Of a stretch of 64,000 nt of DNA, positions 1 to 64,000 are shown in pieces. How positions within the stretch are numbered: the first letter of the stretch is position 1; each line of letters opens with the position of its first letter. The position numbers were made by a program, and so were the translations under genes. The notes below the pieces were generated by a model. The model searched no databases and had not been told where the DNA came from. It saw only the letters and a program-made list of their open reading frames with translations. Origin of the DNA: Clostridium cylindrosporum DSM 605 (GTDB taxonomy: Bacteria; Bacillota; Clostridia; Clostridiales; Caloramatoraceae). The stretch spans positions 248,001 to 312,000 of the forward strand of contig NZ_LFVU01000027.1 of the NCBI RefSeq assembly GCF_001047375.1, read 5' to 3'.

Positions 1-150
1 ATATCTATTAAGGGTTACAAAGTTTTAAACAAAATATAATTTAAAATATAAGTTCACAATTTTAGAAATAAAAACTTAGAAATTAGCATATTATTTTACC
101 AGTTAGATGATATTTGTTTATGAAATATCATGCTTTAAGGGGGTATAGAA

Positions 151-1068
151 ATGGGAAGAAAATATGAATTATCTAAGGAAAGTAAAGATCATGATCATGT
201 AGCTGTATATAGGATAAAAGCACTACAAAGCTTTATAACAGAGACAGGCATTGAGGTTAATTCTGGAGATTTAGGAGGATTTATAGAATGTGAAAATAAC
301 CTTTCACAGGAGGGATTATCTTGGATACACAATGATTCTGTGGTTTATAAGCTAGGAAGGGTAGATGGTAACTGTGAAGTTTTTGACAATAGTGTAGTTT
401 CGGAAAGAGCCCTTCTAGTTAACAATGTTATTTTAAGAGGCAATACTGAAGTAAGAGGAGTATCCCAGATTGAGAATACAGTTGTAGATGGTGAAGTTAT
501 TATAATGGGAATTTCAAATTTAAAAGGTGAATATATTGGTAATGGTGATAATGTTATTAAAATATCTGGTAAGAGTAGAGTATATGACAGTGATATCCAA
601 GGGAAGGTTTATATAAAGGACTCTATGGTTATTAATGACAGTATTATTGCTGAAGAGGAGATAAATATAATAGAATCAGATGTTGAAAGATCTACACTAG
701 AAAATAAAGTTGTTATTTTAAAATCAAGAGTTAGCAATTCTCATTTAAAGGGAGATGTATCTCTAGAAGAGTCAAAGGCTACATTATGTAGAATATACAG
801 CACAAATGAAAAAGATATTCTTAGTTTTAAAAATGATTCAAAACTACTGTTAAGTAAGATAGTAGGTGAAGGGGTAACTGATCAGTCAGTAATTGTAAAC
901 TCAACTTTATCAAGTAGATTTAACATAGAAGAATCACAAATATTTAGATCAGTACTAAAAGGTGAAGAAATAAGAATTAAAAGAGCTCCTAAGATTTTAG
1001 ATAGTATTTTAGAGGATAATATCATAATAGAGGATGATAGTATTACAGGTAAGATCTTAAAAAAATAA
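151..1068 (+). CDS. YdcK-like beta-helix protein
   Basis: This 305-residue protein resembles the YdcK family and related phage proteins. It starts with a short domain (VYRIKAL near residue 20, then GDLGGFIE and NLSQEG near residues 38-55), followed by many short Ile/Val-rich turns typical of a left-handed beta-helix. No catalytic residues are evident. The protein has no signal peptide or membrane segment, so it is probably cytoplasmic. The GGGGG-type ribosome site (positions 138-142) precedes ATG 151. It stands alone and ends before a hairpin. Family resemblance is seen from the GDLGGFIE/NLSQEG motif; the function is unknown. Confidence 0.6.
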   Translation: MGRKYELSKESKDHDHVAVYRIKALQSFITETGIEVNSGDLGGFIECENNLSQEGLSWIHNDSVVYKLGRVDGNCEVFDNSVVSERALLVNNVILRGNTEVRGVSQIENTVVDGEVIIMGISNLKGEYIGNGDNVIKISGKSRVYDSDIQGKVYIKDSMVINDSIIAEEEINIIESDVERSTLENKVVILKSRVSNSHLKGDVSLEESKATLCRIYSTNEKDILSFKNDSKLLLSKIVGEGVTDQSVIVNSTLSSRFNIEESQIFRSVLKGEEIRIKRAPKILDSILEDNIIIEDDSITGKILKK

Positions 1069-1083
1069 AACTTTAAATATATT

Positions 1084-1111
1084 AAGACCTATAGTATTTT
1101 CTATAGGTCTT
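1084..1111 (+). terminator. hairpin after beta-helix gene
   Basis: An 11-bp perfect stem (AAGACCTATAG with CTATAGGTCTT) with a 6-nt loop lies 15 bp after the stop codon. The following run is AAATTATG rather than a clean T-tract, so termination may be weak. Confidence 0.5.
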
Positions 1112-1187
1112 AAATTATGTAAATATACTCACTTTTTTGTTTGTTTTTTATAATATGATACTGAACATAGGAAAGGGGATGAGTAGA

Positions 1188-2099
1188 ATGAGAATAGGAA
1201 TAGATATGGGGCATACCTTAGAGGGTCCGAATTCTGGGGCTGTTGGAATAATTAAAGAAAGTGAGGAAACAAGAAGGCTTGGTAAAAAGGTTATTAAATA
1301 CCTTGAAGATTTAGGTCATAATGTAGTTAATTGTACTGTAGATGATGCTATAAGTAGTAATGATAGCTTGAATAAAAGAGTAAGTAAGGCAAATGAGGAG
1401 CATTTGGATATATTTGTAAGTATACATTTTAATCAGTCTAGTGGGGGGTATGGTAGTGAAATATATACTGCAAATGCTAAGGAATTACCTCAAGCAGTAA
1501 AAATTTTAAAAGACTTAAATGCTCTTGGTTTTACAAGCTCAACAAGAAGTGAGTTATCAAGGGGAATTAAAGATGGATCTGGTCTTTATGTGATAAGAAA
1601 TACAAAGTCTATATCTATGCTTGTTGAGGTATGTTTTGTAGACAATCCAAGGGATGTTGCATTATACAAAGCTAATTTAGACAAAATTGCTAAAATAGTA
1701 GCAGATGGCATAGTTGTAGGAAGTATAAATAAAGGAGAGAAAGATGAGATGACGCAGGACACAGTTAGGTTAAGTGCTTGTAGTCAAAATCCTATTTCAC
1801 TATCTATGGTAGAAGAGATAAAAATATTACAAAATATAGTTAAGTTAAATCAAGATGGAATAGCTAGAGAGGAACTTATTAATAAATTACCAGAACTTAA
1901 GGGTGGAGAATCAAGAGGAGTAGTTACAGTAATGCAAAGAATATTAATAATGAAAAAGTTTTTAAGTAAAGGTAGCGATACTGGAGTTATAGGTCCTGCA
2001 AATAAAAACGCCATAAATAGATTTAAATCAGAAGTTGGAATTCCAAGCAGTAATGTATTAGTGGATAAACTTACATGGAGAAAACTTCTAGAATATTAA
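1188..2099 (+). CDS. N-acetylmuramoyl-L-alanine amidase with peptidoglycan-binding tail
   Basis: This is a zinc amidase of the Amidase_3 family that cleaves the MurNAc-L-Ala bond of peptidoglycan. Visible residues are GMGH with His9, a Glu-rich helix around 24-27, SIHFN with His80, and LVEVCF with Glu147. The last 60 residues resemble a PG_binding_1 domain (VTVMQRI, GVIGPANKNAI, LTWRKLL). ATG 1188 is preferred over upstream codons (1137, 1179) because the GAAAGGGG ribosome site lies 9 nt before it. No signal peptide is seen, as with phage and clostridial autolysins exported by other means. The gene is outside the integrated element, so it is probably a host autolysin or a remnant of an older phage. 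Confidence 0.8.
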   Translation: MRIGIDMGHTLEGPNSGAVGIIKESEETRRLGKKVIKYLEDLGHNVVNCTVDDAISSNDSLNKRVSKANEEHLDIFVSIHFNQSSGGYGSEIYTANAKELPQAVKILKDLNALGFTSSTRSELSRGIKDGSGLYVIRNTKSISMLVEVCFVDNPRDVALYKANLDKIAKIVADGIVVGSINKGEKDEMTQDTVRLSACSQNPISLSMVEEIKILQNIVKLNQDGIAREELINKLPELKGGESRGVVTVMQRILIMKKFLSKGSDTGVIGPANKNAINRFKSEVGIPSSNVLVDKLTWRKLLEY

Positions 2100-2111
2100 T
2101 ATAATAATAAG

Positions 2112-2140
2112 AGCCTGTAGGTGTAAATACTACAGGCTTT
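2112..2140 (+). terminator. hairpin after amidase gene
   Basis: A 9-bp stem (AGCCTGTAG with CTACAGGCT) with a 9-nt loop is followed by TTAAA. It is likely a weak intrinsic terminator. Confidence 0.5.
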
Positions 2141-2295
2141 AAATGCGTGGAAAGTTATAACTAAGACTAGTATTTGTGAAGATAAGAAACGATAAGTAAT
2201 CTAGATATTTTATTATATTTAAAAAGATATGTAATAAGTTTATACTTTAAGTTAAATGATATATAGTGTACAGAATTTAAAAATGAGGTGAGTGG

Positions 2296-4953
2296 ATGCA
2301 AGAGAAGTTTATGTGTGTTTTATCGGATGAAATGGAGGACAGAGTCAATCGTTTTACAGATAATATAATTAGAAATGAAATCGCCAAACAAATAGTTTTA
2401 TATATAAAAAATAAAAAGAGATTTAAGGTAAAAGAAGAAAAATACGACTATGATGATAATAAATCTAAAATTAAAATGATAGAAATAGGTTCTTTTAATC
2501 CAAAAGAATACGAAACCTGTGATGAATTTATGTGGGAGCCTACAGGAGAAATTAAACATGAGAGGCGCAGAAGACGTAAATATTATAGTTATATAACTAT
2601 TAAAGATAAGTTATGGAAGATTGTTACAGATGAGTTGAATGGTAACTTAGCAAATTTTATTGAGGAATTCTTGGGAACCATAGATTTTCAAGAGGAATTA
2701 ATTTATCAGGAATTTTATATTAAAGTGAAAAATAGCAAAAGAAAACCTATAGATATAACTGAGGAAGAGTATAGAGATATTGAATTTTCTAAAATATTTT
2801 CAATGGAAATAGAATCCTATATCTCAAGTAACTTTTGGGATGTAGAAGAATTAATAGAAGATATTAGTACAGAAGAATTTTATGATATATATACACTTGG
2901 TTGCAAGGAATTAGGTATAAATACAGATTACATTGTAGATATGGTATCTTCAGTAAATAAAAAGGTAGAAAAAGAACTTGTTAATATATTGAAAGAAAAG
3001 TATACTTCTGAAAAAATATACAATCCTAGCTTTAGGGTTAAAACAAGAAATATACCAAGTAAGATAAATAAGCTAAAAGGGAAAATAGATAAATTAATAG
3101 ATAGGGAAGTGACTACTACAAATAAAAGTATGATTTTATTTATATCAATGGCTAAAGAGTGCATACTAGAATATTTGGCTTGTGGGAATTTTGCTAAAAG
3201 GGGAAAAGATAATAATGTAGAATTTCCTAATGCGTATATTGAAAGTAAGCTTCCAGAATTAATAAATAAAATAGCTATGGTTGAAACATACATTTATGAG
3301 GAATATAAGAAAATACATAAAGGTGTTCCTTCAATTAAGGAATTAATGAAATATAAGGATTGCCAAAATGAATTTACCTCAAATAATATAATCTTCATAA
3401 TTGAAAACTTATACGTAACACAATCTACTAAAGAAAAAATATCAAAATTAATTCCATTAAACCCTAAAGAAGAATATCCTAAAGCTAGAAGAATGAAGAG
3501 AAAATTTACTATCCATGTTGGAGAAACTAACACTGGAAAAACTTATTCAAGCCTTGAAAAATTAAAATCATCAGGAAGTGGTGTTTATCTATCTCCACTA
3601 AGATTACTTGCTTTAGAAGTTCAGGAAAAGCTAAATAGTGATGGTATACCTTGTAGTTTATCTACAGGTGAAGAAGAGAATATTATTTCTAATGCTAATC
3701 ACATTTCCTCTACAGTAGAAAAAGTAGATCTAAGTAGCATATATGATATTTGCGTAATTGATGAATGTCAAATGATAGGAGATACCCAAAGAGGGTTTGC
3801 CTGGACACGAGCGATATTAGGAGTATTGGCTAAAGAAGTACATCTTTGTACTGCTCCAGAGGGTTTAGATATACTAATTAAGCTTATAAAGGAATGTAAT
3901 GATGAATATGAAGTTGTTGAACATGTAAGAAATACAAAGTTAGTATTTGTAGATAAAAATTTTAACCTAAAAAGAGATATTGAGAAGGGAGATGCCTTAA
4001 TTGTATTTTCTAAGAAAAAGGTATTAGCAGTTGCATCTGACCTTCTTAATAGAGGGATTAAAACAAGTGTTATATATGGTGCACTTCCATATGCTACAAG
4101 AAAAGGTCAATTCCAAAGATTTTTAAATGGAGATACAGATGTGGTTGTTTCTACTGATGCAATAGGCATGGGTTTGAATTTACCAATAAAAAGAATAATT
4201 TTCTTAGAAACATCTAAATTTGATGGAGAAGATGTAAGAAAACTAAAAGACCATGAAATTAAACAAATATCTGGTCGTGCTGGGAGAAAGGGAATTTATG
4301 ATGTAGGATATGTACTATCAGCACAAAATGGGAACTTGATAGAAAAAGGATTAAATACTGAAGTAAAACCAATAAAAGAGATATTTACTGGATTCCCTGA
4401 AGTTTTGTTGGATATAGAAGAGGATTTATCCTACATACTAAAGGTATGGGAAGATATGCCTACATCTCGTCTTTATCACAAAACAGATATAGAAAGAGAT
4501 TTAAACTTGATACAAATATTAAAAAGGGCAAGGATAAATGTGCCTAACAAAACCCTACTAAGAATGATTTCTATTCCTTTTAGTGAGAAATCAAGTACTG
4601 TACTACAATTATGGCTAGAGTATTGTCAGATGTATACAAAAAAGGTTCTTAACCTAAAGAGGCCCGATTGCGAAGGTAAGGAATTAGAGGATTTAGAGGA
4701 TTATTATAAATGCTTAGACTTGTATTATTCCTTTTCTAAGAATTTTAACTTATACATTGATTTAGATTGGTTAAGTAAAGAAAAGCTTAAAACTGCAAAT
4801 AATATTAATGAGATACTTATTAATTCCCTAGGCAAAAGTAGTAGAAGTTGTAAGAAATGTGGAAACAAATTAGCTTGGGATTATCCTCACAAAATATGTA
4901 GCGAATGTTACAATGATAGGCATTATAATACTAGATACTATTATAAGTATTGA
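2296..4953 (+). CDS. SUV3-like RNA helicase with C-terminal zinc ribbon
   Basis: This 885-residue protein carries a SUV3-type superfamily 2 helicase core. Motif I is GETNTGKT (409-416), motif Ia is YLSPLRLLALE, the LSTGEE motif follows, the DExH-like box is DECQ (489-492), and motif VI is QISGRAGRKG with RAGR at 661-664. SUV3 is known mainly as the mitochondrial degradosome helicase; bacterial homologues act on RNA by inference. The first 400 residues are charged and unassigned. Four cysteines (852, 855, 868, 871) form a CxxC-CxxC zinc ribbon at the end, probably for nucleic-acid binding. It stands as a single gene with its own terminator. The cellular role is not known. Confidence 0.75.
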   Translation: MQEKFMCVLSDEMEDRVNRFTDNIIRNEIAKQIVLYIKNKKRFKVKEEKYDYDDNKSKIKMIEIGSFNPKEYETCDEFMWEPTGEIKHERRRRRKYYSYITIKDKLWKIVTDELNGNLANFIEEFLGTIDFQEELIYQEFYIKVKNSKRKPIDITEEEYRDIEFSKIFSMEIESYISSNFWDVEELIEDISTEEFYDIYTLGCKELGINTDYIVDMVSSVNKKVEKELVNILKEKYTSEKIYNPSFRVKTRNIPSKINKLKGKIDKLIDREVTTTNKSMILFISMAKECILEYLACGNFAKRGKDNNVEFPNAYIESKLPELINKIAMVETYIYEEYKKIHKGVPSIKELMKYKDCQNEFTSNNIIFIIENLYVTQSTKEKISKLIPLNPKEEYPKARRMKRKFTIHVGETNTGKTYSSLEKLKSSGSGVYLSPLRLLALEVQEKLNSDGIPCSLSTGEEENIISNANHISSTVEKVDLSSIYDICVIDECQMIGDTQRGFAWTRAILGVLAKEVHLCTAPEGLDILIKLIKECNDEYEVVEHVRNTKLVFVDKNFNLKRDIEKGDALIVFSKKKVLAVASDLLNRGIKTSVIYGALPYATRKGQFQRFLNGDTDVVVSTDAIGMGLNLPIKRIIFLETSKFDGEDVRKLKDHEIKQISGRAGRKGIYDVGYVLSAQNGNLIEKGLNTEVKPIKEIFTGFPEVLLDIEEDLSYILKVWEDMPTSRLYHKTDIERDLNLIQILKRARINVPNKTLLRMISIPFSEKSSTVLQLWLEYCQMYTKKVLNLKRPDCEGKELEDLEDYYKCLDLYYSFSKNFNLYIDLDWLSKEKLKTANNINEILINSLGKSSRSCKKCGNKLAWDYPHKICSECYNDRHYNTRYYYKY

Positions 4954-4955
4954 TT

Positions 4956-4990
4956 AAAAGGGATAACTATAAAAGGTTATCCCTTTTAAA
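4956..4990 (+). terminator. terminator of helicase gene
   Basis: A perfect 12-bp stem (AAAAGGGATAAC with GTTATCCCTTTT, 4956-4987) begins 2 bp after the stop and has T-runs on both strands. It can stop transcription from either side. Confidence 0.75.
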
Positions 4991-4997
4991 TAGGGAA

Positions 4998-5050
4998 CAA
5001 AAAACCTACATTTATTACTGATTATATAAATCAATAATAAAACGTAGGTT
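4998..5050 (-). terminator. terminator of tRNA-Leu(CAA)
   Basis: Inverted repeats 5003-5009 and 5044-5050 (AACCTAC with GTAGGTT) extend into a long A/T stem with a few mismatches. On the minus strand the hairpin is followed by TTTTTTG, 23 nt beyond the tRNA 3' end. Confidence 0.7.
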
Positions 5051-5073
5051 ATAAATTCAATATTCAAAAATAT

Positions 5074-5155
5074 TGGTACCACTGGTGGGACTCGAACCCA
5101 CATGGTTTCCCGTTCGATTTTGAGTCGAATGCGTCTGCCGTTCCGCCACAGTGGC
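5074..5155 (-). tRNA. tRNA-Leu(CAA)
   Basis: This is an 82-nt class II tRNA with encoded CCA. The anticodon stem TTCGA/TCGAA holds the loop CTCAAAA, giving anticodon CAA (reads UUG). The T-arm GGGTTCGAGTCCC and the long variable arm are present. The acceptor stem closes with a G1-U72 wobble. Its 5' half, up to just past the anticodon loop, lies inside the 137-bp direct repeat, so the intact gene spans the junction between host DNA and the element. It is kept functional after integration. Confidence 0.93.
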
Positions 5156-5253
5156 ACTACTAGAATATGTTATCATAATTAACCATATGAGTCAATATAA
5201 CTTATTTTCTTATTTGACCGCTACCATTAATAATATATTTAGTAGTAGTAAGT
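5117..5253. repeat. attL, left 137-bp direct repeat
   Basis: This is identical, base for base, to 25566-25702. It holds the 5' half of tRNA-Leu, its promoter, and a copy of the last 53 bases of proA including its stop codon (5202-5253). Identity stops abruptly on the left just past the tRNA anticodon loop and on the right within the proA copy. Confidence 0.93.
5167..5195 (-). promoter_or_regulatory. tRNA-Leu(CAA) promoter (left copy)
   Basis: On the minus strand, TTGACT (5195-5190), a 17-bp spacer and TAACAT (5172-5167) form a strong sigma-A promoter. The tRNA starts 11 nt downstream of the -10 box. The whole promoter lies inside the attachment repeat and is duplicated at 25616-25644. Confidence 0.8.
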
Positions 5254-5346
5254 AACCACTGTTTATATATGTATTGTACGATTGATACCTATATTTAATT
5301 ACAAGTGATTTTAATATATTATATGTAATTTGTCAAGTGTATAAAA

Positions 5347-5375
5347 TTTACAAAGTTATACTTTTATGGTATAAT
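5347..5375 (+). promoter_or_regulatory. promoter of the first element gene
   Basis: TTTACA, a 17-bp spacer and TATAAT precede the AAGGAGG ribosome site at 5395-5401. It is the first plus-strand promoter of the element, 94 bp inside attL. Confidence 0.7.
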
Positions 5376-5410
5376 TAGGTATAAAATAAAAAAGAAGGAG
5401 GAGAAAGGTT

Positions 5411-7078
5411 ATAGATAAATTAAGTAAATTTTTAATTAAAAAACAAGAGAAACTAAAAAACGATTATAAAAAAATAGAAGAAAATAAGGACGATGATGCA
5501 CAATGGTTTAAATTAATAGATATAGACGGATATATAGATAACGTAGAAAGAGCAATAGAAAATCCTAACAAGGAAACGTACAATAATTGTAAAGATAGTA
5601 GTTTTTTATTTAAAATAATAAAAAAATATAAGAATACTAATAATATAAAATTTTTAGATGAAATATTTGAAAATATAATACCTAAAAAACCGATTATAGA
5701 TACAGTTGAAGAGAAAGGGATATATAAACCATTATCATTGTATTTTGAAGTTGATAGGGAGTTATTATATGAAATAGACCCGACTGAAAAATTGTATAAT
5801 TGTTTTAAAAGATTTGAGAAAATTGAGGAATATGTATATGTTCCTAGGCAATCATTTAGAGATAGAAAAGATGATGAGGTATTTAGAACAAAACTTACTA
5901 AAAAAGAAAACGAATATATTATTAAAAATGATTGTTATGATGTTGAAGATAAAATATTAACATATAGATACCTAGAGAATAGATTAAAAAGTATCTATAT
6001 AAATAATTTTATTTTTAATTGTTGTATGGAGCAAGGATTTACTAAATTAATTTTAACTGCTAAAAACATGTATTTTAATTGCATAAGAGTTAATAGAAAA
6101 GAAGTACAAAACAATAGGCTATATTTAAAAAAGTTTTTACATAAATATAGGTATTATAGTTATGATTCAGATAAAGATCCTTATACTAGATGGGGATACA
6201 AGGAAGTAAATTATGAAATTGGAAAAGAGAAATTTGAAGAAGCAAATATAAAAATAAGTAACATTGAAGATTATAAACTTTATGATGATGAAGAATTTAC
6301 TTATATTGAACTGGGAGAGGATTATTATAAAATAAGAAAAGGTTTAGGCAGTAAAAAATTAAGATACAAACAAGATAAAGATGTTTATAAAGATGAGTAT
6401 AATAGAAGGTTAAAAATATTAAAGGTTAAAAAAGAAGAAATGGTAAGAGAAAATATTGATTATATAGTTGAATTAGTAGAAAATCATATGAGAATTGCCA
6501 ATGAAATAAAAGAGAGAAGAAATAAATATAGATGTGAAATGGATTATAAGGACTATATAAACATATACAAAAAGCATTTTATAAAAGCCGTTGATAATAT
6601 AGACCTAGATATGGTTTCTAAATTAAGAAACATATATGGGGAAGATGATTATAAGATAATAGTTAAGTATATAAATACATATGTTTTTAATTCTATAAAA
6701 AATTATAAAATGAGAGAATTATTATCGAATACTTATAAAAGAACACAAACAGGTGGAGAAGATAGGTATATAAAACTTGATGATAGTTTAGATGTGTTAC
6801 AACTATTAATAGCAAGATATTGTGATAAGGACAATATAAAAAATTATAGTATATTAGATATAGATAAATTAACTAAGAGTCAGGTAAAATTTATAACCGA
6901 TATAGGAGCAGTTATAAAAAGTGAAGACAAGTACAATTATATTAATATAACTAAAGAGGATTTACCTTCTATAAATGTAACTTATATTAGTGAAAAGTTA
7001 GAAGTTAAAAGAAATAAGACAACTGATAAAATAAAGAGGATTTGGGATAGATTGAATAAAAAAAGTGGGGTTATATAA
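5411..7078 (+). CDS. unrecognised 555-residue protein, probable AUA start
   Basis: I do not recognise this family. The frame is open without a stop from 5390 to 7078, but the first ATG/GTG/TTG is a TTG at 5738 without a ribosome site. A near-perfect AAGGAGG at 5395-5401 sits 9 nt before an ATA codon at 5411, so initiation at AUA is the best fit. The product is soluble and very rich in Lys, Asp, Glu, Tyr and Asn, with no membrane segment. Its C-terminal 120 residues contain a short Lys-rich helical segment. It is the first gene of the element after attL and has its own promoter, so an early regulatory or replication role is possible but unproven. Confidence 0.7.
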   Translation: MDKLSKFLIKKQEKLKNDYKKIEENKDDDAQWFKLIDIDGYIDNVERAIENPNKETYNNCKDSSFLFKIIKKYKNTNNIKFLDEIFENIIPKKPIIDTVEEKGIYKPLSLYFEVDRELLYEIDPTEKLYNCFKRFEKIEEYVYVPRQSFRDRKDDEVFRTKLTKKENEYIIKNDCYDVEDKILTYRYLENRLKSIYINNFIFNCCMEQGFTKLILTAKNMYFNCIRVNRKEVQNNRLYLKKFLHKYRYYSYDSDKDPYTRWGYKEVNYEIGKEKFEEANIKISNIEDYKLYDDEEFTYIELGEDYYKIRKGLGSKKLRYKQDKDVYKDEYNRRLKILKVKKEEMVRENIDYIVELVENHMRIANEIKERRNKYRCEMDYKDYINIYKKHFIKAVDNIDLDMVSKLRNIYGEDDYKIIVKYINTYVFNSIKNYKMRELLSNTYKRTQTGGEDRYIKLDDSLDVLQLLIARYCDKDNIKNYSILDIDKLTKSQVKFITDIGAVIKSEDKYNYINITKEDLPSINVTYISEKLEVKRNKTTDKIKRIWDRLNKKSGVI

Positions 7079-7163
7079 GGTTATTATATGTTGAGTGGAA
7101 AAGAAGTGAAAAGAAAGAGAAAACTTTATAATAAGAAGTATTCGAAAATTGAGGTGGTTAACA

Positions 7164-7943
7164 TTGATTAAGGTTTTAAATGAAGAAAAACATGCACAGT
7201 ATATGTTGGAAAAAAAGAAGTTTCTACTTAAGAGAAGTATGAGTTATGAGTTAAGAATACTAGCAAAACATTATATATATAATGAAGGATTAAACAGACC
7301 AAAAACAAGAGAAAAACTAATTGAATTTTGTAAGGAAGATTCGGATAAGTTTGATGAAATTCAATGTAGGAATATTATAAATAATGCAGTTGAAGGGGCA
7401 AAGAAATACGGTTTTGTTAATATTGAAGGAATAAATATAACACAAAAAGAACTAGATAAAATTAAAACACTTAATAATATAAGACATGAGAGAGTGGCAT
7501 TTATAATGCTAATTATAAGTAAGTTTAATAATTATGTATATAACTTCAAACATCAAGATAAGGAGTCGGAATATTATCTAGTATTTGATAAATTATCAGA
7601 TATATTTAAGTTGGCAAAGGTTAGTGGAAAACAAGAAGATAGAATTAAGATTATGAAAAGACTTATAGATGAAGGATTTATTTATATGTCAACGGCTTGT
7701 AATTATAAGGTATTATTTATTGATGAAGAAGGGGAAGGGATTATTGAATTAGATGATATAAGAGAGTTTGTATTATTATATGAAAAATATGTAGGATGCA
7801 AGGTTATAAAATGTAAAGAATGTGGACAGTTAGTGAGACAGAAAAATAATAGGACTAAATATTGTGATGAATGTAAAAAGGAAATTAAAAATAAACAAAA
7901 TTTAAAATCATGGCACAAAAATAAAGATAAATATGAAAACTAG
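7164..7943 (+). CDS. unrecognised protein with C-terminal zinc finger
   Basis: This 259-residue protein is mostly helical and charged, followed by a CxxC-CxxC zinc finger near the C-terminus (CKECGQ and CDECKK). The start is placed at TTG 7164 because GAGGTGG lies 6 nt upstream; a TTG at 7149 has no ribosome site. It follows the 555-residue gene by 85 bp and is probably in the same transcript. The zinc finger suggests nucleic-acid binding. The function is unknown. Confidence 0.65.
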   Translation: MIKVLNEEKHAQYMLEKKKFLLKRSMSYELRILAKHYIYNEGLNRPKTREKLIEFCKEDSDKFDEIQCRNIINNAVEGAKKYGFVNIEGINITQKELDKIKTLNNIRHERVAFIMLIISKFNNYVYNFKHQDKESEYYLVFDKLSDIFKLAKVSGKQEDRIKIMKRLIDEGFIYMSTACNYKVLFIDEEGEGIIELDDIREFVLLYEKYVGCKVIKCKECGQLVRQKNNRTKYCDECKKEIKNKQNLKSWHKNKDKYEN

Positions 7944-8519
7944 GAAAATAGAAACACCCCTCTAATGCTTGATACATCTACATTACAAGAGTGGAACCCC
8001 TAAATATAAAGAAGGGATAGAGAATAAGAAATCAATAGAAAACAGTAAATCCGAAAAATTCTTAAACTCTACAACCCTTGTTTCTCTAGGGTTACAAGGT
8101 TTTACCCCCATTTATAAAGAATGGATAGAAATAATAATTTGAGTGATTATAAAATAGAAAATCTTCTACAACCCTTGATACATCTACATTGTAGCCATCA
8201 CAGGGAAATCGGTTATATTGAATACAGTACAATTTATATTTATAAAAGTTTCTACATGATAAAGATTTATATAAGTATAAATGGATTTCTCCCCATTATA
8301 CTTTAAACTTACTTATTTTTATCTAGTGTGCATAGTGGATGTGTTTATTTAAGCACATCTTCTTATTTTTTTGAAAACTTTTTATATACAAATTTATATA
8401 TACATAAAACCATTAAATTAACGCATAGAAGCCATTCTAAGGGCTTTAAATAAATAATAGGGGTTTGTATATGTAACTAATTTAGGGACAGTACAGGCAA
8501 CTAAGGAGGTAATAACAAT
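7944..8519 (+). other. 576-bp non-coding region with imperfect repeats
   Basis: No convincing gene is present. Exact direct repeats are CTTGATACATCTACATT at 7968-7984 and 8174-8190, and TCTACAACCCTTG at 8068-8080 and 8165-8177. Longer, looser similarity links the segments around 7985-8030 and 8092-8135. A perfect AACCCT/AGGGTT hairpin lies near 8074-8095. The region ends with a terminator and the ribosome site of the scaffold gene. It could hold an RNA, binding sites or a packaging/replication site. Confidence 0.5.
8338..8372 (+). terminator. terminator upstream of scaffold gene
   Basis: GATGTG pairs with CACATC across a 10-nt loop and is followed by TTCTTATTTTTTT. It lies about 150 bp before the scaffold start and ends the preceding non-coding region. 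Confidence 0.55.
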
Positions 8520-9101
8520 ATGGAAAACAATCAAGTACAAGAAACTCAAACAACTGTAGATACTGGGGTAGATACTACAACAGATACTATAACAACATTT
8601 ACAAAGGAAGAAGTGGACAAAATGCTTCAATCAGAAGGTGATAAAATAAGAACTAAGTACAATAAGGATGTACTAAAACTAAAGGAAGAAATAAAACTAA
8701 AAGAGCAATATATAGAATCTTTAAAACCAGTTGAAGAACCAGTAGTAGAAAAATCAGAAGCAGAAATTAAGGCAGAACAAAAACTGGCAGAACTTGAAGC
8801 AAAGGAACTTGAAATTCAAGCAAAGGAGCAACATTTAAATTTAGTTAATCTACTAAATAGTAAGGGTTTACCTAGTCAACTGGCAGATATTATCAAAGTA
8901 GGGGACAATGTAGAAACTTCTATCAATACATTAGCAGAATTACTAAATGCAAATAAATTAAATGACTCTTTTAAGCCTGATGGAAGGACTTCTTCAGTAG
9001 ATGTTCTAACTAAGGAACAATTCTCAAAAATGAGTCCAATTGATAGAATGAACTTATTTAAGGATAATGAAGAACTTTATAAGAAATTATCACAAAGGTA
9101 A
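8520..9101 (+). CDS. phage capsid scaffolding protein
   Basis: This 193-residue protein has the profile of a DUF4355-type scaffold. It has an acidic, Thr-rich N-terminus, a long coiled coil (about residues 30-115, rich in Glu/Lys/Leu), and a C-terminal part ending in SPIDRMNLFKDNEELYKKL. Such proteins line the procapsid and are lost on maturation. Position directly before the major capsid gene supports the call. AAGGAGG precedes ATG 8520. Confidence 0.8.
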   Translation: MENNQVQETQTTVDTGVDTTTDTITTFTKEEVDKMLQSEGDKIRTKYNKDVLKLKEEIKLKEQYIESLKPVEEPVVEKSEAEIKAEQKLAELEAKELEIQAKEQHLNLVNLLNSKGLPSQLADIIKVGDNVETSINTLAELLNANKLNDSFKPDGRTSSVDVLTKEQFSKMSPIDRMNLFKDNEELYKKLSQR

Positions 9102-9104
9102 TCA

Positions 9105-9135
9105 AGCATTTCACAAAATTGTGGAGTGCTTTTTT
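9105..9135 (+). terminator. terminator between scaffold and capsid genes
   Basis: An 11-bp stem with G-U wobbles (AGCATTTCACA with TGTGGAGTGCT) is followed by TTTTTT. The capsid start codon is 44 nt downstream. It may be a partial terminator setting the scaffold-to-capsid ratio. Confidence 0.7.
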
Positions 9136-9178
9136 ATATATAAAAATAAATAATAAATATTAAAGGAGAGATTTACAT

Positions 9179-10027
9179 ATGGCACAAGCAGGAAAACTTA
9201 TAATACCAGAGGTATATGCGGATTTAGTAAGAGAAAAAATGATAGGTAGAACAAAGGTGGCACAACTTGCAACACAGTTAGGTTACTTATCTAACACTAA
9301 TATAGGTGAAGTGGTGACATTCCCTCGCTACAAACTAATTTCTGACGTTGAAGATTTTGTAAAGGGTACACCTATTACAAGTGAAGAACTTGAACAAACA
9401 TCAAGTCAAGCAAAAATTAAAATGGTTGCTAAGGGAGTTCATGTGTATGATATTGATGATATGACTGCACTTGGAAATGCAGTAGAGGAGGCAATTACTC
9501 AGCAATCACTTAAATTTGCAAGAAAACTTGATGCTGATCTTGTTGACTGCTGTCTCCAAAGCCCCCTAAAAGTTGATACAGCATTAGGAAATTCTATTAC
9601 AGCAGATGAACTAAACAAGGGTCTACTATTATTCGGAGATGAAGCAGATATAGAGGATATAAACATAGTAATTAATTCACTATTAATTCCTTCATTCCTA
9701 AAAATGCCTGAATTTATTGATGGCTCTAAGACATTTAATACAGATGGAAACGGTGTTCAAAAGAAGGGCTGCATAGGATGCTTTAGAGGGATAGGAGTGT
9801 ACGTGGCAGACCACAAGACCTACGATTCAGTAAATAGTACAGCAATTACCCTAATAGTTAAAAATGGGGCATTAGCATATATACCAAAAAGGGACATTAA
9901 TATAGAACTAGAAAGGCAAGCAAGTTACAAGAGAACTAACATCGTAGGTGATTTTGTTTACAGTACGGCGTTAATTAATGATGGTGGAGTAATTGTACTA
10001 AAGAAGGGTACTGTAGTAACACCATAA
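9179..10027 (+). CDS. phage major capsid protein, N4-gp56-like
   Basis: This 282-residue protein has the start typical of the N4-gp56/P22-like HK97-fold coat family: IIPEVYADLVREKMIGRT, then GEVVTFPRYK and a P-I-T-S-E-E-L segment. It builds the icosahedral head shell. It follows the scaffold gene, as in tailed phages. AAAGGAGAG (9162-9170) precedes ATG 9179. The length fits the smaller members of the family. The gene looks intact, so the element should be able to make its own heads. Confidence 0.85.
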   Translation: MAQAGKLIIPEVYADLVREKMIGRTKVAQLATQLGYLSNTNIGEVVTFPRYKLISDVEDFVKGTPITSEELEQTSSQAKIKMVAKGVHVYDIDDMTALGNAVEEAITQQSLKFARKLDADLVDCCLQSPLKVDTALGNSITADELNKGLLLFGDEADIEDINIVINSLLIPSFLKMPEFIDGSKTFNTDGNGVQKKGCIGCFRGIGVYVADHKTYDSVNSTAITLIVKNGALAYIPKRDINIELERQASYKRTNIVGDFVYSTALINDGGVIVLKKGTVVTP

Positions 10028-10040
10028 CTATAACAATTAA

Positions 10041-10069
10041 GGGTGGGAATGTATATCCCATCCTTTTTT
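10041..10069 (+). terminator. terminator after capsid gene
   Basis: GGGTGGGA pairs with TCCCATCC around a 7-nt loop and is followed by TTTTTT. The next start codon is 38 nt downstream. Confidence 0.75.
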
Positions 10070-10106
10070 AAAAGTTACAAAGTTAAGTATATAGGAGGAA
10101 TAAATA

Positions 10107-10385
10107 ATGTTAAGTCCAGAAAAATTAAAAATGCTTAGATTGGTACATGGGGTAACGCTACAAAACGTAGGAGATGAAATGGGAGTAAGTAAAAATTACA
10201 TCTCAATGATAGAAAATAGAAAGGTATCTTTATCAGAAGAACAATATCATAAACTTGTAGATGCAATATACGCAGCACATAGAAAGAAGAATTCAAAGCA
10301 AGAAGATGTAGAAGAAAATATTGAAGCAGTTAAAGAAGAAATGACTAAGAAAAAAACAACTACAAAGAAAACCACTAAGAAGTAG
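10107..10385 (+). CDS. XRE-family HTH protein with Lys/Thr tail
   Basis: This is a 92-residue protein. Residues 4-55 form a Cro/CI-type helix-turn-helix (LRLVHGVTLQNVGDEMGVSKNY, followed by ISMIENRK). The tail is acidic and then ends in a low-complexity run of Lys and Thr. XRE proteins usually act as repressors or activators. Placement between capsid and other genes, rather than beside the integrase, is unusual. The basic tail could bind DNA non-specifically. AGGAGGA precedes ATG 10107. Confidence 0.75.
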   Translation: MLSPEKLKMLRLVHGVTLQNVGDEMGVSKNYISMIENRKVSLSEEQYHKLVDAIYAAHRKKNSKQEDVEENIEAVKEEMTKKKTTTKKTTKK

Positions 10386-10447
10386 TTAATCATAATCAAC
10401 ATTATCATAATTGATAAATTTATATTAAATAAAGGAGAAATGCAAAA

Positions 10448-10591
10448 ATGAGTAAGGAAATCAAGGAAGTAATTGAAAGAACAGAACAAACAATAAAGGA
10501 AACTAAGGAATCAATAAATAGGTTTGATAATACAGCAGAAAGAGTTGAAAACAAACTATCTAGCATACTTGATAAACTAGACAGAATTTAA
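10448..10591 (+). CDS. 47-residue coiled-coil peptide
   Basis: A short gene with AAAGGAG ahead of ATG 10448 encodes a highly helical, charged peptide (SKEIKEVIER ... ILDKLDRI) with heptad-like spacing. It is probably co-transcribed with the XRE gene 62 bp upstream. It resembles small accessory coiled-coil peptides of phages. The function is unknown. Confidence 0.55.
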   Translation: MSKEIKEVIERTEQTIKETKESINRFDNTAERVENKLSSILDKLDRI

Positions 10592-10910
10592 CTCCGCAAT
10601 ACCCCTACAAGGTCGCTAGAGGGCATTTAAGACACTTTTATGAATGAAAGGTTAAACCCTATAGAATGAAAAACTACTCTTAAATTGCCCTATAAGGTCT
10701 ACAATTTAATACATGAAACTTAAAACAGGTGTAAATATACTACCTGTTTTTTTATATTCAAATTTATTAATAAATTAATTACAAATAGCAACTAAATTAA
10801 TAATAAGAAAGGCAGATGATAAGTAACAAAGATATGTTTAAAAATTATTAGTTGCTTTATAAATGTTTAAAAAAAGTTACACTTAATTGTTAAAAGAAGT
10901 AAAGGATTTA
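10592..10910 (+). other. non-coding leader of DHH-like gene, with terminator and inverted repeat
   Basis: About 320 bp without a gene. It contains a terminator at 10723-10753 (AACAGGT/ACCTGTT then a T-run). An A/T-rich stretch follows, flanked by a 9-bp inverted repeat AGCAACTAA (about 10787) and TTAGTTGCT (about 10848). The repeat could be a long-loop hairpin or an operator. Confidence 0.5.
10723..10753 (+). terminator. terminator upstream of DHH-like gene
   Basis: A 7-bp stem (AACAGGT with ACCTGTT), with an 11-nt loop, is followed by seven T residues. It lies about 150 bp before the next gene. Confidence 0.7.
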
Positions 10911-11747
10911 ATGCCATCATGGGCATCAGCAGAACAAATGGGAGGGTGTAATCTAATTTTAAGCGATGATTTAGATAGTTTATTCAGTTGCATAGTGTTA
11001 GACCAATTATTTGGTTGTAAAATTGAGGGATTTTATGATTTCAAAGCGATAAACTTCAAAGAAGAATTTTTAAAAAATGGTAGCGAAAATACTAACCTTA
11101 TAGGTGTTGATATTGATTTTGCTAATAATATGAAATGCTTTGGAAATCACGTAACACAAATATCTACAAATGACATAAGAAGTAATACAGCAAACTTAAA
11201 TGTAATCAATAATGTAAGTGCTAGAAACTATACAGATAAGTTCAGTGGTAATACACTAATGCAAATATTATCTTTATATAATGTTGATGTTGAGAAGTGG
11301 ACAGATGAACAAAAACTTGTTTTAAGTTGTATTGATAGTTTCTTTCTACCTTTCACAACTAAATATGCAAGGTTTAAAAGCACTCAGGAGAATTATTTAA
11401 AACAACTAGAGCAAGAACATCTAGGAGAATTTATAGTCTATTATATGGACAAGTATGGAGAAGATATATTTAAAAGAATAATAGATAAATACAAATTAAA
11501 AGGTAAAATTAATTTAGATTTTGGTACGCTGAATACTAATATAGACCTTGAAGGTTTAAGTAAGTTATTTAATGTGCCTTTTTTATTGCCTAAAAATGAA
11601 TTTAAACCATATAAACAATACAATACAAGATACATGGACATAAACAATATAAAGAGTAGCAAGGATATTGTAGATAAAACAAATGCTAAGAAGATTATAA
11701 GTTTAGCAGTGACTTTTAGAAACAGTATATCTTATACATACAAATAA
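10911..11747 (+). CDS. putative DHH-type phosphoesterase-like protein
   Basis: The N-terminus (GGCNLILSDDLDSLFSC) looks like the first aspartate motif of DHH-superfamily phosphoesterases, and NLIGVDID (about residues 64-71) may be a second acidic motif. Classical DHH and DHHA1 motifs are not obvious, so activity is uncertain. DHH proteins in phages can cleave short RNA or cyclic nucleotides. ATG 10911 has AAAGGA 4 nt upstream; a TTG at 10887 is possible but lacks a ribosome site. It is a singleton between two non-coding stretches. Confidence 0.5.
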   Translation: MPSWASAEQMGGCNLILSDDLDSLFSCIVLDQLFGCKIEGFYDFKAINFKEEFLKNGSENTNLIGVDIDFANNMKCFGNHVTQISTNDIRSNTANLNVINNVSARNYTDKFSGNTLMQILSLYNVDVEKWTDEQKLVLSCIDSFFLPFTTKYARFKSTQENYLKQLEQEHLGEFIVYYMDKYGEDIFKRIIDKYKLKGKINLDFGTLNTNIDLEGLSKLFNVPFLLPKNEFKPYKQYNTRYMDINNIKSSKDIVDKTNAKKIISLAVTFRNSISYTYK

Positions 11748-11790
11748 GAACTAAATAAAAATAAGTAAGTTTGAGATAGGAGAATAAAGG

Positions 11791-12033
11791 ATGTATATTA
11801 AAATACTAAAAAGAAGAAGTGGAAGAAACTATATATACAAGGGTGAAAGTCACAGAGATGAAACAGGAAAGGTAATTAATAAACAAGAGTATATGGTGCA
11901 GATACATGAAAGAGTTATATATGGAGATTGGGATTATTTAATGCAATATATAGAATGTTGGAGAGAAAAGGACTTTCTATTTTGGTTTAAGTTAGTATGT
12001 AAATTACAATTTGATGTATTAAAGTTAGATTAA
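11791..12033 (+). CDS. unrecognised 80-residue protein
   Basis: This small basic protein (MYIKILKRRSGRNYIYKGE, then aromatic-rich YLMQYIECW and FLFWFKLV) has a clear ribosome site (GATAGGAG). It follows the DHH-like gene by 43 bp and is probably in its transcript. The aromatic C-terminal half might touch membrane or protein. No family is recognised. Confidence 0.5.
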   Translation: MYIKILKRRSGRNYIYKGESHRDETGKVINKQEYMVQIHERVIYGDWDYLMQYIECWREKDFLFWFKLVCKLQFDVLKLD

Positions 12034-12110
12034 TGTTGTAGGGTACATTAGTTTGTACCTTACTTTAATATTGTAGGGTACAAATAATTTAATAAGTAAG
12101 TTTGGAGATA

Positions 12111-12136
12111 GGTGTTACAAGTTGTAACGCCTTTTT
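12111..12136 (+). terminator. terminator before initiator-like gene
   Basis: GGTGTTAC pairs with GTAACGCC around AAGTT, then TTTTT. The next start codon lies 50 nt downstream. Just upstream, the motif TTGTAGGGTACA occurs twice in variant form (about 12034 and 12071). Confidence 0.75.
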
Positions 12137-12185
12137 GTTATGTCTAAAAACAAAAATATTTAAAAGTAAAAGGAGAAATTAAAAT

Positions 12186-13103
12186 ATGATAATGATAAAT
12201 GCAGAAAGCATAGAGAATAGAAAGACAGATACATATATGTTAGTTAATGAAAGAACTAACCAAAAAATAAGGACTGGTATAATTCCTGATACACTTGAAA
12301 AGAAAAAGAAAAGAGATAAATTTGCTAAGAAGAAAGTAGTAAATGAGAAATTCAAGGACTTTAACAATGAGTATCTAGGGAATTTTGTATTTTTCATATA
12401 CAAGAATATGGATTTGCTAAGTGAAATACTAACAGATGTAGAACTTGTAAGGTACATATATTTAGGTACATATGTTAAATATGATGGAATCCTAAAACTG
12501 GACAACAATAAAACTATAATTGATAAAAAGCAAATGAGAAAGTTATTACAAATTGCAGATAATAAGGTTTTTAACAAGTATTATAAAAAGTTAGTTGAAA
12601 GAGATTTAATAACCGAAACAAATGAAGGGATTATGATTAATTTTGCATACTTTTATAGAGGTAGTGAAAGTGAATATAAGAAATTTACAGGTGCAGTTGA
12701 GGGCTTTGACGATGATTTTACAAGATTATATATAAATACAACTAGGGAACTTTATGAAAGCACAGATAATAGAAAGAAAAAGAATCTGAATATAATTTAT
12801 AAATTATTACCTTATGTGAATAGTAAGTTTAACATTCTATGCAAAAATCCAAATGAATTAGATAAAGATGAAATAGATCCAATAACAGTAGGAGATGTTA
12901 TGGATTTACTAGGATATGATAAAACTAATGTAACAAGATTTAAAAAAGATTTCTATTCAATTAAAACCTCAGCAGGATATATATTTAAGTCAGTTGAAGG
13001 ACACGAAGGTTATTTAGGGAGTATGGTTATAGTAAATCCTAGACTATATTACAAAGGTGATAACATAGAAGAAGTAAATGTATTACTAGCACTTTTTAAA
13101 TAG
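12186..13103 (+). CDS. winged-helix protein, probable replication initiator
   Basis: This 305-residue protein resembles RepL-like and other Firmicute plasmid/phage initiators. It has winged-helix segments around residues 75-150 (YVKYDGILKLDN, KQMRKLLQIADNKVFNKYYKKLVERDLI). INFAYFYRGSE follows, and near the C-terminus MVIVNPRLYYKGD echoes the conserved NP-x-x-x-x-G signature of such initiators. It would bind the element origin. Iteron-like repeats start 2 bp after its stop codon, which supports the idea. AAAGGAG precedes ATG 12186. Assignment as initiator is inference; a transcription regulator is the alternative. Confidence 0.55.
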   Translation: MIMINAESIENRKTDTYMLVNERTNQKIRTGIIPDTLEKKKKRDKFAKKKVVNEKFKDFNNEYLGNFVFFIYKNMDLLSEILTDVELVRYIYLGTYVKYDGILKLDNNKTIIDKKQMRKLLQIADNKVFNKYYKKLVERDLITETNEGIMINFAYFYRGSESEYKKFTGAVEGFDDDFTRLYINTTRELYESTDNRKKKNLNIIYKLLPYVNSKFNILCKNPNELDKDEIDPITVGDVMDLLGYDKTNVTRFKKDFYSIKTSAGYIFKSVEGHEGYLGSMVIVNPRLYYKGDNIEEVNVLLALFK

Positions 13104-13104
13104 T

Positions 13105-13198
13105 TAGTCAGGAATACCCCTCTTTTTTCTTAAATCTAGTCAGGAATACCCCTATTGAAAAACTCTGTAATCCATTGGTATCAGTGGGTTAGTCAGGG
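13105..13198 (+). repeat. iteron-like direct repeats, candidate origin
   Basis: TAGTCAGGAATACCCCT occurs exactly at 13105-13121 and 13137-13153 (32-bp step), and its first 8 bases recur as TAGTCAGGG at 13190-13198. They directly follow the initiator-like gene, as plasmid iterons often do. A role in RNA or regulation cannot be excluded. Confidence 0.45.
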
Positions 13199-13272
13199 TT
13201 TTGCATAACTTGCCCCCTATCGATTATTACAACACACAGTTTCAATCCACCACTAACCCCTCATTAGGAAAT

Positions 13273-14277
13273 CAATTAAAGCGTCGCAGACTAACAATAA
13301 ATTATTCAATAAATAGTAAAAACGACGTAGTCAATTGGTAAATATAATAAAAGAAAAATCAAAATAAATTAATTACCTAGCGAAAAGTTTTAATTTAAAC
13401 AAGAAAGGACTTGGACTGGAAGGAACAAGGACTTTTGCAGATTAAATTAAAAGTTGAGCCGACACAATGAAACCTTGTGTTTCATGTGGCTAGTAACCGT
13501 CGGTAGACATATATAATAATGGATATTTAAATGCTTAATAGTTATAAGATGTATTGTTCTTTCCAACCCCTTTATTCCCTTTGGTCATAAAGTGATTTTG
13601 GAGGCAAGAACCAACCTCATATATATTTGATAATTAAAGGGTTTTTGAGTGGTCAAAATTTAATACAACTTTTTCAAAAATAAATTATAAATTTGGTTAC
13701 GGAAAAATCCGTTATCACTTTGTGGGATAGCAAAAACACTCAACGGAAAATCTCGGTCACTCAAATTGACTGACTTTAAATCCCCATATGGGGAGAATAA
13801 GGTTAATCCCAATTTAGGATTGAGTGGAATAATAGTACATACAGGTGTCGTAAATCACGACAACAGGTTTAAGGGTTGGTGAAACACCTAGTCCTTGGAG
13901 TATATACTATAAAACATTAATACACTTTCGTAGTATATGAGTAAGTATAAGAGTAAATATAGTTTAGAAAGCCACCTAATATTATATAGTATGACAGGTA
14001 GTATATACACCGTATAGTAGGAAAAATGGGAGATAGTATATTAGTATAGGTTATAGAGTTTAGGTACTTGTAAGTATTGATAATCCTATATTCTTAAAAC
14101 TGACATATAAACGAGGGGAGGAAGTAATGGGGGAGCGAGTAAAAGGGCGAAAAACGGTTCACGACCAACAACTGGAAAAAATATTTTATTCATGTTTAAG
14201 ATAGGTAAATATGATGTAATTATTACAAGTAAAAACATTAATTGTTAAAGGGATTTCTAATATGGAAGTCCCTTTTT
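13273..14277 (+). ncRNA. candidate large structured non-coding RNA
   Basis: The 1.2 kb between the initiator-like gene and small terminase holds no credible gene but many local helices. A stem 13459-13463/13499-13503 encloses a hairpin 13464-13473/13479-13487. Other hairpins are at 13699-13712, 13756-13770, 13781-13794 (TCCCC/GGGGA), 13805-13821, 13846-13862 (TGTCGT/ACGACA), 13878-13888 (GGTG/CACC), 13902-13938 (8 bp) and 14045-14090 (10 bp with one bulge, enclosing a second hairpin). A pseudoknot-like block lies at 13273-13337. The stretch ends in an intrinsic terminator. Length and phage context recall the GOLLD and ROOL classes, but membership was not tested. The 5' end is not defined. Confidence 0.45.
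14247..14277 (+). terminator. terminator before small terminase gene
   Basis: AGGGATTTC pairs with GGAAGTCCCT (one wobble) and is followed by TTTTT. Only 35 nt separate it from the terminase start codon. Confidence 0.8.
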
Positions 14278-14311
14278 CATGTTCAAATTTAATTTAAAGG
14301 AGGTCATATAA

Positions 14312-14692
14312 ATGGCTAAAACATGGGAAGATTGTCTGAGCAAAAATGCCAACAAGAAAAGACCATTTGTAAGATGGTACATAGATAGTAATAGAACTAA
14401 AGAATCTTATGATAAAGAAATTAAACATTTAACAGTTGTGGAATATGAAACGGCAATAAATACATGGTTATTGGAAGATGAGGTTCAACAAGCAATTAAA
14501 GAGTATTTGAAATGTAAGAAGAATATAGACATTATCAATATATATAATGCTATGAAAGAAAAAGCACTAGAAGGTGATGTTGCTTCAGCAAAATGGATTA
14601 TGGATTTTGTTGATAAGTCAGGATTCTTTGGAAGTGAAGAAGTATCAGAAATAGATAAAATACTTAAAAACCTTAATGTAAATGAGGTGTAA
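14312..14692 (+). CDS. terminase small subunit
   Basis: This 126-residue helical protein lies directly upstream of the large subunit, two bases apart. Its middle and C-terminal parts (NAMKEKALEGDVASAKWIMDF, SEIDKILKNL) match the helical core and tail seen in Firmicute small terminases. These proteins recognise the packaging site and load DNA onto the large subunit. AAAGGAGG precedes ATG 14312. Having its own small subunit means the element can choose its own DNA for packaging. Confidence 0.75.
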   Translation: MAKTWEDCLSKNANKKRPFVRWYIDSNRTKESYDKEIKHLTVVEYETAINTWLLEDEVQQAIKEYLKCKKNIDIINIYNAMKEKALEGDVASAKWIMDFVDKSGFFGSEEVSEIDKILKNLNVNEV

Positions 14693-14694
14693 GC

Positions 14695-16254
14695 ATGAAC
14701 AGGGATGAAAGGTTTTTAAAGGTATGGAATAATCCAATCCTCTTCATACAAAACTTTATGAAGGTGAGTAATAAGGTTGGGAAAGAAATTCCCTTTATAT
14801 TGAACCCTATGCAGAGGGAATTTTTAAATAATATGAGTAACTACAACATAATACTTAAAGCAAGGCAGGGGGGCATGAGTACCTCATTGGCTGCACAATC
14901 TCTATATTATGCTATCACAGAACCTAATTCACATTGTTTAATGCTTAGTCATAGAGAAGAATCTACAAGGGCAATATTCAATAAATTAAAGCAACTATAC
15001 AATACTATTCCTGAAGTGTTAAAACCACAATTGCTTAGAAATAATAGAGCAGAACTTGCTTTTAGTAACGGAAGTGTTATTACTTGTCAAACCATGGGTA
15101 ATAAGGATGTTGGAAGAGGATCAACCTTAAAATTTATTCACATATCCGAATATGCCTTTGTAAATAGTGAGGTTGCAGAGAAGCAATTACTATCATTGGA
15201 ACAAGCCCTTAGACCTGATGGGGTACTTTGTATTGAGTCAACTGCAAATTCTTTGAACTTCTTTCATGACCTATATTTTAAATCAAAGAAAAAAGAAAAT
15301 GCTTATAAGAGTTTCTTCTTCAATTACATAGATACTGCAAGTATGTTCAAAGATGAATTCAAGAAGTGTAAAAAGTTATTTAAGAATATTAATAATCATG
15401 ATTTTAGTGAAGATGATTTAACAGATGAAGAAAAAGAACTGTTAAAAATTGAAGGCATGACACTTGATATTCTTTGTTGGAGAAGGTTGAAGATAAGTAA
15501 TGCAGGTATAGAGCAATTTAATCAGGAATATCCCCTTACCGATATAGATGCTTTCATTTCAAGTGGTAATTCGGTATTTGATGCTAAAAGGGTTACTGAT
15601 GCAGAAAAGGCACTATTAATAAATAAAACTAAACATATAAGTAAAGATAAATTAAAGGATTTACCAACTGATTTAAAGAGATGTTATGGTAAGTCCTTAT
15701 TTATTTATAAAGATGTGGTTAAAGGTGAGAGATTCGCATTTGGGATTGATTGCTCAGAAGGTGTCAACGGAGATTACTCTGTAATTATTGTACTAGATAG
15801 CCAAGGGGAATTGGTAGCAGAATACTATGACAACAATGTCAAACCCTATCTATTTGCAGATATAGTAAATAGTCTTGGACGATACTACAATAATGCTTTA
15901 TTAACTATAGAAAAGCAGAGTGCAGGACATAGTGTGATTATGAGGTTACGTATGGAGCATAAATACTATAATATGACGAAATATCGCTCGTATGACAAGT
16001 TAAATAGACCGAAGTTTGAATACGGTTTTGATACTAATTCGAAAACAAAGAGTTTGATTATAAATGATATGGTTGAGTTATTTGAGAAAGGTCAATTGAA
16101 AATTAATAGTAGAAGGTTACTCCAAGAAATGAAGCAATTTGAAATCAGAGATAATGGAAGAATGTGTGCCAGTGGTCGTGGACACGATGATATGGTAATG
16201 GCGACTTCATTAAGTATCGTTTCAATGCTTCATAAATCACATTATAAGATGTAA
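14695..16254 (+). CDS. terminase large subunit
   Basis: This 519-residue packaging motor has an ATPase half with Walker A-like KARQGGMST (about 54-62) and a Walker B/catalytic box LKFIHISEYAF (about 145-155). The nuclease half has GIDCSEG (about 349-355), TIEKQSAGH and GRGHDDMVMA near the C-terminus, supplying the acidic metal ligands. It docks on the portal and cuts concatemeric DNA. It forms a transcription pair with the small subunit. Key residues are present, so it appears functional. Confidence 0.92.
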   Translation: MNRDERFLKVWNNPILFIQNFMKVSNKVGKEIPFILNPMQREFLNNMSNYNIILKARQGGMSTSLAAQSLYYAITEPNSHCLMLSHREESTRAIFNKLKQLYNTIPEVLKPQLLRNNRAELAFSNGSVITCQTMGNKDVGRGSTLKFIHISEYAFVNSEVAEKQLLSLEQALRPDGVLCIESTANSLNFFHDLYFKSKKKENAYKSFFFNYIDTASMFKDEFKKCKKLFKNINNHDFSEDDLTDEEKELLKIEGMTLDILCWRRLKISNAGIEQFNQEYPLTDIDAFISSGNSVFDAKRVTDAEKALLINKTKHISKDKLKDLPTDLKRCYGKSLFIYKDVVKGERFAFGIDCSEGVNGDYSVIIVLDSQGELVAEYYDNNVKPYLFADIVNSLGRYYNNALLTIEKQSAGHSVIMRLRMEHKYYNMTKYRSYDKLNRPKFEYGFDTNSKTKSLIINDMVELFEKGQLKINSRRLLQEMKQFEIRDNGRMCASGRGHDDMVMATSLSIVSMLHKSHYKM

Positions 16255-16361
16255 TTAGTTATCTAGGAATATTAAGTTTATTAAGGGATAATAAGGTTGT
16301 AGACTTGTTGAAAAATTTTATAGATAATTATTCTATAATTATTTATAAAGAGAGGTACAAT

Positions 16362-16847
16362 ATGAAAAACAGATTAAGATATATTAAAATTCCAGATAAA
16401 CGCTGTGGTTTTAGAAATAGAGATGAACTATCTATAGTTAGGGAAATGAAAAAGATGCAAAGTTCAATTAATGCTAAGAAGGATTTAATTGAATCAATAG
16501 AGATTATATATGAAGAACTTTATAAACATAAAATTGAACTTGAAGTTTTTATAAGGTGTAAGAATAAAGAAAAGTCCATAGACAAAGGCATTGGATATCC
16601 TGATATATATTTAAAAGATAAAGAAGTGGAAAAAGGTATTTTCGAAACTTATGTTTTTATAGATTTAAGACAAGAATTAGTAGATTTCGATTCAATAAAT
16701 AAAGTAGAGTCAACTTATAGTCTTACACCCATACCTTTTAAAGATTTGATAGATGTAGACTTGATGAATTATGGTGCAAAGTTTATTTTTAAGGAAGAAA
16801 AGGTTAGACTTAAAATCATTAAAAAAAGATTTATAGATTTAATGTAA
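16362..16847 (+). CDS. unrecognised 161-residue protein
   Basis: The protein is charged and probably soluble, with predicted helix (KKDLIESIEIIYEELYKHKIELEV) and strand-rich C-terminal half. ATG 16362 is chosen because AGAGAGG lies about 6 nt upstream; the frame extends back to a TTG at 16305 without a ribosome site. It lies about 110 bp after large terminase. It may be a head or regulatory protein, but I see no family signature. Confidence 0.5.
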   Translation: MKNRLRYIKIPDKRCGFRNRDELSIVREMKKMQSSINAKKDLIESIEIIYEELYKHKIELEVFIRCKNKEKSIDKGIGYPDIYLKDKEVEKGIFETYVFIDLRQELVDFDSINKVESTYSLTPIPFKDLIDVDLMNYGAKFIFKEEKVRLKIIKKRFIDLM

Positions 16848-16910
16848 GTCAATTCTAAATACACTGGCTTATTGATTTTAGAAAGAAGAGTATATATGTT
16901 TAAAACTTAG

Positions 16911-16939
16911 AGGATTACTTAGTGTATATCCTTATTTTT
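16911..16939 (+). terminator. terminator before holin-like gene
   Basis: AGGAT-TAC pairs with GTA-T-ATCCT (one bulge) and is followed by TATTTTTA. It ends 27 nt before the holin-like start codon. Confidence 0.6.
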
Positions 16940-16965
16940 ATGTTTAAATTTAAGGAGGAAAGGTA

Positions 16966-17166
16966 ATGGAAAATGTTTTAATAACAGCAATAGAAGGACA
17001 AGGTATATGGACTATATGTGCAGTATGTCTTACTGTATATGTACTTAAAACAAGTGGTGAAAGAGAAAACAGATTGCAGGAACTTATATCTAGGCTAACA
17101 GAGAAGTTTAATATTGTTGAAGATGTTAAACAAGATGTTGAAGAAATTAAAGAGAAGTTAAAGTGA
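16966..17166 (+). CDS. UviB/BhlA-family holin-like peptide
   Basis: This 66-residue protein has one N-terminal membrane segment (GIWTICAVCLTVYVLKTS, about 13-30) and a charged coiled tail ending FNIVEDVKQDVEEIKEKLK. That layout is the signature of the UviB/BhlA family of holin-like and bacteriocin-associated peptides. It probably permeabilises the membrane to help release. No endolysin lies beside it in the element, so lysis may rely on a helper phage or a host enzyme. AAGGAGG precedes ATG 16966. Confidence 0.85.
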   Translation: MENVLITAIEGQGIWTICAVCLTVYVLKTSGERENRLQELISRLTEKFNIVEDVKQDVEEIKEKLK

Positions 17167-17370
17167 AATATACGGATACAATGTATCCATTGGTGGCAAT
17201 TGGTGACAAAAGACAACTAATTGGAAAATGGCAATAGATATGTCAATGCACCACTTCATAGTACTACATAGCCCTACCTACGTAGCAACTACTTGTAGTG
17301 TATGCAATAGATTTATGAAATGTTACTGATTTAGTCCATAATTAAATAATTTAACAAACAAATTACAATT
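17167..17370 (+). other. non-coding leader upstream of portal gene
   Basis: About 200 bp without a gene. It contains a perfect GGATAC/GTATCC hairpin near 17174-17188 and several short CTAC/GTAG pairings around 17270-17300. It leads into the terminator just before the portal gene. Confidence 0.45.
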
Positions 17371-17399
17371 AGGTGTCTATTATATATAGATGCCTTTTT
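17371..17399 (+). terminator. terminator 21 nt before portal gene
   Basis: AGGTGTCTA pairs with TAGATGCCT (wobbles) and is followed by TTTTT. Only 20 nt, including the AAGGAGG ribosome site, remain before the portal start codon. There is no room for a separate promoter in between. Confidence 0.8.
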
Positions 17400-17419
17400 A
17401 TTTTGAAGGAGGTACATAG

Positions 17420-18751
17420 ATGTTTTTTAATAGAAAGAAGAATGATAATAATAAACAAGATAATGGTTATTGGTTTGAGGAAGAAGTAAAGAAAGCAATA
17501 CATACTAATAGAGTTGCTAAAGTTTTAAGTAATAAGGCATACATCGAAGGTAAGCATAAGATATTATCAAAACCTGATGAGCAATGGAAGGGTGAAACAT
17601 TTAAGAGTTGTAAGGTAGTGTTACAGGAAGCAAAGACAATACTAAACTTTCACACTACATACCTATTAGGTAATAAGCCATCAATTATCGGAAGTGAGAA
17701 TATGGTTAGGGAATTAAATAAGGTGTATAGGGATTCCAATTATCATAGAGTGGACTTTAATATACTATCAGATGTTCTTAAATATGGGGATGCCTTTGAA
17801 TATGTTTACTTTAAAGACGGTAAGATTGTAAGTAAGATAATACCTAGTCAGGACAGTTACCCAGTAATAGATAGACAAGGCATCTACACAGAATTTGTGG
17901 AGCATTGGAAGGATGAGGACATAAGTCACTATAATGTATATACTATGAACAAGGTAGAAAGTTATAATGATGAAGATGGTCAATTAAGATTAGTTAATAG
18001 TGCAAAGAATATTACAGGTCTACCGATTCATTATAGTAATGCACAACTCAATGAAACTTATGGAAGAAGTGAATTAGATGATATAGTACCTATACTTGAT
18101 CTTGTTGAAGAAATAATCTCCAAACTTACAGATGCGATTTACAAACTAAGTATAAATTCAATCCCAGTTTTGACAGGGCAAGAACTTAATTCAACACTAG
18201 ATGCAGGAATGGTAGGAAGTTGTATTAATCTTGAAATGGGAAGTACATTCTCATTCGCAAATTCAGAGATGGACTATAACAGTATTAAACTATTACTTGA
18301 TACATTACATAAAAAACTAAATACTATTGCAGGTATTCCAAGTATTGTTGGTTCTAGTAATATATCAAATGTGAGCGAAACGTCACTTGGAATATTGTAT
18401 AGTTTAAGTAGTGTTAAAGCGATGCTTAATGAACAGTTTGTGCGTGAGGGTATGCTGCAAAGATATGAAGTAATAAGGAAACTATTAGAGATGCAAGGTG
18501 TAAAGTTTAATAGTGATGATTATTGTGATATTGAATTTGTTTATAGTAAGCCAATCAATAATAGTGAATTACTTGATAACTTAAAGAAGCAATGGGAAAT
18601 GGGAGCAATATCTCTGACTAGTATTATTGAAAAATCAACAATTATTTCCGATACAAGTCAAGAACTAGAGAGATTAGAGTTAGAGAACAAAAAGAAGGAT
18701 GCTAAAGTTGAAGTTAAAGAGGAAAATGATGGTGTAGAGGAAGTAGTTTAA
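17420..18751 (+). CDS. phage portal protein, SPP1 gp6-like
   Basis: This 443-residue protein fits the SPP1-type portal family. Features are an N-terminal YIEGKHKIL segment, a central DSYPVID block, and a long helical core with SETSLGILYSLSSVKAMLNEQFVREGM. The C-terminus is acidic. It forms the dodecameric ring through which DNA enters and leaves the head. Portals normally follow large terminase directly; here it is 1.2 kb away, behind a holin-like gene. It appears full length. Confidence 0.88.
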   Translation: MFFNRKKNDNNKQDNGYWFEEEVKKAIHTNRVAKVLSNKAYIEGKHKILSKPDEQWKGETFKSCKVVLQEAKTILNFHTTYLLGNKPSIIGSENMVRELNKVYRDSNYHRVDFNILSDVLKYGDAFEYVYFKDGKIVSKIIPSQDSYPVIDRQGIYTEFVEHWKDEDISHYNVYTMNKVESYNDEDGQLRLVNSAKNITGLPIHYSNAQLNETYGRSELDDIVPILDLVEEIISKLTDAIYKLSINSIPVLTGQELNSTLDAGMVGSCINLEMGSTFSFANSEMDYNSIKLLLDTLHKKLNTIAGIPSIVGSSNISNVSETSLGILYSLSSVKAMLNEQFVREGMLQRYEVIRKLLEMQGVKFNSDDYCDIEFVYSKPINNSELLDNLKKQWEMGAISLTSIIEKSTIISDTSQELERLELENKKKDAKVEVKEENDGVEEVV

Positions 18752-18781
18752 GTGGGTTAAAGTGTATAATTTAGTATGATG

Positions 18782-18812
18782 ACCTGATACGAATAATGTT
18801 CGTATTAGGTGT
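18782..18812 (+). terminator. hairpin after portal gene
   Basis: A 12-bp stem (ACCTGATACGAA with TTCGTATTAGGT) has a 5-nt loop, followed by GTTATTTAT. It is the likely portal transcript terminator, with a weak T-tract. Confidence 0.6.
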
Positions 18813-19447
18813 TATTTATATGGGTTTATGGTGTGTGGTTATATAGGTGATGTGGTAGTGGTAATGTAATGATAATATAGTGGTTAATAGTTGGGAAATG
18901 ATATGAGAAATAATTATTCACAAAACCACGCCATGTTACCTAAATATCTATTCTGAAAAATCAAATTTGAATTCTCATAGCCGAAAAATCGACCTTGAAA
19001 AATTTTTATTTAAAATAAATATTATAACTATAGGAAGTATCTATGATATTAAATTCCCAATAGTGGGCAGGACACGTCAATTCAACGTGACAGGTCAATT
19101 CATACTATCAGTTGGAGATTTTAAAACTACAGTATATAAACGGTGTATAAACTATGTATATTGACGTATTGTATGTATAATTCCAATGTATATAATAATA
19201 TCGTTAATACAAGTTGACTAGAATGTACGAATACCAATGGTTGTAGCATTTATACTAGATAATATGTATTATCTTGTGTTAGATAAAATGAGGTTATAGA
19301 TAGTGTTCGTGAGTCATGGACTCATCAAAAATAAGGTCTTATTATATATCAATACATATAAAAGTACCTAAATAACATGAAAATGCCTTAAAAATGAATA
19401 AAACTATTCGCTAAGGTTTTGTTTAGCGAAAGGTTACATAATATTAT

Positions 19448-19478
19448 AAGGGTGTAGGTTAAAACTACGTCCTTTTTT
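19448..19478 (+). terminator. terminator upstream of cargo genes
   Basis: AAGGGTGTAG pairs with CTACGTCCTT (two wobbles) and is followed by TTTTTT. A separate promoter starts 144 bp downstream. Confidence 0.7.
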
Positions 19479-19621
19479 ATGTATTAATTGATGAAGTAAC
19501 AATTCATTACATCATAGAATCCTAAACTCCCTTTTTTATTCTGAGAAAAGGGGTTAGTATACCTTTCTCCCCCATAAAAAATTTTAGGTGCTTTAAATAA
19601 TTTTAATCTCCTTAATTATGT

Positions 19622-19650
19622 TTGAATAACATTTTGAAAAAATGTATAAT
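19622..19650 (+). promoter_or_regulatory. promoter of three-gene cargo block
   Basis: TTGAAT, a 17-bp spacer and a perfect TATAAT precede the first cargo gene by 23 bp. The predicted leader is under 20 nt. This suggests independent, possibly constitutive expression in the lysogenic state. Confidence 0.75.
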
Positions 19651-19673
19651 CATGGTAATAGGGGGGTGTTTAA

Positions 19674-20015
19674 ATGTTTAATGAAAAACTAATAAAAACA
19701 AGTAAAGATGAAATAAATAAAGATGTAGCAAAAATGCAATATAGAATCGAGTGGATATTTGATGAAATATTACTAGAGAGTGTATTTGATGATTGGAGAA
19801 TTAAAGAACAAAATAATAATGGATTGATGGTAGTAGTTTTATTACACAAAAATAAAAGAGATATAAGAAATAAAGAAAAGTTTAAATATCATAAGCAAGG
19901 GACTTATAGAACAGTAGAAAAGGCTATAGAAGAAATCAAAAGCCATGATTGCTTTGTTATAGAGAATAAAGGGGTTATGCCAGAAGAAACGGAAGAAAAG
20001 TTCAATATGATTTAG
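19674..20015 (+). CDS. unrecognised 113-residue cargo protein
   Basis: The protein is soluble and charged, with WIFDEILLESVFDDW in its first half and several aromatic residues. GGGGGG lies 7 nt before ATG 19674. It is the first of three genes that share the same GGGG-rich leader ending in TGTTTAAATG. No family is recognised. Its own promoter and position between head genes are typical of a lysogenic cargo gene (moron). Confidence 0.6.
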   Translation: MFNEKLIKTSKDEINKDVAKMQYRIEWIFDEILLESVFDDWRIKEQNNNGLMVVVLLHKNKRDIRNKEKFKYHKQGTYRTVEKAIEEIKSHDCFVIENKGVMPEETEEKFNMI

Positions 20016-20067
20016 TGATTTTTGTAATATAGGGCAAGTGTATAGTCATGGCAATGGGGGTGTTTAA

Positions 20068-21060
20068 ATGAAAGAAATGAAAGAAATTGATGAAATCAGA
20101 AAAGGTGAAATAACCAGTCAAATGAAGATACTTAGACCACCAAAAAATAGAGGGATATTATTAGGATTTTTAATTCCTATATTTATAATAATTTTTCAGG
20201 ATTTATTATTTAAATCCAGTTTTGTTTTTTCTATAGACTATTATATAGGGTGGAAGAAGTTTGTAATTGGAATGCTTATTTTACCACCAATAATAGGATA
20301 CTTATGGGATAGAAAATATTTGCATCCAAAACATAATGAATATTTAAGAAAAGAAAGAGATGTTTTCGAAAAAGAAAAAGCAACTAAAATTAAAAAAATA
20401 CAAGATGAAATAGAAAAATATTATAGTTTTCATAAAATTCCTAAAAACAAGAAGATAAATACTGTAATAGTTAAGCAATCTGATGTTAACGAATTGAAAG
20501 AAAAATGTAGGTATATCATGTGGAAAGAATGTGATAAGTTACATTTTGTTTTTGAAAAATATATTAACTATGATGTACCTAAAGTAGAAATTCCTATTGA
20601 TCAAATAACTACATTCCAAATACAAGGTGACATGTATACTGAAACCAATATATCGGGTGGAGAAATCAAAGGTGGAGGTTCTTCAATAGGTGGTGCTGTA
20701 GCAGGAGCAGTTCTTGCAGGTGGAGTTGGTGCAGTAGTTGGAAGTAGAAAGAAAATAGAAGGTACGCCAATAACATCTGAAACAAATATAGTTGATAATA
20801 GAGAAACTATATTAGAATTTTATAATAATGAAGATAAACTAAGTTACATATTTTTAGATAATAATGCTTATAAAATTCTACTGAAACTGATACCAGAGAA
20901 AGAAATCAATTTTAATAAACATAGAATTGAAAGTAATAATACTAATTCAAGTAATAATGTTTATGATGAAATAAAGAAATTAGCAGAACTTAAAGACCAA
21001 GGCATAATTACTGAAGAAGAATTTAATGAAAAAAAACAAGAATTGTTAAAAAGGATATAG
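20068..21060 (+). CDS. membrane protein with glycine-zipper and SHOCT domain
   Basis: This 330-residue protein has two N-terminal membrane segments (about 30-50 and 60-80), then a coiled region. A beta-rich middle domain holds a Gly/Ala/Val-rich zipper (GGAVAGAVLAGGVGAVVG, about 210-228). The C-terminal 30 residues form a SHOCT motif (DEIKKLAELKDQGIITEEEF). SHOCT domains are short oligomerisation modules. It is the second cargo gene with the repeated leader. A role in the envelope, possibly stress or phage exclusion, is speculative. Confidence 0.65.
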   Translation: MKEMKEIDEIRKGEITSQMKILRPPKNRGILLGFLIPIFIIIFQDLLFKSSFVFSIDYYIGWKKFVIGMLILPPIIGYLWDRKYLHPKHNEYLRKERDVFEKEKATKIKKIQDEIEKYYSFHKIPKNKKINTVIVKQSDVNELKEKCRYIMWKECDKLHFVFEKYINYDVPKVEIPIDQITTFQIQGDMYTETNISGGEIKGGGSSIGGAVAGAVLAGGVGAVVGSRKKIEGTPITSETNIVDNRETILEFYNNEDKLSYIFLDNNAYKILLKLIPEKEINFNKHRIESNNTNSSNNVYDEIKKLAELKDQGIITEEEFNEKKQELLKRI

Positions 21061-21072
21061 GGGGATGTTTAA

Positions 21073-21786
21073 ATGAATTGTGAAAAGTGTGGTATAGAAA
21101 ATCTTGAAGGTAGTAAGTTCTGTGGTAATTGTGGTGAAAGTTTACTAGAAGGAAGTTTTAATCCAATAGTCAGAGATGAAAATTTAACATTAAAAAAGAA
21201 GAAGTTAAATAAGAAAATGATAATGGTATCAGTTGCATGTTTTGTATTAATGGTTATAGGTATAACATCTTATACTAGTTATACTAGGGTTCATGCAGAA
21301 AAACAATATGAAGATAAATTTCATACTGCAACAATAGAAATTGCATCGGAACTCCAAATTGTAGAAGTCATTTGTAATACAATATCATCTTCATGGAGTT
21401 CTGCAATAAGTAGTACAGCATATAACGCTGATTTTAATAGATCAATAAAGAATTTACAAGAGAAATTTACTGAAAGAGGTATGTATGATAAGATTAAAAC
21501 ATCTAAGAAAAATATAGATAACCTAATGACAGATTTAAATAAACCATCATCTGCTAATCAAGAAGCATATAAATTATTAACAGAGTTATATTCTTCTTAT
21601 GGTAGAATATATGAACAGTCTATAAGCCCAACAGGTTCATTACTGACTTATAACCAAGATATATCAAATAAAAAGATGGAATTTACATCTACTCTTGATA
21701 AGTTAAAAGTAATCAAACCAGATATCTTAAAAGGTCTTGAGGAAACAGTAGAAACAAAAGCACAAGGATTAAGTAATGATTTATAA
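21073..21786 (+). CDS. zinc-ribbon membrane protein
   Basis: This 237-residue protein starts with a zinc ribbon (CEKCGIENLEGSKFCGNCGE), then a basic linker and one membrane segment (about residues 51-72). The outer domain is helical and about 160 residues long. The zinc ribbon-plus-anchor layout is common in Firmicute envelope proteins of unknown role. It lies 12 bp after the SHOCT gene with the same type of leader (ATAGGGGATGTTTAAATG), so the two may act together. Confidence 0.65.
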   Translation: MNCEKCGIENLEGSKFCGNCGESLLEGSFNPIVRDENLTLKKKKLNKKMIMVSVACFVLMVIGITSYTSYTRVHAEKQYEDKFHTATIEIASELQIVEVICNTISSSWSSAISSTAYNADFNRSIKNLQEKFTERGMYDKIKTSKKNIDNLMTDLNKPSSANQEAYKLLTELYSSYGRIYEQSISPTGSLLTYNQDISNKKMEFTSTLDKLKVIKPDILKGLEETVETKAQGLSNDL

Positions 21787-21829
21787 TTACTTATAAGATA
21801 TAGAAAGTTTAATAACAACTATAAACTTT

Positions 21830-21862
21830 AAGGATTCGTATTTAAATTACGAGTCCTTTTTT
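21830..21862 (+). terminator. terminator before head-completion genes
   Basis: GGATTCGTA pairs with TACGAGTCC and is followed by TTTTTT. The next start codon is 51 nt downstream. Confidence 0.75.
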
Positions 21863-21912
21863 ATGTCCCAAAACTCAATAACGAATCGCTATTTAATAAA
21901 GGAGGAACAACA

Positions 21913-22257
21913 ATGAACGTATTAGAAAGATTAAAAATAGAATTATCAAACAAAGATTATTTTACAGATGCAGTATATACTATGTATCTTGAAGAAAATG
22001 GACTAAATGCAACGGCTATATACAATAAAACTACAATGGAAAAGCAACTATTATTATCTATAGTATCAATTCTTGAAGCCGTTTCAAACGATATAGATCT
22101 TATGAGAAGGGTTGCTGATGATACAACAGGATTTAGTATTGATTCTGCTAGTAAGTATCTTGAACAAAGAATAGATAAGATTAAGGATAGAATACTTGAT
22201 ATGGAAGTAAAAGAGCAATCATCTATTATAAAACCTTTTATCGTAAGGAAGTGGTAA
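21913..22257 (+). CDS. probable head-tail connector-type protein
   Basis: This 114-residue protein is helical (MEKQLLLSIVSILEAVSNDIDLM, YLEQRIDKIKDRILDM). Its size, position and pattern suit the small adaptor proteins that attach beneath the portal ring. Its stop codon is immediately followed by the ATG of the next gene, indicating translational coupling. The assignment is by position and shape, not by motif, so it is tentative. Confidence 0.45.
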   Translation: MNVLERLKIELSNKDYFTDAVYTMYLEENGLNATAIYNKTTMEKQLLLSIVSILEAVSNDIDLMRRVADDTTGFSIDSASKYLEQRIDKIKDRILDMEVKEQSSIIKPFIVRKW

Positions 22258-22258
22258 T

Positions 22259-23485
22259 ATGACTATTAAAAATTTATATGATACCATGATAAAACGCAGC
22301 GGTCGACTATGTACTATTAATACAACCCAATTTAGGGGCGTATTCAAGGAGATAAAAGATAATACAAATAATAAGGATGATAAGCATTTTATTACTGATT
22401 ACCCATTAAAGCAAGGTGATATATTTACCTATAATAATATAAATTACTTCATATTGAACAAGGAAGATTTATCTCATGGTATTTACAACCTATATACTAT
22501 TAGAAGGTGTATAGACCATATTAAATTTAATTTTAGTACAACAGATGCAATAACTAAAGTATCTACCTTAGATGTAAGGCAAGAGTCATGTTTGTTTGAA
22601 GCCAAAACTATTGGATTAGATACTACTAGTTATTTTAATACAGTTGCTAATGAGATGCTTATAATACTTAAAAGTAATGAAACTACTAAGAAAGTTAAAA
22701 TAGACCAAAAGATTTTAAAGTTTAGGAGAGCATGGAAGGTTGAAGGAATTGACGAAACCAAGGAAGGATTAATCATTCTTCATTGCAAGGCAAGTACATC
22801 GAATACTAATGACGATTGGCAAACAGAGGTAGCAGATAGATGGCTTTATGAATCTATATCAGTTGTATATACATATTCCTTAAATGTAGCACCAACATCA
22901 ATAAGCATAGATAATGGAGTAACTCAACAAATTACAGCAGGTGTTACTGAAAATGGAACAGTATTAACAAGTCCTACTATAACATATGCTTCAAATAATA
23001 CAGCAGTTGCTACAGTTGATGCAAATGGACTAGTTTCAGGTGTAGGAGTTGGAACGGCAAATATTACAGTTTCATTTGTCGGTAAGGATTTTAAGACATA
23101 CACTCAAACTATTGCAACTACTATAAATGAAGTTGTAGTTACACCACCTACAGAACCACCAGTTGAACCTGAACCACCATCAACATCAATGGTACTTAAT
23201 TTTACAAGTAATTCTACAGCAGGAGTTGCTAATTTGAAAAAGGGTAGCATCGTAACATATACACCTCATAAAATCGTCGGTGGAATTGAACAAACAGGAG
23301 TGAAATGGATATTCGGTATTGATTTTGGAAATGTAGCACAAAGTAATATTGAATTTAAAGAAATAACATATGATTATATTAAGTTAAGAAGTTTAACTGA
23401 CGTTGGTACTTTTACACTAACAGCAACAGAATTAGATACTACAAACGTTGCATCTATCGTAATTACCTTAAAACCAATTTATTAG
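22259..23485 (+). CDS. putative head-completion protein fused to Ig-like domains
   Basis: The first 200 residues resemble phage head-closure or stopper-type beta proteins (IKRSGRLCTI, then DYPLKQGDIFTYNNINYFIL). Residues about 211-293 are a BIG2-type bacterial Ig-like domain (ISIDNGVTQQIT, ATVDANGLVSGVGVGTANITV). A Pro/Glu linker (about 297-312) precedes a second Ig-like domain to residue 408. Ig-like domains on phage structural proteins often decorate the surface and bind carbohydrate. It overlaps the previous gene closely (TAATATG). It is the last plus-strand gene of the element. Confidence 0.6.
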   Translation: MTIKNLYDTMIKRSGRLCTINTTQFRGVFKEIKDNTNNKDDKHFITDYPLKQGDIFTYNNINYFILNKEDLSHGIYNLYTIRRCIDHIKFNFSTTDAITKVSTLDVRQESCLFEAKTIGLDTTSYFNTVANEMLIILKSNETTKKVKIDQKILKFRRAWKVEGIDETKEGLIILHCKASTSNTNDDWQTEVADRWLYESISVVYTYSLNVAPTSISIDNGVTQQITAGVTENGTVLTSPTITYASNNTAVATVDANGLVSGVGVGTANITVSFVGKDFKTYTQTIATTINEVVVTPPTEPPVEPEPPSTSMVLNFTSNSTAGVANLKKGSIVTYTPHKIVGGIEQTGVKWIFGIDFGNVAQSNIEFKEITYDYIKLRSLTDVGTFTLTATELDTTNVASIVITLKPIY

Positions 23486-23774
23486 GGGTTAGTTATATAT
23501 ATTTATTAAATAAACCATATTAACTTATTATATTAGGCAAATACCCATGTCATATTGTAAGTTGAACACCTTGTCTTGATGAATTGGCAGTGTTGTCCTG
23601 TTATACTCAGTAGTATAAGTTATCTATACAGCATTTAGGTAAAGAAATAGTCCTTTTAATCATTAGTTAGAAGGGGTAATATGTAGTAAATTACCATATA
23701 ATAATTTTGGACATAACAAAAACACTTAATTAGGTAATTTCTAAAAAAGTGTATAAGGAATAAACCTTACATAC
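23486..23774 (+). other. non-coding region between convergent gene groups
   Basis: About 290 bp without a gene separate the plus-strand head genes from the minus-strand HTH-integrase pair. Short inverted repeats occur (for example ATACTCAGTAGTAT near 23604). No clear terminator for the head gene is seen. Confidence 0.4.
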
Positions 23775-23802
23775 TTGTAATTTTAAAAAAATCTGATACA
23801 AT
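23775..23802 (+). promoter_or_regulatory. promoter of candidate antisense small RNA
   Basis: TTGTAA, a 16-bp spacer and TACAAT lie just ahead of two adjacent hairpins. Transcription would start near 23809. Confidence 0.5.
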
Positions 23803-23808
23803 AATATG

Positions 23809-23880
23809 TAAGATATAAATATTTGGGAAGATATTTATTTGTAGGGCTTTAACAATTACCAGTTGTTAGAGTCCTTTTTC
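23809..23880 (+). ncRNA. candidate small RNA antisense to the HTH gene 3' end
   Basis: A predicted 70-nt transcript contains a perfect 8-bp hairpin (ATAAATAT/ATATTTAT, 23815-23838). It ends with a 12-bp terminator stem (23844-23855/23863-23874) followed by TTTTT. Its last 30 nt are antisense to the end of the HTH gene (stop codon at 23849-23851). It could control that gene or simply be a terminator. Confidence 0.45.
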
Positions 23881-24448
23881 CATTATCTTTAATTTCTTCG
23901 TATGCTTGTCTAGCATTATCTCTTAGTTGTTGTTTAATCTTGCTCATATCATAAGCATATTCATCTTTTGGTTTAGTTGTAGGATTCCAGTCGCTTGTAT
24001 TTTTCTTCTTATATTTTGGGTATGATTTATTAGTGGTAGCAGGTGAAGTGTTTCTTTCAACTACAGAGTTTACCTTCTCCATAGTTTTAATGGCACTTTG
24101 TTCAATTTCAGGATCTTTATTTTCTGCACAGTTGGATTCATTAAGTTCAACCATACTATCAGTATTATCATCCCATATTATGCCACAAAGAATAGTGTAT
24201 AAATTACTTTTATGACCTCTATTTTGGATTTTTATAAATCCCTTTTCTGCAAGAGATTTTAAATATCTACTTACACTTCTAGGACTTCTTTGGATACAAG
24301 CCCCTATGGTTTCAAGTTTTGGAAAACAAGTCATTTTCCCATTGTGTAATCTTAGAAACAATGTAAATAGTGTAGACTTTTCTTGTACTGTTAATTCTTT
24401 TGATTCCCAAACATAATTAGGGAATTTGGTATATGTGATTCCTGACAT
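23849..24448 (-). CDS. HTH_36-type replication/regulatory protein
   Basis: This 199-residue protein begins with a winged helix-turn-helix typical of the HTH_36 group found in plasmid/phage replication proteins (YTKFPNYVWESKELTVQEKS, then SPRSVSRYLKSLAEKGFI). The C-terminal half is polar and probably disordered. It starts 2 bp after the integrase stop codon and is co-transcribed with it. It may act as a replication helper (DnaD-like role), a regulator or an excision aid; the sequence does not decide. Confidence 0.65.
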   Translation of the reverse strand: MSGITYTKFPNYVWESKELTVQEKSTLFTLFLRLHNGKMTCFPKLETIGACIQRSPRSVSRYLKSLAEKGFIKIQNRGHKSNLYTILCGIIWDDNTDSMVELNESNCAENKDPEIEQSAIKTMEKVNSVVERNTSPATTNKSYPKYKKKNTSDWNPTTKPKDEYAYDMSKIKQQLRDNARQAYEEIKDNGKRTLTTGNC

Positions 24449-24449
24449 T

Positions 24450-25400
24450 TTATTTACGCCCCCTCATTGTTATTTTTTCTTTATATACATCCATGTTATC
24501 CAATGGATTATATATACTAAAAGTTTTACTTAAATCGGTTGAAAACATATTTACATATCTTCTTACCATTTCCATAGATGAATGACCAAGCATGGTTTGT
24601 AATGAGAATACATCGCCCCCTTCTAAAATCCACTTTTTAGCGAATGTATGTCGCCATCTATGTATTCCAGTTTTCATAACCCCTCTTTTTCTGTTATAAA
24701 ATCTTAGGTGTTGTGATACTGAACCTTCGTCAAGCATATCACCATAAATACCACAAAATAGGTAATCATCATCTTTACCATCCCTTACTTTTAAATACTT
24801 ATATAAAACGTGTTTTAGGGTAGAGGATAGTGGAACAATTTGCCTTTTCCTATTTTTGGTATAGCGATAAGTTATAAGGTTATTATCAAAATCAACATCT
24901 CTGATTTTTACATTTATTATTGTTTTGAATCTACATCCAGTTGCAAGTAGAAAATTGCACATAGCCCAATCTCTATAATCACTAAAAGTACATTTTCTCT
25001 TATCAGGTTCTTTTAGTAGGATTTCAATTTCTGCATCTGTGTAAGTTTCAATAATTGGGGTATCTTGTTTTGGAAGTGTTATTTCAAACTTATCCATATA
25101 ATCTAATTTCATAAAGTAGTTGAATATAGCACGAACCCCTCGGAGCATAGAGTTTATACTTACATCTTTTAAGTTTCTTTCTTTACAATAAAGTATTAAA
25201 TCCTCTATTATAGAAGGAGTTATCTCACTTATTGGAAATTTTGGGTCTAAAACCTTATAGATGTAACCTTCTAAAGTTGCATTATAAAATTTAATTGTAG
25301 CAGGACGAAGGTTTTTAAATTCACAATAAGTTATAAACTCATCTGCACCTCTATCAAGTGTAATATCTTTAGGTGGAGTTATTTTTATTTTCTTCTTCAT
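24450..25400 (-). CDS. int: tyrosine recombinase, integrase of the element
   Basis: This is a 316-residue XerC/phage-type integrase. An N-terminal SAM-like core-binding domain covers about 12-100. The catalytic set is complete: Arg157 (GCRFKT), Lys182, His247 and Arg250 (HRWR), His273 (LGHSS) and Tyr282 (RRYVNM). It would cut within the tRNA-Leu attachment repeat, 166 bp to its right. AGGAGGTG precedes ATG 25400. Its upstream region contains a terminator-like hairpin and, further out, the duplicated tRNA promoter reading towards it. Confidence 0.93.
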   Translation of the reverse strand: MKKKIKITPPKDITLDRGADEFITYCEFKNLRPATIKFYNATLEGYIYKVLDPKFPISEITPSIIEDLILYCKERNLKDVSINSMLRGVRAIFNYFMKLDYMDKFEITLPKQDTPIIETYTDAEIEILLKEPDKRKCTFSDYRDWAMCNFLLATGCRFKTIINVKIRDVDFDNNLITYRYTKNRKRQIVPLSSTLKHVLYKYLKVRDGKDDDYLFCGIYGDMLDEGSVSQHLRFYNRKRGVMKTGIHRWRHTFAKKWILEGGDVFSLQTMLGHSSMEMVRRYVNMFSTDLSKTFSIYNPLDNMDVYKEKITMRGRK

Positions 25401-25431
25401 ATAGTTACACCTCCTAAGTAAAAAAGAGCAT

Positions 25432-25483
25432 AAAAAAACTCATATACAAGTTTTGATAGTTAAAATCAAAATCGTACATGAGT
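25432..25483 (-). terminator. terminator-like hairpin in integrase leader
   Basis: On the minus strand a nearly complete 19-bp stem (ACTCATGTACGATTTTGAT with ATCAAAACTTGTATATGAGT, few mismatches) is followed by TTTTTTT. It lies between the duplicated tRNA promoter and the integrase start codon, 31 bp before that codon. Confidence 0.7.
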
Positions 25484-25565
25484 TAATACTCTTAATTTAT
25501 TTTGTTGTAATCATTGATAAATCAACGGTGGCGATAGATTATATACTTAGATTATTAAATATATA

Positions 25566-25604
25566 ATTTTGAGTCGAATGCGTCTGCCGTTCCGCCACAG
25601 TGGC
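25566..25604 (-). pseudogene. 5' half of tRNA-Leu(CAA) at attR
   Basis: These 39 nt match the tRNA from its first base through the anticodon loop and one base of the 3' anticodon stem. The rest is missing. It would be transcribed from the adjacent promoter towards the integrase. Confidence 0.88.
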
Positions 25605-25615
25605 ACTACTAGAAT

Positions 25616-25644
25616 ATGTTATCATAATTAACCATATGAGTCAA
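25616..25644 (-). promoter_or_regulatory. tRNA-Leu promoter (right copy) facing integrase
   Basis: Same TTGACT-N17-TAACAT as at 5167-5195. In this copy it lacks a complete tRNA and reads leftward into the element. Confidence 0.75.
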
Positions 25645-25650
25645 TATAAC

Positions 25651-26907
25651 TTATTTTCTTATTTGACCGCTACCATTAATAATATATTTAGTAGTAGTAA
25701 GTTCGGTAAGTCCCATAGGGCCTCTTGCATGAAGCTTTTGTGTACTTATTCCTATTTCAGCACCAAATCCAAATTGGAATCCATCGGTAAATCTGCTTGA
25801 AGCGTTTACATAAACAGCAGCAGCATCAACCTCGGATTGGAACTTTCTACTATTATTATAGTTTTCAGTTACTATTACCTCAGAGTGTTTTGTTCCATAT
25901 TTATATATATGTTCAATTGCTTCATCAATAGAGTCAACTACCTTTACAGAAATAATAAAGTCTAGGAATTCGGTTCCATAATCTTCATCAGTTGCAGGAA
26001 TTGCACCATTAACAAGATTTAGAGTGACATCGCATCCTCTGATTTCAACTCCAAGGTCTTGAAGATCCTTGCATACAGCTGGTAAAAGTTCATTTGCAAC
26101 ATCCTTATGAACAAGTAGTGATTCAGTTGCATTACATACTCCAGGTCTATGTGTCTTACCATTTATAACGATTTTCTTTGCCATTTCTAAATCAGCAGAA
26201 GAATCCACATAAACGTGGCAGTTACCAGTACCTGTTTCTATTACTGGAACGGTTGAATTTTCAACAACTGTCTTTATAAGACCAGCTCCACCACGAGGTA
26301 TAATCACATCTAGATAGTCATTAAGTTTAAGCATTACATTTACTGCTTCTCTATCAGTTACATCAATAAATTGAATTGCACCATTTGGAATTCCAGCTTC
26401 ATATGCATATTTTGATATAACTTCAATTATAGCTATGTTAGAGTTTATAGCCTCAGAGCCACCTCTTAAAACAACAGCATTGCCTGACTTTAAGCAAAGC
26501 CCAGCTGCATCAACTGTAACGTTTGGTCTTGCTTCATATATTATTCCTATAACTCCAAGTGGAACTCTTACTCTTCCTATTTGAAGTCCATCTGCATTTA
26601 ATTGCATTCCTAAAACTTCTCCAATTGGATCCTTTAAGGCTACTAGCTGTTCTAGACCAATTGCCATATCATTTATACGATTTTCATCTAGCATTAGTCT
26701 ATCAAGTAGAGCTGGAGAAAGTCCCTTAGCCTCACCATTTTTTAAGTCCTTTGAGTTAGCTGAAACTATCTTTTCTGCATTTTCACGAAGTCCTTTAGCC
26801 ATATTTAAAAGAGCGTTGTTTTTAATGTCAGTAGAAATAGAAGAAAGCTTTCTGGCAGCTTCCTTAGAAACACTAGTTTTAGAAATTATAGATTCTCTAA
26901 TGTTCAT
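25651..26907 (-). CDS. proA: glutamate-5-semialdehyde dehydrogenase
   Basis: This 418-residue enzyme reduces gamma-glutamyl phosphate to glutamate semialdehyde with NADPH, the second step of proline synthesis. It shows the family's catalytic cysteine region (RPGVCNATES, about residues 250-260), a conserved PRGGAGL loop and the C-terminal GPMGL segment. It is the second gene of proBA, 27 bp after proB. Its last 53 bases lie inside attR and are intact. Before integration it was followed by tRNA-Leu on the same strand. Confidence 0.96.
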   Translation of the reverse strand: MNIRESIISKTSVSKEAARKLSSISTDIKNNALLNMAKGLRENAEKIVSANSKDLKNGEAKGLSPALLDRLMLDENRINDMAIGLEQLVALKDPIGEVLGMQLNADGLQIGRVRVPLGVIGIIYEARPNVTVDAAGLCLKSGNAVVLRGGSEAINSNIAIIEVISKYAYEAGIPNGAIQFIDVTDREAVNVMLKLNDYLDVIIPRGGAGLIKTVVENSTVPVIETGTGNCHVYVDSSADLEMAKKIVINGKTHRPGVCNATESLLVHKDVANELLPAVCKDLQDLGVEIRGCDVTLNLVNGAIPATDEDYGTEFLDFIISVKVVDSIDEAIEHIYKYGTKHSEVIVTENYNNSRKFQSEVDAAAVYVNASSRFTDGFQFGFGAEIGISTQKLHARGPMGLTELTTTKYIINGSGQIRK

Positions 26908-26934
26908 TGTTGATACCCCCTATAGTAAATTATA

Positions 26935-28068
26935 TTATTTTAAACAAACTAGGTTATCTCTGTGAACTACAACATCATAGTTTTTATGACCTAGCTTTAA
27001 TTCAATTTCACAAGAATTAAGACCCTTTATTATTTCTATTTCATGTGATGGATAGTTTACAAGTCCCCTTGCAATCTCTACATCATTATTATCAAGTATC
27101 GTGACAAGATCTCCTTCATCAAAAGAACCGCTTACACCAAGAACCCCGCTAGGTAAAAGACTTTTATTTTCTTTGCAAATAGCAGGGGAAGCACCTTCAT
27201 CAACCTTAATTGTACCCATAGGTTTTTTACTAAAAGCGATCCATCTTTTTCTAGCTTGTAGAGGGACATCAGTGGGTTTGAACCAAGTTCCAACTTCTTT
27301 ACCTTCTACAATATCTCTTATAATTGAAGGATTTGAACCATTTCCTATAACCATAACACTTCCTGATGAAACCGCAATTTTGGCTGCACGAATCTTGGTT
27401 ACCATTCCACCTGTACCAAGACTACTTCCAGCACCACCTGCACATTTTTCGATTTCATCTGTTATTTCATCTATCCAGCTAAAAAGCTTTGCATCTGGAT
27501 TTTTACGAGGATTATCGTTATATAGACCGTCTATATCAGATAATAGTATAAGAAGGTCTGCTTCAACAAGGCTAGCAACTAGTGCTGATAAGGTATCATT
27601 ATCACCAAATTTAATTTCATCAACAATAACAGCATCGTTTTCATTTATAATAGGAATAACACCCATTTCTAAAAGAGAAAATAGGGCATTTCTAGAATTT
27701 AAGAATCTTACTCTATCTGTCATATCCTCTCTAGTTAGAAGAATTTGTGCTATTGTTTGTCCATACTCAGAAAATAGCTTTTCATACATATGAAGAAGTA
27801 ATCCCTGGCCTACAGCAGCGGCAGCTTGTTTTTCAGGAATTGTGGAAGGTCTTTTTTTCATTCCAAGTTTTCCGATTCCTGCACCAATAGCTCCAGAGCT
27901 TACAAGAATAACTTCGTACCCCTTATTATGTAAATCTGCTAATTGCCTTGTTATAAGTTCTATTTGTGATATATTGATTCTACCGTTTTCGTATGTTAAA
28001 GTAGAGGACCCAACCTTGACTACTATTCTTTTTACATTTTTTATATGTTCTTCTCTGTTGCCTAACAT
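26935..28068 (-). CDS. proB: glutamate 5-kinase
   Basis: This 377-residue protein has an amino-acid kinase domain ([46 protein letters not shown]) and a C-terminal PUA domain (about 285-365). It phosphorylates glutamate as the first, usually feedback-inhibited step of proline synthesis. GGAGGGAATTT precedes ATG. It is transcribed from its own promoter with proA. Confidence 0.96.
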
Positions 28069-28092
28069 AAATTCCCTCCTTATATACAGAAT

Positions 28093-28121
28093 ATTGTATC
28101 ATCAATATATATCATGTTCAA
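28093..28121 (-). promoter_or_regulatory. proBA promoter
   Basis: On the minus strand TTGAAC, a 17-bp spacer and TACAAT lie 25-53 bp upstream of the proB start codon. Confidence 0.7.
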
Positions 28122-28397
28122 ATGAAAGTTGCATTAACAAAATATAGCAAGGTATAGTGGATTATAAAGGAAGCATATGGCAGTGAATATAAAAAAGTTA
28201 TTTTGTAAAGTAATAAGTTATATAGATAATTTAAGTAAATAAGAATAAATTAGAGAAAAACAATGGTAAACTGGGAGTTAAGAAAAATTAACACAAAAAC
28301 TAAAAAAATTCTTGCATACAATAGTGTAAGTATTATATAATAGATTTATACGCTCAAGTATATTTGTATACAATTATGGTAAGGGGGAGAATGTAGT
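28122..28397 (+). promoter_or_regulatory. citrate synthase promoter with two palindromic sites
   Basis: TTGCAT (28312-28317), an 18-bp spacer and TATAAT (28336-28341) form the promoter. The palindrome-like TTGCATACAAT (28312-28322) overlaps the -35 box, and TTGTATACAAT (28364-28374) lies downstream of the -10. The pair could be operators for one regulator. Nothing else is evident in the divergent region back to proB. Confidence 0.6.
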
Positions 28398-29870
28398 ATG
28401 AACAATATACAACTAAACGAAAAAACTAACGTAATGCATTCATATAAATGTGATAATGAAGTTGAAAATGTAGCTGAGGCTAATCTATATAGAGATATAT
28501 TTCCTTATACAGAAATTCCTAAGGTAGTATTCGACAATAAAAATATTCCGATGAATATGCCAAAGGATGTATGGATTACTGATACTACCTTTAGAGATGG
28601 TCAACAGTCAATGTCTCCCTTTACAGTAGAACAAATATTAACGATATTTGATTATCTTCATAAATTAGATAATGGTTCAGGAATAATAAGACAAAGTGAA
28701 TTCTTCCTATATACTGAAAAAGACAGAGAGGCTGTTGAAAAGTGTATTGAAAGAGGATATGAATTTCCTCAGATAACTGCTTGGATTAGAGCAAATAAGG
28801 AAGACTTTAAATTAGTAAAAAACATGAACATTAAAGAAACTGGTATCCTAATGTCATGTTCTGATTATCATATATTTAAAAAACTAAATCTAACTAGACA
28901 ACAAGCTATGGAAAAATACCTAGAGATAGCAGAAGAAGCACTTGCTAACGGAATAATTCCAAGATGTCACTTAGAAGACATTACAAGAGCAGATTATTTT
29001 GGTTTTGTAGTGCCACTTGTAAGACGTCTTATGGAACTTTCAGCAAAGGCTAATATGCCGGTAAAGATTAGGGCATGTGATACCCTAGGACTTGGAGTAT
29101 GTCATGATGGGGCAGCTCTTCCTAGAAGTGTAAAGCAAATAATGCACGGATTTACACATTACTGCAATGTTCCATCAGAGTGGATTGAATGGCATGGACA
29201 CAATGATTTTTATAGTGTTGTTCCAAATTCTACTACAGCATGGTTATATGGCTGCGCGGGAATAAGTTCAACTCTCTTAGGAATAGGAGAAAGAACAGGG
29301 AATTGTCCACTTGAGGCTATGATAGTTGAGTATGGACAGTTAAAGGGAAGTATTAAAAATATGGACCTTACTGTTTTAACTGATATAGCAACGCTTTTTG
29401 AAAAGGATTTAGGATATCAAATTCCTCATAAAACTCCGTTTGTAGGAAGTGACTTTAATGTTACTAAAGCGGGAATACATGCTGATGGAATATTAAAGGA
29501 TGAAGAAATATACAATATCTTTGATACTGGAAAGATTTTAAATAGACCAGTAGTTGTTGCTGTAAATGAGTACTCTGGACTTGCTGGAATAGCAGCTTGG
29601 ATAAATACATTCTTTAGACTAACTGATGACAAAAAAATAAATAAAAGAGATCCAAGAGTTATAACTGTTAAGGAATGGGTAGATGAACAATATGCAGATG
29701 GTAGAACATCAGTTATTGGAAATGATGAACTTGAAAAAATAGTAAAGCTTACATTTGAAGAGCTTTCTGATGATAAAAAAGTTGAAGTTATAGACTATAA
29801 AGTTTGTAAAAGCAAAAGAGGTACTTTTAGAAGTGTTCAAGACAAAAATTTAGAAACATCTAAAAGGTAA
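28398..29870 (+). CDS. (Re)-citrate synthase
   Basis: This 490-residue enzyme belongs to the DRE-TIM (isopropylmalate/homocitrate synthase) superfamily: WITDTTFRDGQQS holds the metal/catalytic signature, with RCHLEDITRAD and HGHNDF downstream. Its extra N-terminal part and its place beside aconitase match the clostridial Re-citrate synthases, which condense oxaloacetate and acetyl-CoA with the opposite stereochemistry to the usual enzyme. It thereby starts the oxidative branch towards glutamate. No standard GltA-type citrate synthase is seen here. Homocitrate synthase is the alternative, less likely given the aconitase. Confidence 0.85.
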   Translation: MNNIQLNEKTNVMHSYKCDNEVENVAEANLYRDIFPYTEIPKVVFDNKNIPMNMPKDVWITDTTFRDGQQSMSPFTVEQILTIFDYLHKLDNGSGIIRQSEFFLYTEKDREAVEKCIERGYEFPQITAWIRANKEDFKLVKNMNIKETGILMSCSDYHIFKKLNLTRQQAMEKYLEIAEEALANGIIPRCHLEDITRADYFGFVVPLVRRLMELSAKANMPVKIRACDTLGLGVCHDGAALPRSVKQIMHGFTHYCNVPSEWIEWHGHNDFYSVVPNSTTAWLYGCAGISSTLLGIGERTGNCPLEAMIVEYGQLKGSIKNMDLTVLTDIATLFEKDLGYQIPHKTPFVGSDFNVTKAGIHADGILKDEEIYNIFDTGKILNRPVVVAVNEYSGLAGIAAWINTFFRLTDDKKINKRDPRVITVKEWVDEQYADGRTSVIGNDELEKIVKLTFEELSDDKKVEVIDYKVCKSKRGTFRSVQDKNLETSKR

Positions 29871-29895
29871 GTTCGAAAGTTTAGGAGGAAAACAC

Positions 29896-31821
29896 ATGGG
29901 ATTAACATTAGCGCAAAAAATAATTAAGAATCACCTAGTTTCAGGAGAAATGGTTCCAGGACAAGAAATATCTATAAAGATAGATCAAACACTAACTCAA
30001 GATTCAACAGGAACAATGGCTTATCTTCAATTTGAAGCTATGGGCGTTGATAGAGTAAAAACTAAAAGATCAGTAGCATATATAGATCACAACACACTAC
30101 AAACAGGACCTGAAAATGCAGATGATCATCTTTATATTCAAAGTGTTGCTAAAAAGCATGGTATTTACTTCTCAAAGCCAGGGAATGGTATTTGTCACCA
30201 AGTTCAATTAGAAAGATTTGGTATACCAGGATATACACTTTTAGGTTCAGATAGCCACACTCCAACAGGTGGAGGAATTGGTATGATAGCTATCGGAGCA
30301 GGTGGACTTGATGTTGCAGTTGCTATGGGTGGTGGTGCATACTACATCACTATGCCAAAGATAGTTAAGGTAGAACTAAAGGGTAAGCTAAATGATTGGG
30401 TAGCTTCAAAGGACATTATTCTTGAGCTTTTAAGAAGACTTACTGTAAAGGGTGGAGTTGGAAGAATATTTGAATACTGTGGAGAAGGAGTTAGTACTCT
30501 TACAGTACCAGAAAGATCAACAATAACTAACATGGGAGCAGAACTTGGTGCAACAACATCAATATTCCCAAGTGATGATAAAACCCTAGAATTCCTTAAA
30601 GCACAGGGAAGAGAAGAGGATTTTGTTCGTCTTGAAGCTGACGCAGATGCTGTATATGATGAAGTAGTTGAAATTGATCTTTCAGCTTTAGAACCTCTAG
30701 CTGCATGTCCACATAGCCCTGATAATATAAAGAATGTTACAGAGCTTAAGGGAACAAAGGTTAATCAAATCCTTATTGGTAGCTGTACAAACTCATCATA
30801 CCTTGATCTTATGAAGGTTGCTAAAATCCTAGAAGGAAAAACAGTTGCAGAACACGTATCACTTGCAATTGCACCAGGATCTAAGCAAGTTCTTACAATG
30901 CTTTCACAAAATGGAGCATTAACTAAACTTGTTGCAGCAGGTGCTAGAATACTTGAAAGTGCTTGTGGACCATGTATAGGTATGGGACAATCACCTGCTA
31001 CAGATGCAGTTTCACTTAGAACTTTCAATAGAAACTTCGAAGGAAGAAGTGGAACAGTTTCAGCTGGAATTTATATCGTAAGCCCAGAGCTTGCAGCTGC
31101 ATCAGCTATAACAGGATATATTGAAGATCCAAGAAGCGTAGATGTAGAAGCTGGAGTTGAAATGCCAAAAGAATTTGTAATAAATGATAATCTTGTGGTT
31201 GCTCCTGCAGAGGAAGGAAATGATGTTGAGGTTGTTAGAGGACCTAACATTAAGGAATTCCCTAAGGCTAAGCCACTAGCAGATAAGGTAGAAGGAAAGG
31301 TATTAACAATTGTTGGTGATAACATTACAACTGACCACATTATGCCTTCTAACGCTAAACTTCTACCATTTAGATCAAACATTCCTTTCCTTTCAGACCA
31401 CTGTCTAGTTCCTTGTGATAAGGACTTCCCAAAGAAGGCTAAGGAAAATGGTGGAGGATTCATAGTTGGTGGATCAAACTATGGACAAGGTTCAAGTAGA
31501 GAGCATGCTGCTTTAGTTCCACTATACCTAGGTGTTAAGGGAGTTCTTGCAAAGTCATTTGCTAGAATACATATGGCAAACCTTATTAATAACGGTATCA
31601 TGCCTCTTGTATTTGAAAATGAAGCTGATTACGATAGAATATCAGAAGGTGATGTTCTAGAAGTAAATGGAGCTTTAGCGCAAGTTGAAACAGGTAAGAT
31701 AGTTGTTGAAAACAAGACAAAGGGAGAATCATATACTATGATTCTAAGTGTTACAGATAGACAAAAAGATATGATTAAGTTCGGAGGACTTTTAAATCTT
31801 ACAAAGAATGCTTCTAAGTAA
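29896..31821 (+). CDS. acn: aconitate hydratase
   Basis: This 641-residue enzyme interconverts citrate and isocitrate. It has the iron-sulfur cysteines (LIGSCTNSSYLDL and ESACGPCIGMG) and the swivel domain with GGSNYGQGSSREHAA. Its size matches the shorter mitochondrial-type aconitases of clostridia. It lies 25 bp after the citrate synthase in one operon, with AGGAGG before ATG 29896. Together the pair makes isocitrate for 2-oxoglutarate and glutamate synthesis. Confidence 0.95.
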   Translation: MGLTLAQKIIKNHLVSGEMVPGQEISIKIDQTLTQDSTGTMAYLQFEAMGVDRVKTKRSVAYIDHNTLQTGPENADDHLYIQSVAKKHGIYFSKPGNGICHQVQLERFGIPGYTLLGSDSHTPTGGGIGMIAIGAGGLDVAVAMGGGAYYITMPKIVKVELKGKLNDWVASKDIILELLRRLTVKGGVGRIFEYCGEGVSTLTVPERSTITNMGAELGATTSIFPSDDKTLEFLKAQGREEDFVRLEADADAVYDEVVEIDLSALEPLAACPHSPDNIKNVTELKGTKVNQILIGSCTNSSYLDLMKVAKILEGKTVAEHVSLAIAPGSKQVLTMLSQNGALTKLVAAGARILESACGPCIGMGQSPATDAVSLRTFNRNFEGRSGTVSAGIYIVSPELAAASAITGYIEDPRSVDVEAGVEMPKEFVINDNLVVAPAEEGNDVEVVRGPNIKEFPKAKPLADKVEGKVLTIVGDNITTDHIMPSNAKLLPFRSNIPFLSDHCLVPCDKDFPKKAKENGGGFIVGGSNYGQGSSREHAALVPLYLGVKGVLAKSFARIHMANLINNGIMPLVFENEADYDRISEGDVLEVNGALAQVETGKIVVENKTKGESYTMILSVTDRQKDMIKFGGLLNLTKNASK

Positions 31822-31846
31822 GATAAGTAGTCGTTAAGAATTTTTA

Positions 31847-31879
31847 GGCTGTTAGCAAATGCTTGCTAACAGCCTTTTT
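31847..31879 (+). terminator. terminator of citrate synthase-aconitase operon
   Basis: A perfect 12-bp stem (GGCTGTTAGCAA with TTGCTAACAGCC) and 4-nt loop is followed by TTTTT. Confidence 0.9.
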
Positions 31880-31967
31880 ATATATTCAATTAAATACATG
31901 ACTATATCTATAAATTACACTTTGTGGTAATCTTTTATTATGAAAAGATTATTAAGAGGTGATATTT

Positions 31968-32732
31968 TTGAATATACATTCATGGAATGTTAACGGTCTT
32001 AGGGCTATTATGGGAAAAGGATTTTTAGATTATATAGAAGAATATAATCCAGATATATTATGTATACAAGAAACTAAACTACAAGAGGGAAACTTAACTG
32101 AGGAGACTAGAAATATTAAGGATTATTATTCTTATTTTTCCCACGCTGAGAAAAAAGGCTATAGTGGAGTTGCTACATATACTAAGATAAAACCAATTTC
32201 TGTTAAGCAGGGGATAGGGATAGAAGAATTTGATAATGAGGGAAGAATTTTAATTACAGAGTTTGAAACTTTTACGCTGCTAAATATATATTTTCCTAAT
32301 GGACAAAAGGACGAGGAAAGACTGAATTATAAGCTAAAGTTTTATGATGCAATTTTAGATTATTGCAATAGTGAAGTAGATAAGGGGAAAAAACTTCTAA
32401 TATGTGGAGATTACAACACCGCACATAAAGAGATAGATATTAAAAATGCAAAAGCAAATGAAAAAACATCTGGATTTTTACCAATTGAAAGAGCATGGAT
32501 AGATAAGTTTATAGAAAATGGTTATACAGACGTGTTTAGAAGCCTACATAAAGAGGAAATAAAGTACTCTTGGTGGAGTTATAGATTTAAGGCAAGAGAG
32601 AGAAATACAGGATGGAGAATAGATTACCACTTTGTATCTAACAATATGATGGATAATGTTGAAGGGGCAGATATATTAAATGAAGTTTATGGCTCAGACC
32701 ATTGTCCAATAAGAGTAAAATTAAGTTTTTAG
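31968..32732 (+). CDS. exoA: exodeoxyribonuclease III / AP endonuclease
   Basis: This 254-residue enzyme of the Xth family cuts DNA at abasic sites in base-excision repair. The motifs are clear: SWNVNGLRA near the start, IQETKLQ with the metal-binding Glu, GDYNTAHKEID, WRIDYHFVS and GSDHCPI with the catalytic Asp-His. TTG 31968 is chosen because it has AGAGGTG about 6 nt upstream and gives the conserved N-terminus; GTG 31959 would overlap that site. Confidence 0.93.
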   Translation: MNIHSWNVNGLRAIMGKGFLDYIEEYNPDILCIQETKLQEGNLTEETRNIKDYYSYFSHAEKKGYSGVATYTKIKPISVKQGIGIEEFDNEGRILITEFETFTLLNIYFPNGQKDEERLNYKLKFYDAILDYCNSEVDKGKKLLICGDYNTAHKEIDIKNAKANEKTSGFLPIERAWIDKFIENGYTDVFRSLHKEEIKYSWWSYRFKARERNTGWRIDYHFVSNNMMDNVEGADILNEVYGSDHCPIRVKLSF

Positions 32733-32738
32733 TGAATA

Positions 32739-32774
32739 AAAATCTCTACTGAGTAATTTCAGTAGAGATTTTTT
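32739..32774. terminator. bidirectional terminator between exoA and a membrane gene
   Basis: AATCTCTACTGA pairs with TCAGTAGAGATT, with a run of A before and T after. It serves the convergent genes on both sides. Confidence 0.85.
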
Positions 32775-32781
32775 ATGTATA

Positions 32782-33108
32782 CTATCTTGGGTTTTTGTTA
32801 GATCTATTTGGCTTTGCTTTAGGCTTTCCAACGATTGGCTTGTTCTTTTCTGCTTTTTCTATTCTTAATACATCGACAAAGGTTAGTGCTAGTAGTGTTA
32901 TTAAAATAAAGAAAATAGATGAACCAATAATATTAGAATAAAGCATTGGTAAAAGTAGTGGTGTAAAGAAGGCTATGATAAGTAAAGAAAGAATAACCCA
33001 CTTGTTAGGGATAGCTTTCTTAAATATAAAAGGCTTTAGAAAATTGTAAGCAACTAAGGCTACAATTGCAATTATAAGTGTTATGAGAAACTGTGTAAGT
33101 AATGCCAT
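32782..33108 (-). CDS. small membrane protein
   Basis: This 108-residue protein has about three hydrophobic segments and a basic, Pro/Lys-rich cytoplasmic tail (KPIVGKPKAKPNRSN). The start at 33108 has GAGGAGGATT upstream; longer frames to 33234 lack a ribosome site. It is divergent from polA. No family is recognised. Confidence 0.65.
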   Translation of the reverse strand: MALLTQFLITLIIAIVALVAYNFLKPFIFKKAIPNKWVILSLLIIAFFTPLLLPMLYSNIIGSSIFFILITLLALTFVDVLRIEKAEKNKPIVGKPKAKPNRSNKNPR

Positions 33109-33265
33109 TTTTAATCCTCCTCTCAATATAAATACATTATAGCAAAATTTTATGCCTATGTGCACATAATTGCTTATATGAAATAGATAGTGTTTTAATA
33201 CTATATAGTTTGTTATAATATAAGATAATAGCATAGGAAGAATTATGAGAGAGAGGTAGCTTAAT

Positions 33266-35833
33266 ATGAAAACATTAGTAGTATTAGATGGAAATAGTAT
33301 TATAAATAGAGCTTTTTATGCTCTACCAGCTATGACAAACTCAAAGGCAATACCAACAGGAGCCGTATATGGATTTACAAACATGCTTTTTAAAATAGTA
33401 AATGATATTAAGCCAAATTATATAGCAGCTGCCTTTGATAGAAAAGCACCTACATTTAGACATATTGAATATAAGGAATATAAAGCTGGAAGAAAGAAGA
33501 TGCCGGATGAGCTTAGGGTTCAAATGGAGCCAGCAAAAAAGCTTTTAGAGGCATTTAATATAGGGATATATGAAATAGATGGCTATGAGGCAGACGATAT
33601 AATAGGAACAATAGCTAGAAAGTTTGAAGGAGAAGAGTTAAAAGTAATAATAATAACAGGAGATAAGGATTCTCTTCAGTTGATAAGTGAGAATACCAAT
33701 ATATATCTTACTAAAAAGGGAACAACAGATATTGAGGTATGTGACATTAACTATTTAAAGGAAAAGTTTGATTTAGATGCTAAAGGATTTATTGAATTAA
33801 AGGGTCTTATGGGCGATAAATCTGATAACATACCAGGTGTTCCAGGTGTGGGAGAAAAGACAGCATTAAAACTTTTGCATCAATATAAAACCATAGAAGG
33901 TGTTTATGAGAATATAGAGGCTGTTTCAGGTAAAAAGCTAAAGGAAAACCTTATTAATCATAGAGAAGATGCATTTTTAAGTAAAAAACTTTCAGAGATA
34001 GATTGTAATGTACCATTAGAATTTAACTTAGAAGATATGGATTTTAAAGGTTATAATTCAGATAAAGTTGAAAAAATTTTTATAGAATTAGAATTTAAAA
34101 GTTTACTGGGAAAGATTTCCCAGAAAATAGAGAGTACATATGAAGATGAAGTAGTTTTATCTGGAATTAAAACATACACTTCTATAGATGATGTAATAGA
34201 ATCAGTTAAAAGTAGTGGATTTCTAAGTGTTGTTCCTAAGAAATCAAAGGGAGAAATACTTGGTATTATAATAAATGAAGGTTATTTTATACCAAGTGGT
34301 GATATATATAAGCTTAAAGATGTATTTGAGGATACTAATATATCTAAGTATACATATGGAGGAAAAGAGGTATATACTTATATTTTAAAACTTGGAATTT
34401 CTATGAATTCCCTTAAGTTTGATGCAGAAATTGCAGCATATCTAATTAATCCATCGGAAAGCAAGTATGACATAAAGAGCATAATTAATAGATATGCAAA
34501 TGTTAGTGGACTATCTAGGTATGAAGATGATTCTGAGGAAGTCCTAGTTTCACTTATAGAGAATCTTAAGGGCATTAAGGAAAACATGCTAGAGGAAATT
34601 AAGTCAAAGGGTATGGAAATTTTGTTTGAGGAAGTTGAAATGCCTTTAGTAGAAACCTTAGCTAGTATGGAATATTTAGGCTTTAAGGTTAATAAGGAGA
34701 AGTTAGATGAGCTAGGAAAGGTAATAGTTTCTGATATTGAGAAATTAACAAAGGATATATACTCTATGGTAGGTGAAGAGTTTAATATAAATTCTCCAAA
34801 GCAATTAGGCGTTATATTATTTGAGAAAATGGATTTGCCTGTTATCAAAAAAACAAAAACTGGATATTCAACAGATGCAGAGGTTTTAGATGAGCTTTCA
34901 GGCAAGCATGAAATAATATCTAAAATAATACAGTTTAGACAACTTTCGAAGTTAAACTCTACATATATAGAGGGACTTAAATCATGTATACAAGATGATG
35001 AAAAAATACACTCTAGTTTTAATCAAACAATTACAACAACAGGTAGAATATCAAGTACAGAACCAAACCTACAAAATATTCCGATAAAGCTTGAAATGGG
35101 AAGACAAATAAGAAAGGCATTTGTTCCAAGTGATAGTGATTATGTAATTATGGCTGCGGACTATTCCCAAATAGAGCTTAGAATACTTGCACATATATCA
35201 GAGGATGAAAATCTTATATATGCCTTTAATAATAATCAAGATATACATACAAGAACAGCTTCAGAGGTATTTTCTGTACCTATGGAAGAGGTTACAAATA
35301 TCCAAAGAAGTAATGCTAAGGCAGTTAACTTTGGTATAGTATATGGATTAAGCGATTTTGGGCTATCTAAAGATCTTAAAATAACAAGAAAAGAAGCGAA
35401 GCAGTATATAGATAACTACTTTGCAAGATATCAAGGGGTAAAGACATATCTAGATAATACTATAGAAACTGCTAAAACACAGGGGTATGTTAAAACATTA
35501 ATAAATAGAGTTAGATATATTCCAGAGATATCCTCATCAAATAGAAATGTTCGAATGTATGGGGAAAGACTTGCTATGAATACACCGATACAAGGAACAG
35601 CTGCAGATATTATAAAAATAGCAATGGTCAATGTATATGCAAGACTAAAAAATGAGAAATTTAGGTCGAAACTTATCCTACAGGTACATGATGAACTAAT
35701 ACTAGAAGTTCATAAAGATGAGCTAGAAAAAATGAAGTTATTAGTTGAAGAGGAGATGAAAAATACTCTTAAGTTAAGTGTACCATTAGAAATTAGTATG
35801 AACTTCGGTGAAAATTGGTATGAGGCAAAATAG
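33266..35833 (+). CDS. polA: DNA polymerase I
   Basis: This 855-residue protein has a 5'-3' exonuclease domain (LDGNSIINRAFYAL, then GDKSDNIPGVPGVGEKTA). The middle domain lacks the acidic residues of an active 3'-5' exonuclease, as in many Firmicutes. The polymerase domain shows SQIELRILAHISED, RSNAKAVNFGIVYG and the QVHDELILEV motif C. It fills gaps in repair and removes Okazaki primers. It is followed by coaE after 8 bp. Confidence 0.96.
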   Translation: MKTLVVLDGNSIINRAFYALPAMTNSKAIPTGAVYGFTNMLFKIVNDIKPNYIAAAFDRKAPTFRHIEYKEYKAGRKKMPDELRVQMEPAKKLLEAFNIGIYEIDGYEADDIIGTIARKFEGEELKVIIITGDKDSLQLISENTNIYLTKKGTTDIEVCDINYLKEKFDLDAKGFIELKGLMGDKSDNIPGVPGVGEKTALKLLHQYKTIEGVYENIEAVSGKKLKENLINHREDAFLSKKLSEIDCNVPLEFNLEDMDFKGYNSDKVEKIFIELEFKSLLGKISQKIESTYEDEVVLSGIKTYTSIDDVIESVKSSGFLSVVPKKSKGEILGIIINEGYFIPSGDIYKLKDVFEDTNISKYTYGGKEVYTYILKLGISMNSLKFDAEIAAYLINPSESKYDIKSIINRYANVSGLSRYEDDSEEVLVSLIENLKGIKENMLEEIKSKGMEILFEEVEMPLVETLASMEYLGFKVNKEKLDELGKVIVSDIEKLTKDIYSMVGEEFNINSPKQLGVILFEKMDLPVIKKTKTGYSTDAEVLDELSGKHEIISKIIQFRQLSKLNSTYIEGLKSCIQDDEKIHSSFNQTITTTGRISSTEPNLQNIPIKLEMGRQIRKAFVPSDSDYVIMAADYSQIELRILAHISEDENLIYAFNNNQDIHTRTASEVFSVPMEEVTNIQRSNAKAVNFGIVYGLSDFGLSKDLKITRKEAKQYIDNYFARYQGVKTYLDNTIETAKTQGYVKTLINRVRYIPEISSSNRNVRMYGERLAMNTPIQGTAADIIKIAMVNVYARLKNEKFRSKLILQVHDELILEVHKDELEKMKLLVEEEMKNTLKLSVPLEISMNFGENWYEAK

Positions 35834-35841
35834 GAGAAGAT

Positions 35842-36438
35842 ATGAGGGTAATTGGATTAACAGGAGGGATTGGCACTGGTAAAAGTACAGCTTCCTCTAT
35901 AATAAAAAGCCTAAATATTAAAGTAATAGATTGTGATATAGTATCAAGAGAAGTAGTTAAGGATAAGGAAGTTTTGAACCTGTTAGAAGAAACCTTTGGA
36001 AATAAAGTTATAACTTCAAGTAATGAACTTGATAGGAAGCAACTTGGAAAAATAGTATTCAAAAGCAAAGAAAATTTAAATAAACTTAACTCTATATTAC
36101 ATCCTATTATGAAAATTAGAATTAAGAATTATATAAAGGTATATGCAAAAACAGAAAAGCTTTGCATAGTAGATGGTGCTATTTTAATAGAAGCAGGGTT
36201 CTGTGATTTAGTAGATGATATAATTCTTATTTCTTCAAGTGAAGAGCTCCAATTAAAAAGGGTAAATGAAAGAGATGGACATTCGTATGAATATATAAAG
36301 GATGTAATAAAATCACAAATGCCTTTAGACGAGAAGAAAAAATACTGCAAATACATTATAGAAAACAATGAAGGAATAGATGAACTAAGAGAAAAAGTAG
36401 AAAATGTTATAAAAACATTATTGGATTTGGAGGCATAG
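35842..36438 (+). CDS. coaE: dephospho-CoA kinase
   Basis: This 198-residue kinase performs the last step of CoA synthesis, adding the 3' phosphate to dephospho-CoA. GLTGGIGTGKST is the P-loop; DCDIVSREVV and the LID-like RVNERDGH segment follow. It sits between polA and a lytic transglycosylase, with AGGAGAAG before ATG. Confidence 0.95.
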   Translation: MRVIGLTGGIGTGKSTASSIIKSLNIKVIDCDIVSREVVKDKEVLNLLEETFGNKVITSSNELDRKQLGKIVFKSKENLNKLNSILHPIMKIRIKNYIKVYAKTEKLCIVDGAILIEAGFCDLVDDIILISSSEELQLKRVNERDGHSYEYIKDVIKSQMPLDEKKKYCKYIIENNEGIDELREKVENVIKTLLDLEA

Positions 36439-36439
36439 A

Positions 36440-36988
36440 ATGTTTAAAAAATTGGCAAAGATAGCTCTAGTAATAATTTGTTTTGCTACATTATTAGGAG
36501 CTTTTCATAAACCAATGTTAAAGCAGGTTTATAAATTAGAATATAAAGAAACCATCGATAAGTATGCAGATAATTATAAAATTGATAGGGAGCTTGTTTA
36601 TGCTCTTATAAAGAAGGAAAGCAAGTATGATCCCCTTGCTGTTTCGAAAAAAGGAGCAATGGGATTGATGCAGATAATGCCAGATACAGGGAAGTATATA
36701 TCAGGTCTTTTAGGAGAAAAGAATTTTAAGATAAATGACCTATATGATGCTGAAAAAAATATTAACTATGGTACATATTATCTAGCTAAGCTTTCTAAGG
36801 ATTTTAATGGAGATGTAGAGGCTATACTTGCAGCTTATAATGGTGGGGAAGGTAACGTTAGAAAGTGGATGACTGAAAATGGTAATGAACTTTATGAAGA
36901 TAAAATTCCATTTAAGCAAACAAGGAACTACATTAAATCTATAAAAAGAGATTATAATATTTATCGCTATCTTTATATAAGTAAATAG
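36440..36988 (+). CDS. membrane-anchored lytic transglycosylase
   Basis: This 182-residue protein starts with a signal/anchor segment (about 5-23), followed by an SLT domain. The catalytic Glu lies in ALIKKESKYDP, with GAMGLMQIMPDT and ILAAYNGGEGNVRKW downstream. It cleaves the peptidoglycan glycan strand, leaving anhydro-MurNAc ends. It starts 1 bp after coaE ends and is co-transcribed. Confidence 0.92.
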   Translation: MFKKLAKIALVIICFATLLGAFHKPMLKQVYKLEYKETIDKYADNYKIDRELVYALIKKESKYDPLAVSKKGAMGLMQIMPDTGKYISGLLGEKNFKINDLYDAEKNINYGTYYLAKLSKDFNGDVEAILAAYNGGEGNVRKWMTENGNELYEDKIPFKQTRNYIKSIKRDYNIYRYLYISK

Positions 36989-37036
36989 TATTTGATTTCA
37001 AAAATGCAATATGATAAAATATCCTCATCAGACTTA

Positions 37037-37121
37037 GCAGATGTGGTGGAACGGCAGACACGCTATCTTGAGGGGGTAGTGTCCACAGGGCGTGCGGGTT
37101 CAAATCCCGCCATCTGCACCA
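37037..37121 (+). tRNA. tRNA-Leu(GAG)
   Basis: This is an 85-nt class II tRNA with encoded CCA. The acceptor stem GCAGATG pairs with CATCTGC. The anticodon stem CTATC/GGTAG holds the loop TTGAGGG, anticodon GAG, reading CUC/CUU. A variable arm (GTCCACAGGGC) and T-arm CGGGTTCAAATCCCG are present. Confidence 0.95.
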
Positions 37122-37148
37122 ATTTGAGTATATATTTAAAAAAATAAT

Positions 37149-37172
37149 GAGCCTAGGAATTATCCTAGGCTC
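37149..37172. terminator. terminator between tRNA-Leu(GAG) and bioY
   Basis: A perfect 10-bp stem (GAGCCTAGGA with TCCTAGGCTC) with a 4-nt loop is followed by GATTTTATTT. It can serve both convergent units. Confidence 0.85.
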
Positions 37173-37191
37173 GATTTTATTTAAGTTAAAT

Positions 37192-37746
37192 TTAATAGTT
37201 CGTAGAAAATAAAGAACTTTTTATAAGTGCTTTTCTTATTTGCATTCCAATTACAAGTGATAGAAAGATTTTAACTAAATCAAATGGTACAAATGGAATA
37301 ACACCTGCCAGCAAAGCTTTATTAAAGCTCATATTTGTGATAAGTGAAAGCTGAACTGTTCCTATCCCATATATACATATAAGTCCGAGTATTATTCCTA
37401 AAGCGTTTATAAAAATATTAGGTTTAAGTGCCAGATAACCTACAATAAAAGCGGCTATTGGAAAACTAATTATATATCCTCCTGTAGGTCCTAAAACCTT
37501 ATTTATTCCTCCGGAGAATTGTGCGAACACAGGAAAACCAACTGTACCTACAAGAACATAAGTAACTTGGGAAATAGAACCAAGCTTTGGACCAAGTATA
37601 ATTGCAGAAATAAATACAGAGAATAATTGTAGTGTGAAAGGTATTGGTGTAAATCCAAGTGGTATAGCTATTTGACTGCATATTGCTGTTAATGAAGCAA
37701 AAAGTGCACAAAGTATTAGCTCTTTAGTTGTTAAGAATTTTTTCAT
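37192..37746 (-). CDS. bioY: biotin transporter BioY
   Basis: This 184-residue membrane protein with about six helices is the substrate-binding (S) component of an ECF-type biotin transporter. The conserved BioY stretch GPTGGYIISFPIAAF lies at about residues 87-101. A BirA operator upstream shows it is biotin-controlled. No ECF ATPase genes are adjacent, so it probably uses the shared energy module. Confidence 0.93.
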   Translation of the reverse strand: MKKFLTTKELILCALFASLTAICSQIAIPLGFTPIPFTLQLFSVFISAIILGPKLGSISQVTYVLVGTVGFPVFAQFSGGINKVLGPTGGYIISFPIAAFIVGYLALKPNIFINALGIILGLICIYGIGTVQLSLITNMSFNKALLAGVIPFVPFDLVKIFLSLVIGMQIRKALIKSSLFSTNY

Positions 37747-37765
37747 GTTTTAACCTCCTGATGAT

Positions 37766-37797
37766 TTGTTAACCTGTACTTAAAATATCGTTAACAA
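37766..37797 (-). promoter_or_regulatory. BirA operator of bioY
   Basis: TTGTTAAC, 16 bp, then GTTAACAA is a perfect match to the Firmicute BirA box. It lies just upstream of bioY and should be bound by biotinyl-AMP-loaded BirA when biotin is plentiful. Confidence 0.88.
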
Positions 37798-37934
37798 TGA
37801 TTATAAATAAAAGATAAATATATGTCAAATTTTTTTTCAGTAATAAATATGGTACAATATTTACAATTACAAAATAATAATTTATAATAGATAATAATTA
37901 TTTACAAGAAAATAGATATAGGGAGGTAGCTAAT

Positions 37935-38114
37935 ATGGAAATAAAGGAAAAAGTTTTACATGCATTAAGAGAGGCAGAATCACCACTTAAGGCTGGGGAA
38001 ATAGCTGAAATTATAGGTGAAGAAAAATCTGAAGTTGATAAGGTTATTAAACTTCTAAAAAAAGACGAGGAAGTTATATCACCTAAAAGATGTTATTATC
38101 AAATAAATGAATAA
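37935..38114 (+). CDS. 59-residue winged-helix DNA-binding protein
   Basis: This small protein is essentially one winged helix (EKVLHALREAESPLKAGEIA, then SEVDKVIKLLKKDEEVISPKR). GGGAGG lies 9 nt before ATG 37935. It is divergent from bioY and has its own terminator. It resembles single-domain clostridial regulators of unknown target; a link with biotin is not shown. Confidence 0.75.
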   Translation: MEIKEKVLHALREAESPLKAGEIAEIIGEEKSEVDKVIKLLKKDEEVISPKRCYYQINE

Positions 38115-38123
38115 TTTATAAAT

Positions 38124-38156
38124 AAGAGGAGTATGCAATATACTCCTCTTATTTTG
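38124..38156 (+). terminator. terminator of winged-helix gene
   Basis: AAGAGGAGTA pairs with TACTCCTCTT and is followed by ATTTTGT. Confidence 0.75.
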
Positions 38157-38256
38157 TATAAAATAAATTATAAACTTGTAAAGGATTTTTAATAAGAATT
38201 GTTGAATATAACAGTAAAGGCCTAGTCCTTCCTATTATCAAATAGAGGAAAAGGTG

Positions 38257-38796
38257 ATGAGTTTGATACCAGTCAATATAATAATAGGTGAAATTACGGT
38301 TCGTGACATAATTTATGAGGAACTTCCTCAAATACACAGGTTGTTAAATGAGTCAGATGAGACAAAAGCACTTCTAGGTAAAAAAGAAAGCTTTCAATTT
38401 GAAGAAATTAAGGAGAGATATTTAGAGTCACTCTCAAGTGTTTCAGATTTTTTTCTAGGAGTCTATTTAAAGGAAGAGATAATTGGAATTTTAAAGGGAA
38501 GGTTTGAAAATAGGTCTTGTACAGAAGTTTGGTTTTTAACATATGTTTTAAGTGAGAGATACAGAAAACGTGGATTTGGAAGTAAAATATTAAGTGGGGT
38601 AGAAGAGTGGTTTGGGGAATATTATTCAATATATAGATTTTGTGTATTAGCATATGAGGATAATTCCAATGCTATGGAATTTTGGAATAAAAATAATTAC
38701 AAACTACTAAGACGAACTAATATAAAGCATCCATCCAAAACAGGAGCAGTTGTTATACTAGAGAAAACGGAGGATAAAAATGGACTTAAACACTAG
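38257..38796 (+). CDS. GNAT-family N-acetyltransferase
   Basis: This is a 179-residue acetyltransferase. The acetyl-CoA-binding motif A region reads VLSERYRKRGFGSKIL (about 105-120), and NSNAMEFWNKNNY-type residues follow near 150. The substrate is unknown. ATG 38257 fits GAGGAAAAGG upstream best; GTG 38254 and TTG 38263 are possible. Its end overlaps the next gene by 17 bp, so the two are translated together. Confidence 0.8.
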   Translation: MSLIPVNIIIGEITVRDIIYEELPQIHRLLNESDETKALLGKKESFQFEEIKERYLESLSSVSDFFLGVYLKEEIIGILKGRFENRSCTEVWFLTYVLSERYRKRGFGSKILSGVEEWFGEYYSIYRFCVLAYEDNSNAMEFWNKNNYKLLRRTNIKHPSKTGAVVILEKTEDKNGLKH

Positions 38797-39421
38797 ATGG
38801 TTTAAAGATAAAGTTTTAGAAAAAACAAAAAAATCTTTAGAGTCTAAGGGATATGATGTATACATTGTTAAAGATAAAAGTGAAGCAAAAAAGAAGGTTA
38901 TTTCTTTAATAGAGGCAAAAAGTACTGTAGGTGTAGGAGGAAGCCAAACACTACTACAGTGTGATATTTTAAACTCTCTTAGAGAAGGTGACTATAATTT
39001 TTTAGACAGATATAAAGAAGGATTAACACCTAGTGAGGTTAAAGAAGTTCACAAAGAAGCATTTTTTAGCGATTACTATTTGACTAGTAGTAATGCTATA
39101 ACTGAAAGCGGGGAGTTAGTAAATTTAGATGGTCTTGGAAATAGAGTAGCTGCAATGATTTACGGACCTAAAAAGGTTATTGTAGTGGTGGGAGAAAATA
39201 AGATAGTAAGAGACATAGATAGTGCATATGAAAGAGTTAGGAAATATGTAGCTCCAATTAACTGTAAAAGATTAAATATGGACAATCCCTGTGTTAAAGT
39301 TTCAGAATGTGTAAATTGCTCTAGTGAGAATAGGATATGCAATCACTTAGTAGTTACATTTAGACAAAACACAAAGGGAAGAGGGATTGTAGTACTTGTT
39401 AAGGAGGAGATTGGGTATTAA
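38780..39421 (+). CDS. LUD-domain (LutC-like) protein
   Basis: This 213-residue protein belongs to the LUD/DUF162 family. It has a conserved GVGGSQTL segment, the SSNAITESGELVNLDG motif and a cysteine-rich C-terminal part (CVKVSECVNCSSENRICN). LutC is needed for lactate use in Bacillus, but the stand-alone clostridial members are of unknown role. It is coupled to the acetyltransferase gene. Confidence 0.85.
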   Translation: MDLNTRWFKDKVLEKTKKSLESKGYDVYIVKDKSEAKKKVISLIEAKSTVGVGGSQTLLQCDILNSLREGDYNFLDRYKEGLTPSEVKEVHKEAFFSDYYLTSSNAITESGELVNLDGLGNRVAAMIYGPKKVIVVVGENKIVRDIDSAYERVRKYVAPINCKRLNMDNPCVKVSECVNCSSENRICNHLVVTFRQNTKGRGIVVLVKEEIGY

Positions 39422-39448
39422 TAGCTATACTAATGATAAAGGATTTAA

Positions 39449-39479
39449 AGCCGCTGATTTTTCAGTGGCTATGTTTTTT
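39449..39479 (+). terminator. terminator of acetyltransferase-LUD pair
   Basis: AGCCGCTGA pairs with TCAGTGGCT (one wobble), then ATGTTTTTT. Confidence 0.8.
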
Positions 39480-39520
39480 AGTGATAATGTAAAAATATGT
39501 AACAAAATGGAGGTATAAAG

Positions 39521-40180
39521 ATGAGATACACGAGAGTTGAAATAAAAAGCACACTTAATAAGTATAAGGTCATAATCTGTTTTACGATACTTCTTCCAAT
39601 TATATCATTAATACTTGGGAAGGTTTTAATAAATTATTCTCAAAACGAAGCTACAAGTATTGCAGTTAGGTTAAATGATTTTAAAAGTGTATACTTTCTT
39701 CAATTAGGTGTATTCGAAAAGGAAGATGGGGCTAGAAATAAAATTGCTGCTCTTAAGAATAAAAATATAGATGCACTGCTACTTAAAGATGGAAAGTATT
39801 TTAAGGTAATTTCAGCAATGGCTTCAAGTCCTAAAAAGTTAGAAGAGAGAAAAAGATATTTAGAAGGAAAAGAAGTTACCTGCTATATAAAAGATTTTTC
39901 TATAGAGGGTGTAGAAAAGTCAAAAGATGGGAATATAAAAGAATATGCATCATTTGTAAAAGAGTATATATTAGCGGCACTTGATGGAAAAGAATCTGTA
40001 ATGAAATCAAGTTATAATTCAATCACAAAATATAAAACTTTAACAGGAGAAAGTGGCAAATCACAAAAGAAGATTAATTCATTTATAAAGAATCATTTAG
40101 AGAGTTATTCAAAAGATGTTGATGAGAATTCTCTTAAGAACATATTAGAAGTAGTGGTAAATTATAGTGAATTAGTATAG
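39521..40180 (+). CDS. membrane-anchored SPOR-domain-like protein
   Basis: This 219-residue protein has an N-terminal membrane anchor (about 17-37). A SPOR-like domain follows (YFLQLGVFEKEDGARNKIAA, then KVISAMASSPKKLEERKRYL). SPOR domains bind denuded glycan strands at division sites. Its neighbours (DUF4321, maf, radC, mre genes) fit a cell-envelope role. The C-terminal 80 residues are helical and unassigned. Confidence 0.75.
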   Translation: MRYTRVEIKSTLNKYKVIICFTILLPIISLILGKVLINYSQNEATSIAVRLNDFKSVYFLQLGVFEKEDGARNKIAALKNKNIDALLLKDGKYFKVISAMASSPKKLEERKRYLEGKEVTCYIKDFSIEGVEKSKDGNIKEYASFVKEYILAALDGKESVMKSSYNSITKYKTLTGESGKSQKKINSFIKNHLESYSKDVDENSLKNILEVVVNYSELV

Positions 40181-40362
40181 CCAATGTGTTTTGTTTATAG
40201 TTATTAAGAAAAGATTAAGAAATTAAAACTTTTTGTGAAAGGATTTAAATTACTTGTTTAATAATATTTAAAATGATAAACTTAAGTAGAAAGATTTTGG
40301 TTTTTTTGCAGTTTAAAGTTTTAGCTTCTTAACTATAAAATGAATGTTAAGGTGGTTAATAT

Positions 40363-40629
40363 ATGAGTGTACGATCAGGAAAAGGCTACATATACCTTTT
40401 TACACTAATTATTATTTTTGGACTCGCAGGAGGGGCTCTTGGTGATGCCCTTGGACAGAACTTTCAATTTTTAGAATTCTTAGGTACTGGATATACTTTA
40501 GGAATGACGAAACCTTTTGAAGTTAACCTAGGACTTTTAAGTTTTACATTTGGAATTAATTTTACATTTAATATACTATCGATAGGTGGTATGATATTGG
40601 GATATACACTTTATAGAAAAATGTGGTGA
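40363..40629 (+). CDS. DUF4321 membrane protein
   Basis: This is an 88-residue protein with two membrane helices (FTLIIIFGLAGGALGDALG and a C-terminal helix) and the characteristic GLLSFTFGINFTFNILS stretch. DUF4321 is common next to maf in clostridia. The role is unknown. Only 4 bp separate it from maf. Confidence 0.8.
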   Translation: MSVRSGKGYIYLFTLIIIFGLAGGALGDALGQNFQFLEFLGTGYTLGMTKPFEVNLGLLSFTFGINFTFNILSIGGMILGYTLYRKMW

Positions 40630-40633
40630 TAAT

Positions 40634-41215
40634 ATGGATATTATTTTAGCTTCGGCGTCATCAAGAAGACGAGATATTCTAAAGATGTTTAATTTAGACT
40701 TTAAGGTTGAACCATCTAACATAGATGAGAGCATTAGCATAGACGATCCATACGAATTAGTAGAAAAATTGGCATATGATAAAGCAATGAATATTTCATA
40801 TAATAAGCCTAATTCTCTGGTAATTGGTGCAGATACCATTGTATATTCAAATGGCACCATACTTGGAAAACCAAAATCAAAGGATGAAGCATTTAAAATG
40901 CTAAAGTCCTTAAGTGGAAGAGAACATTTTGTTATAACTGGTGTGTCTCTTATTTGTAAGGATAAAAATATATCTATGAAGGATCATGAAGTTACAAAGG
41001 TATATTTTAAGAATCTTTCTGATGACGAAATTTTATCATACATAGAAACTGGGGATCCACTAGATAAAGCAGGATCATATGGAATACAAGGCATGGCTAG
41101 TGCATTTGTAGAAAAAATAGAAGGATGTTATTTTAATGTTGTAGGACTTCCTACAAGTAAAGTTTATAGTTTATTAGGGAGGATTGGGGTAAATCTTTTA
41201 GAAAGGAAGTTTTAA
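40634..41215 (+). CDS. maf: Maf-family nucleotide pyrophosphatase
   Basis: This 193-residue enzyme hydrolyses non-canonical or excess nucleoside triphosphates to monophosphates. ILASASSRRRDIL is the Maf signature, followed by VIGADTIVYSNG, GREHFVITGVSL, and DKAGSYGIQG. It lies in the maf-radC-mreBCD cluster. Confidence 0.94.
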   Translation: MDIILASASSRRRDILKMFNLDFKVEPSNIDESISIDDPYELVEKLAYDKAMNISYNKPNSLVIGADTIVYSNGTILGKPKSKDEAFKMLKSLSGREHFVITGVSLICKDKNISMKDHEVTKVYFKNLSDDEILSYIETGDPLDKAGSYGIQGMASAFVEKIEGCYFNVVGLPTSKVYSLLGRIGVNLLERKF

Positions 41216-41216
41216 G

Positions 41217-41906
41217 TTGAAATCAAACAACCTATCAATAAAAGAAATACCTCAAAACGATAGACCAAGAGAGAGATTACTTAAGTATGGTGCTGAAGTT
41301 TTGTCTAATTCTGAGCTTTTAGCAGTAATACTTAGAACTGGAACAAGAAATTTAAATGCTATTTCACTTGCACAAAATATATTAAGTTCTAAAGAAGGAC
41401 TAAAGTTTTTATGTAGTGCTTCTGTTCAAGAACTTTCGAGTATAAGTGGGATAGGAAGTGCTAAAGCAGCAATTATAAAAGCTTCTATTGAACTTGGCAG
41501 GAGGCTAAGGAACTTTAGAACAGATGAAAAGATTAAAATTACCTCACCAAAGGATATGGCTAATATGCTAATGGAGGATATGAGGTATTTAAAAAAGGAA
41601 CATTTTAGGGTAGTATTTCTCAATACTAAAAATATAGTTCTTGATGTTAGTGATTTATCTATTGGAACATTAAATTCATCTGTAGTGCATCCAAGGGAAG
41701 TATTCTATGATGCTATTAAAAAAACCGCTTATTCTATAGTAATATGTCACAATCATCCATCAGGAGATCCTACTCCTAGTAGTGAAGATATAAATGTTAC
41801 AAATCGTTTAAGTGAAGTAGGAAAAATAATTGGGATTGAATTATTAGATCATCTTGTTATAGGTGATGGAGTATATGTTAGTTTCAAAGAAAAAGGTTTA
41901 ATTTAA
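41217..41906 (+). CDS. radC: RadC/UPF0758 DNA repair-associated protein
   Basis: This 229-residue protein has an N-terminal helix-hairpin-helix region (ELSSISGIGSAKAA) and a JAB/MPN metal domain with HNHPSGDPTPSSED. Despite the historic name its repair role is disputed. It starts at TTG 41217, one base after maf, with AAAGGAAG upstream. Confidence 0.94.
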   Translation: MKSNNLSIKEIPQNDRPRERLLKYGAEVLSNSELLAVILRTGTRNLNAISLAQNILSSKEGLKFLCSASVQELSSISGIGSAKAAIIKASIELGRRLRNFRTDEKIKITSPKDMANMLMEDMRYLKKEHFRVVFLNTKNIVLDVSDLSIGTLNSSVVHPREVFYDAIKKTAYSIVICHNHPSGDPTPSSEDINVTNRLSEVGKIIGIELLDHLVIGDGVYVSFKEKGLI

Positions 41907-41952
41907 GACATAATAAACAGCAAAATGTGTATAACAGAAAGGGGAATTTTAC

Positions 41953-42954
41953 ATGGCTTTCTTCGGAATTACAAAAGATATGGGAATTGATTTAGGAACA
42001 GCAAATACACTTATTTATATGAAGGGGAAAGGAATAATTCTTAATGAGCCTTCAGTAGTGGCAATAAAGAATGATACTACTCCAAAGGTATTAGCAGTTG
42101 GTGATCAGGCTAAGGATATGATTGGTAGAACACCAGGAAACATTGTTGCTATAAGACCACTTAGAGATGGGGTTATAGCGGATTTTGATGTTACGCAAAC
42201 AATGCTTAGAATGTTTATAAAAAAAGTTACTAAAAATAGCTCATTCGTAAGACCAAGAATAGTTGTATGTTATCCATCAGGAGTTACAACTGTTGAGAAA
42301 AGAGCTATTGAAGAGGCTACAAGACAAGCTGGAGCAAGAGAAGTATATCTACTAGAAGAACCTATGGCAGCAGCTATTGGAGCTGGACTTCCAGTTAATG
42401 AGCCAACAGGTAGCATGATTGTAGATATCGGTGGAGGAACTACTGAAGTTGCAATTATTTCTCTTGGAGGAATAGTAACAAGTAAATCTCTAAGAGTTGC
42501 TGGGGATGAATTTGATAGCGCAATTGTAAACTACATTAAAAAAGAATATAACCTTATGATAGGTGAAAGAACAGCTGAACATATTAAGTTTGAAATAGGA
42601 TCAGCATATGGATTAGAAGAAGAACAAAAGATGGATATAAAAGGTAGAGACCTTGTAACTGGGCTACCAAAGCTAATAACAATTTCATCTAGTGAAGTTA
42701 GAAGTGCTCTTCAAGAACCTGTATTAGCTATAGTAGAGTCAATAAAATCTACTCTTGAGAAGACACCACCTGAACTTGCAGCAGATATTATGGAAAAAGG
42801 TATCATGCTAACTGGTGGAGGTGCTTTCTTAAGAGGTCTTGATCAACTTATAAAGACAGAAACTCATATGCCAGTTCACATAGCAGAAAACCCAATTGAT
42901 TGTGTAGCTTTAGGTGCTGGTATGGCTCTTGATACTATAGAGTTTGGAAAGTAA
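41953..42954 (+). CDS. mreB: rod-shape determining protein MreB
   Basis: This 333-residue bacterial actin forms membrane-associated filaments that guide lateral cell-wall growth. Actin motifs are present: [10 protein letters not shown] (phosphate 1), [10 protein letters not shown] (phosphate 2) and [12 protein letters not shown] (adenosine). AAAGGGG precedes ATG. It heads the mreBCD-PBP2 block. Confidence 0.97.
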
Positions 42955-42985
42955 AACTTAAAAGCATTTAGAAAGAGGGAGTTAC

Positions 42986-43819
42986 ATGAATTTTTTAAAG
43001 AACAAGTTGCTAACCATAGTACTTGTTCTTTGTCTTGCATTTACTATCTTTATTGGAATATCTGCTAATAAGGGAGAAAACACAGGAATATTTCAAGAAG
43101 TTGTTACAACAGTAGTAGGACCTATACAAAAATATGTATATACAGCTGGACAGAGAATAAGTAGTATGTTTCATTATGTTACATCATTAGGAACTATTAG
43201 AGGGGAAAATGAAGACCTTAAAAAAGAAGTTGATGCATTAAATAAAAAATTAGTTGAATATGATCAATACAAAAGACAAAATGAAGATCTTAAGGCTATG
43301 ATTAACTTTAAAAATTCTAATCCTAGTCATAATTTATTAGGTGCTAAGGTGATTGGAAAAGTTGGAGATAACTGGTTTAGTACTATTATTATTGACAGAG
43401 GAAGTAATGATGGAGTAAAAAAAGGACAATGTGTTATTACTGGAACAGGGTATGTAGGTAAGGTTAAAGAGGTTTCAGGAAATACTTCAAAGGTGATGAC
43501 TTTTATAGATGAAAAAGCAAATATTCCAGTGAAGATATCATCAACAGATGAGCAAGGTGTAATATCAGGGGCTTTATCATCATCAAATGATAAGAAAGCA
43601 AAGGTTAGATATATTCCACCGGACTCAAAGGTAAAGGTAGGGGATAAAATACTTACATCCAATGTAGTTGCGAATGATAATGAATTACCTCAAGAAAATA
43701 TAATAGTTGGTACAGTAACTAAAGTAGAAGAAGAAGAGTCTAATTTTATTAAGCTTGCATACGTTAAACCAGTAGTTAATTTTTCAACTCTTGAAAATGT
43801 AATGGTTATTGTAAAGTAG
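42986..43819 (+). CDS. mreC: rod-shape determining protein MreC
   Basis: This 277-residue protein has an N-terminal membrane anchor (about 9-25), a coiled coil (about 70-110), and a beta-rich outer domain with GSNDGVKKGQCVIT. It links MreB to wall synthases outside the membrane. It lies between mreB and mreD. Confidence 0.95.
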   Translation: MNFLKNKLLTIVLVLCLAFTIFIGISANKGENTGIFQEVVTTVVGPIQKYVYTAGQRISSMFHYVTSLGTIRGENEDLKKEVDALNKKLVEYDQYKRQNEDLKAMINFKNSNPSHNLLGAKVIGKVGDNWFSTIIIDRGSNDGVKKGQCVITGTGYVGKVKEVSGNTSKVMTFIDEKANIPVKISSTDEQGVISGALSSSNDKKAKVRYIPPDSKVKVGDKILTSNVVANDNELPQENIIVGTVTKVEEEESNFIKLAYVKPVVNFSTLENVMVIVK

Positions 43820-43834
43820 GTGGTGGGTGTGCAA

Positions 43835-44344
43835 ATGTATAAAAAAATTGGATTGATAGTTTTTCTATCCATTCTAGTAAACATACTACAACAAACTATA
43901 TTCTCGAACATTAAGATCTTTGCTATAAATATGGATATTGTGCTTACATTTATTATTTGTTACTCCCTAATTAGAGAAGATGTTGAGTGTGTTATGGTAG
44001 CACTTTTATGTGGTCTTATTAGGGATAGCTTTTTTCCAGGTATATTTGGGTTAAATACTATAGTTTATTTAGTCACAGCATATATTCTTTGTCAAATTGA
44101 GAGAAAAATTTATAAAGATGCACTTCTTATACCTATGCTATCAGCCTTTGTGTTTACGGTTTTAAAGGGTATTCTATATTATGCATATTTGTATACAGCC
44201 TCAATACAATTTGAGTTTGTATCACATTTTATGTATGTGGTACCTATTGAAGCTATATTAAATTCTATTATAAGTATAATTGTATTTAGATTTGTAACAA
44301 AAATAGACACAATTAAGTTTATGCAACAGGAGTGGAAATTCTAA
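43835..44344 (+). CDS. mreD: rod-shape determining protein MreD
   Basis: This 169-residue membrane protein with about five helices contains the family-typical segment CGLIRDSFFPGIFGLNTIVY. ATG 43835 fits the AGGTGGTGG site; an upstream GTG is possible. Works with MreC and PBP2 in elongation. Confidence 0.92.
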   Translation: MYKKIGLIVFLSILVNILQQTIFSNIKIFAINMDIVLTFIICYSLIREDVECVMVALLCGLIRDSFFPGIFGLNTIVYLVTAYILCQIERKIYKDALLIPMLSAFVFTVLKGILYYAYLYTASIQFEFVSHFMYVVPIEAILNSIISIIVFRFVTKIDTIKFMQQEWKF

Positions 44345-44373
44345 TATTAGAGTACAAATAAAGGTGATATAAT

Positions 44374-46932
44374 ATGAAAAAAGAAATAACAAGAATAACA
44401 TCCTTTACAGTAGTAATTATTATGATCTTTTCCATACTTATAGCAAGGCTTTTTTACGTACAGTTATTTAAAGGGGATTATTATAAAAGTCTTGCAGAGG
44501 AAAAGGGTGAAAAGGAAATTATTAGACCTGCACCTAGAGGAGAAATTGTTGACAGGAACGGAGAAAAAATAGCAACTAGTAAACAAGGGTTTAATATAAC
44601 ATTCTCAAACTATCAAAAAAAAGGTAAAGAAAAAAAAGAGGTTTATAATGAAAGAATAAATAAAGCATTAGTTGAAACTCTTCAAATTATTACTAAAAAT
44701 GCAGATCTAGATAAGTTGAACCTTTCTGCTATTCCTATAGCAATTGAAGGGAATAATTATGTATACAACTTTACTGCAACTAGTAATACTTTACGTGCAA
44801 AACTAGAGAAAAATCTTAAGAAGGCTTATGATCTTGATAAAATAGAAGAGAAGTCAAATATAAAACTTGATGCAAAGGGTGTTATAAGAGAACTTGGAAA
44901 GAAGTATGGACTGTTAGATGAAAACACCGGTGAAAATATTTACAAGGTTTCTCAAATCGAGCTTTTGCAGTTAGTATCATTAAGAGCAGCTATTAGTAGC
45001 GTTTCCTTTTCTCAATATAAAACAGTTTATATTGCAAAAAATGTTAAAAAAGAGACTGCATTTGCTATTATGTATAAAGGCTCAGAACTTCCAGGTATCT
45101 CAAATGAGGTGGCTCCAATCAGGGAGTATCCAAATGGTGAAGTAGGGTCAGCTTTCTTAGGGTATCTTGGGAAGATTAGTGAGGATTCCGCTGAGGAATA
45201 TAAAAATCTTGGATATGATATAAATAGAGAGTTAATTGGAAGATTAGGCCTTGAAAAGTCATTGGAAAACAATAGAGACCTTGGAATAAACTTAAGAGGG
45301 GAGCCTGGAGTTAGATACGTAAATGTAGATAAGTTCGGTCAAATAACAAAGGAAACGGCAACTCTTGATCCAATTCCAGGTGATACTGTAAAAACTACAA
45401 TAGATATTAATCTTCAAAAGGTAGCAGAAGAATCACTTGATAAAACAATGGAAAGCATTAGAGGAAAGTCAAAGGGTGGAAATGCTAAAAGAGGAGCAGC
45501 TATTGTAACAGATGTTAAAACAGGAGAAATTCTTGCGCTAGCTAGTAGACCAGGGTTTGATCCTAATGTGTTTGCACAAACAGGTGCAATTGCAGATCCT
45601 GAAATATACAAAAAGTATTTTGTACCTGAGAAAAATGAGGGGGATAAGGCGGATCTTATTCCTGCACCTATGTTTAATTATGCAACTAAGGGAGCTATAC
45701 CACCGGGGTCAATACTTAAGCCATTTGTAGGGATTGCAGGCCTTGAAGAAGGAGTAGTAAATCCAAGTACAATTGTTGTGGATAAAGGTGGACCTTTCGA
45801 TAAGATAAAAGGATTTAAAGGTGCTTGTTGGATTTGGAACACGAAAAGAGGAAGTCATGGACCTGTAAATGTATCTCAGGCACTAGAGGTTTCATGTAAT
45901 ATATACTTCTTTGAAGTAGGAAGACTTTTAGGATATGAGAGATTCTCTAAATGGGCAGCTAAATTTGGTTTTGCATCGGATCCTAAAACAGGAGAAAAGC
46001 CAAAGTCAGGTATAGAGATTGAAGAGTCTCCAGGAGAAGTTGGAAGTGATGTGAAGTATAAGAAGACTAATCTTTCAATATTCTTAAATGATATATCAGA
46101 TAAGATTTCAGGTATTGAGTATGGTGGATATACTATAACAAAGGGAACTGATGAGTATAAGGCCATTCAAGATATGATTGATAAGGGGCAGTACGATAAA
46201 ACAAAACTTGAGTCAATAGGAGTTACAAATCTTAAGGCACAAAGATATATTAAGCAAAAGATTGCAGAATTTAAGAGTAATGCTAATAATGTTGGACAGC
46301 TTCTAAGTGTATCAATAGGGCAAGGGTCAACACTACTTACTCCACTACAAATGATTGGTGCACTAAATACTCTTTTAAATGATGGTAAAAGATATTCTAC
46401 TCATCTTGTTAAAGAAGTTCTTAATCCAGATGGAACAGTAAAAAGAGAAATAGCTCCAGAGCTTCTAGAAGAATTTAAAATATCCCCTGAAAATAAAGAT
46501 GCAATTCTTAAGGGGATGTCTAAGGTTACTTCAGGTGAGCATGGTACAGCGGCATCAACATTTAGAGGATTTAATATTCCAACAGGAGGAAAAACAGGTA
46601 GTGCATCTGTTCCACCTTCACAGAAAGAAAAAGGAAGAGATGCATACGGATGGTTCCTTGGTTTTGCACCATATGAGGATCCACAAATATCTGTCGTTGT
46701 TGTAATTTATGATGCAGGAAGTGGTAGTTTTTCTGCACCTGTTGCAAGGGATATATATGAACAATATTTTGGACTTAATAAAAAGGATGACAAAAAGAGT
46801 GATAATGGAGAGGTTAATAAAACAGCTCCTTTAAATGAAAGTGAAGCTGCATATCAAGGTGTACAAACCCAAGGGAATGTACAAAACGGCTCTACAAAAA
46901 AGCAAGACACAGGAAATATTAACAATAGATAA
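44374..46932 (+). CDS. mrdA: penicillin-binding protein 2, copy 1
   Basis: This 852-residue class B PBP cross-links peptidoglycan during elongation. It has an N-terminal anchor (about 10-30) and a dimerisation domain (RPAPRGEIVDRNG). The transpeptidase domain shows Ser446-x-x-Lys449 (GSILKPF), SCN and KTG at 740-742. The C-terminus is polar. It follows mreD by 29 bp. A second, very similar gene lies downstream. Confidence 0.95.
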   Translation: MKKEITRITSFTVVIIMIFSILIARLFYVQLFKGDYYKSLAEEKGEKEIIRPAPRGEIVDRNGEKIATSKQGFNITFSNYQKKGKEKKEVYNERINKALVETLQIITKNADLDKLNLSAIPIAIEGNNYVYNFTATSNTLRAKLEKNLKKAYDLDKIEEKSNIKLDAKGVIRELGKKYGLLDENTGENIYKVSQIELLQLVSLRAAISSVSFSQYKTVYIAKNVKKETAFAIMYKGSELPGISNEVAPIREYPNGEVGSAFLGYLGKISEDSAEEYKNLGYDINRELIGRLGLEKSLENNRDLGINLRGEPGVRYVNVDKFGQITKETATLDPIPGDTVKTTIDINLQKVAEESLDKTMESIRGKSKGGNAKRGAAIVTDVKTGEILALASRPGFDPNVFAQTGAIADPEIYKKYFVPEKNEGDKADLIPAPMFNYATKGAIPPGSILKPFVGIAGLEEGVVNPSTIVVDKGGPFDKIKGFKGACWIWNTKRGSHGPVNVSQALEVSCNIYFFEVGRLLGYERFSKWAAKFGFASDPKTGEKPKSGIEIEESPGEVGSDVKYKKTNLSIFLNDISDKISGIEYGGYTITKGTDEYKAIQDMIDKGQYDKTKLESIGVTNLKAQRYIKQKIAEFKSNANNVGQLLSVSIGQGSTLLTPLQMIGALNTLLNDGKRYSTHLVKEVLNPDGTVKREIAPELLEEFKISPENKDAILKGMSKVTSGEHGTAASTFRGFNIPTGGKTGSASVPPSQKEKGRDAYGWFLGFAPYEDPQISVVVVIYDAGSGSFSAPVARDIYEQYFGLNKKDDKKSDNGEVNKTAPLNESEAAYQGVQTQGNVQNGSTKKQDTGNINNR

Positions 46933-46960
46933 AAAAGGACAGTTTACTCTGTCCTTTTTT
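46931..46960 (+). terminator. terminator after first PBP2 gene
   Basis: A perfect 12-bp stem (AAAAAAGGACAG with CTGTCCTTTTTT) begins at the stop codon. It separates the two PBP2 genes into different transcripts, or limits readthrough. Confidence 0.88.
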
Positions 46961-47157
46961 TCTATTATTGTAAAAAAATGCTACATAGTATATAGTATTT
47001 GTATACATTACAAAAGCTTAGATTGTATAACGTTTATGCAAAGAATGCCTATTTAAGCGACTAAGGCTTTAAGTATTCTAAGTGAAGAAAATGCACTTGA
47101 ATTTATACAAGGAGAATGAAGGTTCTAATAAAAAGTATAAAGTAAAGGTGATATAAC

Positions 47158-49674
47158 ATGAAAAAAGAAATAACAAGAATTACATCTTTTTCGGTAGTAG
47201 TTATTATGATATTTTCAATACTAATAGCTAGACTTTTTTATGTTCAAGTAGTAAAGGGATATTATTATAAAAGTCTTGCAGAAGAAAAAGGTGAAAAAGA
47301 AATTATTAGACCTGCACCTAGAGGTGAAATCCATGATAAAAATGGCAAGAAAATAGCAATTAATGAGCAAGGATTTAATATAACTTTTTCAAACTACGTA
47401 AAAAAAGGTAAGGAGAAGAAAGATATAACAAATAAAAGAATTAACAAAGCATTAATTGAAACCATAAGAATAATTACAAAGAACTCGGATTCAGATAAGT
47501 TAAATCTATCTTCTCTTCCTATAGTACTTGAGGGAAATAATTATGTATATAATTTTACAGCAACAAGCAATACTCTTCGTGCTAAGCTTGAAAAAAACCT
47601 TAAAAAGGCATATGAGCTTGATGAAATAGAAGATGATAGAAAAACTAAGTTAGATGCAAAGGGTGTTGTAAAAGAGCTTGGAATAAAATATGGACTAATA
47701 GATGAAGGGAGTAATCAATACATCTATGAGGTTTCTAATGTAGAATTTCTACAGCTAGTATCAATAAGGGCGGCTATAAGTGATGTTTCTTATTCACAGT
47801 ATAAAACAGTTTATATTGCAAAGAATGTAAAAAAAGAAACAGCCTTTGCGATTATGCATAAAGGTTCGGAACTTCCAGGAATTTTAAGTGATGTATCTCC
47901 AATACGTAGGTATCCATATAAAGAAGTAGGTTCGGCCTTTCTGGGGTACTTAGGTAAAATAAGTGAAGAATCATCTGAGGAGTATAAAAATCTTGGATAT
48001 GATATAAATAGAGAACTAATTGGAAAATTAGGTCTTGAAAAGTCCTTAGAAAACAACAGAGACCTTGGAATAAATTTAAGAGGAGAGCCTGGAGTTAGAT
48101 ATGTAAACGTAGATAAGTTTGGTCAAATAACAAAGGAAACAGCAACTCTTGACCCAATTCCTGGAGATACTGTAAAAACAACAATAGATATCAACCTTCA
48201 AAAAGTAGCTGAAGAGTCACTTGATAGAACTATGGAAAATATTAGAGGGAAGTCAAATGGAGGTAATGCTAAAAGAGGAGTAGCTATTGTAACTGAGGTT
48301 AAAACAGGGGCAGTTCTAGCTTTAGCTAGCAGACCAGGATTTGATCCTAATGTTTTTGCACAAACAGGTGCAATTGCAGATCCTGAAATTTATAAAAAGT
48401 ATTTTGTACCGGAAAAGAATCAAGGCGATAAAGCAGATGTCATACCAGCTCCTATGTTTAATTATGCAACTAAGGGAGCGATACCTCCAGGATCCATACT
48501 TAAACCTTTTGTAGGTATTGCGGGTCTTGAGGAAGGTGTAGTTACTCCTAGTATAACTGTTTTAGATAAAGGTGGGCATTTTGATAAGGTAAAGGGCTTT
48601 GAAGGAGCTTGTTGGATTTGGAACACAAAAAGAGGAAGTCATGGGGCCCTAAATGTATCACAGGCTCTAGAGGTATCTTGTAACATCTACTTTTTTGAAG
48701 TAGGAAGGCTCCTAGGCTATGAAAGATTCTCGAAATGGGCAGCTAAGTTTGGTTTTGCATCGGATCCTATAACAGGAGAAAAGCCAAAGTCAGGAATAGA
48801 GATAGAAGAATTACCTGGAGAAGTTGGAAGTAACATTAGATTTAAGAAAACCAACATTGCTATATATTTAAATAACATAACCGATAAAATTTCTGGAATT
48901 GAGTATGGTGGTTATACGATAACTAAGGGAACAGATGAATATAGAGCAATTCAAGATATGCTGGATAAGGGCCAATATGACAAATCTAAACTTGAGGCAA
49001 TAGGAATAACTAACCCTAAGTCTCAAAGATATATTAATTTAAAGGTTTCAGAATTTAAAAAGAAAGCTAATAGGGTTGGAGAACTTTTAAATGTATCTAT
49101 AGGACAAGGATCAACGGTACTTACGCCACTACAAATGATAGGGGCATTAAATACTCTATTAAATGATGGCAAAAGATATTCTACTCATCTTGTTAAAGCC
49201 GTTCTTAACCTAGATGGAACAGTAAAAAGAGAAATTATACCAGAAGTTCTTGAAGAGTTTAAAATATCTCCTGAAAATAAAGAAGCCATATTAAAGGGTA
49301 TGTCTAAGGTTACCTCAGGTGACCATGGTACCGCTGCATCAACTTTTAAAGGGTTTAGCATAGATACGGGTGGAAAGACTGGTAGTGCATCTGTTCCAAA
49401 GCCTCTAAAAGCAAAGGGAAGAGATGCCTATGGATGGTTTCTTGGCTTTGCACCATATGACAATCCCAAAATATCTGTTGTAGTAGTAATATATGATGCA
49501 GGAAGTGGGAGTTTTGTAGCTCCTGTTGCAAAGGATATATATGAGCAGTATTTTGAATTAAATAAAAATAATAATAAAGAAACTCCATTAAATGAAAGTG
49601 AAGCTGCCTATAGAGGAGCAGAAAGAAAAGTGGGAAATGGAGAAAATTCATCTAATAATAGTGGAGAAAATTAA
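47158..49674 (+). CDS. penicillin-binding protein 2, copy 2
   Basis: This 838-residue protein is a tandem paralogue of the preceding PBP2 and matches it residue for residue over long stretches. All active-site motifs are kept (GSILKPF, EVSCN, GGKTGSAS). Differences cluster in the N-terminal non-catalytic half and the C-terminal tail. The leader AAAGGTGATATAACATG is nearly the same as in copy 1, so the duplication included the ribosome site. The two may differ in timing, for example growth versus sporulation, but that is inference. Confidence 0.93.
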   Translation: MKKEITRITSFSVVVIMIFSILIARLFYVQVVKGYYYKSLAEEKGEKEIIRPAPRGEIHDKNGKKIAINEQGFNITFSNYVKKGKEKKDITNKRINKALIETIRIITKNSDSDKLNLSSLPIVLEGNNYVYNFTATSNTLRAKLEKNLKKAYELDEIEDDRKTKLDAKGVVKELGIKYGLIDEGSNQYIYEVSNVEFLQLVSIRAAISDVSYSQYKTVYIAKNVKKETAFAIMHKGSELPGILSDVSPIRRYPYKEVGSAFLGYLGKISEESSEEYKNLGYDINRELIGKLGLEKSLENNRDLGINLRGEPGVRYVNVDKFGQITKETATLDPIPGDTVKTTIDINLQKVAEESLDRTMENIRGKSNGGNAKRGVAIVTEVKTGAVLALASRPGFDPNVFAQTGAIADPEIYKKYFVPEKNQGDKADVIPAPMFNYATKGAIPPGSILKPFVGIAGLEEGVVTPSITVLDKGGHFDKVKGFEGACWIWNTKRGSHGALNVSQALEVSCNIYFFEVGRLLGYERFSKWAAKFGFASDPITGEKPKSGIEIEELPGEVGSNIRFKKTNIAIYLNNITDKISGIEYGGYTITKGTDEYRAIQDMLDKGQYDKSKLEAIGITNPKSQRYINLKVSEFKKKANRVGELLNVSIGQGSTVLTPLQMIGALNTLLNDGKRYSTHLVKAVLNLDGTVKREIIPEVLEEFKISPENKEAILKGMSKVTSGDHGTAASTFKGFSIDTGGKTGSASVPKPLKAKGRDAYGWFLGFAPYDNPKISVVVVIYDAGSGSFVAPVAKDIYEQYFELNKNNNKETPLNESEAAYRGAERKVGNGENSSNNSGEN

Positions 49675-49928
49675 AAAATATTCTATATAAAATGTGTCTA
49701 GAAACTACAGGTTATGCTGTATATTTATGAGTGTTTTTGTAATACCTAATATATATATGTAATAGTTTAATAATTGATGTAGAGTAGATTTCCTTATAGA
49801 TAAGGTTTAAATGTATTTTTATATCATTATTTGTATGTTAAAATAAATACATATTTGTTCAAAATAAAGAAGGAAAGCCGTGCTTTTTGAAGAATAAAAA
49901 TAATATAGGGCATCTGGAGGTTAGCTAC

Positions 49929-50558
49929 ATGAGTAATGTAACTATTAAAGGGAGTAAAAATGGAATAATTATTTACATTAACTCTAATGATTTTCAACTT
50001 GTAAAACAGGATATAATAGAGAAAATTGAACGAGGAAAAAATTTCTTCATAGGTTCTGAAATATGGATTACAAATGGTGAGGCAAATTTATCCTATGAGG
50101 ATTTGAGAAGCATTAGAGATAGCTTGAAAGAGCAGTATAATATTAATGCTGATATAAAAAAAGAGTCCAAGGTAGAAGAGCCAGAAGAAAAAATTTTCCA
50201 AGGGATATATGAAGGTAGAACAAAGTTCTATAAAAGTACTATTAGGTCCGGTCAAAAGGTAAATTACGATGGGAATATTATTATTATAGGGGATGTTAAT
50301 TCAGGAGCAGAGGTTATGGCTGCTGGTAATATTATTGTGCTTGGAGTTTTAAGGGGGATAGCACATGCAGGGGCGACAGGAAATAAAAAGGCTATTGTTG
50401 CTGCATATTCATTAAAGCCAACCCAGCTTAGGATTGCAAGTCTTATTACAAGAGCGCCAGATGATGAGAAGTATTCTAAAACTAACATTCCAGAAGTAGC
50501 AAAAATTAAAGATGATATAATAATAATAGAACCTTATTTACCAAATAAGTATTTTTAA
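49929..50558 (+). CDS. minC: septum site-determining protein MinC
   Basis: This 209-residue FtsZ inhibitor has an N-terminal domain and a C-terminal beta-helix (GNIIIIGDVNSGAEVMAAGNII, with VLGVLRGIAHAGATGN). ATG 49929 is chosen because CTGGAGG lies upstream; the frame extends back to TTG 49887. It opens minCDE. Confidence 0.93.
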   Translation: MSNVTIKGSKNGIIIYINSNDFQLVKQDIIEKIERGKNFFIGSEIWITNGEANLSYEDLRSIRDSLKEQYNINADIKKESKVEEPEEKIFQGIYEGRTKFYKSTIRSGQKVNYDGNIIIIGDVNSGAEVMAAGNIIVLGVLRGIAHAGATGNKKAIVAAYSLKPTQLRIASLITRAPDDEKYSKTNIPEVAKIKDDIIIIEPYLPNKYF

Positions 50559-50586
50559 CTAAGAATCGATGTGGAGGGATATTAAA

Positions 50587-51384
50587 ATGGGAGTTGCCAT
50601 AGTTATAACTTCAGGAAAAGGTGGAGTAGGTAAAACTACAACTACAGCTAATATTGGAACAGCACTAGCTATGATGGGTAAAAAAGTCGTAGTTATAGAT
50701 GCAGATATAGGGCTTAGAAATCTTGACCTGCTTTTAGGACTTGAAAATAGAATAGTATATAATCTTGTAGACGTAGTTGAAGGAACCTGTAGATTAAAGC
50801 AAGCATTAATTAAAGATAAAAGATTTGATAATATGTTCTTACTTCCAACTGCTCAAACAAAGGATAAAACCGCAGTAAATCCTAGTCAAATGCAAAAGCT
50901 TGTTAATGGATTAAAGGAAGAGTATGATTATGTAATTATTGACTGTCCAGCTGGGATAGAGCATGGATTTGAAAATGCAGTTGCAGGCGCTGATAGAGCA
51001 ATTATAGTAACTACTCCAGAAGTATCAGCTGTAAGAGATGCTGATAGAATAATAGGAAAACTTGAAGCTAAGGGACTAGAAAATCATGAGCTAATAGTAA
51101 ATAGAATAAAACACGAAATGACACTTAAAGGTGAAATGCTTAATATAGATGATATGACAGATATACTAGCTATTAAGCTTCTAGGGATAGTTCCTGATGA
51201 TGAAAAGATAGTAATGTCTACTAACAGGGGAGAACCTACTGTAATGGATAATGATTCTAGAGCAGGGCAAGCTTATAGAAACATTGCAAAGAGAATAACT
51301 GGAGAAGAAGTACCACTTTTAAATCTTGAAGAGGAACATGTAGGCTTCTTTACAGCAGTAAAAAGGTTATTTGGAAAAAGATAA
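50587..51384 (+). CDS. minD: septum site-determining ATPase MinD
   Basis: This 265-residue membrane-binding ATPase has the deviant Walker A GKGGVGKTT, DADIGLRNLDLLLG, and a C-terminal amphipathic helix (FFTAVKRLFGKR). It recruits MinC to the membrane. ATG 50587 is preferred to 50569, which lies upstream of the GGAGGG site. Confidence 0.96.
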   Translation: MGVAIVITSGKGGVGKTTTTANIGTALAMMGKKVVVIDADIGLRNLDLLLGLENRIVYNLVDVVEGTCRLKQALIKDKRFDNMFLLPTAQTKDKTAVNPSQMQKLVNGLKEEYDYVIIDCPAGIEHGFENAVAGADRAIIVTTPEVSAVRDADRIIGKLEAKGLENHELIVNRIKHEMTLKGEMLNIDDMTDILAIKLLGIVPDDEKIVMSTNRGEPTVMDNDSRAGQAYRNIAKRITGEEVPLLNLEEEHVGFFTAVKRLFGKR

Positions 51385-51396
51385 GGAGGGGTATAA

Positions 51397-51669
51397 ATGG
51401 ATTTGTTTAAGATTTTCGGAAGAGAAAAACCTTCTAAAGATGTAGCCAAGGAGAGATTAAAGCTAATATTAATACATGATAGAGCTAATGTTTCACCACA
51501 ATTTTTAGAGATGGTTAAGGGAGATATTATAAAAGTAATATCTGACTACGCTGAAATAGATGAAAAAGGGCTAGAGATTAAACTTACTAGAACAGATGCA
51601 GATTCAGCAGATTCACCTGCCCTTGTTGCGAATATACCAATAAAGAAAATGAAAGATATAGGTAGATAA
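51397..51669 (+). CDS. minE: MinE topological specificity factor
   Basis: This 90-residue protein shows the anti-MinCD segment (AKERLKLILIHDRANVSPQF) and a C-terminal dimer domain. It stimulates MinD ATPase. It lies 12 bp after minD, with AAGGAGGGG before ATG. Confidence 0.95.
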   Translation: MDLFKIFGREKPSKDVAKERLKLILIHDRANVSPQFLEMVKGDIIKVISDYAEIDEKGLEIKLTRTDADSADSPALVANIPIKKMKDIGR

Positions 51670-51676
51670 ATACATA

Positions 51677-51707
51677 AAAAGATAGGAATGATATTCCTAT
51701 CTTTTTT
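51677..51707 (+). terminator. terminator of minCDE
   Basis: GATAGGAAT pairs with ATTCCTATC, flanked by A and T runs. Confidence 0.85.
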
Positions 51708-51782
51708 AATGTAAAAATTAATTTAAGTATGGTATAATCATTAATGTTAATGGAGATAATACAAACTTAGAGGTGCTTGGAA

Positions 51783-52892
51783 ATGTTTGATAAAAATAGA
51801 ATTCTAAAACATATTGATTATGGAATAGTTTTTAGTGCTTTTGCACTTATACTAACAGGACTTATGACTATTAGTAGTGCAACTCATGCATTTAGTGATG
51901 GTGGAAGTATGAAAAATCTATTGATGCAGATTGCCTTTACAGTTGTATCCCTAATAATTGCAATTTTTATAATTAGCATAGATTATAATACAATAGGTGG
52001 TTACTATAAAATCTTTTATGTATGTGGAGTACTAGGCCTACTTGCAGTATTATTATTTGGGAAAACAGTAAATGGGGCCAAGGCATGGCTAGGAGTAGGA
52101 CCTATGGGTATACAGCCAGCTGAATTATTCAAAGTTATCATGATTATAGTTGTTGCTAAGGTTTTAGAGGAAATGGATAATATTAATACCATTAAGAACT
52201 TAGGGAAGATTGCCGGAGTTGTTCTTTTACCAATGATTCTTATCCAGCTTCAACCGGATACGGGAACAAATCTTATCTTTGCGGTTACTATATTTGGTAT
52301 GATATTTTATGCAGGTCTTGATAAAAGGATTATTTATACTGGATTTGGAACAGCAGTAGTTGGAGTACTTGCAGTGTGGTTTCTTGATGTACTAGCAGAC
52401 TATCAAAAAAGAAGGGTACTTGTATTTTTAAACCCAGAGCTTGATATGTCAGGTTCAGGTTATAATGCACATATAGCAAAGACTGCAATCGGTGCAGGGC
52501 AGTTTTTTGGTTCAGGCCTTTATGGTGGGGCAATGACTGAGGGTAATTTTATTCCAGAGCTTCATACGGATTTCATATTTAGTGTGTTTGCAGAGGAATG
52601 GGGATTCCTCGGTGCAATGGTTCTTTTGGCACTTTATTTTAATATTATTTGGAGAGGGATAAAGATTGCCAGGGACTCTAAGGATAAATTTGGGACATAC
52701 ATAGTAGTTGGAGTACTATCAATGTTAACATTCCAAATACTACAAAATATAGGGATGGACTTAGGGCTTATGCCTATAACAGGAATTCCACTACCTTTCA
52801 TGAGCTATGGTGGAAGTTCACTTATGACAACAATAATATCCTTAGCTTTAGTTGTAAATGTCGGAATAAGAAAGAAAAAGATAAATTTTTAA
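51783..52892 (+). CDS. rodA: RodA-type SEDS peptidoglycan polymerase
   Basis: This 369-residue protein with about ten helices is a SEDS glycosyltransferase that polymerises lipid II with a class B PBP. Motifs are ILIQLQPDTGTNLIF, FIPELHTDFIFSVFAEEWGF and LPFMSYGGSS. ATG 51783 follows AGAGGTG; TTG 51777 is less likely. The partner is probably one of the two PBP2 proteins upstream. Confidence 0.92.
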   Translation: MFDKNRILKHIDYGIVFSAFALILTGLMTISSATHAFSDGGSMKNLLMQIAFTVVSLIIAIFIISIDYNTIGGYYKIFYVCGVLGLLAVLLFGKTVNGAKAWLGVGPMGIQPAELFKVIMIIVVAKVLEEMDNINTIKNLGKIAGVVLLPMILIQLQPDTGTNLIFAVTIFGMIFYAGLDKRIIYTGFGTAVVGVLAVWFLDVLADYQKRRVLVFLNPELDMSGSGYNAHIAKTAIGAGQFFGSGLYGGAMTEGNFIPELHTDFIFSVFAEEWGFLGAMVLLALYFNIIWRGIKIARDSKDKFGTYIVVGVLSMLTFQILQNIGMDLGLMPITGIPLPFMSYGGSSLMTTIISLALVVNVGIRKKKINF

Positions 52893-52905
52893 AGTTTAAA
52901 TATAA

Positions 52906-52945
52906 AACAGGATAAGTCTAATTCATTTAGGCTTATCCTGTTTTT
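52906..52945 (+). terminator. terminator of rodA
   Basis: AACAGGATAAG pairs with CTTATCCTGTT, followed by TTTTA. Confidence 0.85.
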
Positions 52946-53019
52946 ATTTTATATTTAAAGTACTATATGTAGTCCTAAAGAATATATATTAATTGGAAGT
53001 ATTTTTAGGAGGAATATAA

Positions 53020-53304
53020 ATGAATTATGGACCAAGGATAGGAAGTGGGCTAGGTAATCCCCCTAATAAAAAAGAGGTTAGCTACATAGGTAAACTCTCA
53101 AGGCAACTAACAGGAGTACTAGTCATAATACTCGTGCTAATGCTTTTTAAGTATACAAAAACAGGAATAGGTGAAAATGTTAATCAGTTTGTAAAGAATA
53201 ATTTCTATAAAGACTATAGTACAGTGGCTACTAAGGCATTTGAAAAGTACTCTCCAGAAGTTAAAGAAGTTGTTGAAACTTTTGTAAAAAATGTAGAGAA
53301 GTAA
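53020..53304 (+). CDS. shortened SpoIVFA-like membrane protein
   Basis: This 94-residue protein has one membrane segment (QLTGVLVIILVLMLFKYT, about 29-46) and a short outer part. Its place directly before spoIVFB and its N-terminal layout match SpoIVFA-like proteins, which usually continue into an M23 (LytM) domain. That domain is absent; the next gene starts 16 bp later. It may still regulate SpoIVFB through its membrane part, or be a remnant. Ribosome site and frame are intact. Confidence 0.6.
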   Translation: MNYGPRIGSGLGNPPNKKEVSYIGKLSRQLTGVLVIILVLMLFKYTKTGIGENVNQFVKNNFYKDYSTVATKAFEKYSPEVKEVVETFVKNVEK

Positions 53305-53320
53305 TTTTTAAGGAGAGTAT

Positions 53321-54145
53321 ATGGGACATAATAGTAAAACAGAATTTTTTGTTAGGGCGATTTACGGGTTAATTTTAATTTTTCTTATATCTAAAAGTTA
53401 TTTATATTTTATTTTTATCGCATTACATGAATTAGGACATTTAATATGTGGTGTTATTCTTGGATATAAGATCAAGAAACTTTCTCTATTACCCTTTGGG
53501 TTTAGTTTATGCTTTAAAGAGGTTTTTATAAAGCCTAGAGATAATATTATAATATCTCTCTTTGGACCATTAACTAACCTTATTTTTTTTGTGCTTTTCT
53601 ATATTATTTCTTTTATCTCATCATCAAATATTATAGTAGGTTTAATGAATATAAATATTGTTCTTTTTGTTTTTAATATTATTCCAGTAGGATTTTTAGA
53701 TGGTGGAAGAATTTTGAAGGAAGTTTTATCGATGTTTATTAGCTTTTATCTAGCTAATCTTATTATAAATTTGAATGGAATTATATTTGGTTGTATAATA
53801 TTAATGTTACCCATCTATATGGGGTGGGCAATTAATAGTATAATTCTTATATTAATATCACTAAGCCTTATAGCAAATTCTATTCTTCAAATTAAATGGA
53901 TTAAAATGAGTATAATTCAAGAAGCTCTTTATAAGAAATTTAATAAAAATTTCCTCAATAATAAAGAAAAAGTAAAATTCTATAGTGAAGATACTAAGAT
54001 TTTTGACATAATGAAAAATTTTAGTTTTAATATAAACTATGTAATAGGAATTGATAAGAATAAGGAAAATACCATTAGTGATAAGGAAATAATAAAATTT
54101 TATTTTACTAAGGGAAATATTACCCTTAGAGAATGTTTTGATTAA
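53321..54145 (+). CDS. spoIVFB: SpoIVFB-type M50 intramembrane metalloprotease
   Basis: This 274-residue site-2 protease homologue has HExxH in ALHELGHLICG and the second motif GFLDGGRIL, with four to six helices. In Bacillus it releases sigma-K from its membrane-bound precursor during sporulation. Pairing with the short SpoIVFA-like gene supports a sporulation role. AAGGAGAG precedes ATG 53321. Confidence 0.88.
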   Translation: MGHNSKTEFFVRAIYGLILIFLISKSYLYFIFIALHELGHLICGVILGYKIKKLSLLPFGFSLCFKEVFIKPRDNIIISLFGPLTNLIFFVLFYIISFISSSNIIVGLMNINIVLFVFNIIPVGFLDGGRILKEVLSMFISFYLANLIINLNGIIFGCIILMLPIYMGWAINSIILILISLSLIANSILQIKWIKMSIIQEALYKKFNKNFLNNKEKVKFYSEDTKIFDIMKNFSFNINYVIGIDKNKENTISDKEIIKFYFTKGNITLRECFD

Positions 54146-54161
54146 CATAGGAGGAATACAC

Positions 54162-56030
54162 ATGTTGAATATAAAAGATGAATTGCTTTTAAGTGTTGAA
54201 AAGCCTGCAAGATATACAGGTGGAGAAGTAAACATGGTAAGAAAAAATCTAGAAAAAGTTAAAGCTAGATTTGCAATGTGCTTTCCAGATGTATATGAAG
54301 TTGGAATGTCACATTTAGGGCTTAAAATACTTTATCATGTAATAAACCAAAGAGAAGATAGCTACTGTGAGAGAGCCTTCGCTCCATGGATAGATATGGA
54401 GAAGATAATGAGGGAAAAGGAAATTCCTTTGTATTCATTAGAAATGAAAGAGCCTTTAAAGAATTTTGATTTTCTAGGCTTTACTCTTCAATATGAAATG
54501 AGTTATACAAACATACTAAATATGCTTGATTTATCAGGAATACCTGTAAGAGCTGAGGATAGAGGAGAAGAGTATCCTCTTATTGTTTGTGGTGGTCCAT
54601 GTGCATATAATCCAGAGCCTTTAGCTTTGGTTGCTGACTTTTTCCAACTTGGAGAAGGTGAAGAGATGATGAATGACATTCTAGACATTTATGTTAAGTT
54701 TAAGGAAGAGGGAAAGACAAAACTTGAATATCTAGAAGAAATTTCTAAGATCCAAGGGATATATGTTCCTGCATTTTATGATGTAACATATAAGGAAGAC
54801 GGTACTATAAAGGAAATGATCCCTAAAAAAGATATTTATCCTAAAAAGATTACAAAGAGAATCATGGAGAACTTAGATGAGACAATATATCCTGATAAGA
54901 TGATAGTACCTTTAACAGAAATTGTTCATGATAGAGTAATGCTTGAGACTTTTAGAGGGTGTACTAGAGGTTGTAGGTTCTGCCAAGCAGGTATGATATA
55001 TAGACCGGTTAGAGAAAGAAAGACAGATACATTAATAGAACTTGCTGATAAGCTTATTAAGGGGACAGGATATGATGAATTATCTTTAACATCATTAAGT
55101 ATTTGTGATTATTCAGATATAAAGAATCTTGTTATGAAACTTGTTGATAAATATAAGGATGAAAAGGTTGGAGTTTCACTTCCATCTCTTAGAATAGATT
55201 CATTTTCTGTGGACCTAATTAATGAGATTCAAAAGGTTAGAAAAACAGGATTAACATTTGCACCTGAGGCGGGAAGCCAAAGAATGAGGGACATTATAAA
55301 TAAAGGTGTAACAGAGAATGATCTTATAGAATCTGTAACAAGTGCTTTTGAACTTGGTTGGAGTACTATTAAGTTATACTTTATGATAGGTCTTCCATTT
55401 GAAGAGATGGAGGATATTGAAGGAATTGCAGATCTTGCTTTAAAGGTTGTTGATGCATATTATTCAGTTCCAAAGGAGAAGAGAAAGAAGGGAAGACTTA
55501 CTGTTACTGTAAGTACATCATCCCTTGTACCAAAGCCTTTTACTCCTTTCCAATGGGAACCACAAAATAGAAGAGAAGAGCTTGTAGAAAAGCAAAACTT
55601 CCTAAAGAGTAAAATTAGAAATAGAAATATAAGTTATAATTGGCATGACTCACCTGTAAGCTTCCTAGAAGGAGTTGTAGCAAGAGGTGATAGAAGAATA
55701 TCAGAGGTTATTATTAGAGCATTTGAACTTGGATGTAGATTTGACGGTTGGGGTGAATGCTTTGACTATGATAAGTGGATGAAGGCTTTTGAAGATTGCA
55801 ATGTAGACCCACATTTTTATGCAAATAGAAGAAGAGAACTAGATGAAGTTCTTCCATGGGATTTTATTGACATAGGTGTAACAAAAGCTTATTTAATTAA
55901 TGAACTTAAAAAGGCTAAGGAAGCAACTTTAACACAGGATTGTAGATTAGGATGCACAGGCTGTGGAATGACGACATTCTTAAAGGGAGGGAAATGTTTT
56001 AATGGAGCGACTTTTAATCAAAATAACTAA
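54162..56030 (+). CDS. B12-binding-domain radical SAM protein (TIGR03960)
   Basis: This 622-residue protein has a cobalamin-binding-like N-terminal half. The radical-SAM cluster motif is CTRGCRFCQAG (about residues 268-278), and GxPFEEMED and a C-terminal cysteine-rich stretch (CRLGCTGCGMTTF) follow. It is always paired with the DUF2344 gene that overlaps its end. The substrate is unknown; RNA modification is a common guess given the neighbours. ATG 54162 has AGGAGG upstream. Confidence 0.9.
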   Translation: MLNIKDELLLSVEKPARYTGGEVNMVRKNLEKVKARFAMCFPDVYEVGMSHLGLKILYHVINQREDSYCERAFAPWIDMEKIMREKEIPLYSLEMKEPLKNFDFLGFTLQYEMSYTNILNMLDLSGIPVRAEDRGEEYPLIVCGGPCAYNPEPLALVADFFQLGEGEEMMNDILDIYVKFKEEGKTKLEYLEEISKIQGIYVPAFYDVTYKEDGTIKEMIPKKDIYPKKITKRIMENLDETIYPDKMIVPLTEIVHDRVMLETFRGCTRGCRFCQAGMIYRPVRERKTDTLIELADKLIKGTGYDELSLTSLSICDYSDIKNLVMKLVDKYKDEKVGVSLPSLRIDSFSVDLINEIQKVRKTGLTFAPEAGSQRMRDIINKGVTENDLIESVTSAFELGWSTIKLYFMIGLPFEEMEDIEGIADLALKVVDAYYSVPKEKRKKGRLTVTVSTSSLVPKPFTPFQWEPQNRREELVEKQNFLKSKIRNRNISYNWHDSPVSFLEGVVARGDRRISEVIIRAFELGCRFDGWGECFDYDKWMKAFEDCNVDPHFYANRRRELDEVLPWDFIDIGVTKAYLINELKKAKEATLTQDCRLGCTGCGMTTFLKGGKCFNGATFNQNN

Positions 56031-56700
56031 AAATGATGAAACTAAATTTATATCTCACCTTGACACTATGAGGACTTTTCACAGAGCATTAAGAAGAGCT
56101 GGCCTTCCTGTATCTTACTCAAAGGGGTTTAATCCACATCCATCAATATCAGTTGCAGCACCTTTATCACTTGGCATATCAAGTATAGGTGAGTATATTG
56201 ATGTGGATTTTGATAGCTTTGTAGATGAAAAAATAGTAAAAGAAGAGCTTAATGAAAATCTTCCACTTGGAATGAGAGTTTTAAATGTTGTATATATAAA
56301 AGATAAAAAGCCTGCTGCAATGGCAGCTGTACAAGGTGCAAAGTATACCTTAAGAATGACTCATAGTGCTACTAGTAGATCAGAGTGTGAAAAATACATT
56401 GAAAATATATTAGAATCTGATGAAATATTAAAAGAAAAGAAGACAAAAAAGGGATTAAAGGAAGTGAATGTTAGACCTTTAATTATTGACCTTTCTGTAA
56501 GCGAATTTAATGAAGAAGAAGTAGAGATAGAAGCCTTTGTAATGGCAGGTAGCAATGGAAGTTTATCAATGGATTTATTATGGGGTATTTTGAAGGATTT
56601 CTCTAATGGAACTATATCTGGATTCCCGGCTTCTAAGAGACGTAATATTTATACAAAGGTATCAGATAAATGGGTTGACCTTCTTACATTTTATAAGTAG
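56002..56700 (+). CDS. TIGR03936/DUF2344 protein
   Basis: This 232-residue protein begins RLLIKITKNDETKFISHLDTM and contains YSKGFNPHPSISVAAPLSLGI, both hallmarks of the DUF2344 family. It overlaps the radical SAM gene by 29 bp and is translationally coupled. It may present the substrate to that enzyme. Confidence 0.9.
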   Translation: MERLLIKITKNDETKFISHLDTMRTFHRALRRAGLPVSYSKGFNPHPSISVAAPLSLGISSIGEYIDVDFDSFVDEKIVKEELNENLPLGMRVLNVVYIKDKKPAAMAAVQGAKYTLRMTHSATSRSECEKYIENILESDEILKEKKTKKGLKEVNVRPLIIDLSVSEFNEEEVEIEAFVMAGSNGSLSMDLLWGILKDFSNGTISGFPASKRRNIYTKVSDKWVDLLTFYK

Positions 56701-56712
56701 GAAGTGATTAAT

Positions 56713-58194
56713 TTGAATCTTATTATAGATATTGGAATAGCACAAAGTCGTGCACTACTTCTTAGGAAAGAAAAGCCTGTAAGTATTTATACAGAAGACT
56801 ATTCATCAAAGAATATTTCAGGAAATATATATAAGGGAAGAGTTGAAAATATAACTGAGTCACTTGGTTGTGCATTTGTAAATATTGGAGAAAGCAAAAC
56901 AGGAATGCTTCATTTTGATGAGTGTACTCATACTATAAAAAAAGGTGAAGAGTTATTAGTGCAGGTAATAAGAGAGCCCTCAGGTAATAAGGGGGCTCGC
57001 CTTTCTATGAAACTTACTTTACCATCTAAGAATTCAGTTTTACTTGTGGATTGTAATGATATAAATATTTCGAGAAATATTACTGATTCTAAAAGAAGAA
57101 GTGAGTTGTTGAGTCTTGGAAAAAGGCTAACTAAAGGTGAAGAGGCTTTAGGGATTATATTTAGAACCTCTTGTATTAATATTCATGATGAAGAAATTAT
57201 AAATGAATATCTTTATACCAAGAAAACATGGGATAAGATAAATTCATCATGGAAGTATATAAAAGGGGAAAGTCTTTTATTTGAGGCTAATAATTTTATA
57301 GATTATATTAAGAGAGAATATATAACTTCATCTATTGAAAAAATATATATTAATAGAGAAGATGAAAGTGATGAAATTAAAAGATTTGTTAAGGAAAATA
57401 GTTTTGAGGCTAAAGTATTATCAATTGAGGAAAGCATAGATAAGCTAAATCTTTTAAAAGGCTACATAGAGTATTCTGTAAAAAGAAATTTTGATGCTAG
57501 CGATGAAGTTAATATTGTAATTGATGAAACAGAGGCTTTAACTATAATTGATGTTAATTTTGCATCTACTAATAAAAGTAAAGACCTTGAGAAGTGTTTA
57601 CTTGATGCTAACATAAAAGCTGTTGAGAAGATTTCGCAAGTAATATCTCTAAAAAGTAGTTCTGGAATCATATTAATAGATTTTATTAATATGAAGAAAG
57701 AGGAATCTAAGAAAGTACTAGAGGGTGAAGTTGAAAGGTGCTTTAAAAAGTATGGTTTAAAAGCTAAAATTCATGGATTTACAAAGCTTGGTCTACTTGA
57801 AGTATCTAAAGCGAAAAAATCTAGGGTTTTAAGAGATGTTGTTTATAGAAAAGATAATCCGAATTTTCTAAATCCCTTTTATAGTGTAAAGAATTTAGAA
57901 AATGATATTTTAAATATGATTTATAAAAATTCAAAGACATCATTTAACGTTTTTGTATCTGAGGATATTTATGAAGCTATAAATATAGTAGATTTTATAG
58001 ATGTTATGAAAAAAGTATATTCTGTTAAAATTGAGACTAAAAAAATTAGAGACTTTAATGGTTATTATATAGGAGAAAATCTTGATGTTGATTTCGCCAG
58101 AATAAGCTATGGAAAAAGAACTTTAGTTGGAAAAATTGAAAGTTTTAACGAGGATGATACATCTTTTTCTATTAAGGTAATTAAGAAAAAATAG
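56713..58194 (+). CDS. rng: ribonuclease G/E family protein
   Basis: This 493-residue endoribonuclease has an S1-like domain (GNIYKGRVENITESLGCAFVNIG) and the catalytic domain (VIDETEALTIIDVN; GIILIDFINM). The catalytic aspartates are present. The RNase E scaffold domain is absent. It processes rRNA and decays mRNA. Start is TTG 56713 after AGGAAGTGA; a GTG 9 bp upstream is possible. Confidence 0.9.
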   Translation: MNLIIDIGIAQSRALLLRKEKPVSIYTEDYSSKNISGNIYKGRVENITESLGCAFVNIGESKTGMLHFDECTHTIKKGEELLVQVIREPSGNKGARLSMKLTLPSKNSVLLVDCNDINISRNITDSKRRSELLSLGKRLTKGEEALGIIFRTSCINIHDEEIINEYLYTKKTWDKINSSWKYIKGESLLFEANNFIDYIKREYITSSIEKIYINREDESDEIKRFVKENSFEAKVLSIEESIDKLNLLKGYIEYSVKRNFDASDEVNIVIDETEALTIIDVNFASTNKSKDLEKCLLDANIKAVEKISQVISLKSSSGIILIDFINMKKEESKKVLEGEVERCFKKYGLKAKIHGFTKLGLLEVSKAKKSRVLRDVVYRKDNPNFLNPFYSVKNLENDILNMIYKNSKTSFNVFVSEDIYEAINIVDFIDVMKKVYSVKIETKKIRDFNGYYIGENLDVDFARISYGKRTLVGKIESFNEDDTSFSIKVIKKK

Positions 58195-58231
58195 AATTAT
58201 ACCAAGTAATTTTTACTTAGGCTTTCTTTTG

Positions 58232-58260
58232 TTGACAGTAATATTTATGTATGTTACAAT
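58232..58260 (+). promoter_or_regulatory. rplU-rpmA promoter
   Basis: TTGACA, a 17-bp spacer and TACAAT: a near-consensus strong promoter. Confidence 0.88.
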
Positions 58261-58266
58261 TTAAGT

Positions 58267-58341
58267 CGTGAACCGCACGAAGCAGGCTTTAAAGATTTTC
58301 TTAATCTGCCTTGCATTAGGCGAGACTGGCAAGAGGAGGTG
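58267..58341 (+). ncRNA. L21 leader RNA
   Basis: The leader of rplU has the conserved GAACCGCACGAAGCAGGC start, a central stem-loop (AGGC...GCCT, about 58285-58312), and the GCATTAGGCGAGACTGGCAAG end typical of the Firmicute L21 leader. It probably mediates autoregulation by ribosomal protein L21. Confidence 0.85.
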
Positions 58342-58349
58342 TATGTCAG

Positions 58350-58661
58350 ATGTACGCAATCATTCAAACTGGTGGTAAGCAATATAGAGTTCAAGAAGGC
58401 GATACGCTATTCGTTGAAAAGCTAGTTGCTGATGTTGATTCAAACGTTGAATTAACAGAAGTACTTGCTGTTTCAAAGGACGGTAAGCTAACTGTTGGAT
58501 CACCAAAAGTTGAGGGTGCTAAGGTTGTAGCTAGTGTTGTAAAACATGGAAAAGCTAAGAAGGTTATTGTTTTCAAGTTCAAGAGAAAGAAGGACTATAG
58601 AAAGAAACAAGGACACAGACAACCATACACTCAAATTAAGATCGAAAAAATCGAAGCTTAA
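58350..58661 (+). CDS. rplU: 50S ribosomal protein L21
   Basis: This 103-residue protein starts [18 protein letters not shown], with the conserved [18 protein letters not shown] near its C-terminus. It binds 23S rRNA. GAGGAGGTG precedes ATG 58350. The usual prp gene does not follow. Confidence 0.97.
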
Positions 58662-58702
58662 TTAATTGAAATATAAAATCCCTTATTAAGGAGGTGGCAT
58701 AC

Positions 58703-58966
58703 ATGGCACATAAGAAAGGTGTGGGTAGCTCCAAGAACGGTAGAGATAGTGAATCCAAACGTCTAGGCGCGAAGAGAGCAGACGGACAATTTGTTCTTGC
58801 TGGAAACATTCTTGTAAGACAAAGAGGAACTAAGATTCACCCAGGTACAAACGTTGGTAAGGGCAAGGACGATACTTTATTTGCTACTATCGACGGAATC
58901 GTTAGATTCGAAAGACTTGGAAGAGACAAGAAAAAAGTAAGTATATATCCAAGAGCAGCTCAATAG
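58703..58966 (+). CDS. rpmA: 50S ribosomal protein L27, no cleavable extension
   Basis: This 87-residue protein begins [18 protein letters not shown]. In most Firmicutes L27 has an extra N-terminus ending in a phenylalanine, which Prp cleaves to expose AHKKG. Here the gene starts at exactly the mature point, and no prp gene lies in the 41-bp gap after rplU. AAGGAGGTGG precedes ATG 58703. The N-terminal tail reaches the peptidyl-transferase centre. Confidence 0.96.
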
Positions 58967-58971
58967 TAAAA

Positions 58972-58994
58972 AGGCACCCAAAAGGGTGCTTTTT
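58972..58994 (+). terminator. terminator of rplU-rpmA
   Basis: GCACCC pairs with GGGTGC around a 4-nt loop, followed by TTTTT. Confidence 0.85.
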
Positions 58995-59101
58995 ATATTT
59001 TTTATATGACACTTCCTTAAAATGTAAGTAATAAGGGTTATAAAATAAGAACTTCTTGCCAAAGATATATAAGTAATCAAATTTGTGAATGAGGTGATGC
59101 T

Positions 59102-60373
59102 ATGTTTATAGATATAGCCAAGATATACATAAAAGCAGGAGATGGAGGACACGGTTCTGCATCATTTAGAAGAGAGAAGTATGTGCCACTAGGAGGACCA
59201 GACGGTGGAGATGGTGGTGATGGAGGAAGTGTAATTTTTAAGGTAGATCCAGGCCTTAGAACACTTCTAGACTTTAAGTATAAAAGAAAGCATGTTGCTG
59301 AAAGAGGAGAAGATGGAGCATCTCAAAAGATGTATGGTAGAGCTGGAAAAGACCTTGTTATAAAGGTTCCACCTGGAACAGTAATTAAGGAAGCTGAATC
59401 AGGAAAGATAATAGCTGACTTGAAGGAAGATGGAGAACAGGCAGTTGTTGCAAGAGGTGGAAGAGGTGGAAAGGGAAATGCGAAGTTTGCAACTTCCACA
59501 AGACAGGCACCTAATTTTGCTCAACCAGGACTTCCAGGTGAAGAGAGAAATGTAGTCCTTGAACTTAAACTTTTAGCGGATGTTGGACTTGTAGGATTCC
59601 CTAATGTTGGTAAGTCTACTATGCTATCAATGGTTACAGGAGCAAAACCTAAAATAGCAAACTACCACTTTACTACATTAACACCTAACCTTGGAGTTGT
59701 AGATATTAAGGGGATAGAGAGTTTTGTTTTAGCAGATATTCCAGGACTTATAGAAGGTGCACATGAAGGAGTTGGACTTGGGATAGACTTTTTAAGACAT
59801 GTAGAAAGAACAAGACTTCTTATACATGTTATAGATGTATCTGGAGTTGAAGGAAGAGATCCGATTGATGACTTTGAAAAGATAAATGACGAACTTAAGC
59901 TATATAACGAAAAGCTTTCAAAGAAACCTCAAATAGTTGTTGCTAATAAAACTGATATAGCAGAAAATGAAGAAAACTATGAAAAGCTTAAAGAGTACGT
60001 TGAAGAAAAGGGTATGAAAATATTCAAAATTTCTGCAGCTACTAATACAGGGCTTCGTGAACTTATGCTATATGTAGGAAGTATACTTAATACAATTGAG
60101 GTGGAAGAAGAGTATACAGAGGATGAAATGTTCGTTCCAGAGGAAAGAAAGTTTACTTACGACGTAGAAATAGATGAAGAGGGAGTATATGTCGTTTCAG
60201 GTTCTCTTGTTGATAGATTACTTCTTCAAGTTAATATTTATGATAGTGAATCAATTAAGTACTTCCATAGAACTCTTGAAAGAAGAGGGATTATTGCGAA
60301 ACTTAAGGAAATGGGAATACAAGATAATGATTTAGTAAGAATGGATGACTTTGAGTTTGAATTCTTAGACTAA
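59102..60373 (+). CDS. obgE: GTPase Obg
   Basis: This 423-residue GTPase acts in 50S ribosome assembly and stress control. It has the glycine-rich Obg fold ([14 protein letters not shown]), the G domain with [21 protein letters not shown] and NKTD, and a C-terminal OCT domain. It follows rpmA, as usual. Confidence 0.97.
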
Positions 60374-60387
60374 TAAGGGGTGAGATA

Positions 60388-60702
60388 ATGCTAACAAGTA
60401 AAGAAAGAAGCTTTTTAAGATCACTTGCAAATACACTAGATCCGATATTTCAAGTAGGAAAAGAAGGTGTACATGAAGATAACCTTAAAGAAATCTCAGA
60501 TGCGCTAGAGGCTAGAGAACTTATTAAGATTTCAGTTCTTAAAAACTGTTTAATGGATGCTAGGGAAGCTTGCCATGAAATATGTGATGCGATAGGAGCA
60601 GATCCTGTTCAAGTTATAGGAAGTAAATTTGTTATATATAGAAAGTCTAAAGAAAAGTCAAAAATAGAACTACCAAAAGCAAAGAAAAGAAGAGATGCCT
60701 AA
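60388..60702 (+). CDS. yhbY: YhbY/CRM RNA-binding protein
   Basis: This 104-residue CRM-domain protein (LTSKERSFLRSLAN, then FQVGKEGV and GSKFVIYR) associates with pre-50S ribosomes. It is 14 bp after obgE. Its stop lies inside the terminator hairpin. Confidence 0.93.
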   Translation: MLTSKERSFLRSLANTLDPIFQVGKEGVHEDNLKEISDALEARELIKISVLKNCLMDAREACHEICDAIGADPVQVIGSKFVIYRKSKEKSKIELPKAKKRRDA

Positions 60703-60718
60703 ATAGGCATCTTTTTTT
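60693..60718 (+). terminator. terminator of obgE-yhbY
   Basis: AGATGCCT pairs with AGGCATCT around AAAT, then seven T. Confidence 0.88.
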
Positions 60719-60837
60719 ATATAAACCTAAATATAAATAATTTAGTATATAACTATTAGAATTACAAAAAATTTGATATAATAGTATAGTTATAAAAATA
60801 TATCTTTAAATATTAAGAGAAATAAAAGGTGAAATAT

Positions 60838-61449
60838 ATGTTAAGATTAGGAGTACTAGGTGGAACATTTAACCCGATTCATGTAGGACATCTTATAATT
60901 GCACAATATGTTTTAGAGGAATTAGAACTTGATAGAGTAATTTTTATTCCAACGGGGAATCCTCCACATAAGAGTTTGAAGAGTATAGAAAGTGGTACTC
61001 ATAGATTAAATATGATAAAGAAGGCTATAGGGTATAATAAGGACTTTACCTTTAGTGATATGGAAATTAAAAGACAGGGAATTACCTATACCTATGATAC
61101 ATTAACTGAAATACATAATACTTATGAAGATGTAGAGATTAACTTTATTGTTGGATATGATACTCTTTTAGATATGAAAAATTGGCATAATCTACAAGAA
61201 GTGATGATCTTAGCTAATTTTGTTGTGGTTAATAGAAACTCAGAAAATAGCGTTATTCTTAAATATTTAGAGAGTTTTAAGTTAAACTATGGAGGGAATA
61301 TTGGTATATTAAACATTCCTAACATAGATATATCATCCACAGAAGTTAGAAAGAGGATAGCAAAGGGGAAAAATGCTACTTATATGGTAACAAAGCCTGT
61401 ACATGACTATATTGTAGAGAATAATCTATACAGAGGTGATTTAATATAA
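60838..61449 (+). CDS. nadD: nicotinate-nucleotide adenylyltransferase
   Basis: This 203-residue enzyme joins nicotinate mononucleotide and ATP in NAD synthesis. GGTFNPIHVGHL is the nucleotidyl-transferase motif; ISSTEVRKRI is the C-terminal one. ATG 60838 with AAAGGTG 6 nt upstream is preferred to GTG 60829. It overlaps yqeK by one base. Confidence 0.95.
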   Translation: MLRLGVLGGTFNPIHVGHLIIAQYVLEELELDRVIFIPTGNPPHKSLKSIESGTHRLNMIKKAIGYNKDFTFSDMEIKRQGITYTYDTLTEIHNTYEDVEINFIVGYDTLLDMKNWHNLQEVMILANFVVVNRNSENSVILKYLESFKLNYGGNIGILNIPNIDISSTEVRKRIAKGKNATYMVTKPVHDYIVENNLYRGDLI

Positions 61450-62027
61450 TGCTTTATGACAAAATAAGAGCCTTTACAAGGGAATCTCTAAATGAAAAAA
61501 AGTTTAACCATTGTGTAAGGGTTGAGAAAATGGCAATAAAACTTTCAAAGGTATATGGAATAGATGAAGAAAAAACGAAAATAGCTGCTATAGCTCATGA
61601 TTGTGCAAAATTTTTTTCAGGTGATAAAATGCTATCATATATGAAAAAGCATAATGAGTGTATAGATGAAATACAAATGAATGTTCCTTATCTTTTACAT
61701 GGTCCTGTTGGAGCATTAAGGTTAAAGGAGAAATTTAACATAAATGATGAGGATATACTAAATTCAATAGCATACCATACAACAGGTAGAAAGGGTATGT
61801 CTACCCTTGAGAAAATAATATACATAGCTGACCTTATTGAAGAAGGAAGAGACTTTAAAGGTGTTGAGGAAATAAGAAAAGAGGCATTTAAAAACCTTGA
61901 CAAGGCACTAATTATGGGGTGTAATACTACTATGTCTTATGTAATGTTAAAGGGCCAAATTATACATCCATCTACGGTAGAGCTTAGAAATAGTTTAATT
62001 CTATCTGGAGGTAATAAGTGTGAGTAA
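61449..62027 (+). CDS. yqeK: YqeK-type HD-domain Ap4A hydrolase
   Basis: This 192-residue HD-domain protein (FNHCVRVEKMAIKLS, AHDCAKFF, LHGPVGA, AYHTTGRKGMS) hydrolyses diadenosine tetraphosphate in the characterised homologues. It sits between nadD and an LCP gene, overlapping each end. Confidence 0.93.
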   Translation: MLYDKIRAFTRESLNEKKFNHCVRVEKMAIKLSKVYGIDEEKTKIAAIAHDCAKFFSGDKMLSYMKKHNECIDEIQMNVPYLLHGPVGALRLKEKFNINDEDILNSIAYHTTGRKGMSTLEKIIYIADLIEEGRDFKGVEEIRKEAFKNLDKALIMGCNTTMSYVMLKGQIIHPSTVELRNSLILSGGNKCE

Positions 62028-63615
62028 TGAAACAAGACAGGGGAGAAGAAAAGTAAAAAAGAAAAAGCGTAGTCCTTTAAAAATTTTTCTTATAACTCTA
62101 TTAATTTTATTTATTGGTTCTGGTGGAGTATTTGCATACTATCTAAAGTCATTAGGAGATAAAGTTACAAGTAAATCTCAATCTGAGGCTAAGAAGGTAG
62201 AAAAAGGTGAACCTATGAATTTTCTTCTTCTTGGAGTAGATGCAGGTGATTATAACGGTAAAGAGGAGCACCAAAGGTCTGATACAATGATGCTCGTAAG
62301 GTATATTCCAAAAACTGATAAGATTTATATGTTATCAATACCTAGAGACACTAAAGTTAAGATTAATGGTAAAACCCAGAAGATAAATGCAGCACATGCT
62401 ATTGGAGGACCAGATCTAACCATAAAGACAGTAGAAGATTTACTTAATGTAGATGTTAATTATTATGGTAGAATCAACTATGAAGGATTTAAAGCCTGTG
62501 TAGATGCTATTGGTGGCGTTAAGGTAGTTGTTCCACGTGACATGCACTATAAGGCAAGTGATATAAAAATAAATTTCAAAAAAGGTGAAACAGTTCTTCT
62601 GAATGGTGAAAAAGCTGAACAGTTTGTTAGATGGAGAAAAAATAATAATGGAGGCGGATATCCTACTGGAGATGTAGGAAGAGCAGAAACACAACAAGTG
62701 TTTATGGTTAATTTCCTTGAAAAACTAAAGTCTCCTGAGGGTATATCTAAACTGATACCACTTCTTAATACGGTTACAAATTACGCTGACACTAATATGG
62801 ACATGTCAACAATAATGGAGTATGGAAAAGAACTAATGAATGTTGACCCATCCTCAGTTCAAAAAGAGGTTTTAGCTGGGGAGGCTTATCATGATAATGA
62901 AGTTGGAACCTGGTACTATCTATATGATAAGGTTAAGGCAGAACCATACCTTTCAAATTTTAGAGATGCAAGTGGTGCATCCTCAGCAGGAAATGATAGT
63001 ACTCCATTAAATAATGAAAACTTAAACATTAGCATTATTAACTCTACAGGTGTTTCAGGCCTTGCTGCACAATACAAAGAGAGGTTAGAAAGTCTTGGAT
63101 TTAATATTACTAATATAAGCACACAAAGCACAAAGAAGAAAAAGACTGAAGTAAGATATAATGGAGAAGATTACACTATAAGTGGTCTTAAGAATTATCT
63201 TAATGATGTAAACTACATAAAGGATAATGGAGATAATATAAAAGACATAAAGATTATTCTAGGTAATGATGCCTTAAATGGCGGAATACTAGTAGGTTCT
63301 TCTACATCCTCGGATATTTTTACTGAATCAAAAAGTGATGAATCAATAAAAAAATCTAAAAGTATTAAGATTCTAAATTCTACACCTAAATCTGGTCTTG
63401 CTGCAAGGTATAAAGAAAAGCTAGAAAGACAGGGATATAAAGTTGTGGAAATAGGGAATTATAATGGTGAACTGCGTCAAACAGAAATAAGATATAAAGA
63501 TGATAATAACTTTGCAACAGAGGTAGCAAGTGGTCTTGGAACTGGTAAAATAATTAGTTCTAATGACAAATCAGCAGATATAATCGTAGTTTTAGGAGCA
63601 GATGTTATAGACTAA
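62020..63615 (+). CDS. LytR-CpsA-Psr family protein with two LytR_C domains
   Basis: This 531-residue protein has one N-terminal anchor (about 22-42) and an LCP catalytic domain (FLLLGVDAG, SDTMMLVRY, LSIPRDTKVKI). Such enzymes attach teichoic acids or other polymers to peptidoglycan. Two tandem LytR_C domains follow (about 330-425 and 445-530, each with an INSTGVSGLAAQYKE-like start). GTG 62020 is the start, after GGAGG; it overlaps yqeK by 8 bp. Confidence 0.9.
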   Translation: MSNETRQGRRKVKKKKRSPLKIFLITLLILFIGSGGVFAYYLKSLGDKVTSKSQSEAKKVEKGEPMNFLLLGVDAGDYNGKEEHQRSDTMMLVRYIPKTDKIYMLSIPRDTKVKINGKTQKINAAHAIGGPDLTIKTVEDLLNVDVNYYGRINYEGFKACVDAIGGVKVVVPRDMHYKASDIKINFKKGETVLLNGEKAEQFVRWRKNNNGGGYPTGDVGRAETQQVFMVNFLEKLKSPEGISKLIPLLNTVTNYADTNMDMSTIMEYGKELMNVDPSSVQKEVLAGEAYHDNEVGTWYYLYDKVKAEPYLSNFRDASGASSAGNDSTPLNNENLNISIINSTGVSGLAAQYKERLESLGFNITNISTQSTKKKKTEVRYNGEDYTISGLKNYLNDVNYIKDNGDNIKDIKIILGNDALNGGILVGSSTSSDIFTESKSDESIKKSKSIKILNSTPKSGLAARYKEKLERQGYKVVEIGNYNGELRQTEIRYKDDNNFATEVASGLGTGKIISSNDKSADIIVVLGADVID

Positions 63616-63650
63616 AATATATTAAACTAAGCACTTTAGGAGGTGTAGAT

Positions 63651-63992
63651 TTGAAAACATCATCAAATATGGCCTATCTTGTAGCTAATGCAGCTGCAGA
63701 TAAAAAGGCAAAAGATATAAGAATATTAAACGTAGATGGACTTTCATCTATAGCAGATTACTTTGTTGTTTGTTCAGGAGGATCTGACGTACAAGTTAAA
63801 GCGATTGCAGAGGAAATAGAACATAAAATGGAAGAAGAGGGTATACAAGTTACACATAAAGAGGGACATCAGTTTGGAAAATGGATTCTTTTAGATTATG
63901 GCAATGTTATAGCTCATATATTTTATGAGGAAGAAAGAGAATTTTATGGAATAGAGAGACTTTGGGCAGATGCACAGGAAATAGTTTTCTAA
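63651..63992 (+). CDS. rsfS: ribosomal silencing factor RsfS
   Basis: This 113-residue protein binds ribosomal protein L14 and blocks subunit joining in starvation. Conserved parts are ADYFVVCSGGSDVQVKA, EGHQFGKWILLDYG and the C-terminal YGIERLWADA. TTG 63651 follows AGGAGGTG. It ends 9 bp before the window end. Confidence 0.95.
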   Translation: MKTSSNMAYLVANAAADKKAKDIRILNVDGLSSIADYFVVCSGGSDVQVKAIAEEIEHKMEEEGIQVTHKEGHQFGKWILLDYGNVIAHIFYEEEREFYGIERLWADAQEIVF

Positions 63993-64000
63993 AGCCTAAA

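Follow-up and report, generated by a model that had tools for sequence, protein, structure and literature searches.

We analysed a 64-kb window (64,000 nt) of the draft genome of Clostridium cylindrosporum DSM 605, in which a phage-like element is bordered by two copies of a direct repeat. The copies, at 5117-5253 and 25566-25702, are identical at 137 of 137 bp. They are the only two in the window, and no third copy was found in the 2.7-Mb draft genome (28 contigs). Since the longest repeat expected by chance in 64 kb of the window's composition is estimated at ~17 bp, a repeat of 137 bp is not due to chance. The features of the locus, in window coordinates, are as follows.

5074-5155, minus strand: complete tRNA-Leu(CAA) at the far (attL) end (ARAGORN)
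5113-5129, minus strand: anticodon stem-loop TTCGA-CTCAAAA-TCGAA, putative core site with a 7-bp overlap at 5118-5124 (from its symmetry and the repeat ends of homologs)
5117-5253, no strand: attL copy of the 137-bp repeat (exact repeat)
5167-5195, minus strand: sigma-A-like promoter candidate of the tRNA, TTGACT-17-TAACAT, within the repeat (9/12 match)
5202-5253, minus strand: relic of the proA 3′ end, 52 bp, in the attL copy (repeat identity)
5254-25565, no strand: phage-like element between the repeats, 20.3 kb (gene content)
5308-5336, minus strand: promoter-like TTGACA-17-TAAAAT in the element end, directed towards the tRNA (11/12, shuffle P 0.011)
24450-25400, minus strand: tyrosine integrase, 316 aa (PF00589, 7.7e-27; PHROG integrase, 2.3e-41)
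25566-25702, no strand: attR copy of the repeat, with the tRNA-Leu 5′ half (25566-25604), the promoter region and the proA end
25651-26907, minus strand: intact proA in the chromosomal flank (PF00171)

Read on the minus strand, the repeat opens with the final 52 bp of proA, continues with a 46-bp spacer and closes with nucleotides 1-39 of tRNA-Leu(CAA). An earlier note on this DNA had described the 137-bp identity, which is borne out by the two perfect copies, but had let it begin past the anticodon loop and extend over 53 bp of proA. Instead, the identity includes the whole 7-nt loop (5118-5124) and stops one base beyond it, in the 3′ stem (5117), while the shared part of proA (25651-25702), which includes the stop codon, measures 52 bp. 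The same note had the repeat run through the tRNA promoter, and the candidate TTGACT-17-TAACAT does lie within it, in the stretch that separates the tRNA from the proA stop codon. Complete proA and proB genes are found to the right of the inner repeat copy. Of the leucine tRNAs read in this genome, only the one at 5074-5155 has a CAA anticodon. As in other tRNA-targeting elements, both copies of the repeat include a stretch of tRNA sequence, and at one end the tRNA is complete. The polarity is that of the 5′-restoring subclass, with a 5′ fragment on the integrase side and a far-end tRNA whose 5′ part faces the element. In a draft of 28 contigs one might suspect that the repeat arose as an assembly or sequencing duplication. 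We find this hardly credible, for the copies have distinct unique flanks and coincide with the boundaries of the integrase and the tRNA, and the layout is seen again in independent genomes.

The element encodes a head scaffolding protein, a major head protein, a terminase, an SPP1-like portal, a replication initiator and the integrase, the start of which is 165 bp from the inner repeat copy. The integrase has the PF00589 catalytic domain of tyrosine recombinases. Residues R157, K182, H247, R250, H273 and Y282 are invariant in the alignment of its family and are presumably the catalytic R..K..HxxR..H..Y positions. A search of viral collections yielded just two relatives, an integrase and a terminase, both distant, and no exact match to the left junction of the element. 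Despite the presence of scaffold, major head protein, terminase and portal, no tail or tape-measure gene was recognisable in the 20-kb element, which could be either a phage with a short tail or a satellite that forms capsids.

Because the window alone cannot place the crossover, relatives of the integrase were used. A homolog search of 391 class-level genomes gave a best identity of 51%, and a 12-member integrase alignment, scanned against 84,980 species genomes, gave 79 loci. Three homologs have both ends visible, and their repeats (63, 48 and 59 bp) extend from the anticodon stem to the tRNA 3′ end. The starting point of these repeats indicates that the tRNA-targeting members of the family are anticodon-loop integrases. 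The identity block in the window is bounded at a symmetric stem-loop with a 7-bp loop, TTCGA-CTCAAAA-TCGAA, which is the only perfect 5-7-5 symmetric core within the repeat; the suggestion made earlier that the anticodon stem TTCGA/TCGAA is the core inverted repeat agrees with this. Judged from the homolog geometry and the position of this core, the crossover most likely lies in the anticodon loop. The integrase-side half-site of attP, AATTATATATT, differs from the tRNA stem and counts against a crossover in the loop.

The window integrase also belongs with a clade whose target is the 3′ part of a protein gene, a grouping that makes proA a conceivable target. The crossover would then lie in the last 52 bp of proA, restoration would be of the usual 3′ kind and the tRNA half would be passive. 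Such a geometry fits the integrase beside a complete proA and the proA tail at the far end, and near the window there is a clade, of 32 homologs, whose members restore a GGGtGRT-family gene at its 3′ end. We nevertheless consider proA an unlikely target, as the end of the repeat at the anticodon loop would be accidental, the nearest homologs use tRNA genes and the proA tail has no 5-7-5 symmetric core. An inverted repeat upstream of the integrase resembles the tRNA core, and at least four other elements show the 5′-tRNA geometry with no protein gene involved. Among relatives of the window's genome from other genera, no empty site was found, neither proA nor the helicase gene being seen beside tRNA-Leu.

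Perfect identity over 137 bp suffices for low-level homologous recombination, and the element could in principle have entered by RecA, across homology that its circular phage genome already carried, without any part played by the integrase. This route appears very improbable to us: the integrase is intact and close to the junction, and the identity boundary falls at the anticodon loop, as it does in the integrase homologs.

The inverted repeat upstream of the integrase, at 25437-25484, has arms similar to the target tRNA in its loop and 3′ stem. Comparable inverted repeats are found upstream of the integrases of L063-L162, each resembling the target of its own element. The match to the element's own target exceeded that to re-paired targets in 20,000 of 20,000 permutations (n = 40, mean 8.2 versus 6.4, uncorrected for relatedness), and it lay within the inverted-repeat arms in 24 of the 40. 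As the integrase is short, without an obvious separate arm-binding domain, the inverted repeats could act as additional core-type sites or as an operator.

In order to compare insertion polarity, we classified 87 non-redundant integrases, including that of the window. A full tRNA beside the integrase, the usual 3′ restoration, was found for 38 and the 3′ end of a GGGtGRT-family protein gene for 32. Seven have the 5′ part of a tRNA alone beside the integrase and four the 3′ part alone; the other six were left unassigned. The 5′-type members are the window, L077 (Thr), L085 (Ser), L107 (Arg), L138 (Leu), L136 (Arg) and L155 (Lys). For the first five, the same contig also carries a complete tRNA, at the far end of the element and at a distance of 3.4 to 20 kb. 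L155 and L136 were called from the integrase side alone, with candidate far ends on other contigs, and the tRNA at the candidate far end of L136 appears degenerate. The uninterrupted tRNA-Val/tRNA-Thr site of the L077 element was found in two congeners (G441 and G440), which confirms that this element split tRNA-Thr and restored it at its far end. G438, a candidate 5′-type element at the tRNA-Val/Thr site, was dropped as it has neither a related integrase nor a clean tRNA 5′ half beside tRNA-Val. On the integrase tree, a quick tree with some long branches, the 5′ type requires six changes, at least five of them on well-supported branches. Polarity has therefore switched repeatedly in this family.

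Several arrangements at other loci were noted. L150 was kept in the 3′ class despite a tRNA-Thr 5′ half, cut at the anticodon loop, ~350-385 bp upstream of its integrase and ~80 bp ahead of the complete tRNA-Thr that borders the integrase; this half is possibly a remnant of an older tandem 5′-type insertion. L088, L105, L111 and L069 have only the 3′ part of a tRNA beside the integrase, without a 5′ half, and are tandem arrays or rearranged sites (L068 and L069 form a tandem at tRNA-Ser). L097, L102, L104, L106 and others make up the well-supported integrase clade at the 3′ end of the GGGtGRT gene (PF14057, function unknown), the C-terminal end of which is apparently restored. The gene considered as a grdA target belongs to the Pfam family GGGtGRT, and grdA was dropped.

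The repeats of the 5′-type elements are graded in length and identity. The long ones measure 137 bp at 100% (window), 387 bp at 92% (L136) and ~300 bp at 71% (L138), and those of L077, L085, L107 and L155 measure 41-70 bp and lie within the tRNA only. We infer that 5′-type attP sites arise by capture of the host flank upstream of a tRNA and then decay to the part that is needed. The attP of the window would be the youngest of the set, its useless 52-bp proA tail being still identical. With no evident use, this tail points to a fairly recent capture of upstream host flank and looks like passive sequence. The earlier note called the repeat long for a tyrosine integrase site; the excess is probably captured flank and not a long integrase site.

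An element that restores the 5′ side has to bring expression signals with it. We therefore searched the 150 bp ahead of each far-end tRNA for sigma-A-like matches. In the window, the candidate inside the repeat (9/12) is at the right distance and has a TG before the -10, yet does not exceed shuffled AT-rich sequence; the better match is TTGACA-17-TAAAAT in the element end. The best matches in the relatives were 12/12 for L138, 11/12 for L107 and 10/12 for L077, while that of L085 (9/12) was no better than shuffles. L136 and L155 gave 11/12 and 12/12, less secure values since their far ends are on separate contigs. In L107, tRNA-Val and tRNA-Asp come after the restored tRNA, and the rest of the operon may therefore depend on the predicted promoter of the element. 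In L077, tRNA-Thr is separated from the tRNA-Val promoter. These arrangements suggest, at the level of sequence, that the tRNAs may be expressed from promoters carried by the elements.

Taken together, the element was very probably inserted by its tyrosine integrase at the anticodon loop of tRNA-Leu(CAA), in a 5′-restoring manner and with an attP that carried a captured proA tail. The junctions suggest that the order before insertion was proB-proA-tRNA-Leu-helicase. The integrase would have recombined the element into tRNA-Leu(CAA), with strand exchange presumably in the 7-bp anticodon loop, and the integrase side would be left with proA and a dead tRNA 5′ half. In the far-side tRNA, the 3′ half would be host DNA, and the 5′ half and promoter region would come from the element attP, which would also have brought the 52 bp of the proA tail. 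In older relatives, decay would have left nothing of the flank but the tRNA 5′ part, and the element end usually carries a separate promoter-like sequence. That the element re-supplies the 5′ half and promoter of the tRNA, as the earlier note proposed, is supported by the intact integrase beside the inner copy, by the homologs of reversed geometry and by the single symmetric core in the repeat, while the weak score of the promoter candidate in the repeat counts against it. A broader proposal, which we offer tentatively and regard as rather doubtful, is that attP flips repeatedly from 3′- to 5′-restoring by flank capture, that host tRNAs, at times together with the tRNAs behind them in an operon (Arg-Val-Asp in L107), thereby come under element promoters and that the inverted repeats upstream of the integrases, each matching the target of its own element, are extra integrase-binding sites.

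Most tRNA-targeting elements carry the 3′ part of the tRNA, as the earlier note assumed. Table 1 of Islander lists 3,760 islands with a 3′ tDNA fragment (~96%) and 159 with a 5′ fragment, for a total of 3,919 (PMC4383910). The 5′-fragment islands resemble the window in that the 5′ part of the tDNA is displaced and the 5′ side is restored by the island, and many are centred on the anticodon. Promoters go unmentioned in the Islander text (PMC4383910). The window differs in that its one integrase family shows repeated switching and graded flank capture. Archaeal pTN3-like integrases have the 5′ half of tRNA-Leu as attB, with the crossover extrapolated to the anticodon loop (PMC5495485; PMC8371274). 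They share with the window this choice of site and a rebuilt tRNA that is severed from its original promoter. However, integration of pTN3 splits its integrase gene, while the window integrase is unsplit, its complete 316-aa frame lying inside the element at the other end. The pTN3 tRNA is expressed from the integrase promoter, whereas the window repeat carries the candidate promoter region of the tRNA itself, and the shared segments are 41 bp for pTN3 and 137 bp for the window. The usual 3′-restoring anticodon-loop elements have the same integrase family and target substructure as the window, with the integrase beside and in line with the tRNA; unlike the window element, they bring the tRNA 3′ half and leave the promoter and 5′ half to the host. 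In view of the Islander and pTN3 precedents, the window belongs to a rare but known 5′-restoring class.

In the literature searched, we found no earlier description of repeated polarity switching within one bacterial integrase family, as the present comparison suggests, nor of promoter-like sequences at the ends of bacterial elements. The window is a clear, recent-looking case for the small class in which a mobile element, and not the host, would supply the expression signals of a tRNA. With both modes and graded captured flanks in one family, a change in the side of the attachment site is directly testable, as is whether such elements set host tRNA levels.

Elsewhere in the window, a 300-nt direct repeat (82%; 44356-44655 versus 47140-47439) links two adjacent ORFs, 44374-46932 (852 aa) and 47158-49674 (838 aa). 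These ORFs are a tandem gene duplication unrelated to the tRNA insertion.
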